From assembly GCA_030837345.1 (NCBI GenBank), contig JAUPKQ010000162.1:1-46274 (forward strand): 46,274 nucleotides of DNA. The letters run 5' to 3'. A program made the position numbers and the translations under genes. Below, piece after piece: positions 1 to 46,274 of the stretch (position 1 is the first letter of the stretch; every line of letters begins with the position of its first letter). Under the pieces are notes generated by a model. It made no database searches and was not told the DNA's origin. It was given only the letters and a program-made list of their open reading frames with translations. Origin of the DNA: Actinomycetota bacterium (lineage in GTDB: Bacteria > Actinomycetota > Actinomycetes > Actinomycetales > Kineosporiaceae).

Positions 1-2979
1 CTCGACGCCGCGCGGCGGGCGGTTCCGCTCGACGCGCGCCGTCCGTACCGCGGGGACGCCGAGGGCGACCTCGCCGCGACCTCCCGGATGACCGCCGTCG
101 CCCGGGAGGTCGCGGAGGCCGCCGGCGATGTCGCGGAGGCCTCGGCGGTGCTCGCCGACACGCGGGCCCTGGCCGGGCGCTGCCTCCTCGACCCCGCGGC
201 CGACCTCGGGATCGGTTCGGTCCACCTGCCGGAGCCCCAGGTCATCGGTCTTCGTCCCGGCCAGGACGCCGACGACGTCCTGCGGCGGCGGTGCGAGGCC
301 GGGATCGCCCGGCGCTACCCCGGCGGGGGCGGGTCGCTGCTGCCGCGGGTCGCGGACCGGCTCGACGACGAGCTCGCGGTGATCGCCCGCCTCGGGTACG
401 CCTCCTACTTCCTCACCGTCGAGCGCGTGTGCTCCCTCATCCGTGACGATCTCGGGGTCCGGGTCGCGGCCAGGGGGTCGGGAGCGGGGAGCCTGGTCAA
501 CCACCTCCTCGGCGTCTCCGGCGTCGAGCCGCTCGGCCAGGGCCTGCTGATGGAGCGTTTCCTGTCCCCCCTGCGCGCCCAGCTGCCGGACATCGACCTC
601 GACGTGGAATCGGCCCGGCGCACGGAGGTCTACGAACGTGTCCTCGAACACTTCGGGACGACGCGGGTCGCCTGCGTGTCGATGACGGACACCTACCGGG
701 CCCGTCAGGCGATCCGGGACGCGGGGACCGCCCTCGGCCTCGACCCGGGCGAGATCGGCGCCGTCGCGCGCTCCGTGCCGCACCTTCGGGCGCGGAACCT
801 CCGGCAGGTCTTCCGCGAGCTCCCGGAACTTCGGGCGAGCGGTCTGGACGAGTCGCGGCTCGGCCCGCTCCTCGACCTCGCGGAACGCCTCGACGGGCTG
901 CCCCGGCACGCGGCCCTGCATCCGTGCGGGGTCATCCTGTCGGATGCGGCCCTGCTCGACCGGACACCCGTCGAGTCGAGCGGTCGGGGGTTCCCGATGA
1001 GCCAGTTCGACAAGGACGACGTCGAGGACCTCGGTCTGATCAAACTCGACGTCCTGGGGGTCCGCATGCAGTCGGCGATGGCCCACGCCCTCGACGAGAT
1101 CGCCCGGGTGGACGGTCCGGGCGCCGCCGTGGCCGGCGGGCACCCTCCTGACGCGCCGTACGTCGACCACGCGACCGGACGCCTCGATCTGGACGCCGTC
1201 CCGCACGACGACGGGGCGACGTTCGAACTGATCCGCACGACGCAGCTGCTCGGCGTGTTCCAGATCGAGTCGCCGGGGCAGCGCGAGCTCGTCGGCACGT
1301 TCGCCCCCGAGACCTTCGACGATCTGGTCATCGACATCTCGCTGTTCCGTCCGGGGCCTGTCGCGTCCGACATGGTCACTCCTTTCCTGCGGGCCCGCCA
1401 GGGCTGGACCCTCCCCGAGCGGATCCACCCCGACCTCGTTCCGGTCCTGGCCGACACGTGCGGGGTCGTGGTCTTCCACGAGCAGGTGCTGCGGATCGTC
1501 TCGGTGACGACGGGGTGCACCCTGGCCGAGGCGGACGAGGTCCGGCGGGCCCTCGGCTCCGAGCGGGGCCTGCGGGAGGTCGAGGACTGGTTCCGGCAGC
1601 TCGCCACGGCACGGGGGTACGACGCCGCGACCGTGTCGAGGATCTGGGACATCCTCGTCGCCTTCGCCTCCTTCGGGTTCTGCAAGGCCCATGCCGCGGC
1701 GTTCGCCGTGCCCACCTACCACTCCGCGTGGTTGAAGGCCCACCATCCGGCGGCGTTCCTCGCGGGGGTCCTCACCCACGATCCCGGCATGTACCCCAAG
1801 CGCCTGATCCTCGACGACGCCCGGCGCCTCGGCATCACCGTCCTGCCCCTTGACGTCAACGTCTCGGACGGCGTCTACCGGGTGGAGGCGCTGGGTCCTC
1901 CCGGCGGTCCTTCCCCCGGGGGCCCGGCGGCTCCGCGGCCCGGCCCGGGCCTGCCGGACGGTCGTGCCTACGGGATCCGTCTCTCCCTCGCCGACGTCAA
2001 GGGGATCTCGGACGCCGAGATCGCCCGGATCGCCGACGCCCGGCCCTACCGGTCGCTGACGGACTTCTGGCAGCGGGCCACGGTCTCCCGCCCCGTGGTC
2101 GAGCGGCTCGTCACCGTGGGGGCGTTCGACTCGCTGCACGGGTCCGCCGCCCGGTTGCCCCTGTCCCGCCGGGACCGGGTGACCCGTCGCGACCTGCTGC
2201 TGCACGTCGCCGAACTCGACAGGTGGCCCGGGTCCCGGGCCAGGCCCGGATCCGGGGGCGGGGTCCGCCCGGTCTCCCGCCCGGGCGGACCGGGCCAGCT
2301 CGTCCTGGACGTCGGGGACACCCCCGGACCGGCCCTTTCCCGCGGCCTGCCGGAGATGACCGGCGCCGAGCGGACCCGTACCGAGCTCGACGTCCTCGGT
2401 CTGGACGCCAGCCGTCACGTCGTCGACTTCTACGTGCCGTTGCTGGAGGCGCTCGGGGTGACACGGGCGAAGGAGGTGATCGAGCGGCGATCCCGGTCCG
2501 AGCTGCTCGTCGCGGGGGCGAAGGTCGCGATCCAGACCCCTCCGGTCAGGTCCGGCCGGCGCGTGCTCTTCCTCACGCTCGACGACGCGACCGGTCCCGT
2601 CAACGCCACGTTCTTCGAGGACGTCCAGGGTTCCTGCGCCGTGACGGTCCACCGGTCCTGGTTGCTCGTGGTGAGAGGGGTCCTGCGGCGGACCGGCCCG
2701 CGCGGGGTCTCCCTGCGGGCGACCGGCGCCTGGGACCTCACCTCCCTGTGGGATCTCTGGACCGCCGAGGGGACGGACGCCGTCCGCGCGTTCCTGGCCT
2801 CCCGGCCGGTCCCCGTCCCGACGTCCCCGGGCACCACGACGTCCCCGGGCACCACGACGTCCGACGGCGGCCTGGGGAACCTCCGCCGGGCCCTCGTCCA
2901 CGTGAGCGGGTACCAGCAGGGCGAGCCCGGCCGCCGCGAACGGTCCGTGTGCCCGAGAACCGGATACTCCACCCGATGA
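1..2979 (+). CDS. dnaE2: DnaE2-type error-prone DNA polymerase III alpha subunit (5' end outside window)
   Basis: The frame is open from base 1, so the N-terminal PHP domain lies outside the window and 992 residues remain. This is a C-family replicative-type polymerase of the DnaE2/ImuC branch, used for translesion and mutagenic synthesis. The palm has LPDIDLDVES (Asp 197 and 199 of the visible part), and the third acidic residue sits in IKLDVLGVRM (Asp 350). The sequence FPMSQFDKDDVEDLGLIKLD is typical of DnaE2 and differs from the DnaE1 encoded at 38.6 kb. A helix-hairpin-helix region and a C-terminal OB fold (about residues 820-910) follow. The tail is Ser/Thr/Pro-rich and contains an exact 18-bp tandem duplication (2821-2856). 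No ImuA or ImuB partner is visible; dinB lies about 0.9 kb downstream. An internal ATG at 88 is only the first start codon inside the window, not the true start. Confidence 0.87.
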   Translation, partial: LDAARRAVPLDARRPYRGDAEGDLAATSRMTAVAREVAEAAGDVAEASAVLADTRALAGRCLLDPAADLGIGSVHLPEPQVIGLRPGQDADDVLRRRCEAGIARRYPGGGGSLLPRVADRLDDELAVIARLGYASYFLTVERVCSLIRDDLGVRVAARGSGAGSLVNHLLGVSGVEPLGQGLLMERFLSPLRAQLPDIDLDVESARRTEVYERVLEHFGTTRVACVSMTDTYRARQAIRDAGTALGLDPGEIGAVARSVPHLRARNLRQVFRELPELRASGLDESRLGPLLDLAERLDGLPRHAALHPCGVILSDAALLDRTPVESSGRGFPMSQFDKDDVEDLGLIKLDVLGVRMQSAMAHALDEIARVDGPGAAVAGGHPPDAPYVDHATGRLDLDAVPHDDGATFELIRTTQLLGVFQIESPGQRELVGTFAPETFDDLVIDISLFRPGPVASDMVTPFLRARQGWTLPERIHPDLVPVLADTCGVVVFHEQVLRIVSVTTGCTLAEADEVRRALGSERGLREVEDWFRQLATARGYDAATVSRIWDILVAFASFGFCKAHAAAFAVPTYHSAWLKAHHPAAFLAGVLTHDPGMYPKRLILDDARRLGITVLPLDVNVSDGVYRVEALGPPGGPSPGGPAAPRPGPGLPDGRAYGIRLSLADVKGISDAEIARIADARPYRSLTDFWQRATVSRPVVERLVTVGAFDSLHGSAARLPLSRRDRVTRRDLLLHVAELDRWPGSRARPGSGGGVRPVSRPGGPGQLVLDVGDTPGPALSRGLPEMTGAERTRTELDVLGLDASRHVVDFYVPLLEALGVTRAKEVIERRSRSELLVAGAKVAIQTPPVRSGRRVLFLTLDDATGPVNATFFEDVQGSCAVTVHRSWLLVVRGVLRRTGPRGVSLRATGAWDLTSLWDLWTAEGTDAVRAFLASRPVPVPTSPGTTTSPGTTTSDGGLGNLRRALVHVSGYQQGEPGRRERSVCPRTGYSTR
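2821..2862 (+). repeat. 18-bp in-frame tandem repeat in dnaE2 tail
   Basis: ACGTCCCCGGGCACCACG occurs twice without change (2821-2838, 2839-2856) and is followed by a 6-bp partial third copy. It encodes the low-complexity run TSPGTTTSPGTTTS after the OB fold, so length changes here should be harmless to the polymerase core. Confidence 0.85.
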
Positions 2980-3043
2980 CCCGATTGGGGCTGAGGCCGG
3001 GACCGGGACCGGGACCGAGGTGCGGCGCCGTCCACACGGCTAC

Positions 3044-3092
3044 GAGACCCCAAGGAACCGATCATCTAGGCTGGAGGGAACAACCCGTTCCC
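3044..3092 (+). promoter_or_regulatory. candidate promoter with palindromic operator for methyltransferase-dinB
   Basis: A TAGGCT -10 box (3067-3072) has a weak -35 candidate GAGACC (3044-3049) at 17-bp spacing. Directly downstream, where the transcription start should fall, is a perfect dyad: GGGAAC, five bases, GTTCCC (3076-3092). The start codon follows at 3110 after AGGGAG. The dyad resembles an actinobacterial LexA site (GAAC-N4-GTTC), but its spacer is one base too long. The dyad is seen directly; operator function is inferred. Confidence 0.45.
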
Positions 3093-3109
3093 GTCCAGGG
3101 AGAACACCC

Positions 3110-3913
3110 GTGCCCGATGAGATGCTCCGGTCCCGCCGGTGGTCGCTGCGAGCCGATCCTCGGATGGCGGTTCGCACCGCCCTTCTGTGGGAGACCCTCG
3201 AACAGGTCATCAGTGAGCGGGTGGCCGTCAGTGGACGTGAGGTCCTCCACGTCGTCGACGTCGGCGGAGGCACGGGCGGGTTCGCCGTCCCGATCGCCCG
3301 CCTGGGACATCGTGTGGTCGTCGTCGACCCCAGCCCCGACGCTTTGGCGGCCCTTCAGCGGCGCGCCGCTGACGCCGACGTGTCCAGCCTGGTCACGGCC
3401 ATCCAGGGGGATGCCGGGGCGCTCACCTCGGCGGTCGGGAGCGGAACGGCCGACCTCGTGCTCTGCCACGGCGTCCTCGAGCACGTCGACGACCCGCGAC
3501 CGGCGGCGGAGGACGTTCTCACGGTGTTGCGCCCGGGAGGCCTGGTCAGCGTTCTCGTCGCCCAGCGGCTGGGCGCCCTGTTCGCCCGGGCGCTGTCGGG
3601 GCGCTTCGCGGAGGCCCGTCGCCTGCTCGACGACCCGGACGGCCGGGGCAGCGACCACGACCCGCTGCCGCGCCGTTTCGACGAGGCCAGCGTCCGCGAC
3701 CTCTTCTCCGGGCTGCCCGGGCACGACGTCTCGGTCCGGGTGGTGCACGGGGTCCGGCTCTTCACCGATCTCCTGCCCGGTGCCCTGGTCGACGGCGACC
3801 CCGAGGCCGCCCAGGCCCTGCTCGATCTGGAGCGGGCCGCCAGCAGGCTCGACCGGGCGGCTCTCACCGCCGTCGCGGCCCAGTTGCACGTCGTCCTGGA
3901 GCTGCTCGCCTGA
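3110..3913 (+). CDS. class I SAM-dependent methyltransferase
   Basis: A 267-residue Rossmann-fold methyltransferase. Motif I is VVDVGGGTGG (about residues 48-57). The acidic end of strand 2 is VVVVDPSPD, and the post-motif segment LCHGVLEHVDD is typical of the Methyltransf_11/25 families. The substrate cannot be read from the sequence. GTG 3110 is chosen because AGGGAG lies 7 bases upstream and homology-like sequence begins just after it; the frame stays open upstream to about 3020 but looks non-coding. The stop is 10 bp before dinB, so the two are probably co-transcribed. A methyltransferase next to dinB is, from memory, a common actinomycete arrangement. Confidence 0.8.
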   Translation: MPDEMLRSRRWSLRADPRMAVRTALLWETLEQVISERVAVSGREVLHVVDVGGGTGGFAVPIARLGHRVVVVDPSPDALAALQRRAADADVSSLVTAIQGDAGALTSAVGSGTADLVLCHGVLEHVDDPRPAAEDVLTVLRPGGLVSVLVAQRLGALFARALSGRFAEARRLLDDPDGRGSDHDPLPRRFDEASVRDLFSGLPGHDVSVRVVHGVRLFTDLLPGALVDGDPEAAQALLDLERAASRLDRAALTAVAAQLHVVLELLA

Positions 3914-3922
3914 GGTGACGGC

Positions 3923-5227
3923 GTGAGCCGGCGGACGCCCGGGAAGCGGAACCCTCCCGGCGGGAGGGACCGCCCGGAGAGTTTCCGGTCCCGGGCCGCC
4001 GCGGACGACACCGGATGCACCCTCCTCCACGTCGACATGGACGCCTTCTACGCCTCCGTCGAGCTGATCGACCGTCCGGAGCTCCACGGGCTGCCGGTGA
4101 TCGTGGGAGGTGGCGGCCGGTCGGTGGTCCTGTCCGCCACGTACGAGGCCCGGCGGCTCGGGATCCACGCCGCGATGCCGATGGGCCGTGCCCGGTGGCT
4201 CTGTCCGCAGGCCGCGGTGATCGCGCCGGACCACCGTCGGTACGCCGAGGTCTCCCACGGCGTCATGGAGATCTTCCGTTCCGTCACGCCGCTCGTCGAA
4301 CCCCTCAGCCTCGACGAGGCCTTTCTCGACGTCGCGGGAGCGATCCGGCGGCTCGGGTCCCCGGCGACGATCGGACAGATGATCAGACGCCGCGTCGCCG
4401 CCGAGCTGAGGATCCCCTGCTCCGTGGGCGTCGCCGCCACGAAGTTCACCGCGAAACTCGCCTCCGGGCTGGCCAAGCCGGACGGGCTGCTCGTCGTTCC
4501 CCGTGACGAGACCGTCGCTTTCCTCCACCGGCTGCCCGTCGGGGAGCTGTGGGGAGTGGGGGAGAAGACGGAGGAGACCCTGCGGCGACTCGGCCTGCGG
4601 ACCGTCTCGGACCTCGCCCACACCCCGGTGGAGACCCTCCGCCGCGCGCTGGGCGACACGATCGGTCCGAACCTGCACGATCTGTCCTGGGGCAGGGATC
4701 CGCGACCGGTGGTTCCCGAACGGGTGGAGAAGAGCGTCGGTGCCGAGGAGACCTTCGCCCGGGACGTCGATGACCCCGGGACCGTGCGGCGGGAGCTCCT
4801 GCGTCTTGCGGGACGGGTGGCGGCGAGACTGCGTGCCGCCGACCTGGTCGGCCGGACGATCACCGTCAAGATCAGATTCGCGGACTTCAGGACGATCACC
4901 CGTTCGCGCACCCGCACCGAGCACACCGACACCGCGCACGACATCTACGCGGTGGCCCTGGATCTCTACGAGGCTCTCCGTCTCGACCGGGCCCGGGTCC
5001 GTCTCGTCGGAGTCCGCGTCGAGGGGCTCGCCGACGCGGCGACGGGCCACCGGCAACCAGCCCTGGACGAGAGACCTCAAGGGTGGCGGGAGGCCGAGCA
5101 GGCGATGGACCGGGTGAGCGAGCGGTTCGGGCCCGGCGTCGTCCGGCCCGCCGTCCTGATTCGCGCCCCGGACGAGGAGAACCCCCCGGACGGGGACACT
5201 CCGGACGGGGAGAACGTCAGGGGCTGA
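3923..5227 (+). CDS. dinB: DNA polymerase IV (Y-family translesion polymerase)
   Basis: A 434-residue Y-family polymerase. The first catalytic motif is HVDMDAFYAS (Asp 38, Asp 40) and the second SLDEAFLDV (Asp 131, Glu 132). The steric-gate-adjacent segment VVLSATYEARRLGI, the thumb helix-hairpin-helix (LWGVGEKTEETLRRLG) and the little-finger domain (KIRFADFRTITRSRT) are all present. A sliding-clamp motif of the QLTLDE kind is expected near the C terminus; here the equivalent stretch reads QPALDE, so clamp contact may be weak. The tail contains PDGDTPDGEN low-complexity sequence. GTG 3923 lies 10 bp after the methyltransferase stop with GAGGTGA just upstream. It acts in bypass of DNA lesions and probably works alongside DnaE2. 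Confidence 0.92.
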   Translation: MSRRTPGKRNPPGGRDRPESFRSRAAADDTGCTLLHVDMDAFYASVELIDRPELHGLPVIVGGGGRSVVLSATYEARRLGIHAAMPMGRARWLCPQAAVIAPDHRRYAEVSHGVMEIFRSVTPLVEPLSLDEAFLDVAGAIRRLGSPATIGQMIRRRVAAELRIPCSVGVAATKFTAKLASGLAKPDGLLVVPRDETVAFLHRLPVGELWGVGEKTEETLRRLGLRTVSDLAHTPVETLRRALGDTIGPNLHDLSWGRDPRPVVPERVEKSVGAEETFARDVDDPGTVRRELLRLAGRVAARLRAADLVGRTITVKIRFADFRTITRSRTRTEHTDTAHDIYAVALDLYEALRLDRARVRLVGVRVEGLADAATGHRQPALDERPQGWREAEQAMDRVSERFGPGVVRPAVLIRAPDEENPPDGDTPDGENVRG

Positions 5228-5281
5228 GGGGGCGCCCGGGATGTCGCCGGGCCCGGCACGGCGAAGGTATCGGGACGTAAT

Positions 5282-5317
5282 CCCTGATCCAGGGGCAATT
5301 CCACTCACTCAGAGTGG
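5282..5317 (+). terminator. two small hairpins after dinB (possible terminator)
   Basis: CCCTG-ATC-CAGGG (5282-5294) is followed by CCACTC-ACTCA-GAGTGG (5301-5317). Neither has a T-tract, as is usual in high-GC actinomycetes. The second dyad could equally be an operator for the DUF3040 gene, whose candidate -10 box is about 70 bp further on. Confidence 0.35.
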
Positions 5318-5389
5318 GGGTATCTCAGGCCGCGGGGCCCATCGGCCGAGATTGGGGGCGACCGGGTTTCGCACCGGGCGGCCCGGACC

Positions 5390-5423
5390 TATTCTGTAAC
5401 CACAGTTTGCCCGCACCAGGAGG
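5390..5423 (+). promoter_or_regulatory. candidate -10 box and ribosome-binding site of DUF3040 gene
   Basis: TATTCT (5390-5395) is a fair -10 box without a convincing -35. A consensus AGGAGG (5418-5423) stands 5 bases before the GTG at 5429 and fixes that start. Confidence 0.4.
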
Positions 5424-5428
5424 TCGTC

Positions 5429-5812
5429 GTGCCGCTCTCCGACAACGAGCAGCGCCTGCTCGAGCAGATGGAGCGCGCGCTCTACGCCGAAGACCCGAAA
5501 TTCGCCTCCACCATGCGAGGTGCTGCTCGTCGTTCCGGTTCAACCCATCGGTTGATGATCGGGATCGGTGGTTTGATCGTCGGGCTGGTCCTTCTGATCG
5601 TCGGGGTGGCCCAGCAGATGGTCCCCGTCGGGGTCGTCGGCTTCGTGTGCATGCTGGCCGGTACCGCGTACGCGGTCTCCGGTCATCGCAAGAACGGTCC
5701 GGCCGGGGTCGTCCAGGGGAACGGCACGATCCGCCAGATCCCCAAACGGCGTAGCGGTACCTTCATGCAACGTCTTGAACGACGCTGGGATCGTCGGCGC
5801 GACGAGCCCTGA
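5429..5812 (+). CDS. DUF3040 small membrane protein
   Basis: A 127-residue protein that begins with the DUF3040 signature PLSDNEQRLLEQMERAL and continues ALYAEDPKFAS. Two hydrophobic helices follow (about residues 48-68 and 71-88, with GLIVGLVLLIVGVA and VGVVGFVCMLAGTAYAV). The C-terminal tail is basic and Arg-rich, so both ends should be cytoplasmic. The family is restricted to Actinobacteria and commonly sits near the dcw cluster, but its biochemical role is unknown. It is transcribed towards the opposing tgpA gene, with about 100 bp between the two ends. Confidence 0.85.
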   Translation: MPLSDNEQRLLEQMERALYAEDPKFASTMRGAARRSGSTHRLMIGIGGLIVGLVLLIVGVAQQMVPVGVVGFVCMLAGTAYAVSGHRKNGPAGVVQGNGTIRQIPKRRSGTFMQRLERRWDRRRDEP

Positions 5813-5883
5813 GCACTCTCTCACCGATCACCGATCACCGAGCCCCACGGCTGTTGTCCCTGCCTCGGGGATGGCGGCCGTGC

Positions 5884-5919
5884 CGTGTCGGGAACGGTCA
5901 GCGTGTCGGGAACGGTCAG
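5884..5919. repeat. 18-bp tandem repeat at the 3' end of tgpA
   Basis: CGTGTCGGGAACGGTCAG is present twice without change (5884-5901 and 5902-5919), and a short third start follows. The tgpA stop codon (5916-5918) lies inside the second copy, so changes in repeat number would fall beyond the coding sequence. No hairpin is apparent. Confidence 0.85.
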
Positions 5920-8303
5920 CGTCGTTCTGCCCGCTCGGCCCGCCGCCGGATCGAGGACGAGACCGTCCCGACACGCTGACCGGCCCGTCCCGCGGCCAGG
6001 TCGGCGCGGCGCACGGCGCCGGTGAGCGACCGCCAGCCGGAGAGCGGTAGCCAGCGGGCCCGCCGCCGGGTCCACGCCGGGACCGAGGCCGAGCGGGTGA
6101 CTCCTCCCATGACCAGGTCGACGTCCGACCGCAGCTCGGGCCCGGAGCGGCCCTGCTCCCCGGGCGGGGCGTACCACGCCTCCTCGACGTCGGCGACGAG
6201 GCGGCCGAGGGCCACGCGCTCGCTCCCTGAAAGGTCGTGGTCGCCGGACAACCGCGTCTGGAGCGCCCGTGGCGTCCATGAGGAGGCCCATCCGACGCCG
6301 AGATCCTCCAGGCGCTCGCGCAGGTCGTTCCAGGCGGCCTCGACCCGGCGGGGCCCGGAGGGGTCCCGGCCCGCCCGGCTCCAGCGCCGTGCCCGGACGA
6401 GCCGGGTCAGTGTGAACGGGGTCGCGGCGAGCAGCACCAGGAGAGCGATCACGCCGAGGACCTTCCACGGGACGCCGCCCCAGACGTCGCGACGAACCGG
6501 AGGTTCCTCCTGCCGGGGTGCCGCGCCCTTGGCGGGGGACTCCTCGGGGACGGCGGACGTCATCGTGGCGGTCGCGGTGGCGGTGGCGGTCGCGGACGGT
6601 TCTGGTGCCTCTTCCTTGCTCCGGGGGACCGACCACTCGGGGGCGGCCCCCGAGCGCGCGGACGGCGTGGGCTCGAAACGGACCCAGCCGACGCCGTCGA
6701 AGTACAGCTCGGGCCAGGCGTGGGCGTCCTTGACGCTGATCTCCCAGGTGCCGTCGGACCGTTTCGTGCCGGGAAGGAAACCGACCCCGACGCGGGAGGG
6801 GATCCCGAGGGTCCGGGCCATCACCGCCATCGTCGAGGCGAACTGGACGCAGTACCCCCGCCTGGTGCGGAGGAAGGCGAGGATGGCGTCCTGGCTGCTC
6901 GCCTCCTTGCCCGCGGGGGACTGGACGTTCTCGCTGTAGACGAATTTCCCGCCGGTGCGGAACCACTGTTGCAGGGCGATCGCGCGGTCGTAGTCGCCGC
7001 CGTTCCCGGCGACGGCCCGTGCCCGGGCGCCGATCTCCCGGGGGGTGTTCGGCGGGAGCTTTCCGTAGAGATCGACCACTTCACCCGGCGCCGGAGGCGC
7101 GTCCTTCAACTGCTGGACGGTGGGGTGGACCGCGAGGTGATCGACGCTGTAGCTCAGGTCGCGGGTGCGGATGTGGTCGCCGACGACGTTGAGGGTGCGG
7201 TCGTCGAACAGCCATGGCCCCTCGATGGACACCTTGGTCGCCGGGTAGGGGAGCGGCAGGTACGTCTGGTTGAGGGCGAGTGTGACGATCTCGGTGCGGA
7301 GCGGTTCCCGCTCGATCGCGTCGCCGAGACCGGGGGGCGGGGGCAAACCGTTCTGCACCCGGTTGCTCCGGGAGATCTTTCCCTTGCTCGGCTCCCACTT
7401 GGTGCCGTCGAAGGCGTCGTCACTGACGATGCGCAGGGGCTCGGGCGCGTCGAGGGGCGTCCGGTACCGGATCACCACCGCGTCGTCGCGCTGCTTGAGG
7501 TCCTCGCCGATGCGCAGGATCGGGTTGATCACGGTGATGCTGCCGCCCGGTCCCTTCCCCGCGACCTCGCCCTCCCCTCCGAGGAGGCGCTCGCCCAGCC
7601 CGGGGACGGCGGCCGGGATGAGGACGGCCGCGATCAAGCAGCCGATGGTCAGGCGCCGGGCGCCCGCGAAAGGAGTGCCGAGACCCGTGCCGCCCGAGGT
7701 CCGGTCGGCGACGAGGACATGACCCCACGACCGGACCCGGCCCGAGGCCTCCGAACCGACGAGCAGGAGATAGCCGACGGCGGCGAGGACGAACCACACC
7801 CAGGACAGTCCCTCGGGCAGGACGGCGGCCGGCACGCAGTAGACGGCGAGCAGCGGGAGTCCTCCGACGGCCGGTCTGCGCAACGACACGGCGATCACGT
7901 CGACGAGGAGCCCGATCAGGGCCATGCCGACGGTGACGACGAGCAGGACCCCGGGTCCCGCCGGAACGGGGGGGACCTCCTTGCGGGACACCGACAGCCC
8001 TGCCTCGGCCAGGCCGGCGAAGGTGGTCCACACCGCCGGGCCGGGAAGGACCCCACCGAGCGCCGCCTGGCGGGCGAACAGCTGGGTGAGGGCGAGGACG
8101 GCGGCGGCGATCTGGAGGAGCACCACCGCCGGCCACCAGCGCAGCCAGCGTCTGGCGACCAGGCCGACGGCCCCGAGGGTGACGATCGGCACGGCGACCC
8201 ACACGGTCCAGCGGACACCCTCCAGCAGCGGGACGAGGGTGAGCGAGACCAGGCAGGTCGCGAGGGCCGAGATGAGGGTGAGGCGGCGGTCCGTCGTGTT
8301 CAC
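5916..8303 (-). CDS. transglutaminase-like membrane protein (TgpA family, DUF3488 + transglutaminase core)
   Basis: A 795-residue protein. The N-terminal part (about residues 10-220) carries six or so membrane helices. A large extracytoplasmic segment then includes a transglutaminase core with Cys 485 (RRGYCVQFAS) and His 528 (VKDAHAWPELYF). The usual third-residue motif DPT reads FEPTPS here, so Glu replaces Asp. A further membrane helix (VLGVIALLVLLAATPF) precedes a cytoplasmic DUF4129-like C terminus (WYAPPGEQGR). GTG 8303 has GGAGG upstream and overlaps the DUF58 stop by GTGA. With moxR and DUF58 it forms the common actinobacterial three-gene set, proposed to act in protein maturation or cell-envelope processes. 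The exact substrate is unknown. Confidence 0.87.
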   Translation of the reverse strand: MNTTDRRLTLISALATCLVSLTLVPLLEGVRWTVWVAVPIVTLGAVGLVARRWLRWWPAVVLLQIAAAVLALTQLFARQAALGGVLPGPAVWTTFAGLAEAGLSVSRKEVPPVPAGPGVLLVVTVGMALIGLLVDVIAVSLRRPAVGGLPLLAVYCVPAAVLPEGLSWVWFVLAAVGYLLLVGSEASGRVRSWGHVLVADRTSGGTGLGTPFAGARRLTIGCLIAAVLIPAAVPGLGERLLGGEGEVAGKGPGGSITVINPILRIGEDLKQRDDAVVIRYRTPLDAPEPLRIVSDDAFDGTKWEPSKGKISRSNRVQNGLPPPPGLGDAIEREPLRTEIVTLALNQTYLPLPYPATKVSIEGPWLFDDRTLNVVGDHIRTRDLSYSVDHLAVHPTVQQLKDAPPAPGEVVDLYGKLPPNTPREIGARARAVAGNGGDYDRAIALQQWFRTGGKFVYSENVQSPAGKEASSQDAILAFLRTRRGYCVQFASTMAVMARTLGIPSRVGVGFLPGTKRSDGTWEISVKDAHAWPELYFDGVGWVRFEPTPSARSGAAPEWSVPRSKEEAPEPSATATATATATMTSAVPEESPAKGAAPRQEEPPVRRDVWGGVPWKVLGVIALLVLLAATPFTLTRLVRARRWSRAGRDPSGPRRVEAAWNDLRERLEDLGVGWASSWTPRALQTRLSGDHDLSGSERVALGRLVADVEEAWYAPPGEQGRSGPELRSDVDLVMGGVTRSASVPAWTRRRARWLPLSGWRSLTGAVRRADLAAGRAGQRVGTVSSSIRRRAERAERR

Positions 8304-9664
8304 CGGGTGCCTCCTCCCCCCGCGGGAACCGGGGTCCCTCCCCCGGGGGGCGGCCCGGCCGGGGAGGTGAAGGAGATCTGCCCGCCGCGCCGTGACCGAA
8401 GGGCCCTCGCCCAGGCGTCAGCGGGAGTCTCGCCGGGAGAGCACTCCGCGACGGACCACCCTCCGGAGGCCAGCACGGTGGCGGCGTGCGTGCGTTCGTC
8501 GTCCAGCTCGGTCCGGCGGAGGCCGGGCAGAGACTCCCAGCTGGTGGTCCGCAACAGCAGCGCGACGCCCCGGGCGCCGCGACGGCCGAGCCTGGCCAGG
8601 GAGGTCGCGACACCCGTGTCGATCTCACCCAGCACGGCGACGACGAGGCCGTCGCCTCCCGTGCGGGCGAGGGCGTCCACGGCGCCGGGGAGGTTCCGGG
8701 CTCCGCCCGCCTCGATCAGCGCGCACCGGTCGAGGAGCTGCCCGCCGCCGTCCGCCTGGTGCGGTGCGGTCCAGCCGTCCGGGCGGTCGTCGACCAGCAG
8801 GCGGACGCCGTACCGCTGTCCGGCGAGCGCGACCGCGACCGAGGCCGCCGCGCTCACCGCCCACTCGAAGCTCGACGCCGGGCCCTCGCCACGGTGACCT
8901 TCGACCCGGGTGTCGAGCAGGATCGTCGCCCGCATCTGCCGGGGTTGTTCGTCCCGGCGGACCATGAGCTCACCCCGCTTGGCCGTCGACCGCCAGTGGA
9001 CCCGCCGCAGGTCGTCGCCGTGGCGGTACTCGCGGGTCGCGATGTCGTCCTCGCCGCTCGCCGCGGCGTTGCGCGCCTGGGACTCGCCGGTCCCCGCCCA
9101 CAGCCCACCGGCGTCCACCGGGCCCAGGGGCCAGATCCGCGGGACGACGACGAGGGGATCGGTCCCCGTGAAGGATCGGGTGACCTCGCACATGCCGAAC
9201 GGGTCGGCGATCCGGAGCCGCAAGGGGCCGATCGGGTAGCGCCCCCGCACCGGGGAGGTGACCGAGTAGGTCACGGCCGCGCGCTGCCCGGCCGGGAGGC
9301 GCGCCAGGACGAAGCGGGGCGGGGCGCCGAGCGTGTAGGGGAGGTGGTCCTCGGCGAGCAGGACCTGGGTCCGCAGATGGGTGACGTTCTTCAGCTCCAG
9401 CCGGACCCTCGCCGCCGTTCCGGCCACCACCCGGGGAGGGTCGACCGTGCGGGTCAGGGCGATCTGGAACCGGGACCGGGCCAGGACCGCCGCACAGCCG
9501 AACGGCAGGGCCAGGAGGAGGACGGCGATCCGCAGCAGGTCACGCTGCCCGAGCACGAGGGCGCACAGCGCGGCGGCCGCGCCGGCGGCGGCGAAGGAAC
9601 GGCCCCGCGTGGTCAGACCGGACAGGCCGAGCCTGACCCACGTCAACCGGTCACGCCACCGCAT
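8300..9664 (-). CDS. DUF58 domain protein (MoxR-associated, vWA-like)
   Basis: About 454 residues. Two hydrophobic helices lie near the N terminus (RSFAAAGAAAALCALVLG and LLRIAVLLLALPFGCAAVL). A beta-rich region follows, then the DUF58 signature REYRHGDDLRRVHWRSTAK. The C-terminal part is vWA-like, with the metal-site-like stretch TILLDTR. ATG 9664 is preferred because MRWRDRLTW is a normal start for the family; GTG 9676 is an alternative. The frame remains open upstream into moxR but is meaningless there. It lies 16 bp after moxR and overlaps tgpA by 4 bp, so it is certainly in the same transcript. DUF58 proteins are thought to be clients or adaptors of MoxR ATPases. Confidence 0.85.
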   Translation of the reverse strand: MRWRDRLTWVRLGLSGLTTRGRSFAAAGAAAALCALVLGQRDLLRIAVLLLALPFGCAAVLARSRFQIALTRTVDPPRVVAGTAARVRLELKNVTHLRTQVLLAEDHLPYTLGAPPRFVLARLPAGQRAAVTYSVTSPVRGRYPIGPLRLRIADPFGMCEVTRSFTGTDPLVVVPRIWPLGPVDAGGLWAGTGESQARNAAASGEDDIATREYRHGDDLRRVHWRSTAKRGELMVRRDEQPRQMRATILLDTRVEGHRGEGPASSFEWAVSAAASVAVALAGQRYGVRLLVDDRPDGWTAPHQADGGGQLLDRCALIEAGGARNLPGAVDALARTGGDGLVVAVLGEIDTGVATSLARLGRRGARGVALLLRTTSWESLPGLRRTELDDERTHAATVLASGGWSVAECSPGETPADAWARALRSRRGGQISFTSPAGPPPGGGTPVPAGGGGTR

Positions 9665-9680
9665 CGGCGATCCCACTAGG

Positions 9681-10655
<975 letters not shown>

Positions 10656-10884
10656 ACCGTCTCCTTCGTTCCCGGGAGTCTCCCGGCGTTTCCTCGGGCC
10701 AGTCTGACAGCCGCACGGCTGAGAAGGGCCCCGCTGTCCTTACGTCCATGCTCTCCCGCCGACGGCGAAAACGCCCAGGGGAGGACCTCTCGTCCGGCAG
10801 CGTCGTACGGCAGGTCGTCCCGCCGGTCATCCTGCCCGGGAGGGAGCGGGATTCCCGGCCCCCGCCCGGGGGACACCCGGCGGC

Positions 10885-10910
10885 GGGGCGGAGGGTATTC
10901 CCTCCGCCCC
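10885..10910. other. perfect GC-rich hairpin in the moxR-mraZ gap
   Basis: GGGGCGGAGGG, loop TATT, CCCTCCGCCCC: an 11-bp stem with no mismatch and a 4-base loop. It is about 230 bp upstream of moxR on the minus strand and about 350 bp upstream of mraZ. It has no T-tract. It could insulate the divergent operons, or form in the moxR leader RNA. Confidence 0.5.
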
Positions 10911-11150
10911 CCACAACCCTCCCCCGGGGTACGGAGTCACTCTCCACTCTCCTCCACCGTGCCGCAGCGGAGGTCATTTGACGTCGATTTCGGGGTTTTT
11001 GGGAGCGCTTACATCCTTCTCTTTACACTCTCTTCAGGTAAACGCGACACGGAAGTCCTACGGGGGGCGCGCCGGGGGAGCTCTGTGCCACCACCGCCTC
11101 TGACCTGCGACAACGCGATCCACTTCTGACCCAGGGGGGGTATTTCGCCG

Positions 11151-11180
11151 TTGACCGTGGGGGGAAGTGGAGTAGAGTGG
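11151..11180 (+). promoter_or_regulatory. mraZ promoter with three 10-bp-spaced MraZ-type boxes
   Basis: TTGACC (11151-11156) and TAGAGT (11173-11178) form a good sigma-A-type promoter with a 16-bp spacer. GTGG recurs at 11157, 11167 and 11177, exactly one helical turn apart and overlapping the spacer and -10 box. In E. coli, MraZ binds TGGGN repeats separated by 5 bp, so a 10-bp period is what an MraZ autoregulatory operator should show. The spacing is seen directly; binding is inferred. Confidence 0.6.
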
Positions 11181-11262
11181 AGCGCCCGGGGGATGGTGGT
11201 GTCGAGAGTGGTAATGCGATAGCTCTCGGCCCGGACTTCGGGGTGAGGGGAGGTTGCTGAGG

Positions 11263-11694
11263 GTGTTTCTCGGCACCTACACCCCTCGGCTGGACGACAA
11301 GGGACGGTTGATCGTTCCCGCTAAGTTCCGGGAGCAGCTCGAGGCAGGAGTGGTCGTGACAAGGGGGCAGGAGCGTTGTCTGTACGTGTTCCCGCTCGCC
11401 GAGTTCGAGCGCCTGACCGACCAGTTGCGCCAGGCGCCCGTGACGAGCAAGCAGGCGCGTGACTACCTGCGCGTGTTCCTCTCGGGAGCGAGCGACGAGT
11501 CCGTCGACAAGCAGGGCCGGGTGACCATTCCGCCCGCTCTGCGCACCTACGCGGGTCTTGACCGTGATGTCGCCGTCATCGGCGCCGGCCAGCGCGTGGA
11601 GATCTGGGACGCCGGTGCCTGGGAGGTCTACCTCACCGAGCAGGAGCAGGTGTTCGCGGAACAGGCGGAGGAGGTGGTCCCCGGTCTGTTCTGA
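11263..11694 (+). CDS. mraZ: transcriptional regulator MraZ
   Basis: A 143-residue protein with two AbrB/MraZ-like halves, each holding the DxxxR signature ([14 protein letters not shown] near the N terminus and [16 protein letters not shown] in the second half). MraZ forms a ring-shaped oligomer that binds repeats ahead of its own gene and represses or tunes the dcw operon. GTG 11263 ([11 protein letters not shown]) is chosen: GGGGAGG lies about 11 bases upstream, and the family normally begins MFLG. TTG 11254 would sit almost on the ribosome-binding site. It is the first gene of the dcw cluster and is followed by a 323-bp structured leader before rsmH. Confidence 0.95.
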
Positions 11695-11723
11695 CGGTCC
11701 GACGGGTCACCCGTCAGTCATCG

Positions 11724-11902
11724 CCGCGAGACGTTCTCGTGCCTGAGGGCACACGAACGGGTCTCGCGGGACGCAGCTTCACGAACAACCGCCGTCGGCG
11801 GTGAGGTCTCCAGCCGCTCGAAGCGTCCTGACATCCCTTCCCCGGCGTCAGGCCGCAACCGAGACGTCCGTCCTGACGCCACTTCCCCGGCGGCAGGCCG
11901 GA
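11724..11902 (+). promoter_or_regulatory. structured RNA leader between mraZ and rsmH (candidate mraW-type RNA motif)
   Basis: This sits in the 323-bp gap between mraZ and rsmH, which has no reading frame of its own. It contains (a) a long hairpin, CCGCGAGAC (11724-11732) pairing with GTCTCGCGG (11761-11769), with inner GTTC/GAAC and GTGCC/GGCAC helices; (b) ACCGCC-GTC-GGCGGT (11788-11802); and (c) two hairpins formed by a repeated 34-nt unit (11824-11857, 11869-11902). A conserved actinobacterial structure called the mraW RNA motif is known upstream of rsmH (mraW) genes. I recall its location but not its exact consensus, so the match is an inference from position and structure. Confidence 0.5.
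11824..11902 (+). repeat. 34-bp direct repeat, each copy a hairpin with shared CTTCCCCGGCG core
   Basis: Copies at 11824-11857 and 11869-11902 match at 29 of 34 positions by eye. Copy 1 folds as CCTGAC (11827-11832) with GTCAGG (11847-11852). Copy 2 folds as CCTG-a-CGCC (11872-11880) with GGCG-g-CAGG (11889-11897). Both keep CTTCCCCGGCG, while differing bases lie mainly in the stem and loop edges. A duplicated structured element is more likely than chance sequence. Confidence 0.6.
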
Positions 11903-12017
11903 GATAGTTCGGCCCGCGTCCGGCCCGTCCGGCGGGTCGGGGAGCGGATGGAGACCTGATCGCCGACGGCACCGTACCGGAGCAAGGTCGGATCGGGCCA
12001 GGGTCGAGAGGGTCGAA

Positions 12018-13058
12018 ATGGGAACCGTCGGGGAGCCGTGGGCCCGGCACATACCGGTTCTGCGGGACCGGTGCGTGACGTTGCTCGCACCAGCCCTCGG
12101 CGACGACGGTGCCGTCGTCGTCGACGGGACCCTCGGGATGGGCGGCCACGCCGAGGCGCTGCTCGAAGCCTGCCCTCGCGCCGAACTGGTCGGGATCGAC
12201 CGTGACCCCGCGGCCCTCGAACTCGCCGGACGGCGCCTCGCCCGCTTCGGGGGACGTGTCCACCTCGTGCACGCCGTCCACGACGACCTGCCCCGCGTGC
12301 TCGCCGACCTCCAGCTGTCCGGGGTCCAGGGGATCCTTCTCGACCTCGGGGTGTCCTCCCTCCAGCTGGACGAGCCCGGCCGCGGATTCGCCTACGCCGT
12401 CGACGCACCCCTGGACATGCGGATGGACCCGGGCGCCGGCGTGACGGCGGCGGAGATCCTCAACACCTACGGCGTCCGTGAGCTCACCCGCGTCCTGCGC
12501 GAGTACGGGGAGGAGCGGTTCGCCCGCCGTATCGCCGAGGCGGTCGTGCGGGAGCGGGACGCCCATCCGTTCACGACGAGCGCCAGGCTCGTCGACCTGG
12601 TGCGGGCCTGCATCCCGGCACCGGCCCGCCGCACCGGCGGCAATCCGGCCAAGCGCACCTTCCAGGCGCTGCGCATCGAGGTCAACGGGGAACTGGCGAC
12701 GCTCGAACGGGTCGTGCCGGCCGCCGTCGACGCCCTGACCGTCGGGGGACGGGTCGCCGTCCTCGCCTACCACTCGCTGGAGGACCGGATCGTCAAGCGC
12801 GTCCTCACCGCGGGGGCTCTGAGCACCACCCCGCCGGATCTGCCGGTCGAGCTGCCCGGACACGCCCCGTTCCTGCGCCTGCTGACCCGGGGGGCGGAGA
12901 CGGCGGCGGAACCGGAGATCGGGGAGAACCCCCGCGCGGCCTCCGTCCGCCTGCGTGCCGCCGAGCGGGTCCGCGCCGACGGGGAGAGCAACCGGGGGAA
13001 CCGCCGGGAGAGCACGCCTACGACCAGCCGTTCGCGCAGGAGAGGGGATGCCGCGTGA
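12018..13058 (+). CDS. rsmH: 16S rRNA (cytosine-1402 N4) methyltransferase RsmH
   Basis: A 346-residue RsmH (formerly MraW). The N terminus [17 protein letters not shown] is typical. The SAM motif is [17 protein letters not shown], then [20 protein letters not shown] and PLDMRMDP, both hallmark segments, and [13 protein letters not shown] and [13 protein letters not shown] near the C terminus. It methylates C1402 in the ribosomal P site. ATG 12018 follows GAGAGGG. Its stop overlaps the ftsL GTG (GTGA at 13055-13058). It is preceded by the repeated-hairpin leader, which may control it. The C-terminal 30 residues are low-complexity and basic. Confidence 0.95.
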
Positions 13059-13774
13059 CCCAGTCCGCCGCCGTCCGTGCAGCCCGTCCGCCCGCTCCCC
13101 GGCCCGGCCGGTCGACCTCCCGGGGCCCGGCGCCACAGCTGCGGGTGGTGACGGCCCCCGTCGCGGCCAGGTCGCAGGCCGGGTTGGCGGTCGGGTGCCT
13201 CGGGCTGCTGGCGGTCGGCCTGGTGGCGCTCCTGCTGCTCAATCTCGACCTGGAACAGGGCGCCTTCGTCCGGAAGAAGCAGCAGCTGGACATCGAGCAG
13301 CTCCAGGAACGGCGGCAGGCGCTCGCCGAGGAGATCGTCGCTCTCGAAGCGCCCCAGTCCCTCGCCCGCAGGGCGGCGGAGCTGGGCATGGTGGAGGCTC
13401 CCAACGCGGCCTTCGTCCGAGCCAGGGACGGCCGGGTTCTCGGGGTTCCATCACCTGGTGTAGCATCGAAGTCACTTAACGTGACATCATCTGGGGTCCC
13501 GGCATCCGGTCGGGGGACCAGCGCGGGCCCGGCGGTGAGCTCCGCCCCCCAGGGGACGGCCGTAGGGACGGCGAAGGTGTCGCCGAAGGTCACCGGGGCC
13601 GGCACGGTCCGGGCGACGACCACGGCGACGCCCGGCGCGCCGACCGGGCAGAGGGCGGCCGCGAGACCCCCACAGGGGAAACCGGCCCAGGGCGGGACGG
13701 GACACGCCACGAACGGGGCGACCGTCCCGAAGGTGACAAAGAGGTCTACGGTGACGGCCACCACGGCACCGTGA
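13055..13774 (+). CDS. ftsL: cell division protein FtsL-like
   Basis: 239 residues in the ftsL position. A basic, Pro-rich cytoplasmic N terminus is followed by one membrane helix (about residues 44-63, [20 protein letters not shown]) and then a coiled coil ([20 protein letters not shown], about 75-110) ending in [12 protein letters not shown], the normal end of the FtsL core. In the divisome FtsL pairs with FtsB/DivIC and activates FtsW-FtsI. About 100 further residues of Ala/Thr/Gly/Pro-rich sequence make it longer than usual. That tail contains an AT-richer palindromic patch (13461-13485). GTG start overlaps rsmH by 4 bp. Identification rests on synteny, topology and coiled coil, since FtsL sequence is poorly conserved. 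Confidence 0.83.
13437..13485 (+). promoter_or_regulatory. possible internal promoter/operator inside the ftsL tail
   Basis: An AT-richer patch in otherwise GC-rich coding sequence. TAGCAT (13461-13466) has a weak -35 candidate TTCTCG (13437-13442) at 18 bp. Directly downstream is a dyad GTCAC-TTAAC-GTGAC (13471-13485) where transcription would start. It could drive ftsI and downstream genes. Nothing but the bases supports it. Confidence 0.25.
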
Positions 13775-13823
13775 CCGACGCCGTCCGACGCCCTGACCGC
13801 GACACCGTGACGGGGGACGCCTG

Positions 13824-15773
13824 TTGACCACTCCGCGCAGGGGTACGGCCACCCGGGCGACGCCCCGGCCCGTCAAGAAGGCCCAGCCCGTCAAGAAGGC
13901 CCAGCCCGCTCAGCAGGGACGGCCCGTCAAGAAGGCGGCCTCCCCCCGGCAGGGCAGGCCGACCCGGCAGGGCAGGCCGACCCGGCAGAGCAGGCCGACC
14001 CGGCAGGTCCGGGAGGTCCGGCGGCCCGCTCCTCCGCACCGGAGGCTCCGTTTCGCCCTGATGGTCCTGCTCTTCGTCCTCACCCTCTTCGGGGGGCGCC
14101 TGGTGCAGGTCCAGGGGCTGGACGGTCCGACGACGGCCCGCCAGGCGCTCAAGAAGCGCTCGGCGACGGTGCCGCTGTCCGCCCACCGCGGGGACGTCAC
14201 CGACGCCTCGGGCGAGGTGCTCGCCACCTCGGTCGACCGGAGGGACATTCTCGTCGACCAGACCCTTGTCCCCACGTACGTCCGGGTCCAGAACGGGACC
14301 CGGACGGTCGTCGGAGTACGGGGTGCCGCCGAGGACCTGTCCAAGATCCTTCACGTCCCGGCCCGTGAGCTCGTGACGAGGCTGACCGGGACGTCGCGTG
14401 GCGCCCTCCTGGCGAAGGGTGTCACTCCGGAGGTGGCGAGGGTCGTCCGGAAGTCCCCGGTGCCCGGTATCGGGCTGGCGGAGGCCAGCCGCCGTGACTA
14501 CCCGGGCGGGACGACCGCCGCGAACCTCCTCGGTTTCATGTCGTCGTCCGGACAGGCCTTCGGCGGGGTCGAGAGTGCGTACAACACGACCCTGGCGGGG
14601 CGTCCCGGCACCTTGACGTACGAGCGGGGACGGGACGGCACCCGGATCCCGACCGGGCTGACCCAGGAGGCCGAGCCCAAGCCGGGGGGCACGCTCCGTC
14701 TCACGATCGACCGGGACCTCCAGTGGAGGACCCAGGAGATGCTCCAGGCGCAGGTGACGGCGACCGAGGCGGCCTCCGGCGATGTTGTGATCATGGATGC
14801 GAAGACCTTCGACGTCCTGGCGCTCGCGACGGTCCCGACCTTCGACCCGAACCGGCCCGGCGACGATGCCGCGGTCCAGCGGAACCGTCCGCTCCAGGAC
14901 GTCTTCGAACCGGGTTCGACCTCCAAGGTGGTCACCCTCGCCGCGGCGCTGGAGGAAGGGGTGGTCACCCCCGAGACGAAGGTGACCGTGCCGAACCGCC
15001 TGCCGCGGGGCGGAACGGAGTTCCGGGACTCGGAGGACCACGGGACCGAACGGCTCACCGTCGCCGGGGTGATGGCCCAGTCGAGCAACATCGGCACGAT
15101 CCTCGCCGGGGAGAAGGTCTCCCCCGAGCGCATCCACCGTTACCTGCGGGGGTTCGGGTTCGGGGAGCGGACGGGGGTCGGACTGCCCGAGGCGAGCGGC
15201 GAACTCGCCCCTCCGGGGGAGTGGAGCTCCTCGCAGCGGTACACCGTGCTGTTCGGGCAGGGGGTCTCGATGACCACGCTCCAGGCGGCGGGCGTCTTCG
15301 CGACCCTCGCCAACGACGGGGTCCGGCTCCGGCCGCGCCTGATCGCGGGGGTGACGGGGGCGGACGGCGTGTTCCGGCCGTCCGAGGCGTCCCCGCGGAC
15401 CCAGGTGGTCAGTGCCCGGACCGCCGGCCAGCTACGGTTGATGATGGAGAACGTCGTCGGCGACCACGGGACGGCCGCCAAGGCCGCGGTCCCGGGATTC
15501 CGGGTCGCCGGGAAGACGGGCACCGCCTCGGCCTACGACCCCGCGTGCGGGTGCTACCGGGGGTACGTCGCGAGTTTCGTCGGCATGGCGCCCGCCGACG
15601 CCCCGGAGGTCGTCATCGCCGTCATCATCCGTCAACCGAAGAAGGGACACTACGGCGGAGAGGTCGCCGCGCCGCTGTTCCGCCAGCTCATGACCTACAC
15701 GTTGCTCCAGCGGAAGGTGCCCCCCACGGGGACGAAGGCACCTGAGATCCCGCTGACCTGGCGGACTGGGTAG
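13824..15773 (+). CDS. ftsI: peptidoglycan D,D-transpeptidase FtsI (PBP3, class B)
   Basis: 649 residues. A long basic cytoplasmic N terminus (about 1-73) is built of short repeats (PVKKAQ twice, RQGRPT-like three times). One membrane helix (about 75-92, FALMVLLFVLTLFGG) leads to the pedestal and transpeptidase domain. The active-site serine is Ser 365 in GSTSK (Lys 368), the SSN motif is residues 420-422, and KTG is 564-566. It cross-links septal peptidoglycan with FtsW as partner glycosyltransferase. TTG 13824 is the only in-frame start near a purine-rich stretch (GGGGGAC); an upstream GTG at 13807 reads into a stop. It lies 49 bp after ftsL and 9 bp before murE. Confidence 0.95.
   Translation: MTTPRRGTATRATPRPVKKAQPVKKAQPAQQGRPVKKAASPRQGRPTRQGRPTRQSRPTRQVREVRRPAPPHRRLRFALMVLLFVLTLFGGRLVQVQGLDGPTTARQALKKRSATVPLSAHRGDVTDASGEVLATSVDRRDILVDQTLVPTYVRVQNGTRTVVGVRGAAEDLSKILHVPARELVTRLTGTSRGALLAKGVTPEVARVVRKSPVPGIGLAEASRRDYPGGTTAANLLGFMSSSGQAFGGVESAYNTTLAGRPGTLTYERGRDGTRIPTGLTQEAEPKPGGTLRLTIDRDLQWRTQEMLQAQVTATEAASGDVVIMDAKTFDVLALATVPTFDPNRPGDDAAVQRNRPLQDVFEPGSTSKVVTLAAALEEGVVTPETKVTVPNRLPRGGTEFRDSEDHGTERLTVAGVMAQSSNIGTILAGEKVSPERIHRYLRGFGFGERTGVGLPEASGELAPPGEWSSSQRYTVLFGQGVSMTTLQAAGVFATLANDGVRLRPRLIAGVTGADGVFRPSEASPRTQVVSARTAGQLRLMMENVVGDHGTAAKAAVPGFRVAGKTGTASAYDPACGCYRGYVASFVGMAPADAPEVVIAVIIRQPKKGHYGGEVAAPLFRQLMTYTLLQRKVPPTGTKAPEIPLTWRTG
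13869..14000 (+). repeat. two sets of 18-bp in-frame tandem repeats in the ftsI N-terminal tail
   Basis: CCCGTCAAGAAGGCCCAG is exactly doubled (13869-13904). CGGCAGGGCAGGCCGACC occurs at 13947-13964 and 13965-13982 without change and at 13983-14000 with one mismatch. They encode PVKKAQ and RQGRPT units, giving a highly positive cytoplasmic tail. Confidence 0.9.
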
Positions 15774-15782
15774 CCTCACGCC

Positions 15783-17387
15783 GTGCCGATTCCCGGTGGA
15801 CCACGCCCCGTCTCCCCCCCGCCCCGGACCCTCACCGAGGCCGCGGCGCACCTTCGCCACCCCCTGTCCGGGGCGTCCGTCCGGGTGAGCGGGGTGACTC
15901 TCAGCTCCCGGACCGTGCGCCCCGGGGACCTGTACGCGGCCCTGCCCGGCGCCCGCGTCCACGGAGCCCGCTTCGCCGCCCAGGCGGCGGACGCCGGTGC
16001 CGTCGCCGTCCTGACCGATCCGGCGGGGCGGGAGATCCTCTCCGCCGCCGGGGTCCTGCTCCCGTGCGTCGTCGTCCCCGAGCCCCGGGCGGTCCTCGGC
16101 GGCCTGGCGGCCTGGCTGTACGGCGACCCGGGGAAGAGCCTCTCGACGTACGGGGTCACCGGCACCAACGGCAAGACCACCACGACCTTCCTGATCGACT
16201 CCGCGCTGCGGGCGCTCGGGCGGACCACCGGCCTGATCGGGACGATCGAGATCCGGGTCGCGGGCGAACGGGTGACGAGCACCGGCACGACGCCGGAGGC
16301 GCCGGACCTTCACGCCCTGCTCGCCGTGATGGTCGAGCGCGGCGTGGAGGCGTGCTCGATGGAGATCTCCAGCCACGCCCTCGTCCAGCACCGGACCGAC
16401 GGACTGGTCGTCGACGTCGCCGGGTTCACCAATCTCTCCCAGGACCACCTCGACTACCACGGGACCCTCAAGGAGTACTTCGCCGCGAAGGCCCTGCTGT
16501 TCACCCCCGCGCACGCGGCCCGCGGCGTCGTCTGCGTCGACGACGACTGGGGCCTTCGCCTGCTCGACCGTGCCGAGATACCGGTCGTCTCGGTGCGGAC
16601 CCGTCCGAGGAGGCCCGGCGAGCCCCCGGCCGACTGGCAGGTGACCGCCGTCCGCCCGCGCGGCGACGGCCGGACCGCCGTCGTCGTCGACTCACCGGCC
16701 GGGTCGCTGGCGTTGACCAGCCCGCTGCCCGGTGACTTCAACGTCGCCAACACGCTCGTGGCGGTCGCGATGCTCGTCGAGTCGGGGATCGACGCCGAAC
16801 AGGCGGGGCTCGCGCTCGCCGCGGCGTCCGTCGTCCCGGGCCGGATGGAACCGGTCGCGGGAACCGGGACGGCGGGTGAACCGCTCGTCATCGTCGACTA
16901 CGCCCACACCCCCGACGCGGTGGCCGCCGCCCTGCGCGCCCTCGCCGGGCAGGGACACCCGCTCGTGGTCGTCCTCGGGGCCGGTGGGGACCGGGACGCC
17001 GACAAGCGCCCCCTGATGGGTGCCGCGGCCGCCGAGGCGGCGGACGTCGTCCTGGTCACCGACGACAACCCGCGTTCCGAGGATCCCGCCGCCATTCGCG
17101 CGGCGGTCGTCGAGGGAGCGCAGCGGGCCGCGAAGGACTCCGGCGCCGAGGTCCTGGAGATCCCCGAACGCCGGGACGCCATCATCGAGGGGGTCCACCA
17201 GGCGTGGGGCGGCGTGCTGCTCCTCGCCGGCAAGGGTCACGAACAGGGCCAGGAGATCGCGGGGCACGTCAGCTCCTTCGACGACCGGGTGGTGGCACGC
17301 GAGGTGCTCGAGACCGTCGCCCGGGCCCATGACGAGACGTCCTTCGAGAACCACCCCCGACAGTCTGAGAAGGAGAGCCTTTCGTGA
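15783..17387 (+). CDS. murE: UDP-MurNAc-tripeptide synthetase MurE (meso-diaminopimelate type)
   Basis: 534 residues, the normal MurE length. The ATP loop is [13 protein letters not shown] (Lys 131). The acceptor-binding region has TTPEAPDLH, and the carbamylated-lysine/central domain includes [12 protein letters not shown]. The C-terminal domain has DDNPRSEDP (DNPR at residues 428-431); DNPR selects meso-diaminopimelate, whereas lysine enzymes differ at its last position. It adds the third stem-peptide residue to UDP-MurNAc-Ala-Glu in the cytoplasm. GTG 15783 starts 9 bp after ftsI. The stop (TGA 17385-17387) overlaps the GTG of a 48-codon frame where murF should be. Confidence 0.96.
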
Positions 17388-17530
17388 TCGTCTGGACCCT
17401 GGCCGGGATGGCCTCCGCGACCGGCGCGGCGGACGTCGCGCCGCGGCTGCCCGGGGAGCACCACGCGGACGCCGGGACCCCCAGGAGTCCCGGGACGCGC
17501 GGGGCTCTCCGGAACGGGGCGCCGGCGTGA
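17384..17530 (+). pseudogene. murF internal-deletion remnant (48 codons in the murF slot)
   Basis: Between murE and mraY, where actinobacteria carry murF (about 450-480 codons), only 147 bp exist. They form one intact frame from GTG 17384, overlapping the murE stop as GTGA, to TGA 17530, overlapping the mraY GTG as GTGA. The N terminus [14 protein letters not shown] matches the expected MurF beginning (M-I-x-L-T-L-A-E-I-A-x-x-T-G), while the rest (Pro/Gly/Arg-rich, ending ALRNGAPA) has no ATP loop or catalytic motif. This is what an in-frame deletion joining the first ~20 and last ~25 codons would leave. It may retain translational coupling of mraY to murE. It cannot be a working D-Ala-D-Ala ligase. 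It could alternatively be an assembly or sequencing deletion. Confidence 0.65.
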
Positions 17531-18606
17531 AGACGGTCCTCATCGCGGCGGCGGTCTCGCTCGTCGTGTCGCTGTTCGGAACACCGCTGTTCATCAAGTT
17601 CCTCGTCCGCCGCAAGTACGGCCAGTTCATCCGCGACGACGGCCCGACCTCCCACCACACCAAGCGCGGGACACCGACGATGGGAGGCGCCGTGATCATC
17701 GCGGCGGCCCTGGTCGGGTACGCGGTCGCCCACCTCGCCACGCTGTGGACGCCGACGATGTCGGGGATCCTCGTGCTGTTCCTGATGACGGGGCTCGGTT
17801 TCGTCGGGTGGCTCGACGACTACATCAAGATCAGCAGGCAGCGCAGCCTCGGGCTGCGGGCCGGGGCGAAGCTCGCCGGGCAGTCGATCGTCGCGATCCT
17901 GTTCGCCGTGATGGCCCTCAGGTTCGGAGGGCGGACGGGCCGGACCCCGGCGTCGACGAAGGTGTCCTTCATCAGGGACACCGGCTTCGACCTCGCCTTC
18001 GCGGGGACCGCTCTCGGCCTGCTCCTCTTCGTCATCTGGGCGATGATCATCATTGCGAGCATGAGCAACGGGGTGAACCTGACCGACGGGCTCGACGGAC
18101 TGGCGACCGGGGCGAGCGTCATGGTGTTCGCCTCTTACCTGATCATCGGCGTCTGGCAGTCCAACAACTCCTGCCTGCGGAAACCCGACCCGCAGTGCTA
18201 CGACGTCCGCGACCCGAGGGACCTGGCCGTGGTCGCCGCGTGCCTGCTGGCGGCGTGCTTCGGGTTCCTGTGGTGGAACGCCTCACCCGCCAAGATCTTC
18301 ATGGGTGACACCGGGTCCCTCGCCCTCGGCGGGGCGCTCGCGGGCCTGGCGATCACGACGCGCACCGAGCTGCTGATCGTCCTGCTCGGCGGCCTCTTCG
18401 TGATCATCACCCTCTCCGTGGTGATCCAGGTCGGCTCGTTCAAGATGCGCCGGAAACGGGTGTTCCGGATGGCCCCCCTGCAACACCACTTCGAACTTGT
18501 CGGCTGGGGCGAGGTGACGATCGTCATCCGGTTCTGGATCATCGCCGGCCTGTTCGTCGGGGTCGGCCTCGGTGTCTTCTACGCGGAATGGGTGGTGGGG
18601 ATCTAG
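17527..18606 (+). CDS. mraY: phospho-MurNAc-pentapeptide translocase MraY
   Basis: 359 residues, about ten membrane helices. Signatures are [10 protein letters not shown], the acidic WLDDYIK loop, [27 protein letters not shown] and the basic-to-His stretch [14 protein letters not shown]. It transfers phospho-MurNAc-pentapeptide from UDP to undecaprenyl phosphate, making lipid I at the inner face of the membrane. GTG 17527 overlaps the stop of the murF remnant; the open frame extends upstream but there it is only an antireading of murE. Its TAG stop shares one base with the murD GTG. It needs the MurF product as substrate, which makes the missing murF next door notable. Confidence 0.96.
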
Positions 18607-20138
18607 TGACCGGGCCTCGTCGGGAATCGTCGCGGGAACGGCAGGGGCGGCTGGACGGGCTGACGCACGGCGCCGCCGCGTGGGACGGGCTGAAGGTCGT
18701 GGTCGCCGGTGTCGGGGTGTCCGGGTTCGCGGCCGCCGACGCGCTCGTCGAACGGGGCGCGGACGTCCTCGTCGTCGACGAGAGGGAGACCACCCCGGCC
18801 CGGGAACGCGCGACGGTGCTGGAGATGCTGGGGGCGACGGTCCGGCTCGGCCCGGGCGCGGCCGACGGCCTGCCCGGCGGCGCCGTCCCCGATCTCGTCG
18901 TGACGTCGCCGGGGTGGCGTCCGGACGCGCCGCTGCTCGTCGCGGCCGGCACCTCGGGCGTGCCGGTCTGGGACGAGGTCGAACTCGCCTGGCGGATGCG
19001 CCCGGAGTCCGGGGCGGCCCCCTGGCTCACCCTGACCGGCACCAACGGCAAGACGACGACCGTCAGGATGCTCACCTCGATCCTCACCGCCGCCGGGCGG
19101 CGCGCCGTCGCGGCGGGGAACGTCGGGACCCCGGTCCTGGAGGCGGTGCTGCACCCGCGGCCCTACGACGTGATCGCGGTCGAGCTGTCGAGTTTCCAGC
19201 TCCACCGGACCCGGTCGCCGCGGCCCCTGGCGAGCGCCTGCCTCAACGTCGCCGAGGACCACGTCGACTGGCACGGTTCGAGTGCCGCGTACGCGGCGGA
19301 CAAGGGCCGGGTCTACGAGAACACCGCCGTCGCCTGCGTCTACAACGTCGCTGACCCCGCGACGGAGCGTCTCGTGCGGGACGCCGACGTCGTCGAGGGG
19401 TGCCGGGCCGTCGGGTTCACCCTCGGCGTGCCCTCGATCGGCATGCTCGGCGTCGTCGAGGACGTGCTCTGCGACCGGGCGTTCGTGCCCGAACGCGCGA
19501 CCTCGGCCGCCGAGCTCGGGAGCCTGGACGACGTCCGTTCCGCCGGGGGCGGGACCCTCGCCGCGCACAACGTCGCGAACGCCCTGGCCGCGGCGGCCCT
19601 CGCCCGGGCGTACGGCGTGCCGCCCTTCGCCGTCCGTGAGGGACTTCGCGCGTTCCGGCCCGACGGGCACCGCATCGCCACCGTCGCCCGGGCGGACGAC
19701 GTCACCTGGGTCGACGACTCGAAGGCGACGAACCCCCACGCCGCCGCGGCCTCGCTCGCGGCGTTCGAGCACGTCGTCTGGATCGCCGGAGGTCTCGCCA
19801 AGGGCGCGACCTTCGACGACCTGGTGCGTGGCCAGGCGTCCCGTCTGCGGGGCGCCGTCCTCCTCGGGCGTGACGCCGGTCTCATCGCGGACGCGCTCGC
19901 CCGACACGCGCCCGAGGTCCCCACGGTCCGGGTCGACGTCGCCGACACTGGACCGGTGCAGCTGATGGACGCCGTGGTGGACCGTGCCGGGCGGCTCGCG
20001 CGCCCGGGTGACACCGTGCTGCTCGCGCCGGCGTGCGCGTCGATGGACCAGTTCGATTCCTACGCCCACCGGGGGAACGAGTTCGCGGCCGCGGTGCGCC
20101 GGCTGCTCGGGCCGGGGGCGTCGGCCGACGGGGAGTGA
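18606..20138 (+). CDS. murD: UDP-MurNAc-L-alanine:D-glutamate ligase MurD
   Basis: 510 residues. The N-terminal Rossmann domain has VVVAGVGVSGFAAADALVERG. The ATP loop is [14 protein letters not shown] (Lys 149), then AVELSSFQLH and NVAEDHVDWHG, which are MurD hallmarks, and a C-terminal domain with WVDDSKATNPHAA. It adds D-Glu to UDP-MurNAc-Ala. GTG 18606 is chosen because it shares a base with the mraY stop, a tight coupling. About 35 residues precede the conserved core, slightly longer than usual, so a later start is possible. Confidence 0.95.
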   Translation: MTGPRRESSRERQGRLDGLTHGAAAWDGLKVVVAGVGVSGFAAADALVERGADVLVVDERETTPARERATVLEMLGATVRLGPGAADGLPGGAVPDLVVTSPGWRPDAPLLVAAGTSGVPVWDEVELAWRMRPESGAAPWLTLTGTNGKTTTVRMLTSILTAAGRRAVAAGNVGTPVLEAVLHPRPYDVIAVELSSFQLHRTRSPRPLASACLNVAEDHVDWHGSSAAYAADKGRVYENTAVACVYNVADPATERLVRDADVVEGCRAVGFTLGVPSIGMLGVVEDVLCDRAFVPERATSAAELGSLDDVRSAGGGTLAAHNVANALAAAALARAYGVPPFAVREGLRAFRPDGHRIATVARADDVTWVDDSKATNPHAAAASLAAFEHVVWIAGGLAKGATFDDLVRGQASRLRGAVLLGRDAGLIADALARHAPEVPTVRVDVADTGPVQLMDAVVDRAGRLARPGDTVLLAPACASMDQFDSYAHRGNEFAAAVRRLLGPGASADGE

Positions 20139-20141
20139 GCC

Positions 20142-21419
20142 GTGGCGGGAGGGGGACGTCCCGGAGAGGCGCGGACGGCGGCCCGGGGCCGGAACGCCTG
20201 GTTCGCGCGGTTGGACTACCCGCTGGCGCCGTACTACCTGATCCTCGGCTCGACGGTGGCGCTCGTCGTCGTCGGCCTGGTGATGGTGCTGTCGAGTTCC
20301 AGCGTCGAGTCGCTCCGCGAGACGGAGATGCACTCGTCGTTCGCCTACTTCAGCAAGCAGGCGCTCTTCGCGGTCGTGGGCCTGCCCGCGGCCTGGATCG
20401 CCTCCCGGCTGACGGTTCCCACGTGGCGGCGGCTCTCCTGGGTGATGCTGGCGGGCACGACCGTGCTGCTGTGCCTGGTGCCCTTCATCGGCATCGAGGT
20501 CGGCGGCAACAAGAACTGGATCGTGATCGGCGGTTTCACCCTCCAGCCGTCCGAGACGGCCAAGTTCGCCCTGCTCGTGTGGGCGGCGTCGGTCCTCTCG
20601 GCGAAGCACCAGCTCCTCGGCTCGGTGTCGCACGCCCTGATCCCGGTCCTCCCGGTCGCGGGGGTCCTGCTGCTGCTCATCCTCGTGGGGCGTGACCTCG
20701 GGACCGCGATGATCCTCATGGGGATCGTCTTCGGGGTCGTGTTCGTCGCGGGGGCTCCGCTGCGGACCTTCGCGGTCCTCGGGCTCGGGGCGCTCGCGAC
20801 CGTCGCCGTCCTCGTCACGACGAGCGAGAACCGGATGAACCGTGTGACCAGCTGGTTGTCCGGGACCGAGACCCAGAACTACTACGGGTCCGAGTGGCAG
20901 TCGATCCACGGCGCGTTCGCCCTGGCCAGCGGCGGTTGGTGGGGGGTCGGGCTCGGGGGCAGCAAGGAGAAGTGGCTGTGGTTGCCCGAGGCCCACAATG
21001 ACTTCATCTTCGCAATCATCGGCGAAGACCTCGGTCTGCCGGGCACGCTGTCCGTGCTCGGACTCTTCGGGCTGCTCGGCCTCGGGCTGATGCGGCTCGT
21101 CGTCAGCACGGACGACCTCTTCGTCCAGATCGCCACCGGAGGGGTCCTGCTCTGGGTGGTGGGTCAGGCAGTCGTCAACATCGGCGCGGTCATCGGGATG
21201 TTCCCCGTCATCGGGGTCCCGTTGCCGCTCGTCTCAAGCGGGGGATCGGCACTCGTCATGACAATGATCGCACTCGGGATGGTGCTCGGCTTCGCCCGTC
21301 GCGTGCCCGGAGCTCCGGAGGCACTGACGAGCGGTTCCGGCGTCGTCCGCCGTTCGCTCGCCGTACTGCCCCGGCGGCAGGGCTTCTCCGCCACCCGGCA
21401 CCGGGCAGGCCGGCCGTGA
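20142..21419 (+). CDS. ftsW: septal peptidoglycan glycosyltransferase FtsW
   Basis: 425 residues, SEDS family, ten predicted membrane helices. Signature segments are VMVLSSSSVESL, TLQPSETAKFALLVWAAS, GRDLGTAMIL, AHNDFIFAIIGEDLGLPG and PLPLVSSGGSALV. It polymerises lipid II into glycan strands at the septum together with FtsI. The short basic N and C termini are cytoplasmic. GTG 20142 lies 3 bp after the murD stop; its own stop overlaps the murG GTG. Confidence 0.95.
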   Translation: MAGGGRPGEARTAARGRNAWFARLDYPLAPYYLILGSTVALVVVGLVMVLSSSSVESLRETEMHSSFAYFSKQALFAVVGLPAAWIASRLTVPTWRRLSWVMLAGTTVLLCLVPFIGIEVGGNKNWIVIGGFTLQPSETAKFALLVWAASVLSAKHQLLGSVSHALIPVLPVAGVLLLLILVGRDLGTAMILMGIVFGVVFVAGAPLRTFAVLGLGALATVAVLVTTSENRMNRVTSWLSGTETQNYYGSEWQSIHGAFALASGGWWGVGLGGSKEKWLWLPEAHNDFIFAIIGEDLGLPGTLSVLGLFGLLGLGLMRLVVSTDDLFVQIATGGVLLWVVGQAVVNIGAVIGMFPVIGVPLPLVSSGGSALVMTMIALGMVLGFARRVPGAPEALTSGSGVVRRSLAVLPRRQGFSATRHRAGRP

Positions 21420-22513
21420 CCCTCTCCGTGCTGCTCGCCGGGGGCGGGACCGCCGGCCACGTCGCCCCGCTGCTGTCCCTCGCCGAGTGCCTCCTCCGGC
21501 GCGATCCCGCCACGACGATCACGGTTCTCGGCACGGCCGAGGGGCTGGAGGCACGGCTCGTCCCGGCCGCGGGGTACCCCCTGTGCGTCATCCCCCGTGT
21601 GCCGCTGCCCCGGCGTCCCAGCCTCGATCTCGCCCGCCTGCCGATCCGGCTGGGCAACGCCGTGATGACCGCCGAGGCCGCGCTGCGCGAGAGCCGGGCG
21701 GACGTCGTCGTCGGCTTCGGCGGGTATGTCGCGACACCCGCCTACCTGGCGGCCAAGCGCACGGGGACCCCGGTCGTCGTGCACGAGCAGAACGCCCGCG
21801 CCGGGATCGCCAACCGCCTCGGCGCCCGCCTGACGCCCTACGTCGGCGTCACCTTCCCCGGGACCGAGCTGCGCGGGGCCCGCGTCGTCGGCATGCCCCT
21901 GCGGACCCAGATCACCCGGCTCGACCGTCAGGGGGTGCGCTCCGGCGCGCGGGCCGTCTTCGGCCTCGACGCCGACCGGACGACGCTCCTCGTCACCGGT
22001 GGCTCGCTCGGCGCCCAGCGGCTGAACGAGACCCTCGGAGCCACCGCCGCCGACCTCGTCGGCGCCGGGATCCAGGTGCTGCACGCCGCCGGGCGGGGCA
22101 AGACCGTCGCCCTCGGCGGGGCGAACGGGCCGGGGCGGGCGCGGTACGTCGTCCGGGAGTACCTCGACCACATGGACCTCGCCTACGCCGCCGCGGACGT
22201 CGTCCTCTGCCGCGCCGGCGCGGGGACCGTCTGCGAGATCACCATGCTCGGCCTGCCCGCCGTCTACGTGCCCCTGCCGATCGGCAACGGTGAGCAACGG
22301 CTGAACGCGGCTCCCGTCGTCGAGGCCGGGGGAGGACTGATCGTCGACAACGCGGACTTCACCCCCGAGTGGGTGCGGAAACACCTCCTGGAGCTGCTGC
22401 GGGACCCGGCGCGCCTTCGCGCCATGGCCGCCGCCGCGGCCGGCACCGGCGTCCGGGACGGCGACGAGCGCCTCGCCGACCTCGTGCTCGAGGCCGCGGC
22501 GTCGAGACACTGA
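21416..22513 (+). CDS. murG: UDP-GlcNAc:lipid I N-acetylglucosaminyltransferase MurG
   Basis: 365 residues, GT-B fold (family GT28). The N-terminal glycine loop is LAGGGTAGHVAPLLSLAE, followed by VVGFGGYVATPAYLAA and HEQNARAGIANRL. The C-terminal UDP-GlcNAc site includes VTGGSLGAQRLNE, CRAGAGTVCEI and PLPIGNGEQRLNA. It converts lipid I to lipid II on the cytoplasmic face. GTG 21416 overlaps the ftsW stop (GTGA). Confidence 0.96.
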   Translation: MTLSVLLAGGGTAGHVAPLLSLAECLLRRDPATTITVLGTAEGLEARLVPAAGYPLCVIPRVPLPRRPSLDLARLPIRLGNAVMTAEAALRESRADVVVGFGGYVATPAYLAAKRTGTPVVVHEQNARAGIANRLGARLTPYVGVTFPGTELRGARVVGMPLRTQITRLDRQGVRSGARAVFGLDADRTTLLVTGGSLGAQRLNETLGATAADLVGAGIQVLHAAGRGKTVALGGANGPGRARYVVREYLDHMDLAYAAADVVLCRAGAGTVCEITMLGLPAVYVPLPIGNGEQRLNAAPVVEAGGGLIVDNADFTPEWVRKHLLELLRDPARLRAMAAAAAGTGVRDGDERLADLVLEAAASRH

Positions 22514-22554
22514 CCCGTCAAGAGACTGACAGTGAACCGAACGGAGACAGCGCT

Positions 22555-24057
22555 GTGAAGCCCGACCTGAGTGTCGAGGTCCCTCCCGCCGACCGGCTGA
22601 CGCCGGTGCACTTCATCGCGATCGGCGGCGTCGGCATGTCCGGCATCGCGCGGATCATGGCGGACCGGGGTCTGGCCGTCAGCGGCAGTGACGCGAAGGA
22701 CTCCCCGGTTCTTGGCGATCTCCGGGCGGCCGGGGCGACGGTGTGGGTCGGGCACGACGCGGCGCACCTGGACGGCGTCCGGAGCGTCGTCGTGTCGTCC
22801 GCGGTCCGCGAGAGCAACCCGGAGCTGCTGCGGGCCCGGGCCGACGGCCTGGTCGTCCTGCACCGCTCCCAGGCGCTGGCCTCCGTCATGGCCGGACGGC
22901 GCGTGCTCGCCGTCGCGGGTACCCACGGCAAGACGACGACGACCTCGATGGCGACGGTCGCAGCCCGGCACGCCGGCGCGGATCCGTCGTACGCGGTGGG
23001 TGGCGAGCTCGTCGACGGCGGCGGGAACGCCCACGAGGGCACGGGGGAGGTGTTCGTCGCCGAGGCCGACGAGTCCGACGGGTCGTTCCTCGTCTACTCA
23101 CCCGAGGTGTCCGTCATCACCAACGTCGAGCCCGACCACCTGGACCACTACGGGTCTCCCGAGGCCGTCGAGGAGGCCTTCGACGCCTTCGCGGACCGGG
23201 TGACGCCCGGCGGGACCCTCGTGTTCTGCGCGGACGACCCAGGGGCAGCCAGGGTGGCCCGGCGGGCGGCCGCCCGCCGGGGTGACGACCTGAGGATCGT
23301 CGGGTACGGCACCGGTCCGGCGGCGGACGTCCGGCTGGAGGGACTGCCCGGCGAGCAGGAGCCCGGCGAGCAGAGGCCCGGCGAGCACGGTCCCGGTGGA
23401 GCCGTGGGTGGCGACGACGGGTGCCTGCGCTTCCGGCTCACCCACGGGGACACCGGCACCGCCGAGATCTCCCTGCGGCTGCCCGGCCGCCACAACGCCC
23501 TTGACGCGGCGGCGGCCTGGACCGCCACGGTCGTCGGCCTCGGACTCGACGGCGACGAGATCGCCGCCGGGCTCGGATCGTTCTCGGGCACCCGCCGCCG
23601 GTTCGAGGCGAAGGGCGCCGCGGGCGGCGTCCGGGTCTTCGACGACTACGCCCACCACCCGACCGAGGTGGCGGCCGTGCTGCGGGCCGCCCGGACTGTC
23701 GCCGGGAACGGGCGGGTGCTCGCGGCGTTCCAGCCGCACCTGTTCAGCCGTACCCGGATCTTCGCGGCCGAGTTCGCCGACGCCCTCGGACTCGCGGACG
23801 AGGTCGTGGTCCTCGACGTCTTCGGGGCCCGGGAGGATCCCGAGCCGGGGGTGACCGGTGCCCTGATCGCGGACCGGGTCCCGTTGCCGCCGGGCTCGGT
23901 GGCGTTCGTGCCGGACGCCGGGGACGTCCCGGGGGAGCTGGCCCGCCGTGTCCGGCCCGGCGACGTCGTGCTGACGATCGGTGCGGGCGATGTGACCAGG
24001 CTGGGGCCTCTCGTCGTGGAGGAGATCACCGCGCGTGTCGCGAAGGCTCCCGAGTGA
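22555..24057 (+). CDS. murC: UDP-MurNAc:L-alanine ligase MurC
   Basis: 500 residues. N-terminal FIAIGGVGMSGIARIMADRG, ATP loop AGTHGKTTTTSM (Lys 126), central VAEADESDGSFLVY and TNVEPDHLDHYG, and C-terminal FDDYAHHPTEVAAVL and AAFQPHLFSRTR. It starts the stem peptide by adding L-Ala to UDP-MurNAc. GTG 22555 has GGAG about 8 bases upstream. An unusual insert of three 15-bp units (23346-23390; PGEQE, PGEQR, PGEHG) lies in a surface loop between domains. Its stop overlaps the ftsQ start. Confidence 0.95.
   Translation: MKPDLSVEVPPADRLTPVHFIAIGGVGMSGIARIMADRGLAVSGSDAKDSPVLGDLRAAGATVWVGHDAAHLDGVRSVVVSSAVRESNPELLRARADGLVVLHRSQALASVMAGRRVLAVAGTHGKTTTTSMATVAARHAGADPSYAVGGELVDGGGNAHEGTGEVFVAEADESDGSFLVYSPEVSVITNVEPDHLDHYGSPEAVEEAFDAFADRVTPGGTLVFCADDPGAARVARRAAARRGDDLRIVGYGTGPAADVRLEGLPGEQEPGEQRPGEHGPGGAVGGDDGCLRFRLTHGDTGTAEISLRLPGRHNALDAAAAWTATVVGLGLDGDEIAAGLGSFSGTRRRFEAKGAAGGVRVFDDYAHHPTEVAAVLRAARTVAGNGRVLAAFQPHLFSRTRIFAAEFADALGLADEVVVLDVFGAREDPEPGVTGALIADRVPLPPGSVAFVPDAGDVPGELARRVRPGDVVLTIGAGDVTRLGPLVVEEITARVAKAPE
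23346..23390 (+). repeat. three 15-bp in-frame repeats in murC
   Basis: GCCCGGCGAGCAGGA, then two variants with two or three changes, at 23346-23360, 23361-23375 and 23376-23390. They code for an acidic Pro-Gly-Glu loop and add no known motif. Confidence 0.8.
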
Positions 24058-24959
24058 GCGCTCCGGGGCGGCCGGACGGCCGGTCGCAGCAGCGTGCCGG
24101 GGGGAAACCGGCGGGGCCTTCGCTCGGCCGGGTCTCCGCCAAACCCGCCGGGAAGCCCGCCGGGAAGTCCACCGGGAAGGCGTCGAGGACGCCGGGGAAG
24201 CCCAAGGCGCCCGGGAGGCCGGGGACGCGACCGGGAACCGTCTCGAAGGTGCAGGCGCGTTTCGCCGCCGGGGTGCGGCGGCGGCGGCGCCGGCGGGCCG
24301 GGTTCGTCGTGGTGGTGGTGGCCTCCGGGCTCGGGGCCGGGTGGGTGGTGTTCGCCTCCCCTGTGCTCGCCGTGCGGGCCGTCGAGGTCCGCGGGCTGCA
24401 CCGGCTGCGGGCGGCTGACGTCGAGGCGCTCGCGGCCACGGAGCGGGGCCGGGCCCTCGCGCTGGCGTCCCCGTCGGCGGTCGCGACGAAGGTGGCCGCG
24501 CTGCCGCTGGTGCGTTCGGTGACCGTCGAGCGCTCGTGGCCGTCCACCCTCGTCGTCACCGTCACCGAGAGGGAACCGATCGCCGGGGTTCCGCGGGGCG
24601 GGCGGATCGCGCTCGTCGACGCCGACGGGGTCGAGGTCCAGCTGGTGGCGGCGCTCCCCGCCGGCCTGCCCCTTCTTGAGGTGGACGTCGCCCGGTCCGG
24701 TCCGGCGACTCTCCGGGCCGCCCGCGAGGTCGCCGACGCCATTCCGGCGACGCTGCGGCGCGGGGTGAGATCGGTGCGGGCGACGAGTCCCGACGGGGTG
24801 ACGTTCCGGCTCGCCGACGGCACGACGGTCGTCTGGGGATCCTCGCAGGACGGCCCGCAGAAGGCCGCGGCGCTCGTCGCGGTGCACCCCCGCAGCCACG
24901 GCAGGCGCGTCGTGATCGACGTCAGCGCGCCCGACGCGCCCGCGGTGACGGGAGACTGA
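24054..24959 (+). CDS. ftsQ: cell division protein FtsQ (POTRA domain)
   Basis: 301 residues. A long basic cytoplasmic tail (about residues 1-80) holds 12-bp-repeat units (PAGK, PAGK, STGK; 24144-24179). One membrane helix follows (about 87-107, FVVVVVASGLGAGWVVFA), then the POTRA domain (LAVRAVEVRGLHRLRAADVE) and the FtsQ segment VRSVTVERSWPSTLVVTVTE. It scaffolds the FtsL/FtsB partners outside the membrane. GTG 24054 overlaps the murC stop by GTGA. A 285-bp gap to ftsZ follows. Confidence 0.92.
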   Translation: MSAPGRPDGRSQQRAGGKPAGPSLGRVSAKPAGKPAGKSTGKASRTPGKPKAPGRPGTRPGTVSKVQARFAAGVRRRRRRRAGFVVVVVASGLGAGWVVFASPVLAVRAVEVRGLHRLRAADVEALAATERGRALALASPSAVATKVAALPLVRSVTVERSWPSTLVVTVTEREPIAGVPRGGRIALVDADGVEVQLVAALPAGLPLLEVDVARSGPATLRAAREVADAIPATLRRGVRSVRATSPDGVTFRLADGTTVVWGSSQDGPQKAAALVAVHPRSHGRRVVIDVSAPDAPAVTGD

Positions 24960-25152
24960 TCGGTGTGTGCTTGGTCATCGTCCGGTGGACACCGGGGAGG
25001 ATCACGTACCGTGATTCGTCGGGGCCGCCGAGATGTTCGGCGGGGTCTTCGGGAGGACGGCGACGTCGGTCCGGGTGGTCCGGTTCGCGACACGCCAGTC
25101 CAGGTCATTGAACAGGGCCGGAGATGACCCGTACCGTCACATCAGCCAGAAG

Positions 25153-25185
25153 TTGACATAACTATAACCCTCTACTAGAGGGTTA
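25153..25185 (+). promoter_or_regulatory. ftsZ promoter with perfect palindrome over the -10 region
   Basis: TTGACA (25153-25158, full consensus) is followed after 17 bp by TAGAGG (25176-25181). A perfect dyad, TAACCCTCTA-C-TAGAGGGTTA (25165-25185), covers the spacer and the -10 box, so a bound dimer would block polymerase. This lies in the 285-bp gap between ftsQ and ftsZ, the largest gap in the middle of the cluster. From memory, related GGGTTA-type sequences precede ftsZ in other actinomycetes. Confidence 0.65.
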
Positions 25186-25244
25186 GGGTCCGGTAAGGCC
25201 CCGTGCCACCACCAGGCCCGGTTCGCGAGCGAGAGGCACCCGAC

Positions 25245-26645
25245 GTGGCAGCACCGCAGAACTACCTTGCCGTCATCAAGGTCGTCGGTATCGGCGGCGG
25301 CGGCGTCAACGCCATCAATCGCATGATTGAGGTCGGTCTCAAGGGTGTCGAGTTCATCGCCATCAACACCGACGCGCAGGCGCTGCTGATGAGTGACGCC
25401 GACGTCAAGCTCGACGTCGGCAGGGAACTGACGCGCGGTCTCGGGGCGGGAGCCGACCCCGAGGTCGGGCGCAAGGCCGCCGAGGACCACGCCGAGGAGA
25501 TCGAGGAGGTCCTCAAGGGCGCCGACATGGTCTTCGTCACGGCGGGCGAGGGCGGTGGGACGGGCACCGGCGGCGCGCCGGTGGTCGCCCGGATCGCCCG
25601 GACCCTCGGGGCTCTGACCATAGGTGTGGTGACCCGGCCGTTCACCTTCGAGGGACGCCGGCGGGCCACCCAGGCCGACGCCGGGATCATGAGCCTCCGT
25701 GAGGAGGTCGACACCCTCATCACGATCCCGAACGACCGGTTGCTGTCGATCAGCGACCGGCACGTCAGCGTGCTCGACGCCTTCCGTTCGGCGGACCAGG
25801 TGCTCCTCTCCGGTGTCCAGGGCATCACCGACCTCATCACGACACCCGGCCTGATCAACCTCGACTTCGCCGACGTCAAGTCGGTGATGCAGGGCGCGGG
25901 CAGCGCGCTGATGGGCATCGGGTCCGCGCGGGGCGAGGACCGGGCGATCCAGGCGGCGGAGTCCGCGATCTCCTCCCCGCTGCTGGAGGCGAGCGTCGAC
26001 GGCGCGCACGGTGTGCTGCTGTCGATCCAGGGCGGTTCCGACCTCGGGCTCTTCGAGATCAACGAGGCGGCCCGGCTCGTCCAGGAAGCCGCGCACCCGG
26101 AGGCGAACATCATCTTCGGCGCGGTGATCGACGACGCCCTCGGCGACGAGGTCCGGGTGACCGTCATCGCCGCCGGGTTTGACGGCGGCACCCCGACGCG
26201 GCGCCAGAACGACCGGGCGCTCGGCCAGTACTCCGGGCGGGAGGCGGGCGCGCGTCCCGCCGAGGCGTCCCCCGCGGGGACCGGCGGTACGGCGGGGACG
26301 ACGCAGGCCCGCCCGGCCACGGGTGGCTCCGGGTGGTCCTCGCCGCGGCCGTCCACGGTCCCGTCCTCCGGGCTGGGATCGGTGACCGGGGGGCCCGTGG
26401 GCAACGGCTACCCGGCGTCCAACGGTTTCCCGTCGACGGCCACCAACCCGGGGCTGGGCTCGGTCGTCCCCCGGCCGCAGCCGCTCGACGCCGACCCCGA
26501 ACCGGCCCCCGCGCCCCAGCCGTCGCCGCAGCCCGACCCCGAACCGGCTCCGGCTCCACCCCGGGTCGACCTGACCACTCCTCGACCGGTGCCGCGTCCG
26601 GTGTCCATCGACGACGACCTCGACGTCCCGGACTTCCTCAAGTAA
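25245..26645 (+). CDS. ftsZ: cell division GTPase FtsZ
   Basis: 466 residues. The core (about 1-320) begins [26 protein letters not shown], of which the glycine-rich GIGGGGVNA matters. The tubulin signature is [13 protein letters not shown], and the T7 synergy loop is [13 protein letters not shown] long Gly/Ser/Pro linker, with a run of Pro-Asp-Pro-Glu-Pro units, ends in the conserved tail peptide [10 protein letters not shown], which binds SepF and other partners. GTG 25245 follows GCGAGAGG; the GTG at 25203 is too early because it adds non-conserved residues. Expression is likely set by the palindromic promoter upstream. Confidence 0.97.
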
Positions 26646-26657
26646 CCGGGCGGGCTC

Positions 26658-27416
26658 GTGGTTCCGGTGCTGACGGCCGCCCTGGGGCACGGCGTGGTCG
26701 CGGGTTTCACCGGCCGGGCCGGAGGCACGTCGGCCGGTGGGTACGCGGGTCTCGACCTCGGCCAGCACGTCGGCGACGATCCTCTCGCCGTCGCCGGGAA
26801 CCGGCGACGGGTCGCCGCGTGGGCCGGTGGGCCCGTCGTCTTCGCCCGGCAGGTCCACGGCACACGGTGCGCCGTGCTCCCGGGGGCCGGAGATCCCTCT
26901 CCCGACCCCTTCCTCGGAGATCTCGGTGAGGACGACGGCGGGTACGACGCCCTGGTGGTCACCGCGCCGGGACACCCGATCGGCGTCCTCGTCGCGGACT
27001 GCGTGCCCGTGCTGCTCGCCGACCCCGTCGCGGGTGTCGCCGCCGTCGCGCACGCCGGACGGCCGGGCCTGCTCGCCGGTGTCCTGGAGAGCGTCGTCCG
27101 GGCGATGACCGAGGCGGGGGCCCAGGCGGAGCGTGTCCGCGCCGTCCTCGGCCCCTCGGCCGGGCCCTGCTGCTACGAGGTCCCCTCCGCGATGCGGGAC
27201 GACGCCGCCGCACGGATACCCGCGACGTCCGCGAGCACCACGTGGGGCACGCCGTCCCTCGACCTGCGGGCCGGGTGCCGGCAGATCCTCCGGACGCTCG
27301 GGGTCGGCGACGTCACGTCCGTGGGCGGCTGCACCGTCGAGGACGACAGGTTCTACTCCTTCCGCAGATCCCCGGTAACCGGACGTTTCGCCGGGGTCGT
27401 CATGATGGTCGGGTGA
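26658..27416 (+). CDS. pgeF: PgeF/YfiH-family polyphenol oxidase (laccase domain protein)
   Basis: 252 residues, multi-copper-like single-domain family that hydrolyses misincorporated residues in UDP-MurNAc peptides and guards peptidoglycan fidelity. The metal/catalytic residues are His 67 (FARQVHGTR), Cys 115 (VADCVPVLL) and His 132 (AHAGRPGLL). The late family motif usually read as YSHRR is YSFRR here, with Phe for His. GTG 26658 lies 12 bp after ftsZ; the stop overlaps yggS. Its place after ftsZ is standard in actinobacteria. Confidence 0.88.
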   Translation: MVPVLTAALGHGVVAGFTGRAGGTSAGGYAGLDLGQHVGDDPLAVAGNRRRVAAWAGGPVVFARQVHGTRCAVLPGAGDPSPDPFLGDLGEDDGGYDALVVTAPGHPIGVLVADCVPVLLADPVAGVAAVAHAGRPGLLAGVLESVVRAMTEAGAQAERVRAVLGPSAGPCCYEVPSAMRDDAAARIPATSASTTWGTPSLDLRAGCRQILRTLGVGDVTSVGGCTVEDDRFYSFRRSPVTGRFAGVVMMVG

Positions 27417-28198
27417 GCACGATGCCGCCACTGTCCCGTCCCGAGAAGATCCGTCCCGGAGAGGTCCGTCCGGAGGAGGTCCGTCCGGAGGAGGCGGACC
27501 GGGACGACGCGCGCCTTCGTCAGCTCCGGGAGTCGCTGGCGTCGGTGCGGGAGCGCATCGGGCGCGGGTGCCACGCCGCCGGCCGGGATCCGGCGGAGGT
27601 GACCCTCGTCGTCGTCACCAAGACGTACCCCGCGTCCGACATCGCCCTCCTGGCGCGTCTCGGCGTCCGCGACGTCGGTGAGAACCGGGACGGCGAGGCG
27701 GCGCTCAAGTACGACGACTGCGCGGCCCTCGGCCTGCGGTGGCACTTCATCGGGCGTCTCCAGTCGAACAAGACCCGGGGTGTCGCCCGGTACGCCGACC
27801 TCGTGCACTCCGTCGACCGGCCCTCCGTCGTCACCGCCTTGGGCCGGGCGGCCGTGCGGGCGGGCCGCACGGTGGGGTGTCTGCTCCAGGTGAGCCTGGA
27901 CGGGGACCCCGCCCGCGGCGGCGTCCCCGTGCCCGGGATCGAGGCCCTCGCCGAGGCGGTCGCCCTCGAACCCGGGCTCGAAGTGCGCGGGCTGATGGCA
28001 GTGGCTCCGCTCGGCGTGGACGCCCGGGTAGCGTTCGCCGCGTTGCCGCGCCTGCGGGAGACGCTCCTTCCGGCGCATCCGGGGGCGCGGGCCATCTCCG
28101 CCGGAATGAGCGGAGATCTTGAGGCGGCACTCGCCTGCGGCGCGACACACCTGCGTGTCGGGACGGCGATACTGGGTGCCCGCCCACCCCTCAGGTAG
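27413..28198 (+). CDS. yggS: YggS/PLPBP family pyridoxal-phosphate-binding protein
   Basis: 261 residues, alanine-racemase-like barrel without racemase activity. The PLP lysine is Lys 70 in LVVVTKTYP. DVGENRDGEAALK, HFIGRLQSNK and SAGMSGDLEAAL are family motifs. It buffers PLP and affects amino-acid balance. The N terminus is extended by RPGEVRPEEVRPEEAD, a repeated acidic/basic run. GTG 27413 overlaps the pgeF stop. sepF follows after a 37-bp gap. Confidence 0.92.
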   Translation: MSTMPPLSRPEKIRPGEVRPEEVRPEEADRDDARLRQLRESLASVRERIGRGCHAAGRDPAEVTLVVVTKTYPASDIALLARLGVRDVGENRDGEAALKYDDCAALGLRWHFIGRLQSNKTRGVARYADLVHSVDRPSVVTALGRAAVRAGRTVGCLLQVSLDGDPARGGVPVPGIEALAEAVALEPGLEVRGLMAVAPLGVDARVAFAALPRLRETLLPAHPGARAISAGMSGDLEAALACGATHLRVGTAILGARPPLR

Positions 28199-28235
28199 CG
28201 TCCTTTGTCGGAAGAACCCGATGCGAGGAGTACTG

Positions 28236-28766
28236 ATGGGCGGCGCGCTGCGCAAGACCATGGTCTACCTCGGCCTGGCCGAGGAAGAGGAGCGCTATTA
28301 CGCCGATGACGGGGACGACGAGGACCTGATCGAGGACCCCGCCGACGACTACCGCGGTGAGAGGACCTCGGACCGCCACGTCGACCTTCGTGACGCCGAG
28401 GCGGAGTCCGAGCGGCGGGCGCAGGTGACGCCGATCACCCGGGGACACGTCGGACGCGTCCTGCCCGCGCCGATGCCGCAACCTGAGCTCCACAGGATCA
28501 CCACCATCCATCCCCGTACGTACAACGAGGCGAAGACCATCGGGGAGGCGTTCCGCGCGGGAACGCCGGTGATCATGAATCTCGGCGACATGGAGGACGC
28601 CGACGCCAAGCGGCTGGTGGACTTCGCCGCCGGACTGGTCTTCGGCCTGCACGGCGCCCTTGAGCGGGTGACGAGCAAGGTCTTCCTGCTGTCCCCGGCG
28701 AACGTCGAGGTGGCGGCGGCCGAGAAGGTCCGGGTGCCGGAGCGTACCTTCTTCAACCAGAGCTGA
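28236..28766 (+). CDS. sepF: cell division protein SepF
   Basis: 176 residues. The membrane-targeting amphipathic N terminus is MGGALRKTMVYLGLA; an acidic linker follows. The C-terminal SepF/DUF552 domain runs from about residue 85 to 170, with HPRTYNEAKTIGEAFRAG and VIMNLGDMEDADAKRLVDF. It tethers FtsZ to the membrane and aligns filaments; in actinobacteria lacking FtsA it does FtsA's work. ATG 28236 is used because GAGGAG lies 7 bases upstream; ATG 28221 overlaps that site. Confidence 0.95.
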   Translation: MGGALRKTMVYLGLAEEEERYYADDGDDEDLIEDPADDYRGERTSDRHVDLRDAEAESERRAQVTPITRGHVGRVLPAPMPQPELHRITTIHPRTYNEAKTIGEAFRAGTPVIMNLGDMEDADAKRLVDFAAGLVFGLHGALERVTSKVFLLSPANVEVAAAEKVRVPERTFFNQS

Positions 28767-28808
28767 GGGACCCGCACCTGTCGGCCGGGCCGGTCCGGCG
28801 GGGGCACG

Positions 28809-28831
28809 CCGTCGCCCGGTTCGGGCGACGG
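28809..28831. terminator. perfect 10-bp hairpin between sepF and yggT
   Basis: CCGTCGCCCG, loop GTT, CGGGCGACGG. It lies in the 136-bp gap after sepF and has no T-tract. It may attenuate or end the ftsZ-sepF transcript, leaving yggT-divIVA to separate promoters, or stabilise the 3' end after processing. Confidence 0.5.
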
Positions 28832-28902
28832 GAGCATTCGCCGGGGTCCCGTCGTTCTGACAGTGTCCCCGCCACCGTCCCAGCGATCGGATCGAGTCAC
28901 CA

Positions 28903-29181
28903 GTGATCGTTCTGTCCTTCCTCCGCCTCCTCGTCTTCCTCTTCTTCCTCATCCTGATCATCCGCATGATCTTCGACTGGGTGCAGGTTTTCGCTCGTGA
29001 CTGGCGTCCGCGCGGCATCGTCCTCATCGCGGCGGAGGCGGTCTACACGACGACGGATCCACCGCTGCGAGCTCTGCGTAAGGTCGTGCCCCCGCTGCGG
29101 ATCGGCGGCGTCGCGCTCGACCTCGCGTTCATGCTGCTGTTCCTCATTGTCGTGATCTTGATGAACGTGCTACCCCAGTGA
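28903..29181 (+). CDS. YggT-family membrane protein
   Basis: 92 residues. Two hydrophobic helices (about 4-22 and 73-90) flank a basic amphipathic middle holding DPPLRALRKVVPPLRIGG, the YggT signature. The family stands between sepF and divIVA in most actinobacteria and is linked to division or osmotic tolerance, with no defined activity. GTG 28903 is the only plausible start; a strong ribosome-binding site is not apparent (GGATCGAG upstream). Confidence 0.9.
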   Translation: MIVLSFLRLLVFLFFLILIIRMIFDWVQVFARDWRPRGIVLIAAEAVYTTTDPPLRALRKVVPPLRIGGVALDLAFMLLFLIVVILMNVLPQ

Positions 29182-29362
29182 CGTCCAGTAGGCTCGCTGA
29201 CCGCACGACAGGGTGCGCTACGATCCGTCGCGCGATCGTCACGTTCGGTCTTGGAGGGGGTCGCTAAGCTCTCGTTGCATCAGAAGGACTGGCATCCGAT
29301 ACGGTGACACGGCGAACGCGACGCCGATCCGCACCACCGAGTCTCTCCCGCGAGGTGACCCC

Positions 29363-30205
29363 ATGGCCCTAACGCCAGAGGACGTTGTCAACAAGCGCTT
29401 CCAAGCTACGAAGTTCCGTGAAGGCTACGACCAGGACGAGGTCGACGACTTCCTCGACGAGGTGGTCAACGAACTGCGCCGTCTGACGGACGAGAACGAC
29501 GAGATGCGGCAGAAGCTCTCCGCCTGCGAGCGGCGGGTCGGTGAGCTCTCACGGGCCAGCGTCGCCCGCGAGAGCGCGCCGGAGCCACAGCAGCCGGCAC
29601 CGCCGATGCCGATGCAGATGGCGCCGCCCGCGACCGTCGCCCAGCCGGTCGTCGCCCAGGCCCCCGAGCCGCCGCCGATGCCGATGCCGATGCCTCCTCC
29701 GATGGGTATGTCACCGGCGCAGCAGCTGCAGTCCGTCGGGCAGGGCCCAGAGGCCGCGGCGGGCATGCTCGCCCTGGCCCAGAAGCTCCACGACGAGTAC
29801 GTCCGCAACGGTGAGCAGCAGCGTGACCGGATCGTCGGTGACGCCCGCGAGCATGCGGCCCGGCTCGTCCGCGAGGCGGAGGAGAAGCAGCGCCAGACGC
29901 TCGGGACGCTGGAACAGGAACGCTCCCTGCTCGAACGCAAGATCGACGAGCTCCGGGCGTTCGAGCGCGAGTACCGCAGCCGCCTGAAGTCCTACCTGGA
30001 GGGCCAGCTGCGAGACCTTGAGGCCAAGGCCGCCGTCGTCCCCAACCGGGCCGTCGGTGCCCAGCAGGCCCCCGCGGCCGTCACGGCGGGCGGACCCCCT
30101 TCGTACAACAGCGGCGGCGGGCTGCCGTCACGGGGGGCCTACGCGACGGAGCAGGGCGGTAACGACGCCTCCGGGCCGTCGTATCCCTTCGGCGAGCGCA
30201 ACTGA
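29363..30205 (+). CDS. divIVA: polar growth/division protein DivIVA (Wag31)
   Basis: 280 residues. The N-terminal lipid-binding domain reads MALTPEDVVNKRFQATKF, with the following coiled coil DQDEVDDFLDEVVNELRR. A Pro/Met/Gln-rich linker (about 75-150) is followed by a second coiled coil (about 160-240) and a Gly/Ser/Ala-rich tail. It marks curved membrane at poles and septa and organises apical growth. ATG 29363 is preceded by GAGGTGA; the frame is open 50 codons further upstream but lacks DivIVA character. A candidate promoter element TTGCAT-17-GATACG lies in the 180-bp gap before it. Confidence 0.96.
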   Translation: MALTPEDVVNKRFQATKFREGYDQDEVDDFLDEVVNELRRLTDENDEMRQKLSACERRVGELSRASVARESAPEPQQPAPPMPMQMAPPATVAQPVVAQAPEPPPMPMPMPPPMGMSPAQQLQSVGQGPEAAAGMLALAQKLHDEYVRNGEQQRDRIVGDAREHAARLVREAEEKQRQTLGTLEQERSLLERKIDELRAFEREYRSRLKSYLEGQLRDLEAKAAVVPNRAVGAQQAPAAVTAGGPPSYNSGGGLPSRGAYATEQGGNDASGPSYPFGERN

Positions 30206-30218
30206 CGGGTGACCGGTC

Positions 30219-30239
30219 GAGCCGGCACGACGCCGGCTC
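30219..30239 (+). terminator. hairpin terminator after divIVA
   Basis: GAGCCGGC-ACGAC-GCCGGCTC is a perfect 8-bp stem with a 5-base loop, 14 bp after the divIVA stop. There is no T-run, as is common in these genomes. It probably marks the end of the dcw transcript. Confidence 0.6.
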
Positions 30240-30374
30240 AAGGCTTCGGCACCACGAGACGACGACAGGTCGTGCCCGTGACGCGGGGCGGCCGGTGGTG
30301 AGACGGTCCGGGCAGACCCGTGCGGGAGCGGGCGTGCCCGGGCCGTCTTGCCGTGCGCGAGGAGGTTTTTTTCG

Positions 30375-30653
30375 ATGCGGGTGACCATCAGGGTGAAGCC
30401 GGGGTCCGGCCGGACCCGTGTCGGCGGCAGTCATGACGGTGCCCTGGTCGTCGCCGTGGGCGCCAGAGCCGTCGACGGCCTGGCGACGGACGCCGCCCTC
30501 GCGGCGGTGGCGGACGCGGTGGGGGTCCGCCGTCGCGACGTGACTCTGGTCACCGGCGCGACGAGTCGGACGAAGGTCGTGGACATCGCCCCACGGGGGG
30601 ATGACGGGACGGAGCTCGCTCAGCGTGTGGCGCGGTTGCTCACCGGGGAGTGA
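30375..30653 (+). CDS. DUF167 (YggU) family protein
   Basis: 92 residues with the full DUF167 pattern: VTIRVKPGSGRTRVGG at the start and DVTLVTGATSRTKVVDI near the C terminus. The function of the family is unknown; E. coli YggU belongs to it. ATG 30375 has GGAGG (30361-30365) at 9-base spacing, across an unusual run of eight T residues. It stands behind the divIVA terminator, so a separate promoter is likely. Confidence 0.9.
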   Translation: MRVTIRVKPGSGRTRVGGSHDGALVVAVGARAVDGLATDAALAAVADAVGVRRRDVTLVTGATSRTKVVDIAPRGDDGTELAQRVARLLTGE

Positions 30654-30717
30654 CGTCTGGGGACGATGTCCCGCGAGGATGGAGGAGTGTCTCCGATCTG
30701 TCACAGGGCGTACCGGG

Positions 30718-30747
30718 TTGAATACCGGGTGGATTCACGCCTATCCT
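30718..30747 (+). promoter_or_regulatory. candidate promoter for traR/dksA-lspA-rluD
   Basis: TTGAAT (30718-30723), 18 bp, TATCCT (30742-30747), inside the 273-bp gap between the DUF167 gene and the TraR/DksA gene. The start codon is about 180 bp downstream, so the leader would be long. Confidence 0.4.
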
Positions 30748-30926
30748 TCGCGGGTGACGTCGTGCCCTCGTGGGGGCGTGAGGGCCCGGTCATGGTGATC
30801 ATCGTTCTTTCGTGAACGGCCCTCGGCCCGGCCGCGGGGAGGCGGGGCGGACGACGAGCACCTCGACGTGCGGAACCCGTGCGCGGGGTGCGATCTCGAT
30901 CCGATGGCGGACGGGGGAGGCCCGAG

Positions 30927-31358
30927 ATGGTGACCAAGGTTGTGCCGACCGGTGAGGTCGATGTGTCAGGGCTGCCGGTCCGTCCCGGGGAATCGCCGTG
31001 GACGCTCGCGGAGGTCGACGCGATCCGTGAGGAACTCGTCGAGGAACTCCGGCGCATCGAGCAGGAGGTGGCGACCCTCCGGACCGCCATCGACCAGGTG
31101 ATGCGTGACAGCGGCGACGGCGCGGGCGACGACACCGCCGACACGGGCTCGAAGGCGTTCGAGCGGGAGCAGAGCATGACCTTGTTGGCGAACACCCGCG
31201 AGACGCTCTTCCAGACACGCGCCGCGCTGACGAGGATCGGCTCGGGGACGTTCGGGGTGTGCGAGTCGTGCGGTGAGGCGATCGGCAAGGCCCGGTTGCA
31301 GGCCTTCCCCCGCGCCGCCTTGTGCGTCTCGTGCAAGCAGCGCCAGGAACGGCGCTGA
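30927..31358 (+). CDS. TraR/DksA-type zinc-finger protein
   Basis: 143 residues. A helical coiled-coil half (TLAEVDAIREELVEELRRIE, about 26-100) is followed by a zinc finger with Cys 112, Cys 115, Cys 133 and Cys 136 (VCESCGEAI and LCVSCKQRQ). Such proteins bind the RNA polymerase secondary channel or a ribosomal target; which applies here cannot be read from sequence. The coiled-coil tip lacks a clear DxxDxA motif, so DksA-like catalysis of stringent effects is uncertain. ATG 30927 has GGGGGAGG just upstream. In related actinomycetes ileS often lies just before this gene; it is not here. Confidence 0.88.
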   Translation: MVTKVVPTGEVDVSGLPVRPGESPWTLAEVDAIREELVEELRRIEQEVATLRTAIDQVMRDSGDGAGDDTADTGSKAFEREQSMTLLANTRETLFQTRAALTRIGSGTFGVCESCGEAIGKARLQAFPRAALCVSCKQRQERR

Positions 31359-31474
31359 TCTCTTCTCGTCGAGGCCGTCGCGGTGGCCCCCGCCGGGGTT
31401 CCGCGCGGTGAACGGCCGCCGGCGGGCGTCGGGTGTCAGCGATCGGCTCCGTCCGTGGCAGGCTTTGACTCATC

Positions 31475-32020
31475 ATGAATGACTCTCCTGCCGTCACGGA
31501 CGGTGCCGCTCCCGTCCGGCGTCCGCGTCTGACCCTCGCCCTCGGCGTCACCGCCGCGCTGGTGCTCCTCGCCGACCAGGCGTCAAAGATCTTCGCTGTG
31601 CGTCAACTCACGGGGAACGTGCCGGTGCCCGTGATCGACGGCTGGCTCCAGTTCCGCCTGGTCCGCAACCCCGGTGCCGCCTTCTCCATGGCGACGGGCA
31701 TGACCTGGGTGCTGACGATCATCGCGGTGGTGGTGAGCGTCGTCGTCGTCCGCATCTCCCGGAACCTCGGCAGCCGCTGGTGGGCCCTCGCCTTGGGATT
31801 CCTGCTCGGAGGCGCGCTGGGGAACCTCCTCGACCGGCTGTTCCGGGCTCCCGGCTTCGCCCGGGGGCACGTCGTCGACTTCATCGAGTACCTGAGGTTC
31901 CCGGTGATCGACTTCCCGGTGTTCAACATCGCGGACTCGTCCATCGTCGTCGCCGCCGTCCTGATCGCGCTCCTCGGTATCCGGGGCATCGGGATCGACG
32001 GCACGAGGATGGTTGGCTGA
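31475..32020 (+). CDS. lspA: lipoprotein signal peptidase II
   Basis: 181 residues, four membrane helices. The aspartyl protease pair is Asp 135 ([10 protein letters not shown]) and Asp 154 (FNIADSSI), with RNPGAAFS and [13 protein letters not shown] as further signatures. It cleaves the signal peptide of prolipoproteins, such as the lipoprotein encoded at 44 kb. The stop is one base before the next ATG, so it is coupled to the pseudouridine synthase. Confidence 0.96.
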
Positions 32021-32021
32021 C

Positions 32022-32948
32022 ATGGCGCAGACGAGGAACCTCCCCGTGCCGGACGGACTCGCGGGGGAGCGCGTCGACGCGGCGCTGGCCCGCCTGCTCG
32101 GGTTGTCGAGGACGGCGGTGGCGGATCTGGCGGCCGGCGGCGGTGTCCGCGTCGACGGGCGCGAGGTCGCCAAGAGTGAGAGGCTCCGCGCCGGCGCCTG
32201 GCTGGAGATCGACCTTCCCGACCCGCCGGTCCCCGTCACGGTGGTGGCCGATCCCGTCGACGGGCTGACCGTCGTGCACGACGACGACGACCTCGTCGTC
32301 GTCGACAAGCCGGTGGGCGTCGCGGCCCACCCCAGCCCCGGGTGGACCGGGCCGACCGTCGTCGGCGGGCTCGCCGCCGCCGGGTTCCGGATCGCGACGT
32401 CGGGGGCGGCCGAACGCCAGGGGGTCGTCCACCGTCTGGACGTCGGCACGAGCGGGCTGATGGTCGTGGCCAAGAGCGAGTACGCGTACAGCCGGTTGAA
32501 GCAGGCGTTCCGCGACCGGACGGTCGAGAAGACGTACCACGCCGTCGTCCAGGGGCATCCCGACCCGTTGACGGGGACGATCGACGCCCCGATCGGCCGC
32601 CATCCGACCGCCGACTACAAGTGGGCGGTCGTCGCGGGTGGCAAGAACAGCATCACGCACTACGAGGTGATCGAGGCTTTCCGGTCAGCCTCGCTGTGCG
32701 AGATCCACCTGGAGACGGGACGGACCCACCAGATCCGCGTGCACTTCTCGGCCCTGCGGCATCCGTGCGTCGGTGACCTGACGTACGGTGCCGACCCCAC
32801 GCTCGCCGCCCGGCTCGGCCTGACCCGCCAGTGGCTGCACGCCGTCCGGCTCGGGTTCACCCACCCCGGCACCGACGAGTGGGTCGAGTTCGAGAGCCCG
32901 TACCCGGCCGACCTCGCGGCGGCCCTGGAGACGGTCAGCGGCCCCTGA
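32022..32948 (+). CDS. RluD-family pseudouridine synthase
   Basis: 308 residues. An N-terminal S4 RNA-binding domain ([17 protein letters not shown], about 17-65) precedes the RluA/RluD catalytic domain with [17 protein letters not shown] (Asp 140 catalytic) and [15 protein letters not shown]. It isomerises uridine in large-subunit rRNA; the exact site is assumed to resemble RluD. ATG 32022 follows the lspA stop by one base. Its stop directly abuts the stop of the convergent phosphofructokinase gene, together forming TGATCA. Confidence 0.9.
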
Positions 32949-34301
32949 TCAGGCGAGGGCGGCCTCCGGCAGGCAGCGGCCGATCCGGGAGGGCTGGTCG
33001 GTCACCTCAAGGACGGACTGCCAGAGGTCGCTGCCCTGGTCGACCTTCTTGCGGTCGCTGACGATCAGGCTCATCGGCACGTTGACGAGACGGCCGTGGT
33101 AGCGGCCGACGACGGTCGCGGTCCGGCCGGACATGCCCGCGTGCACGGCGCCGTGGGCGAGGCGGAGGCAGTGGACGCTGTCGAAGGAGTTCGCCGGGAC
33201 GCTGCGGATCGCGTAGCTCGGGTCGAAGTAGCGGATGTTGAGCGGCACGCCGGCGGCGGCGAAGTCGGCGATCAGCCGTTCCTTGATGAAGGTGCCGATG
33301 TCGTGGAACTTGAGGTTGCCGGAGGCGTCCAGCCCCCGGGACGGCTCCGGGACGTGTTCCTGTCCCGCGCCCTCGGCGAGGACGATGACGACGCGCCCGC
33401 GCTCGGCGATCCGCCGTCGCACGTGGGCGAGGAACCCGTCGTCGCCGTCGAGCTGGAACGGCACCTCGGGGATGAGCACGTAGTCGGCGTCACCGCTGGC
33501 GAGTGCCGCGTAGCAGGCGATGAACCCGGCCTCGCGGCCCATCAGCTTGACGAGCCCGACCCCGTTGGGCGCCGAGAGCGCCTCGGTGTGCGCGGCCTGG
33601 AGGAACCTGGCGGCCTCGTCGATGGCGGTCTGGAACCCGAAACTGTGATCGATCAGGGGGATGTCGTTGTCGATCGTCTTCGGGACGCCGATCACCGCGA
33701 TCTTCAGGCCGCGCTCCCGGGCGGCCTGAGCGATCTTGATCGCGCCGCGCATCGATCCGTCACCGCCGATGACGAAGAGGATGTTGACGTTCATCCGTTC
33801 GAGGCAGTCGACGACCTCCTCCGGGTCCTGCTGCCCGCGGGAGGTCCCGAGAATTGTCCCGCCCCGGTCCTCGATTCCCTGGACCAGCTCAGGGGTCAAT
33901 TCGACGACGGAATGCCCGTAGGATGCGATGAATCCCTGGTAGCCATTACGGAATCCGATGACGCTGTGGACGCCGTACTGGTTGGTCAATTGCTGGACCA
34001 GGCCGCGGATCACATTGTTGAGCCCCGGGCAGAGGCCCCCGCAGGTCACTATTCCCGCCCTGGTCTTCGCCGGATCGAAATAGATCTTCCGGCGGGCGAC
34101 GCTCGGCTCGAATCCCGGCAGCTCGGCGGCGGGAAGACCCCGTGCGGCGGCATGGCTCAAAGCGAGGTCGTAGAGGACTCGATCGTCCTCGCTGACGGCG
34201 TGGGGAGAAGCGCTCCGGGCGGCAATGCGTGCGGACAGCGGAGAATCGACCCGACAGGGGCCGAGGGTGTCCACCACGAGCTCATGAGCAGAACTGATCA
34301 C
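32949..34301 (-). CDS. phosphofructokinase, long bacterial/plant-like ATP type
   Basis: 450 residues, longer than the ~340-residue E. coli PfkA. The N-terminal 80 residues precede GIVTCGGLCPGLNNVIRG. Substrate motifs are IGGDGSMRGA (residues 178-187) and GVPKTIDNDIPLIDHSFG (207-213 for PKTIDND). Gly after Asp in GGDG points to ATP, while Lys in PKTIDND is the residue typical of plant-like or PPi-family enzymes. This Gly/Lys combination is known for ATP-dependent group II enzymes. MGREAGFIA and the C-terminal sugar-phosphate site follow. GTG 34301 is used; no strong ribosome-binding site is visible, so a near-leaderless message is possible. Confidence 0.9.
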   Translation of the reverse strand: MISSAHELVVDTLGPCRVDSPLSARIAARSASPHAVSEDDRVLYDLALSHAAARGLPAAELPGFEPSVARRKIYFDPAKTRAGIVTCGGLCPGLNNVIRGLVQQLTNQYGVHSVIGFRNGYQGFIASYGHSVVELTPELVQGIEDRGGTILGTSRGQQDPEEVVDCLERMNVNILFVIGGDGSMRGAIKIAQAARERGLKIAVIGVPKTIDNDIPLIDHSFGFQTAIDEAARFLQAAHTEALSAPNGVGLVKLMGREAGFIACYAALASGDADYVLIPEVPFQLDGDDGFLAHVRRRIAERGRVVIVLAEGAGQEHVPEPSRGLDASGNLKFHDIGTFIKERLIADFAAAGVPLNIRYFDPSYAIRSVPANSFDSVHCLRLAHGAVHAGMSGRTATVVGRYHGRLVNVPMSLIVSDRKKVDQGSDLWQSVLEVTDQPSRIGRCLPEAALA

Positions 34302-34334
34302 GGATGTACCCTACCATGTCCCGATTATCCACCC

Positions 34335-34363
34335 ATCGCCCCCCTAAGAATGCCGGGGGCGAT
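34335..34363 (-). terminator. hairpin between GGDEF gene and phosphofructokinase gene
   Basis: ATCGCCCCC (34335-34343) pairs perfectly with GGGGGCGAT (34355-34363) across an 11-base loop. It lies after the stop of the upstream diguanylate cyclase and before the phosphofructokinase start, which suggests that the two are separate transcripts. Confidence 0.45.
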
Positions 34364-34424
34364 CGCTGATGACTCTTTTCTTGAATTGTTGCCGGTTGTT
34401 CGGGGTGGTGGTGACGTCCCGCCG

Positions 34425-36032
34425 TCAGGCCCCGAATCCCGCCCCGGCCCCGGGTGAACCGAGCTGCCCCCCGCCGGGGGCGAACCTGCGGGCGCAATTC
34501 TTCCCGGCCGTCTTCGCGGAGTACATCGCGAGGTCGGCCCGGTGGAGGATCTCGTCGCACGTCGCGGTGTCACCGACGGGGGCGATGCCGACGCTCGCGC
34601 CGATCCGGATCCGGTGCCCACCGGCGAGAACGCGCGAGGACAGCGCCTTCACGAGGCGTTCGGCGACGTCGTCGGCGTCCGCGTCGCCGGTGAGCAGCAC
34701 GGCGAACTCGTCACCTCCGAGGCGGGCGCACAGATCCTCCGGCCGGGTGCAACCGCGAAGGCGGGAGGCGACGCGCTGCAGGAGGCCGTCGCCGGCCGCG
34801 TGCCCGAGCGCGTCGTTGACGTTCTTGAAGTCGTCGAGGTCGAGAAAGAGCACCGCCGTCGCGGTCCCTCCGCGCAGCGCCTGGTCGAGCGCGGTGCGGA
34901 AGGCCCTCCGGTTGGCGAGACCGGTGAGGTGATCGGTGCTCGCCTGGGTGGTGAGGCGTTCGCGGATGTCGGTGTTGCGGACCGCCAGGCCCAGCTGGTT
35001 GAGCATCGTCTGGGCGGCGAGGAGGTCGTCCTTGGGAAGGGTCTTCGGATGCCCGAGGAGCAGGACCGTGCCGGGGCTGCCCGGGACGGCAAGCGCCTTC
35101 CAGCCGCCGCGGAACCCCGCGGCCCTCTCCAGCGTGTCGCTGTCGACGCGGACGAGCGGGCCCGGTGCCCCCGGATCCGGGAGCACGAGGGTGTCACCGG
35201 GTCCGAGCGCGGGAAGGGCCGCGGGAAGGTCCGCGAGACCGCTGGTCCGGCGCAGGACCGTCGCGGCGCCCTCCCCCTGCCGGAGGATCGCGGCCACCAG
35301 GCCCGGGGACGCGGCGCAGACGGTGCCGACGGCGTCCCAGGCGTGCTCGTAGACCGTCTCGCGGTCGGTCGCGGCGAGGAGCTGGATACCGAACCTGGCG
35401 ATGCCGGCCTCCCGTCGCTGGGCCCGTTCCCGGGCGAAGAGACCGTCCGCGAGGTGGCGGGCCACGATCGTCGTCAGCGTCAGGACGGGAAAGGCGCCGA
35501 GGACGGACGAGGCCTGCACGGCGTCCCCGTGCCCCGGGACCACCATCCACAGTGGGAGCGAGGCGGCCAGCCCGGTGAGGGTGAGGACGAGGGAGATCGC
35601 AAGGCGCGTGACCGACCCGTAGAGAGCCTGACCCCACACTGACGAGAACACGAAACCCAAGGCGACGCTCGGCAGGGGACACGCGGCGGCGAAACAGGCG
35701 GTCGCCAGGGCGTCGGCGACATCGAGGAGCGGGGGTGCGGTGCCGGTCCGGTAGCGGTGGACCCAGGTGCCGGTCAGGGTCAGCGCCGCCCCGGTGACCA
35801 TCGTCATCGCGACGGGGCCGCCCTCGATCAGGGGGTGGGGTGTGCAGACGACGAGCGAGACGAGGAAACAGATGGTGAAGAGCCAGCGGGTCTGGTCGAC
35901 CAGCCCGTCGGGGCGCCGGGGCAACCGCAGGACGGGGACCGGCCGCCGGGGTAACCGCAGGCCCCCGGTCAGCGGCCACGTGGTACCGGCCGACGGCATC
36001 TGCCGCACGCCGCGTCCGGCGTCGCCCCGCAT
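34425..36032 (-). CDS. membrane diguanylate cyclase (GGDEF) with GAF-like domain
   Basis: 535 residues. About five membrane helices (residues ~48-215, for example LFTICFLVSLVV and AISLVLTLTGLAA) form an uncharacterised sensor. A GAF-like segment (~225-355) follows, then a GGDEF domain. The active site LGGDEF is intact (residues 439-443), and the inhibitory I-site RPED is at 430-433 with the correct five-residue spacing. It makes cyclic di-GMP from two GTP and should be product-inhibited. No EAL or HD-GYP domain is fused. It stands upstream of the phosphofructokinase on the same strand, separated by a hairpin. Confidence 0.92.
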   Translation of the reverse strand: MRGDAGRGVRQMPSAGTTWPLTGGLRLPRRPVPVLRLPRRPDGLVDQTRWLFTICFLVSLVVCTPHPLIEGGPVAMTMVTGAALTLTGTWVHRYRTGTAPPLLDVADALATACFAAACPLPSVALGFVFSSVWGQALYGSVTRLAISLVLTLTGLAASLPLWMVVPGHGDAVQASSVLGAFPVLTLTTIVARHLADGLFARERAQRREAGIARFGIQLLAATDRETVYEHAWDAVGTVCAASPGLVAAILRQGEGAATVLRRTSGLADLPAALPALGPGDTLVLPDPGAPGPLVRVDSDTLERAAGFRGGWKALAVPGSPGTVLLLGHPKTLPKDDLLAAQTMLNQLGLAVRNTDIRERLTTQASTDHLTGLANRRAFRTALDQALRGGTATAVLFLDLDDFKNVNDALGHAAGDGLLQRVASRLRGCTRPEDLCARLGGDEFAVLLTGDADADDVAERLVKALSSRVLAGGHRIRIGASVGIAPVGDTATCDEILHRADLAMYSAKTAGKNCARRFAPGGGQLGSPGAGAGFGA

Positions 36033-36197
36033 GCCTCACCCGTCCTCCGCGAGGCCCTGACCGTCGCACCGGTCGGTACCTCCGCCGGTCGGTGCCGGAA
36101 CCCCACCCATGATCCGCATTCTCATCCTGACAGGGAGGTTCGGACCCAGTACAGCCAGAATGCGCCGTCGCGACGAAATATCGCGTACCGACCGTAT

Positions 36198-38333
36198 TCA
36201 GAGTGATGACTCTGAGGCGTCATGGCCCGAACGTCCCGGAATCGCTTCCCGGTGGGCGGCCTGACGGGGGACAAGGCTTTCCCCTGTTCGGGGGGCATCC
36301 TCGTGGCGAGGGACGTCGTCGTCGGCCAGGACGTCGGGGATGTCCGTGGCGGGCGGGAGGTCCGGGACGTCAGGGGCGGCCGGGAGGTCGGAGAAGGGGC
36401 GGACACGCCGTCCCCCGCCGCGCGCCCGCCGTTCCTGCGGCTCGGAGAACCGGGCGAGCAACAGCGCCTCGAGGGGCGTGATGCCCCCGCTGAACGCTCC
36501 GCTCCGGTCCCTGAACTCGCCCACGTCGAGCCGGTCGTCCTCGGCGGGCTCCCGTCCGTGGACCATGGGGCCGAGGACCAGTCCGGAGGGGGAGCCGATG
36601 ATGCATCTGTCACGTCCTCCCCGCTTGGCGGCGAGCAGCGCGTCGTCCGCGACGGCGAGCTGATCGGGGAGGATGGCCCCCATCGTCGAGTCGGACGCCC
36701 CCAGGCTGACGGTGAACGCAGGCCCCTTGCCCCCGGAGGAGAGGACCTCGGCGAGCAGCTGCCGCAGACGGTCCGCGGACTCGGCGGCCTCCTGCGCGGT
36801 GAGACCGGGCAGGGCGATGGCGAACTCCTCACCCCCGTACCGGCAGGGCAGGTCTTCCGGTCGGAGCCCGGTGCGCAGCACGTCGGCGAAGACCCGCAGC
36901 GCCCGGTCGCCCGCGGCGTGCCCGTACGTGTCGTTCACTGTCTTGAAACGGTCCAAGTCGGCCATCAGGAGGCCGTACTTCTCCCCGGTGAGGGCGAGTT
37001 TCTGCACCGAGTCCTCGAAGGTCCGCCGGTTCGGCAGCCCGGTCAGCCCGTCGAGGCTCGCCTGGAGCTGGACCTTCTCGAAGGCGCGGATGTTGCCCAC
37101 GCGTGTCCCGAACAGCTCCGCCAGCGTCTCCAGACGCCCCCTCAGCGCCTCGTCGGGGAGATCCCGCGGCGCCGTCGCGATGTGCAGCACCCCGAGCATC
37201 TGCCCCATGAAGGTGACGGGGATACAGGTGCCGGCCCGCTCGCCCTCGGGCCGTTGCCGAAGACGCGGGCAGGTGTCGATCACGGCGCTGGAGGGGAACA
37301 CCGTCGTCCTGCCGCTGCGCAGCGCCGGGCACGACCACGGCAACGTCACGGGGCACCCGGGCGCGGGCACCAGGGGGTTCCAGGCGATCCGCTCCAGATG
37401 GGCCTCGCTGGAGTCGGACAGCAGGAGCTCCGCGGGCAGAGCGGGGGCGGTGACCGACAGGGACTGCGACACGGTCTCGGCGAGGTCCGACTCCTCGTCC
37501 ACGTACTCGAGGGCGCGGCTCACCCGGGCGGTGTAGTCCTGGCGGGCGGCCTCGCGGTCGAGATCGGCGAAAGCGTTCTGCAAGGTCTCCGCCATCCGGT
37601 CGAGAACCTGCCCGAGATGACCGATCTCGTCGTTCGACACGGACCCGGTCCGGGCGCTGAGGTCCCCTTCGGCGACGGTCCCCGCGACCAGGGCGAGGCG
37701 GTGGAGCGATCGCACCAACCGGAACCGGATCCCCCAGCCGACCGCGAAGAGCAGACCCGCCACCACCGTCGAGACCATCACCTGGCGCCACAGCGCCTCC
37801 TGGAGGATCCGGGCCTGCTCGGCCTCCGCCTGGTCCCGGCTGGCCCGCAGGAGCTCGTGCTGCTGGCTGGCCCGCTCGTCCAGGGCACCCGCGAGGGCGC
37901 TGAACCCCTCGACCTCGTCCTTCGTCAGGGTCGCCGAAGCGAGCAGCTTGACCCCCTGCTCGCTGTAGCTGAACTCGTCGGTGCCCAGGATCCGCAGCCC
38001 CACGGAGGCATCGCTGAACTGGAGGCTCAGCGTGATCTGCTGGAGCTGCTGGGCGTCGTAGGGCGTTTTCGTCACCGGTGCCGCCCGGGTGATGTACCGG
38101 CGCATCACCCGCCCGAGCAGCGCCTGGTTCAGCCCTCGCAGCGTGACGACCTGGGTATCCACATCTTCCAGGTGCGCCCGGTTCTTCTCCGCTGATTGCA
38201 CCTGGGTGACGCTGTGGATCCCCATGATGCCCGCGGCGATCGTGCTGACGAGGACGAGAAGGGACAGCAGGGCCAAGGTGGTGCCGAAGCCCGGATTCAA
38301 CCGCCTCCGCCAACCGGATCGTGGACGGGTCAC
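36198..38333 (-). CDS. membrane sensor diguanylate cyclase (TM-sensor-TM-HAMP-GAF-GGDEF)
   Basis: 711 residues. A first membrane helix (~18-38) and a second (~185-205) frame a helical periplasmic sensor. A HAMP domain (RSLHRLALVAGTVAEGDLSA), a GAF domain and a GGDEF domain follow. The active site is GGEEF (500-504), active in many cyclases, and the I-site RPED is at 491-494. The GAF domain has clustered cysteines (GCPVTL, PWSCPALRSGR, DTCPRLR, GTCIPVT), which could bind metal or sense redox. A ~130-residue acidic, Pro-rich tail lies after the catalytic domain. GTG 38333 reads VTRPRSGWRRR and is the first in-frame start ahead of the helix. Confidence 0.92.
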   Translation of the reverse strand: MTRPRSGWRRRLNPGFGTTLALLSLLVLVSTIAAGIMGIHSVTQVQSAEKNRAHLEDVDTQVVTLRGLNQALLGRVMRRYITRAAPVTKTPYDAQQLQQITLSLQFSDASVGLRILGTDEFSYSEQGVKLLASATLTKDEVEGFSALAGALDERASQQHELLRASRDQAEAEQARILQEALWRQVMVSTVVAGLLFAVGWGIRFRLVRSLHRLALVAGTVAEGDLSARTGSVSNDEIGHLGQVLDRMAETLQNAFADLDREAARQDYTARVSRALEYVDEESDLAETVSQSLSVTAPALPAELLLSDSSEAHLERIAWNPLVPAPGCPVTLPWSCPALRSGRTTVFPSSAVIDTCPRLRQRPEGERAGTCIPVTFMGQMLGVLHIATAPRDLPDEALRGRLETLAELFGTRVGNIRAFEKVQLQASLDGLTGLPNRRTFEDSVQKLALTGEKYGLLMADLDRFKTVNDTYGHAAGDRALRVFADVLRTGLRPEDLPCRYGGEEFAIALPGLTAQEAAESADRLRQLLAEVLSSGGKGPAFTVSLGASDSTMGAILPDQLAVADDALLAAKRGGRDRCIIGSPSGLVLGPMVHGREPAEDDRLDVGEFRDRSGAFSGGITPLEALLLARFSEPQERRARGGGRRVRPFSDLPAAPDVPDLPPATDIPDVLADDDVPRHEDAPRTGESLVPRQAAHREAIPGRSGHDASESSL

Positions 38334-38365
38334 ACGGAGGCCATCGGCGCTCGGTCACGTTCACC

Positions 38366-38389
38366 TGAGCGTTCGACCCGAATGGCTCA
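38366..38389. promoter_or_regulatory. nested dyad upstream of the sensor cyclase
   Basis: TGAGC (38366-38370) pairs with GCTCA (38385-38389), and TTCG with CGAA inside it. It is 33 bp ahead of the GTG of the minus-strand cyclase and about 190 bp ahead of dnaE1. A second perfect palindrome, GCCGTCCGGACGGC, is at 38413-38426. Both lie in the 242-bp divergent gap. Function is not known. Confidence 0.35.
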
Positions 38390-38466
38390 GTAGTGGCGCG
38401 TCCTGGCGACACGCCGTCCGGACGGCTCTTCGGGTGGGGCGTGCGCGTCCCCCGCCCGGCGGCTCC

Positions 38467-38472
38467 TAGACT
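38467..38472 (+). promoter_or_regulatory. candidate -10 box of dnaE1
   Basis: TAGACT lies about 105 bp before the dnaE1 start; a matching -35 is not convincing. The start codon itself is set by AGGAGG ending about 7 bases before the GTG at 38576. Confidence 0.35.
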
Positions 38473-38575
38473 TGCCCCTGCGCGCGGGCGTCCGGTGTGT
38501 CGGGGGCGGTCGCCCATCCGGGCTCCACGCGGGTGACGCGCGACCGCCGTCCCTCGTGACCCCAGGAGGCGTTTC

Positions 38576-41500
38576 GTGGCGTCCGGCCCCTCGTCCAGCT
38601 CCGGCTCCTTCGTCCACCTGCACAACCACACCGAGTACTCGATGCTCGACGGCGCGGCGAAGATCGATGATCTGCTTGCCCGTGCGGTGGAGCTGGGGAT
38701 GCCGGGCGTGGGCATCACCGACCACGGGTACCTGTTCGGTACCTATGAGTTCTGGAAGAAGTCGAAGAAGTACGGGGTGAAGCCCGTCATCGGGCTGGAG
38801 GCGTACCTGACGCCGGGTACGAGCCGCTTCGACCGCACCCGGGTCCGGTGGGGTGACGGTTCCCGGGACGACGTGTCCGGTGGCGGCGCCTACACCCATG
38901 TCACCCTGCTGGCGGAGACGACCCAGGGGATGCACAACCTCTTCCGGATCGGCTCCCGGGCGAGTCTGGAGGGGCACCTGTACAAGCCCCGGGCGGACAG
39001 GGAACTGCTCTCGAAATACTCCGGGGGGCTCATCGTCACGACAGGCTGCCCCTCCAGCGAGGTCCAGACCAGGTTGCGCCTCGGGCAGTACAAGGAGGCT
39101 CTGGAAGCGGCTGCGGAGTTCCAGGACATCTTCGGCAGGGAGAACTACTACTGCGAACTCATGGATCATGGCCTGGAGATCGAGCGCCGGGTCCAGAAGG
39201 ACCTCCTGAAGCTGGCCAAGGATCTCAAGATCCCCCTGGTCGCCAGCAACGACCTGCACTACACGCGTCAGGAGGACGCGAAGGCGCACGCCGTGCTCCT
39301 GTGCGTGCAGTCGGGCTCGACTCTCGCCGATCCCAAACGGTTCAAATTCGACACCGACAACTTCTACATGTGGTCGGCGCAGCAGATGCGCGAGAAGTGG
39401 CGCGACTTCCCCGAGGCCTGCGACAACACGCTCGTGATCGCCGAACGCTGCGACGTCGCCTTCACCGAGGGCGCGGACCTCGCTCCCACGTTCCCCCTGC
39501 CCGACGGGGAGGACCAGACGTCGTGGTTCGTCAAGGAGGTCGAGAGGGGCCTGCACCGCCGGTTCCCCGGCGGGATCTCCGACGAGGTCCGGCGGCAGGC
39601 CGACTACGAGGTCGGCGTCATCGTTCAGATGGGGTTCCCCGCGTACTTCCTCGTCGTCGCGGACTTCATCATGTGGGCGAAGAGCAACGGCATCAGGGTG
39701 GGGCCGGGTCGTGGCTCGGCCGCCGGGTCGCTCGTCGCCTACGCGATGGGTATCACCGATCTCGACCCGCTGCCCCACGGCCTGATCTTCGAACGCTTCC
39801 TCAACCCCGAACGCGTCTCGATGCCCGACGTCGACGTCGACTTCGACGAGCGTCGGCGCGGCGAGGTGATGAAGTACGTCACGGACAAGTACGGCGAGGA
39901 CAGGGTCTCCCAGGTCGTCACCTACGGGACGATCAAGGCCAAACAGGCGCTCAAGGACGCCTCACGGGTGCTGGGATACCCCTTCTCGATGGGGGAGCGG
40001 CTGACCAAGGCGATGCCCCCCGCCGTCATGGGCAAGGACATCCCCCTGTCGGGAATCTTCGACCCGAACCACCCGCGCTACGGCGAGGCTGGCGAGTTCC
40101 GCGAGCTGCACGGTCAGGACGCCGAGGTCGCCAAGGTCGTCGAGACCGCCATGGGCCTGGAGGGGCTGAAACGGCAGTGGGGCGTCCACGCCTGTGCCGT
40201 GATCATGTCCAGCCAGCCGCTGATGGACCATATCCCGATCATGAAGCGGGAGCAGGACGGCGCCATCATCACGCAGTTCGACTACCCGACCTGCGAGACG
40301 CTCGGCCTGCTCAAGATGGACTTCCTGGGCCTTCGCAACCTGACGGTCATCGACGACGCGCTGAAGAACATCGTCGCCAACGGCAAGGAACCCCTCGACC
40401 TCGACGTCATCTCCAAGGGCCTCGACGACAAGGCGACCTACGAACTGCTCGCCCGCGGTGACACCCTTGGCGTCTTCCAGCTCGACGGCGGCCCGATGCG
40501 CTCGCTGCTGCGGATGATGCGGCCCGACCACTTCGAGGACATCTCCGCCGTCCTCGCGCTGTACCGCCCCGGGCCGATGGGGGCGAACTCGCACACGAAC
40601 TACGCCCTCCGCAAGAACGGCCAGCAGCCGATCACCCCGATCCACCCCGAGCTCGAGGCGCCGCTCGAGGAGATCCTCGGCACGACCTACGGCCTGATCG
40701 TCTACCAGGAACAGGTCATGGCGATCGCCCAGAAGGTCGCCGGGTACAGCCTCGGCAAGGCGGACCTCCTGCGCCGCGCGATGGGCAAGAAGAAGCGCGA
40801 GATCCTCGACAAGGAGTTCGAGGGCTTCCGGGCGGGCATGCTGACCAACGGCTACTCCGACGAGGCCGTCAAGACTCTCTGGGACATCCTCGTCCCTTTC
40901 TCGGACTACGCGTTCAACAAGGCCCACACCGCCGGGTACGGGCTCGTCTCCTACTGGACCGCCTACCTCAAGGCGAACTACAAGGGCGAGTACATGGCTG
41001 GCCTGCTGACCAGCGTGCGCGACGACAAGGACAAGTCCGCGCTCTACCTGGGCGAGTGCCGTCGCGTGGGCATCAAGGTGCTCCCGCCCGACGTCAACTT
41101 CTCCGCCGCGAACTACACCCCGGTGGGGGAGGACATCCGGTTCGGGCTGACGGCGATCCGCAACGTCGGGGCGAACGTCGTCGACGCGATCATCGCGGCC
41201 CGGGAGAAGCGGGGCCTCTTCTCGTCCTTCGAGGACTTCCTCCGCAAGGTCCCGGCCGTGGTCTGCAACAAGCGCACGATCGAGTCCTTGATCAAGGGAG
41301 GGGCGTTCGACTCCCTCGGGCACACTCGTCGCGGGCTCGTCGCCGTCCACGAGACGGCGGTCGACGCCGTCGTCGCCGACAAGCGCCAGGAGGCGATCGG
41401 CCAGGACTCCCTGTTCGGAGGCCTGGACGACGACAGCGGACCCTCCCTGTCCGTCGTGCCGCCCGTGCCGGAGGGGGAGTGGGACAAGGCGGTCCTGCTC

Positions 41501-42115
41501 GCCTCCGAACGCGAGATGCTCGGCTTGTACGTCTCCGACCACCCGCTGTTCGGCGTCGAGCACATCCTCACGCGGGCGGCGGACTGCTCGATCGCCACGC
41601 TGACCGGTGACGAGGGCCGTCCGGACGGCGCGAACGTCACGATCGCGGGACTGATCAGTTCTCTCCAGCGGAAGATGACCAAACAGGGCAAGTCGTGGGC
41701 GATCGCCACCGTCGAGGACCTCGGCGGAGCGATCGAGGTCCTCTTCTTCCCCCAGACCTACGAGACCGTCTCGCATGTGCTCGCCGAGGACCTCGTGGTC
41801 GTCGTCAAGGGGCGGGTGAACCGGCGTGATGACGTCCCGACCATCTACGCCACCGAACTCAGCCTGCCCGATCTCGACGAGGGCGACCGCGGTCCGGTCG
41901 TCGTGTCGATGCCTGTCGTGCGCTGCACCCCTCCGGTGGTCGAACGGCTCAAGGACGTCCTCTCGACCCATCCCGGCCCGACCGAGGTCCACCTCCGGCT
42001 GACCCAGGCGGGCCGGTTCACCGTGATGCGCCTCGACGACGGATTCCGGGTCACCCCTTCGCCGGCCCTCTTCGGCGATCTCAAAGCCCTGCTGGGTCCC
42101 AGTTGTCTGGTCTGA
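38576..42115 (+). CDS. dnaE1: replicative DNA polymerase III alpha subunit DnaE1
   Basis: 1179 residues, full length. The PHP domain begins [18 protein letters not shown] and continues [13 protein letters not shown]. The palm has [10 protein letters not shown] (Asp 418 and 420) and the third catalytic residue Asp 582 ([12 protein letters not shown]). A finger-domain [15 protein letters not shown], a helix-hairpin-helix, the clamp-binding peptide QDSLFGG (near residue 945) and a C-terminal OB domain follow. It copies the chromosome with the sliding clamp and, in actinobacteria, proofreads through the PHP domain. GTG 38576 is preceded by AGGAGG. The next gene overlaps its last codons. Confidence 0.97.
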
Positions 42116-42639
42116 CGCCGCCGGGCCCGCCGTCCGGCCCGCTCGGCCCGCCCGCGGGCCTGGTGCCCGGTCCGCCCGGTCCGCCGTCCGGCCTGTCTTC
42201 GGGCATGGTGCCGTCGTGGTCCTTTCTGCTCCCGTACCTCCGGCCGGTCCTGGTGGGGGCCGGGCGGTGGGCCGTCGCGGGGGGAGTGGCGGGCGTGCTG
42301 TGGACCTTGCTCGTGCCGGTCCTGCGGGCCCGGGCGGAGAGCTACGAGCAGCAGCTGGCGGGCGACGCGACCCTGGCTGTGATCACCTGTGTCGCCGGGG
42401 TCGCCGTCGCCCTCCACGGGCTCTGGTTCCGGTCCGGTCCCGGTGTCTCCCTCCACTTCACCGGGACCGTCCTCGGCTCGGCCCTCGCCTCAGCCGTCGC
42501 CTGGGGGACCGGCCGGGTGCTTGGCGCCCCCGTCCTCGCCTCGGCCGCCGTCCTCGTGTTCTGGCCGATGACGATCGCCTTCGTCACCGTCGTGTGGACC
42601 CTGGCCGTCACCCTGCTGTCCCCCCACGAGGAGTACTGA
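42103..42639 (+). CDS. small membrane protein of unknown function after dnaE1
   Basis: 178 residues if it begins at TTG 42103, which overlaps dnaE1 by 13 bp. A Pro/Gly-rich N terminus ([12 protein letters not shown]) is followed by four hydrophobic helices (about 46-68, 88-106, 112-133 and 140-168). GTG 42163 and ATG 42205 are alternative starts; none has a good ribosome-binding site, so the N terminus is uncertain. I recognise no enzyme motif. A membrane protein at this position behind dnaE is plausible for this group. Its stop is 5 bp before that of the convergent serine hydrolase. Confidence 0.7.
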
Positions 42640-42644
42640 GCCCG

Positions 42645-43880
42645 TCAGCCTTTCTGGCCGGACGTGGGGACGACCTTGCCCTCCATCTGGCAGACGGCGG
42701 TGAGCTGAGCGAGTTCCTTGGCGTCGCCGAGCTTCGTCGCGGCGTCGTCGGTGGCGTCCTCGTCGATGAGCGCCGTGGTCGCGTCCGTGATCGTCGTGCG
42801 CCGTCCGTCCGCCGAGGCCACCATCAGGCTTTCGTGCCCGAGGGTCCCCCCGTTGTGTCCCCAGACCGTGCCGCAGGGGGTCGCGAAGCTCAGCAGGCCG
42901 AGCCCGTACCCGTTACCCCCACCCACCGGGACGACCTGCTTCATCAGGGCCAGCTGCTCACGGGGCAGGAGGGTCCCACCGAGCAGCGCCGAGAGGAACC
43001 GGGCGAGCTCCTGCGGCGTGGAGATGATCGCTCCGGCCGTTCCCGCCCAGTTCCCGAGCGGCCAGGTGGAGACGTCGGTGTAGCGGGGGGCGGCGCCGGT
43101 GAACGTCAGCAAGTAGCCGTGGGCATACCCGGAGCCGGTGTTCGTCGCGGAACGCGAGGGCAGGTAGGTGCGGGTCAGCCCGAGCGGGCCGGCGATCCGT
43201 TGCTGCACCAAGGTCGCCGGGCTCCGGCCGGTGATCTTCTCCAGGAGCATCCCCACCAGGATGTAGTTGGTGTTGGAGTACGCCCACTTGTCCTTGGCGC
43301 CGGGGGCGAAGGTGGGGGCGTGCCGTGTCGCGATCGCGACGATCTCCTTCGGGGTCCACGGATGTTTCGAGCCGGACACGAGGGCCTTCCCGAAGGCTTC
43401 GTCCTCCGTGTAGTCGAACAGCCCGCTGGTGTGCTGCAACAGCATCCTCACGGTGATCTTCTCCCCGTTCGGGACGACTCCCGGCAGATGCTGTTCGACG
43501 GTGTCGGTCAGGGCGAGCTTGTCCTCGGCCACCAGCTGGAGGGCGATCGTCGCCATGAAGGTCTTCGTGTTGCTGCCGATCTCGAACTGGTCGTCGGCAC
43601 GCAGCGGACGCCGGGTCGCGCGGTCGGCCAGCCCGGTGCCCAACGCCGTCACCCCCGACCCGTCGTCCACCCTGACCAGGTAGCCGACGCTCCCGGCCGC
43701 GACCGCTCCGGCCGCGGCCTTCCGCAGGGACGATTCGTCCCTGGCCGGGGACCGGTCCTTGGCGGCGCTCGTCCCGGCGGTGGCCAGTGAGGTGCCGAGC
43801 AGGGCCGCGCAGACCAGGGCGGCTGTGACCGCTCTCCGTCGGGAGGACGTGACCGGGGTGGAAGGGGTCCGTGAAGTCAT
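42645..43880 (-). CDS. secreted serine hydrolase of the class C beta-lactamase/D-Ala-D-Ala carboxypeptidase (R61) type
   Basis: 411 residues from ATG 43880. A signal peptide is present (RRRAVTAALVCAALLGTSLA, then TAGTSAAK). The active-site serine is in GSNTKTFM (SxxK), the second motif is YSN (WAYSNTNYILVGMLLEKI) and the third is HNG (GHNGGTLGHES). The fold is that of Streptomyces R61 D,D-carboxypeptidase and relatives, which trim D-Ala from peptidoglycan or hydrolyse beta-lactams or small esters. ATG 43880 has AGAAGG at 10 bases; GTG 43889 and ATG 43886 are too close to it. It is the third of three minus-strand genes at the right end, 86 bp after the lipoprotein gene. Confidence 0.88.
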   Translation of the reverse strand: MTSRTPSTPVTSSRRRAVTAALVCAALLGTSLATAGTSAAKDRSPARDESSLRKAAAGAVAAGSVGYLVRVDDGSGVTALGTGLADRATRRPLRADDQFEIGSNTKTFMATIALQLVAEDKLALTDTVEQHLPGVVPNGEKITVRMLLQHTSGLFDYTEDEAFGKALVSGSKHPWTPKEIVAIATRHAPTFAPGAKDKWAYSNTNYILVGMLLEKITGRSPATLVQQRIAGPLGLTRTYLPSRSATNTGSGYAHGYLLTFTGAAPRYTDVSTWPLGNWAGTAGAIISTPQELARFLSALLGGTLLPREQLALMKQVVPVGGGNGYGLGLLSFATPCGTVWGHNGGTLGHESLMVASADGRRTTITDATTALIDEDATDDAATKLGDAKELAQLTAVCQMEGKVVPTSGQKG

Positions 43881-43966
43881 GGTCATCACCCTTCTGGGCC
43901 CGGGGCTGAGGCCACAAGACGGTTACCCTCACCGGAGGGGTCGGGCTGGCACCAACGCCGTGCCGA

Positions 43967-44629
43967 TCACCCAGTGCTGCGCCCGGACGTAGCGGCGGTG
44001 GGAGCCGCGGGAGGGCCGGGGCACCCCAGACGGGGAATGATCGCCTCGGCGAGCTTCTTCACATCACCCTTGGCATCCTCAGGATGCTTCGGCTGCCACA
44101 CATCGAGAATCATTTCTTGAGTTCGAGTTGAGCCAGGAGTTGGCTGACAGAACCACCTCGCCCTCATTGCATCTGGAAAGTCATACACCCCTCCCATCCC
44201 GCGATACGTGGATTCCAGCAGAACCGCATCAGGAAGACGACTGATGGCGTCATATTGGCTATCTATACCATCAGCGAGTCTGGTATGGACACTTAATCTG
44301 AAGGCATAGCGATGATCAGCGTCGGGAGTACCGGGCCAATGACACGTGTATAGATAAGGACCTTTCTTGGGATCGTATCGCGTATTAGTGGCCGGAAGGG
44401 TCGATGACTCCCCTTCCGACATGGGCTCGGCTGTGGGATCTACGCTGGGTTTGACGCCAAGATTACTGACCGTATCCCTGATGACCTCAAGGGGAAGTTG
44501 CCGGCAGGCTGTATCTGAGAAGGGTTCAGGCGATTCTGTCGATCGACTACACGCCGACAGTGAGGTCATCACACAGGCGGTAGCGAGGATGCTGGTCAAC
44601 AGTCTTCCGCGCCAACGAGTACGGATCAT
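43967..44629 (-). CDS. putative lipoprotein, lower GC
   Basis: 220 residues. The signal peptide LLTSILATACVMTSLSAC ends in a lipobox (SLSAC), so Cys 27 should be lipidated and the protein anchored outside the membrane. Four further cysteines could form disulfides (TACRQLPLEV, YTCHWPG, RWFCQP, RLGCPG); spacing CRQLP and W-x-G resembles small DUF3558-like lipoproteins, but I cannot confirm it. It starts 16 bp after the stop of the larger gene, so the two should share a transcript. Codon use is AT-richer than in the dcw region except near its 3' end. An immunity or signalling role would be speculative. Confidence 0.78.
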   Translation of the reverse strand: MIRTRWRGRLLTSILATACVMTSLSACSRSTESPEPFSDTACRQLPLEVIRDTVSNLGVKPSVDPTAEPMSEGESSTLPATNTRYDPKKGPYLYTCHWPGTPDADHRYAFRLSVHTRLADGIDSQYDAISRLPDAVLLESTYRGMGGVYDFPDAMRARWFCQPTPGSTRTQEMILDVWQPKHPEDAKGDVKKLAEAIIPRLGCPGPPAAPTAATSGRSTG

Positions 44630-45480
44630 ATCTCGTTTCCCATCCCTAACGGTAAGAGATCACGTTGGCCCGGAATTTGGTTTCCACTCCTTGCCGAACC
44701 TTTTCAGCGTAGGTTCCTATTTCACTCCCGACATCAGAAGCAAGATTACCCCTCTGTGTTTCTGTCATCTCGTTCACGGGTACCGGTGCTCCGGTCTTCG
44801 GGTCTTGTGGCCATTGTTCCCGGTCTGTCGGCGAGAGGTGCCCATGAATGCGAGCGGACTCGAACGCCTGGAGTGTCAGTCGGTCCTTCGCGGCGTCCAT
44901 TCCGTCGTTCGATCTGTCGATCGCGATCTGTTCGTTCGGTTTCCCGGAGTCGCCGGCGGCGAGGTTCTTGGCCTCGCTGAGAAAGAAATCGGTGATGATC
45001 GGGTAGGGGGCGTCGAGAGCTTTCCCAACCACGGTGAAGTCCAGAGGTGTGAGGAAGACGCTGGCGACTTTGGCTTGCTTCTTCTCACGTGTTTCGTCCA
45101 AGTTCTTGGCATCGGAAATGTCACCGTCGGCAAGATCTGAGATCATGGCCCCGGTCAGATAGGCGCTGTCTGCTGCCACCGAGGGAAGGCGGTCCTTCGT
45201 GCCGTTGGTCTTGTCCTCCAGGGCTGCCTGATCCATGCGGTAGGCGGAGTACGCCATGACCGTCCGGCCGATGAGCTTGCGGGACGCCCCGTCGCTTCCA
45301 ATGGCATTCAACGCTCTCCGGCTATCACCCCTCCTGACCAGCGCTCCATACCTGGGCCATCCCTCCTTCACCGTGACATACGGATTCGGGTATCCGCGTT
45401 TACCGGTATGGTCCTGGACGTCTACATTCTCCGGTGCAGTACCGATACGGTAACTCTTCTCGATGTCGGGGAGGTACATC
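44050..45480. other. low-GC segment spanning the lipoprotein and the 3' half of the large gene
   Basis: Counts by hand: 44701-44760 has 27 of 60 G+C (45%) and 44221-44280 has 30 of 60, against 45 of 60 (75%) at 45661-45720 and similar values through the dcw cluster. The change falls within two genes, not at their borders, so recombination within genes is likely. No transposase or tRNA is seen at either edge. Confidence 0.7.
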
Positions 45481-46091
45481 GAGAAGATCTGGGCGAGGGG
45501 GAGGCGGGCTTCGGGGATGATCTTTCCGGCGTCGGCGGTGGTGTGGATCGCCAGGGAGGAGATCTTGGCGGCGTTCCAGGGGATGGATTGTTCTTTGGGG
45601 GTGGTGGCTGGGTGTGTGTCGCGGGCGTGGTTGACGGTGGCTTCGGTGAGGAGTTCGGCGACGGCCCGGCCACGGCCGGGGCGGGCGGCGGATTCCTGGT
45701 CGGTGAGGAAGTACTTCGGCAGGTCGCTGTCGCCGAGGACGGCCTGGGCGGATTCGGGGCTGTTCTCGGCGGCGCGCAGGAGGCCACGGACCGGGTCGCG
45801 CAGGCCGGTGCTGTCCGGGCCGTCGCCGAAGGCCGTGGTCAGGGAGCGGGTCTCCCAGCAGTTGGGGTCCTTGCGCTCCGTCGCGGTCAGGACGGTGGCG
45901 GCCCGGTGCAGGAACCGTCCCCCGAACGGGACCCTGGCCAGGTCGCCGTAGGTGAACAGGACCCCCGCCGCTCCGGGATCCGTCGTCACCAGTTTCTCGG
46001 CGAAATCAGCAGGCAGGCGGTCAGGAGCACGCGACGCGGCGGCCAGGAGCCGGGCCAGGCCTGTGGCCGTGGCGTTCTGGACCTCGATCAC
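44646..46091 (-). CDS. large unrecognised actinomycete protein (DUF6571-like?), possibly 5'-truncated
   Basis: 481 residues from GTG 46091. It is mostly helical with no signal peptide, membrane helix or catalytic motif that I recognise. The N-terminal half, with TTDPGAAGVLFTYGDLARV and FLHRAATVLTATERKDPNCW, recalls a family of large actinomycete proteins of unknown function, from memory DUF6571; this is unconfirmed. The same frame stays open for 28 codons upstream of the GTG (to TGA 46178) and there reads like normal protein (LTAYENRVRADHLTR), and the GTG has no ribosome-binding site. So the start is doubtful and the gene may have lost its 5' end. The 3' half is low in GC and leads into the lipoprotein gene 16 bp away. 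Confidence 0.6.
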   Translation of the reverse strand: MIEVQNATATGLARLLAAASRAPDRLPADFAEKLVTTDPGAAGVLFTYGDLARVPFGGRFLHRAATVLTATERKDPNCWETRSLTTAFGDGPDSTGLRDPVRGLLRAAENSPESAQAVLGDSDLPKYFLTDQESAARPGRGRAVAELLTEATVNHARDTHPATTPKEQSIPWNAAKISSLAIHTTADAGKIIPEARLPLAQIFSMYLPDIEKSYRIGTAPENVDVQDHTGKRGYPNPYVTVKEGWPRYGALVRRGDSRRALNAIGSDGASRKLIGRTVMAYSAYRMDQAALEDKTNGTKDRLPSVAADSAYLTGAMISDLADGDISDAKNLDETREKKQAKVASVFLTPLDFTVVGKALDAPYPIITDFFLSEAKNLAAGDSGKPNEQIAIDRSNDGMDAAKDRLTLQAFESARIHGHLSPTDREQWPQDPKTGAPVPVNEMTETQRGNLASDVGSEIGTYAEKVRQGVETKFRANVISYR

Positions 46092-46274
46092 CTGCTTCGC
46101 GACCGCGGCCTTGTCCGGGTTGTCCGAGCGTGTCAGATGGTCGGCTCTTACACGATTTTCGTAGGCGGTGAGACGTCATGGACCGCGTCTCTTGTGCTGA
46201 TACCGGGTAAACGACCCGTCATTCCGGCGTTGAGGAATCAGTGTGTGCAGTTGCTGTCGTGTTCACGACGGTGA
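46092..46274. other. right-edge region without a supported gene
   Basis: Apart from the 28-codon extension of the minus-strand frame (46092-46175), no reading frame here is credible on either strand. A dyad GAGACG (46170-46175) and CGTCTC (46186-46191) flanks the point where that frame meets a stop codon, and might mark a rearrangement junction. Confidence 0.4.

Follow-up and report, generated by a model that had tools for sequence, protein, structure and literature searches.

A two-hairpin form of the mraW RNA upstream of rsmH in Kineosporiaceae and its recurrence among Actinomycetes

The gap between mraZ and rsmH in the window, by which we mean the whole 46,274-nt stretch of DNA analyzed here, almost certainly holds an mraW RNA (Rfam family RF01746), and in it the apical hairpin is doubled. 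The assignment is made because the CUUCCCC loop, the AGGUCUCCA/UGGAGACCU helix, and the position before rsmH all agree with that family and because sister loci with one hairpin score above the cut-off set by Rfam; the same agreement upholds the initial annotation, which had proposed an actinobacterial mraW RNA, perhaps doubled. New here are the helix that encloses both hairpins, the evidence on promoters, and the finding that the doubled form recurs, is conserved, and systematically scores below the Rfam cut-off. As a whole, the data are best explained, with a probability that we put at roughly 0.45, by a CUUCCCC loop that would dock a trans-acting factor at the mraZ-rsmH junction, the likeliest route being cleavage of the helix.

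Architecture and identity of the element in the window

The intergenic gap extends over 323 nt from the mraZ stop at 11694 to the rsmH start at 12018, the length given in the initial annotation, and its features are collected in Table 1. Since the N-terminus of MraZ is conserved, the GTG at 11263 (MFLGTY...) is more likely to be the mraZ start than position 11254. The rsmH start codon lies 47 nt past the end of the basal helix, and no intrinsic terminator was found within the gap. Two coding alternatives were rejected: an N-terminal extension of rsmH across the gap, as no in-frame start occurs upstream of 12018 before a stop, and a small upstream open reading frame within the helix, which reads AUGGAGACCUGA in the window and whose AUG is missing in many relatives (GCGGAGGG..., GCGGUUGG...).

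Table 1. Features of the mraZ-rsmH region, in positions of the window
Feature	Position	Strand	Details
Promoter TTGACC-N16-TAGAGT, 5' of mraZ	11151..11178	+	Sole promoter-like site in 11100-12100
Three GTGG boxes with 10-bp spacing (11157, 11167, 11177), presumed MraZ operator	11157..11182	+	Sequence reading
mraZ	11254..11694	+	Pfam PF02381, E 2.4e-38
mraW RNA element (RF01746), two-hairpin form	11791..11970	+	Fold z -6.34
Basal helix, 5' strand	11791..11819	+	12 bp, G.G mismatch, AGGUCUCCA 9 bp, G.A mismatch, 6 bp
Apical hairpin 1	11823..11856	+	CUUCCCC at 11837-11843
Apical hairpin 2	11867..11902	+	CUUCCCC at 11882-11888
G+C-rich side arm	11919..11941	+	Side arms here differ among relatives
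Basal helix, 3' strand	11942..11970	+	UGGAGACCU core
rsmH (mraW)	12018..13058	+	Pfam PF01795, E 2.6e-104; first gene 3' of element

The strongest signal is the enclosing helix, which the initial annotation had missed. Its arms form a 29-nt inverted repeat of 90% complementarity around both hairpins, giving a helix of about 27-28 bp with two mismatches in the window, and the sequence signature of this basal helix recurs in relatives. The enclosed region folds as one 180-nt RNA domain of -117.9 kcal/mol, with none of 200 shuffled sequences as stable (z-score in Table 1); for the fold of the whole gap z was -5.03. The two hairpins built from a direct repeat were correctly recognized at the outset, but the repeat measures 32 nt (11824-11855 and 11869-11900, 88% identity) rather than 34 nt. 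Both copies fold into hairpins with CUUCCCC in the loop, and their four differences, which shift one mismatch and turn a G.U pair into G-C, are not compensatory. The two copies alone therefore provide no evidence of covariation. A short perfect hairpin (11701-11715) and a long bulged one (11724-11769), also described initially, do exist in the gap, but the stretch that carries them folds barely better than shuffled sequence (z -1.67, 14 of 200 shuffles), and no counterpart of either was seen in relatives.

Comparison with the Rfam mraW model, which the initial annotation had suggested, yielded a match to the right family at a score below its cut-off. At the gathering threshold, the Rfam scan of the window returned no match; the permissive scan matched RF01746 at 11817-11863 with 20.5 bits against a gathering cut-off of 50, and other families gave only weak chance matches in the gap. 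We attribute the low score to the second hairpin. Among single-hairpin loci of the same family, the whole RF01746 model is matched with 73.9 (L004), 60.7 (L087), and 53.5 bits (L085), and the basal arms of L085, L087, and L096 are nearly identical to those of the window, with which family members share a basal block of 9 bp (AGGUCUCCA/UGGAGACCU) flanked by the G.G and G.A mismatches. Three single-hairpin Mycobacteriaceae loci, mycobacterial and corynebacterial, score 62-78 bits. The window also shares with the published mraW RNA (Weinberg et al., 2010, PMC2864571) the place before rsmH/mraW in Actinomycetes, the GGYCUC/GRGACC block of the basal helix below the hairpin, and the apical CCUG-N-C...ACUUCCCC...CAGG hairpin. 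It differs in the number of hairpins: the single apical hairpin of the Rfam consensus is not matched, because CCUG...CUUCCCC...CAGG is present twice and is joined by a third, G+C-rich arm. The RF01746 cut-off is a detection threshold and not a structural feature, and the window counts as a variant of the family.

The stems covary strongly across relatives, a property for which the initial annotation had proposed an alignment of this gap as a check. In alignment A2, which comprises 21 single-hairpin relatives with helix and hairpin pairs assigned by hand, 90.8% of cells pair and 18 of the 29 pairs show two-sided changes; the covariation score of 0.455 was reached in none of 500 shuffles (0.170 when shuffled) and compares with at most 0.124 in slid controls. 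This result covers the single-hairpin relatives, and the second hairpin of the window lies outside that set. Opposite the conserved A of GGRGACC (11807 with 11954 in the window), 10 of the 21 relatives form a U-A pair and 10 carry an unpaired C, and the A side hardly ever changes to compensate. Because the opposite base is U or C about equally often, this A is probably kept for something other than pairing. The CUUCCCC loop is invariant in the seed alignment, and linker length and side arms vary among loci.

Recurrence of the doubled form and distribution among Actinomycetes

Among 162 fetched loci with both hairpin and helix, 132 have a single hairpin and 30 have two hairpins on one basal helix. 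The window is left out of this ratio on technical grounds, as are L151, L185, and L187, which fell below the helix threshold; the ratio is not a population frequency, many loci having been fetched for a long model match. Together with the window, the two-hairpin loci span about ten lineages, including Kineosporiaceae, several genera of Mycobacteriaceae, Ornithinimicrobium, Ornithinicoccus, Citricoccus, a Nanopelagicales metagenome-assembled genome, and further families. When mapped on a tree of RsmH from a subset of 89 loci, the state of one or two hairpins requires six changes, the number of gains being approximate given the weak support of deep branches, and the window is placed among single-hairpin relatives within Kineosporiaceae. 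With one exception (L182, 51.4 bits), the 12 two-hairpin loci scanned besides the window were below the RF01746 cut-off or unlisted. The doubled form thus mostly escapes the standard Rfam model, and RF01746 undercounts the family.

In three two-hairpin genera (21 sequences), none of 42 loop columns varied, compared with 139 of 432 other columns, which indicates that both loops are under selection. Members of these genera were picked by the length of their match to R1, the covariance model built from A2, and not by their loop; the 432 comparison columns include the conserved helix, and the contrast with freely evolving sequence would be larger.

Of 216 genomes in the class, 180 gave an R1 match at E<=1, while 191 have MraZ and 208 have RsmH; sampled genomes of the other classes of the phylum gave no match. 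In Mycobacteriaceae the element was detected in 117 of 121 genomes. The R1 match lies just 5' of rsmH wherever coordinates were compared, and in the window the R1 alignment is confined to the 5' part of the element. Streptomyces have lost mraZ; in several of them rsmH is still preceded by the basal helix and by a promoter of the form TTGACC...TAAAGT, a pattern that links the element with rsmH and the rsmH operon and not with MraZ. The CUUCCCC loop is gone in most Streptomyces examined, with rsmH retained, and is kept in L128 and L008. In Glycomyces (L063, L067, L080) and one member of Microbacteriaceae (L075), the element is absent and mraZ and rsmH are spaced by just 23-44 nt. The loss of the loop in Streptomyces and of the whole element in Glycomyces implies that it is dispensable in some lineages.

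Two further observations concern these upstream regions. Many of the Streptomyces rsmH upstream sequences L127-L143 carry a conserved C-rich stretch, CCTCCCCTTC, on the 3' side of the apical helix. In L034, L042, L039, and L008, extra CTTCCCC copies with no clear hairpin follow the element and precede the start codon of rsmH.

Promoter, predicted cotranscription, and published 5' ends

Strict matches to a promoter of the kind that precedes mraZ in the window were found before mraZ in 41 of 79 relatives (0.5 expected), and GTGG-N6-GTGG in 77 of 79. No promoter of the mraZ type occurred within the gap, before or after the element, in any of 74 relatives. With a conserved promoter before mraZ and none in the gaps, the element should belong to an mraZ-rsmH-fts-mur cotranscript, and it may control the whole downstream operon, as the initial annotation had proposed. 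Both in the window and in many Actinomycetes, the spacer of the promoter and its -10 element are overlapped by the presumed MraZ boxes. Separately, positions 11161-11173 of the MraZ operator and 11876-11888 of hairpin 2 are complementary over 13 nt, a match that is not conserved in relatives.

The initial annotation had raised the case of a transcription start 3' of the hairpins, which would leave them outside the rsmH message. The 74 promoterless gaps speak against it; the starts mapped in two Corynebacterium species counsel caution. In C. glutamicum, the rsmH mRNA start (2,266,932) falls within the 3' strand, at about position 90 of the 106-nt element (2,267,021-2,266,916), whereas most other Rfam leaders in the same table begin at or near the 5' end of their own element (PMC3890552). 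In C. diphtheriae, the mapped rsmH start lies downstream of the entire element (PMC5784534). The rsmH leader of M. tuberculosis gives rise to a strongly expressed RNA that yields bands of 60 and 30 nt, and this RNA was alone among eight mapped 5' ends in having no sigma-A -10 box (PMC3526491); this small RNA (1359) is placed in the rsmH leader only, not at base resolution relative to the element. Both Corynebacterium start maps (PMC3890552, PMC5784534) come from terminator-exonuclease libraries, which are expected to remove processed ends, and this counts against cleavage. The RNase III site reported for this C. glutamicum operon is in the mraZ coding region and not in the element (Maeda 2016), which also counts against it. 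In three Corynebacterium relatives, no TANNNT was found just before the equivalent point. 5' ends within a stable duplex can resist terminator exonuclease, and the 5'-end data fit a cleavage in the helix.

A precedent is UpsM of Rhodobacter sphaeroides (PMC5089854), a structured RNA in the 5' leader of the dcw (division and cell-wall) cluster that is liberated as a small RNA and undergoes cleavage. UpsM differs in that it precedes mraZ, has an intrinsic terminator, depends on RNase E for cleavage, and is restricted to Rhodobacteraceae; no likeness in sequence is claimed.

Possible modes of action

Because the linker and side arms vary freely while the loop is invariant and the hairpin has repeatedly been doubled, the CUUCCCC loop is probably an autonomous docking site for a putative trans-acting factor, most likely an RNA-binding protein, and doubling of the hairpin would make the site bivalent. 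To our knowledge, no factor that binds the mraW RNA is on record. The factor would act where the two cistrons meet, most likely through control over how an activity of the RNase III type cleaves the long helix; the cut would divide mraZ from the genes for cell wall and division and would determine both the 5' end of their mRNA and how stable it is. Cleavage as the output is a tentative proposal, to be held with some doubt. Equally tentative is a fuller version, in which an as yet undescribed RNA-binding protein that regulates the cell-wall and division operon of actinobacteria would recognize the hairpins; lineages would have tuned this site by repeated moves from one hairpin to two on a shared helix, and a dimeric factor would bind the two cooperatively and be coupled to cleavage between mraZ and rsmH. 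By analogy, the multivalent hairpin sites of the CsrA type also present a short invariant loop motif repeated on hairpins and often doubled, although there the motif is GGA and is bound by CsrA, whereas here it is CUUCCCC with a putative factor. Direct occlusion of the ribosome-binding site appears unlikely as a general mechanism, since the spacing of the helix and the rsmH start differs among loci, from 10 to 289 nt.

An unlikely alternative is autogenous control, in which RsmH would bind the hairpins of its own leader and repress its own translation or the operon. The element stands directly before rsmH in the matches compared, including those in Streptomyces without mraZ, most genomes have one site, and leader hairpins bound by the product of the downstream gene are common. 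Such binding has been proposed for the msiK RNA motif (RF01747), likewise an actinobacterial long-hairpin leader, which differs in its gene, in its conserved bulge, and in including the ribosome-binding site. However, rsmH also heads the whole cell-wall operon, so that adjacency is not specific to rsmH; the loop is not evidently like the RsmH target around C1402 of 16S rRNA; and Glycomyces has rsmH without the element.

We consider it quite improbable that the RNA alters RNA polymerase near the head of the operon for read-through, by processive antitermination or anti-pausing. Hairpin elements that recruit NusG-type factors exist, and the location after the first and before the second gene of a long operon, in a gap free of intrinsic terminators, recalls EAR in exopolysaccharide operons. 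Yet the gap matches no antitermination family in Rfam, the side arms vary in order and number, unlike those of EAR, and terminators that would need read-through are not in evidence.

There is also a small chance that the element lies outside the rsmH message, with rsmH having a promoter of its own at the 3' side and the RNA being a 3' UTR of mraZ. The 5' ends mapped in or after the 3' strand in the two Corynebacterium species would agree with this, but the clear promoter stands before mraZ, none of the 74 loci has a promoter-like site after the element, and Streptomyces without mraZ retain the helix before rsmH.

Pairing of the C-rich loop with a G-rich partner, be it the Shine-Dalgarno sequence of mraZ or rsmH, the MraZ operator, or a small RNA acting in trans, is very unlikely. 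The window loop CCACUUCCCC is perfectly complementary over 10 nt to GGGGAAGTGG of the MraZ operator, and CUUCCCC could pair with the mraZ Shine-Dalgarno sequence GGGGAGG. Complementarity to the Shine-Dalgarno sequences shows no excess over shuffles, however (5.43 vs 5.24 for mraZ and 5.18 vs 5.08 for rsmH), and GGGGAAG occurs near mraZ in just 20 of 88 loci; the operator lies within the promoter spacer and is therefore not transcribed. Both pairings were rejected. A small-molecule riboswitch sensing a cell-wall precursor, suggested by the structured leader of a biosynthetic operon and by the name 'riboswitch' in some annotations, is likewise very unlikely, as invariance is limited to a single hairpin loop, the helix-hairpin junction varies and is often doubled with no fixed pocket apparent, and the variable helix-rsmH distance and lack of a terminator leave no expression platform.

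The mraW RNA has been on record since 2010 without an assigned function, and it heads the peptidoglycan and division operon in Mycobacterium, Corynebacterium, and most other Actinomycetes. Repeated doubling of the CUUCCCC hairpin alone marks the part that is being read and argues against a small-molecule pocket. RNAs with one loop, two loops, or a mutated loop would offer a simple bait for finding the factor proposed to dock there.
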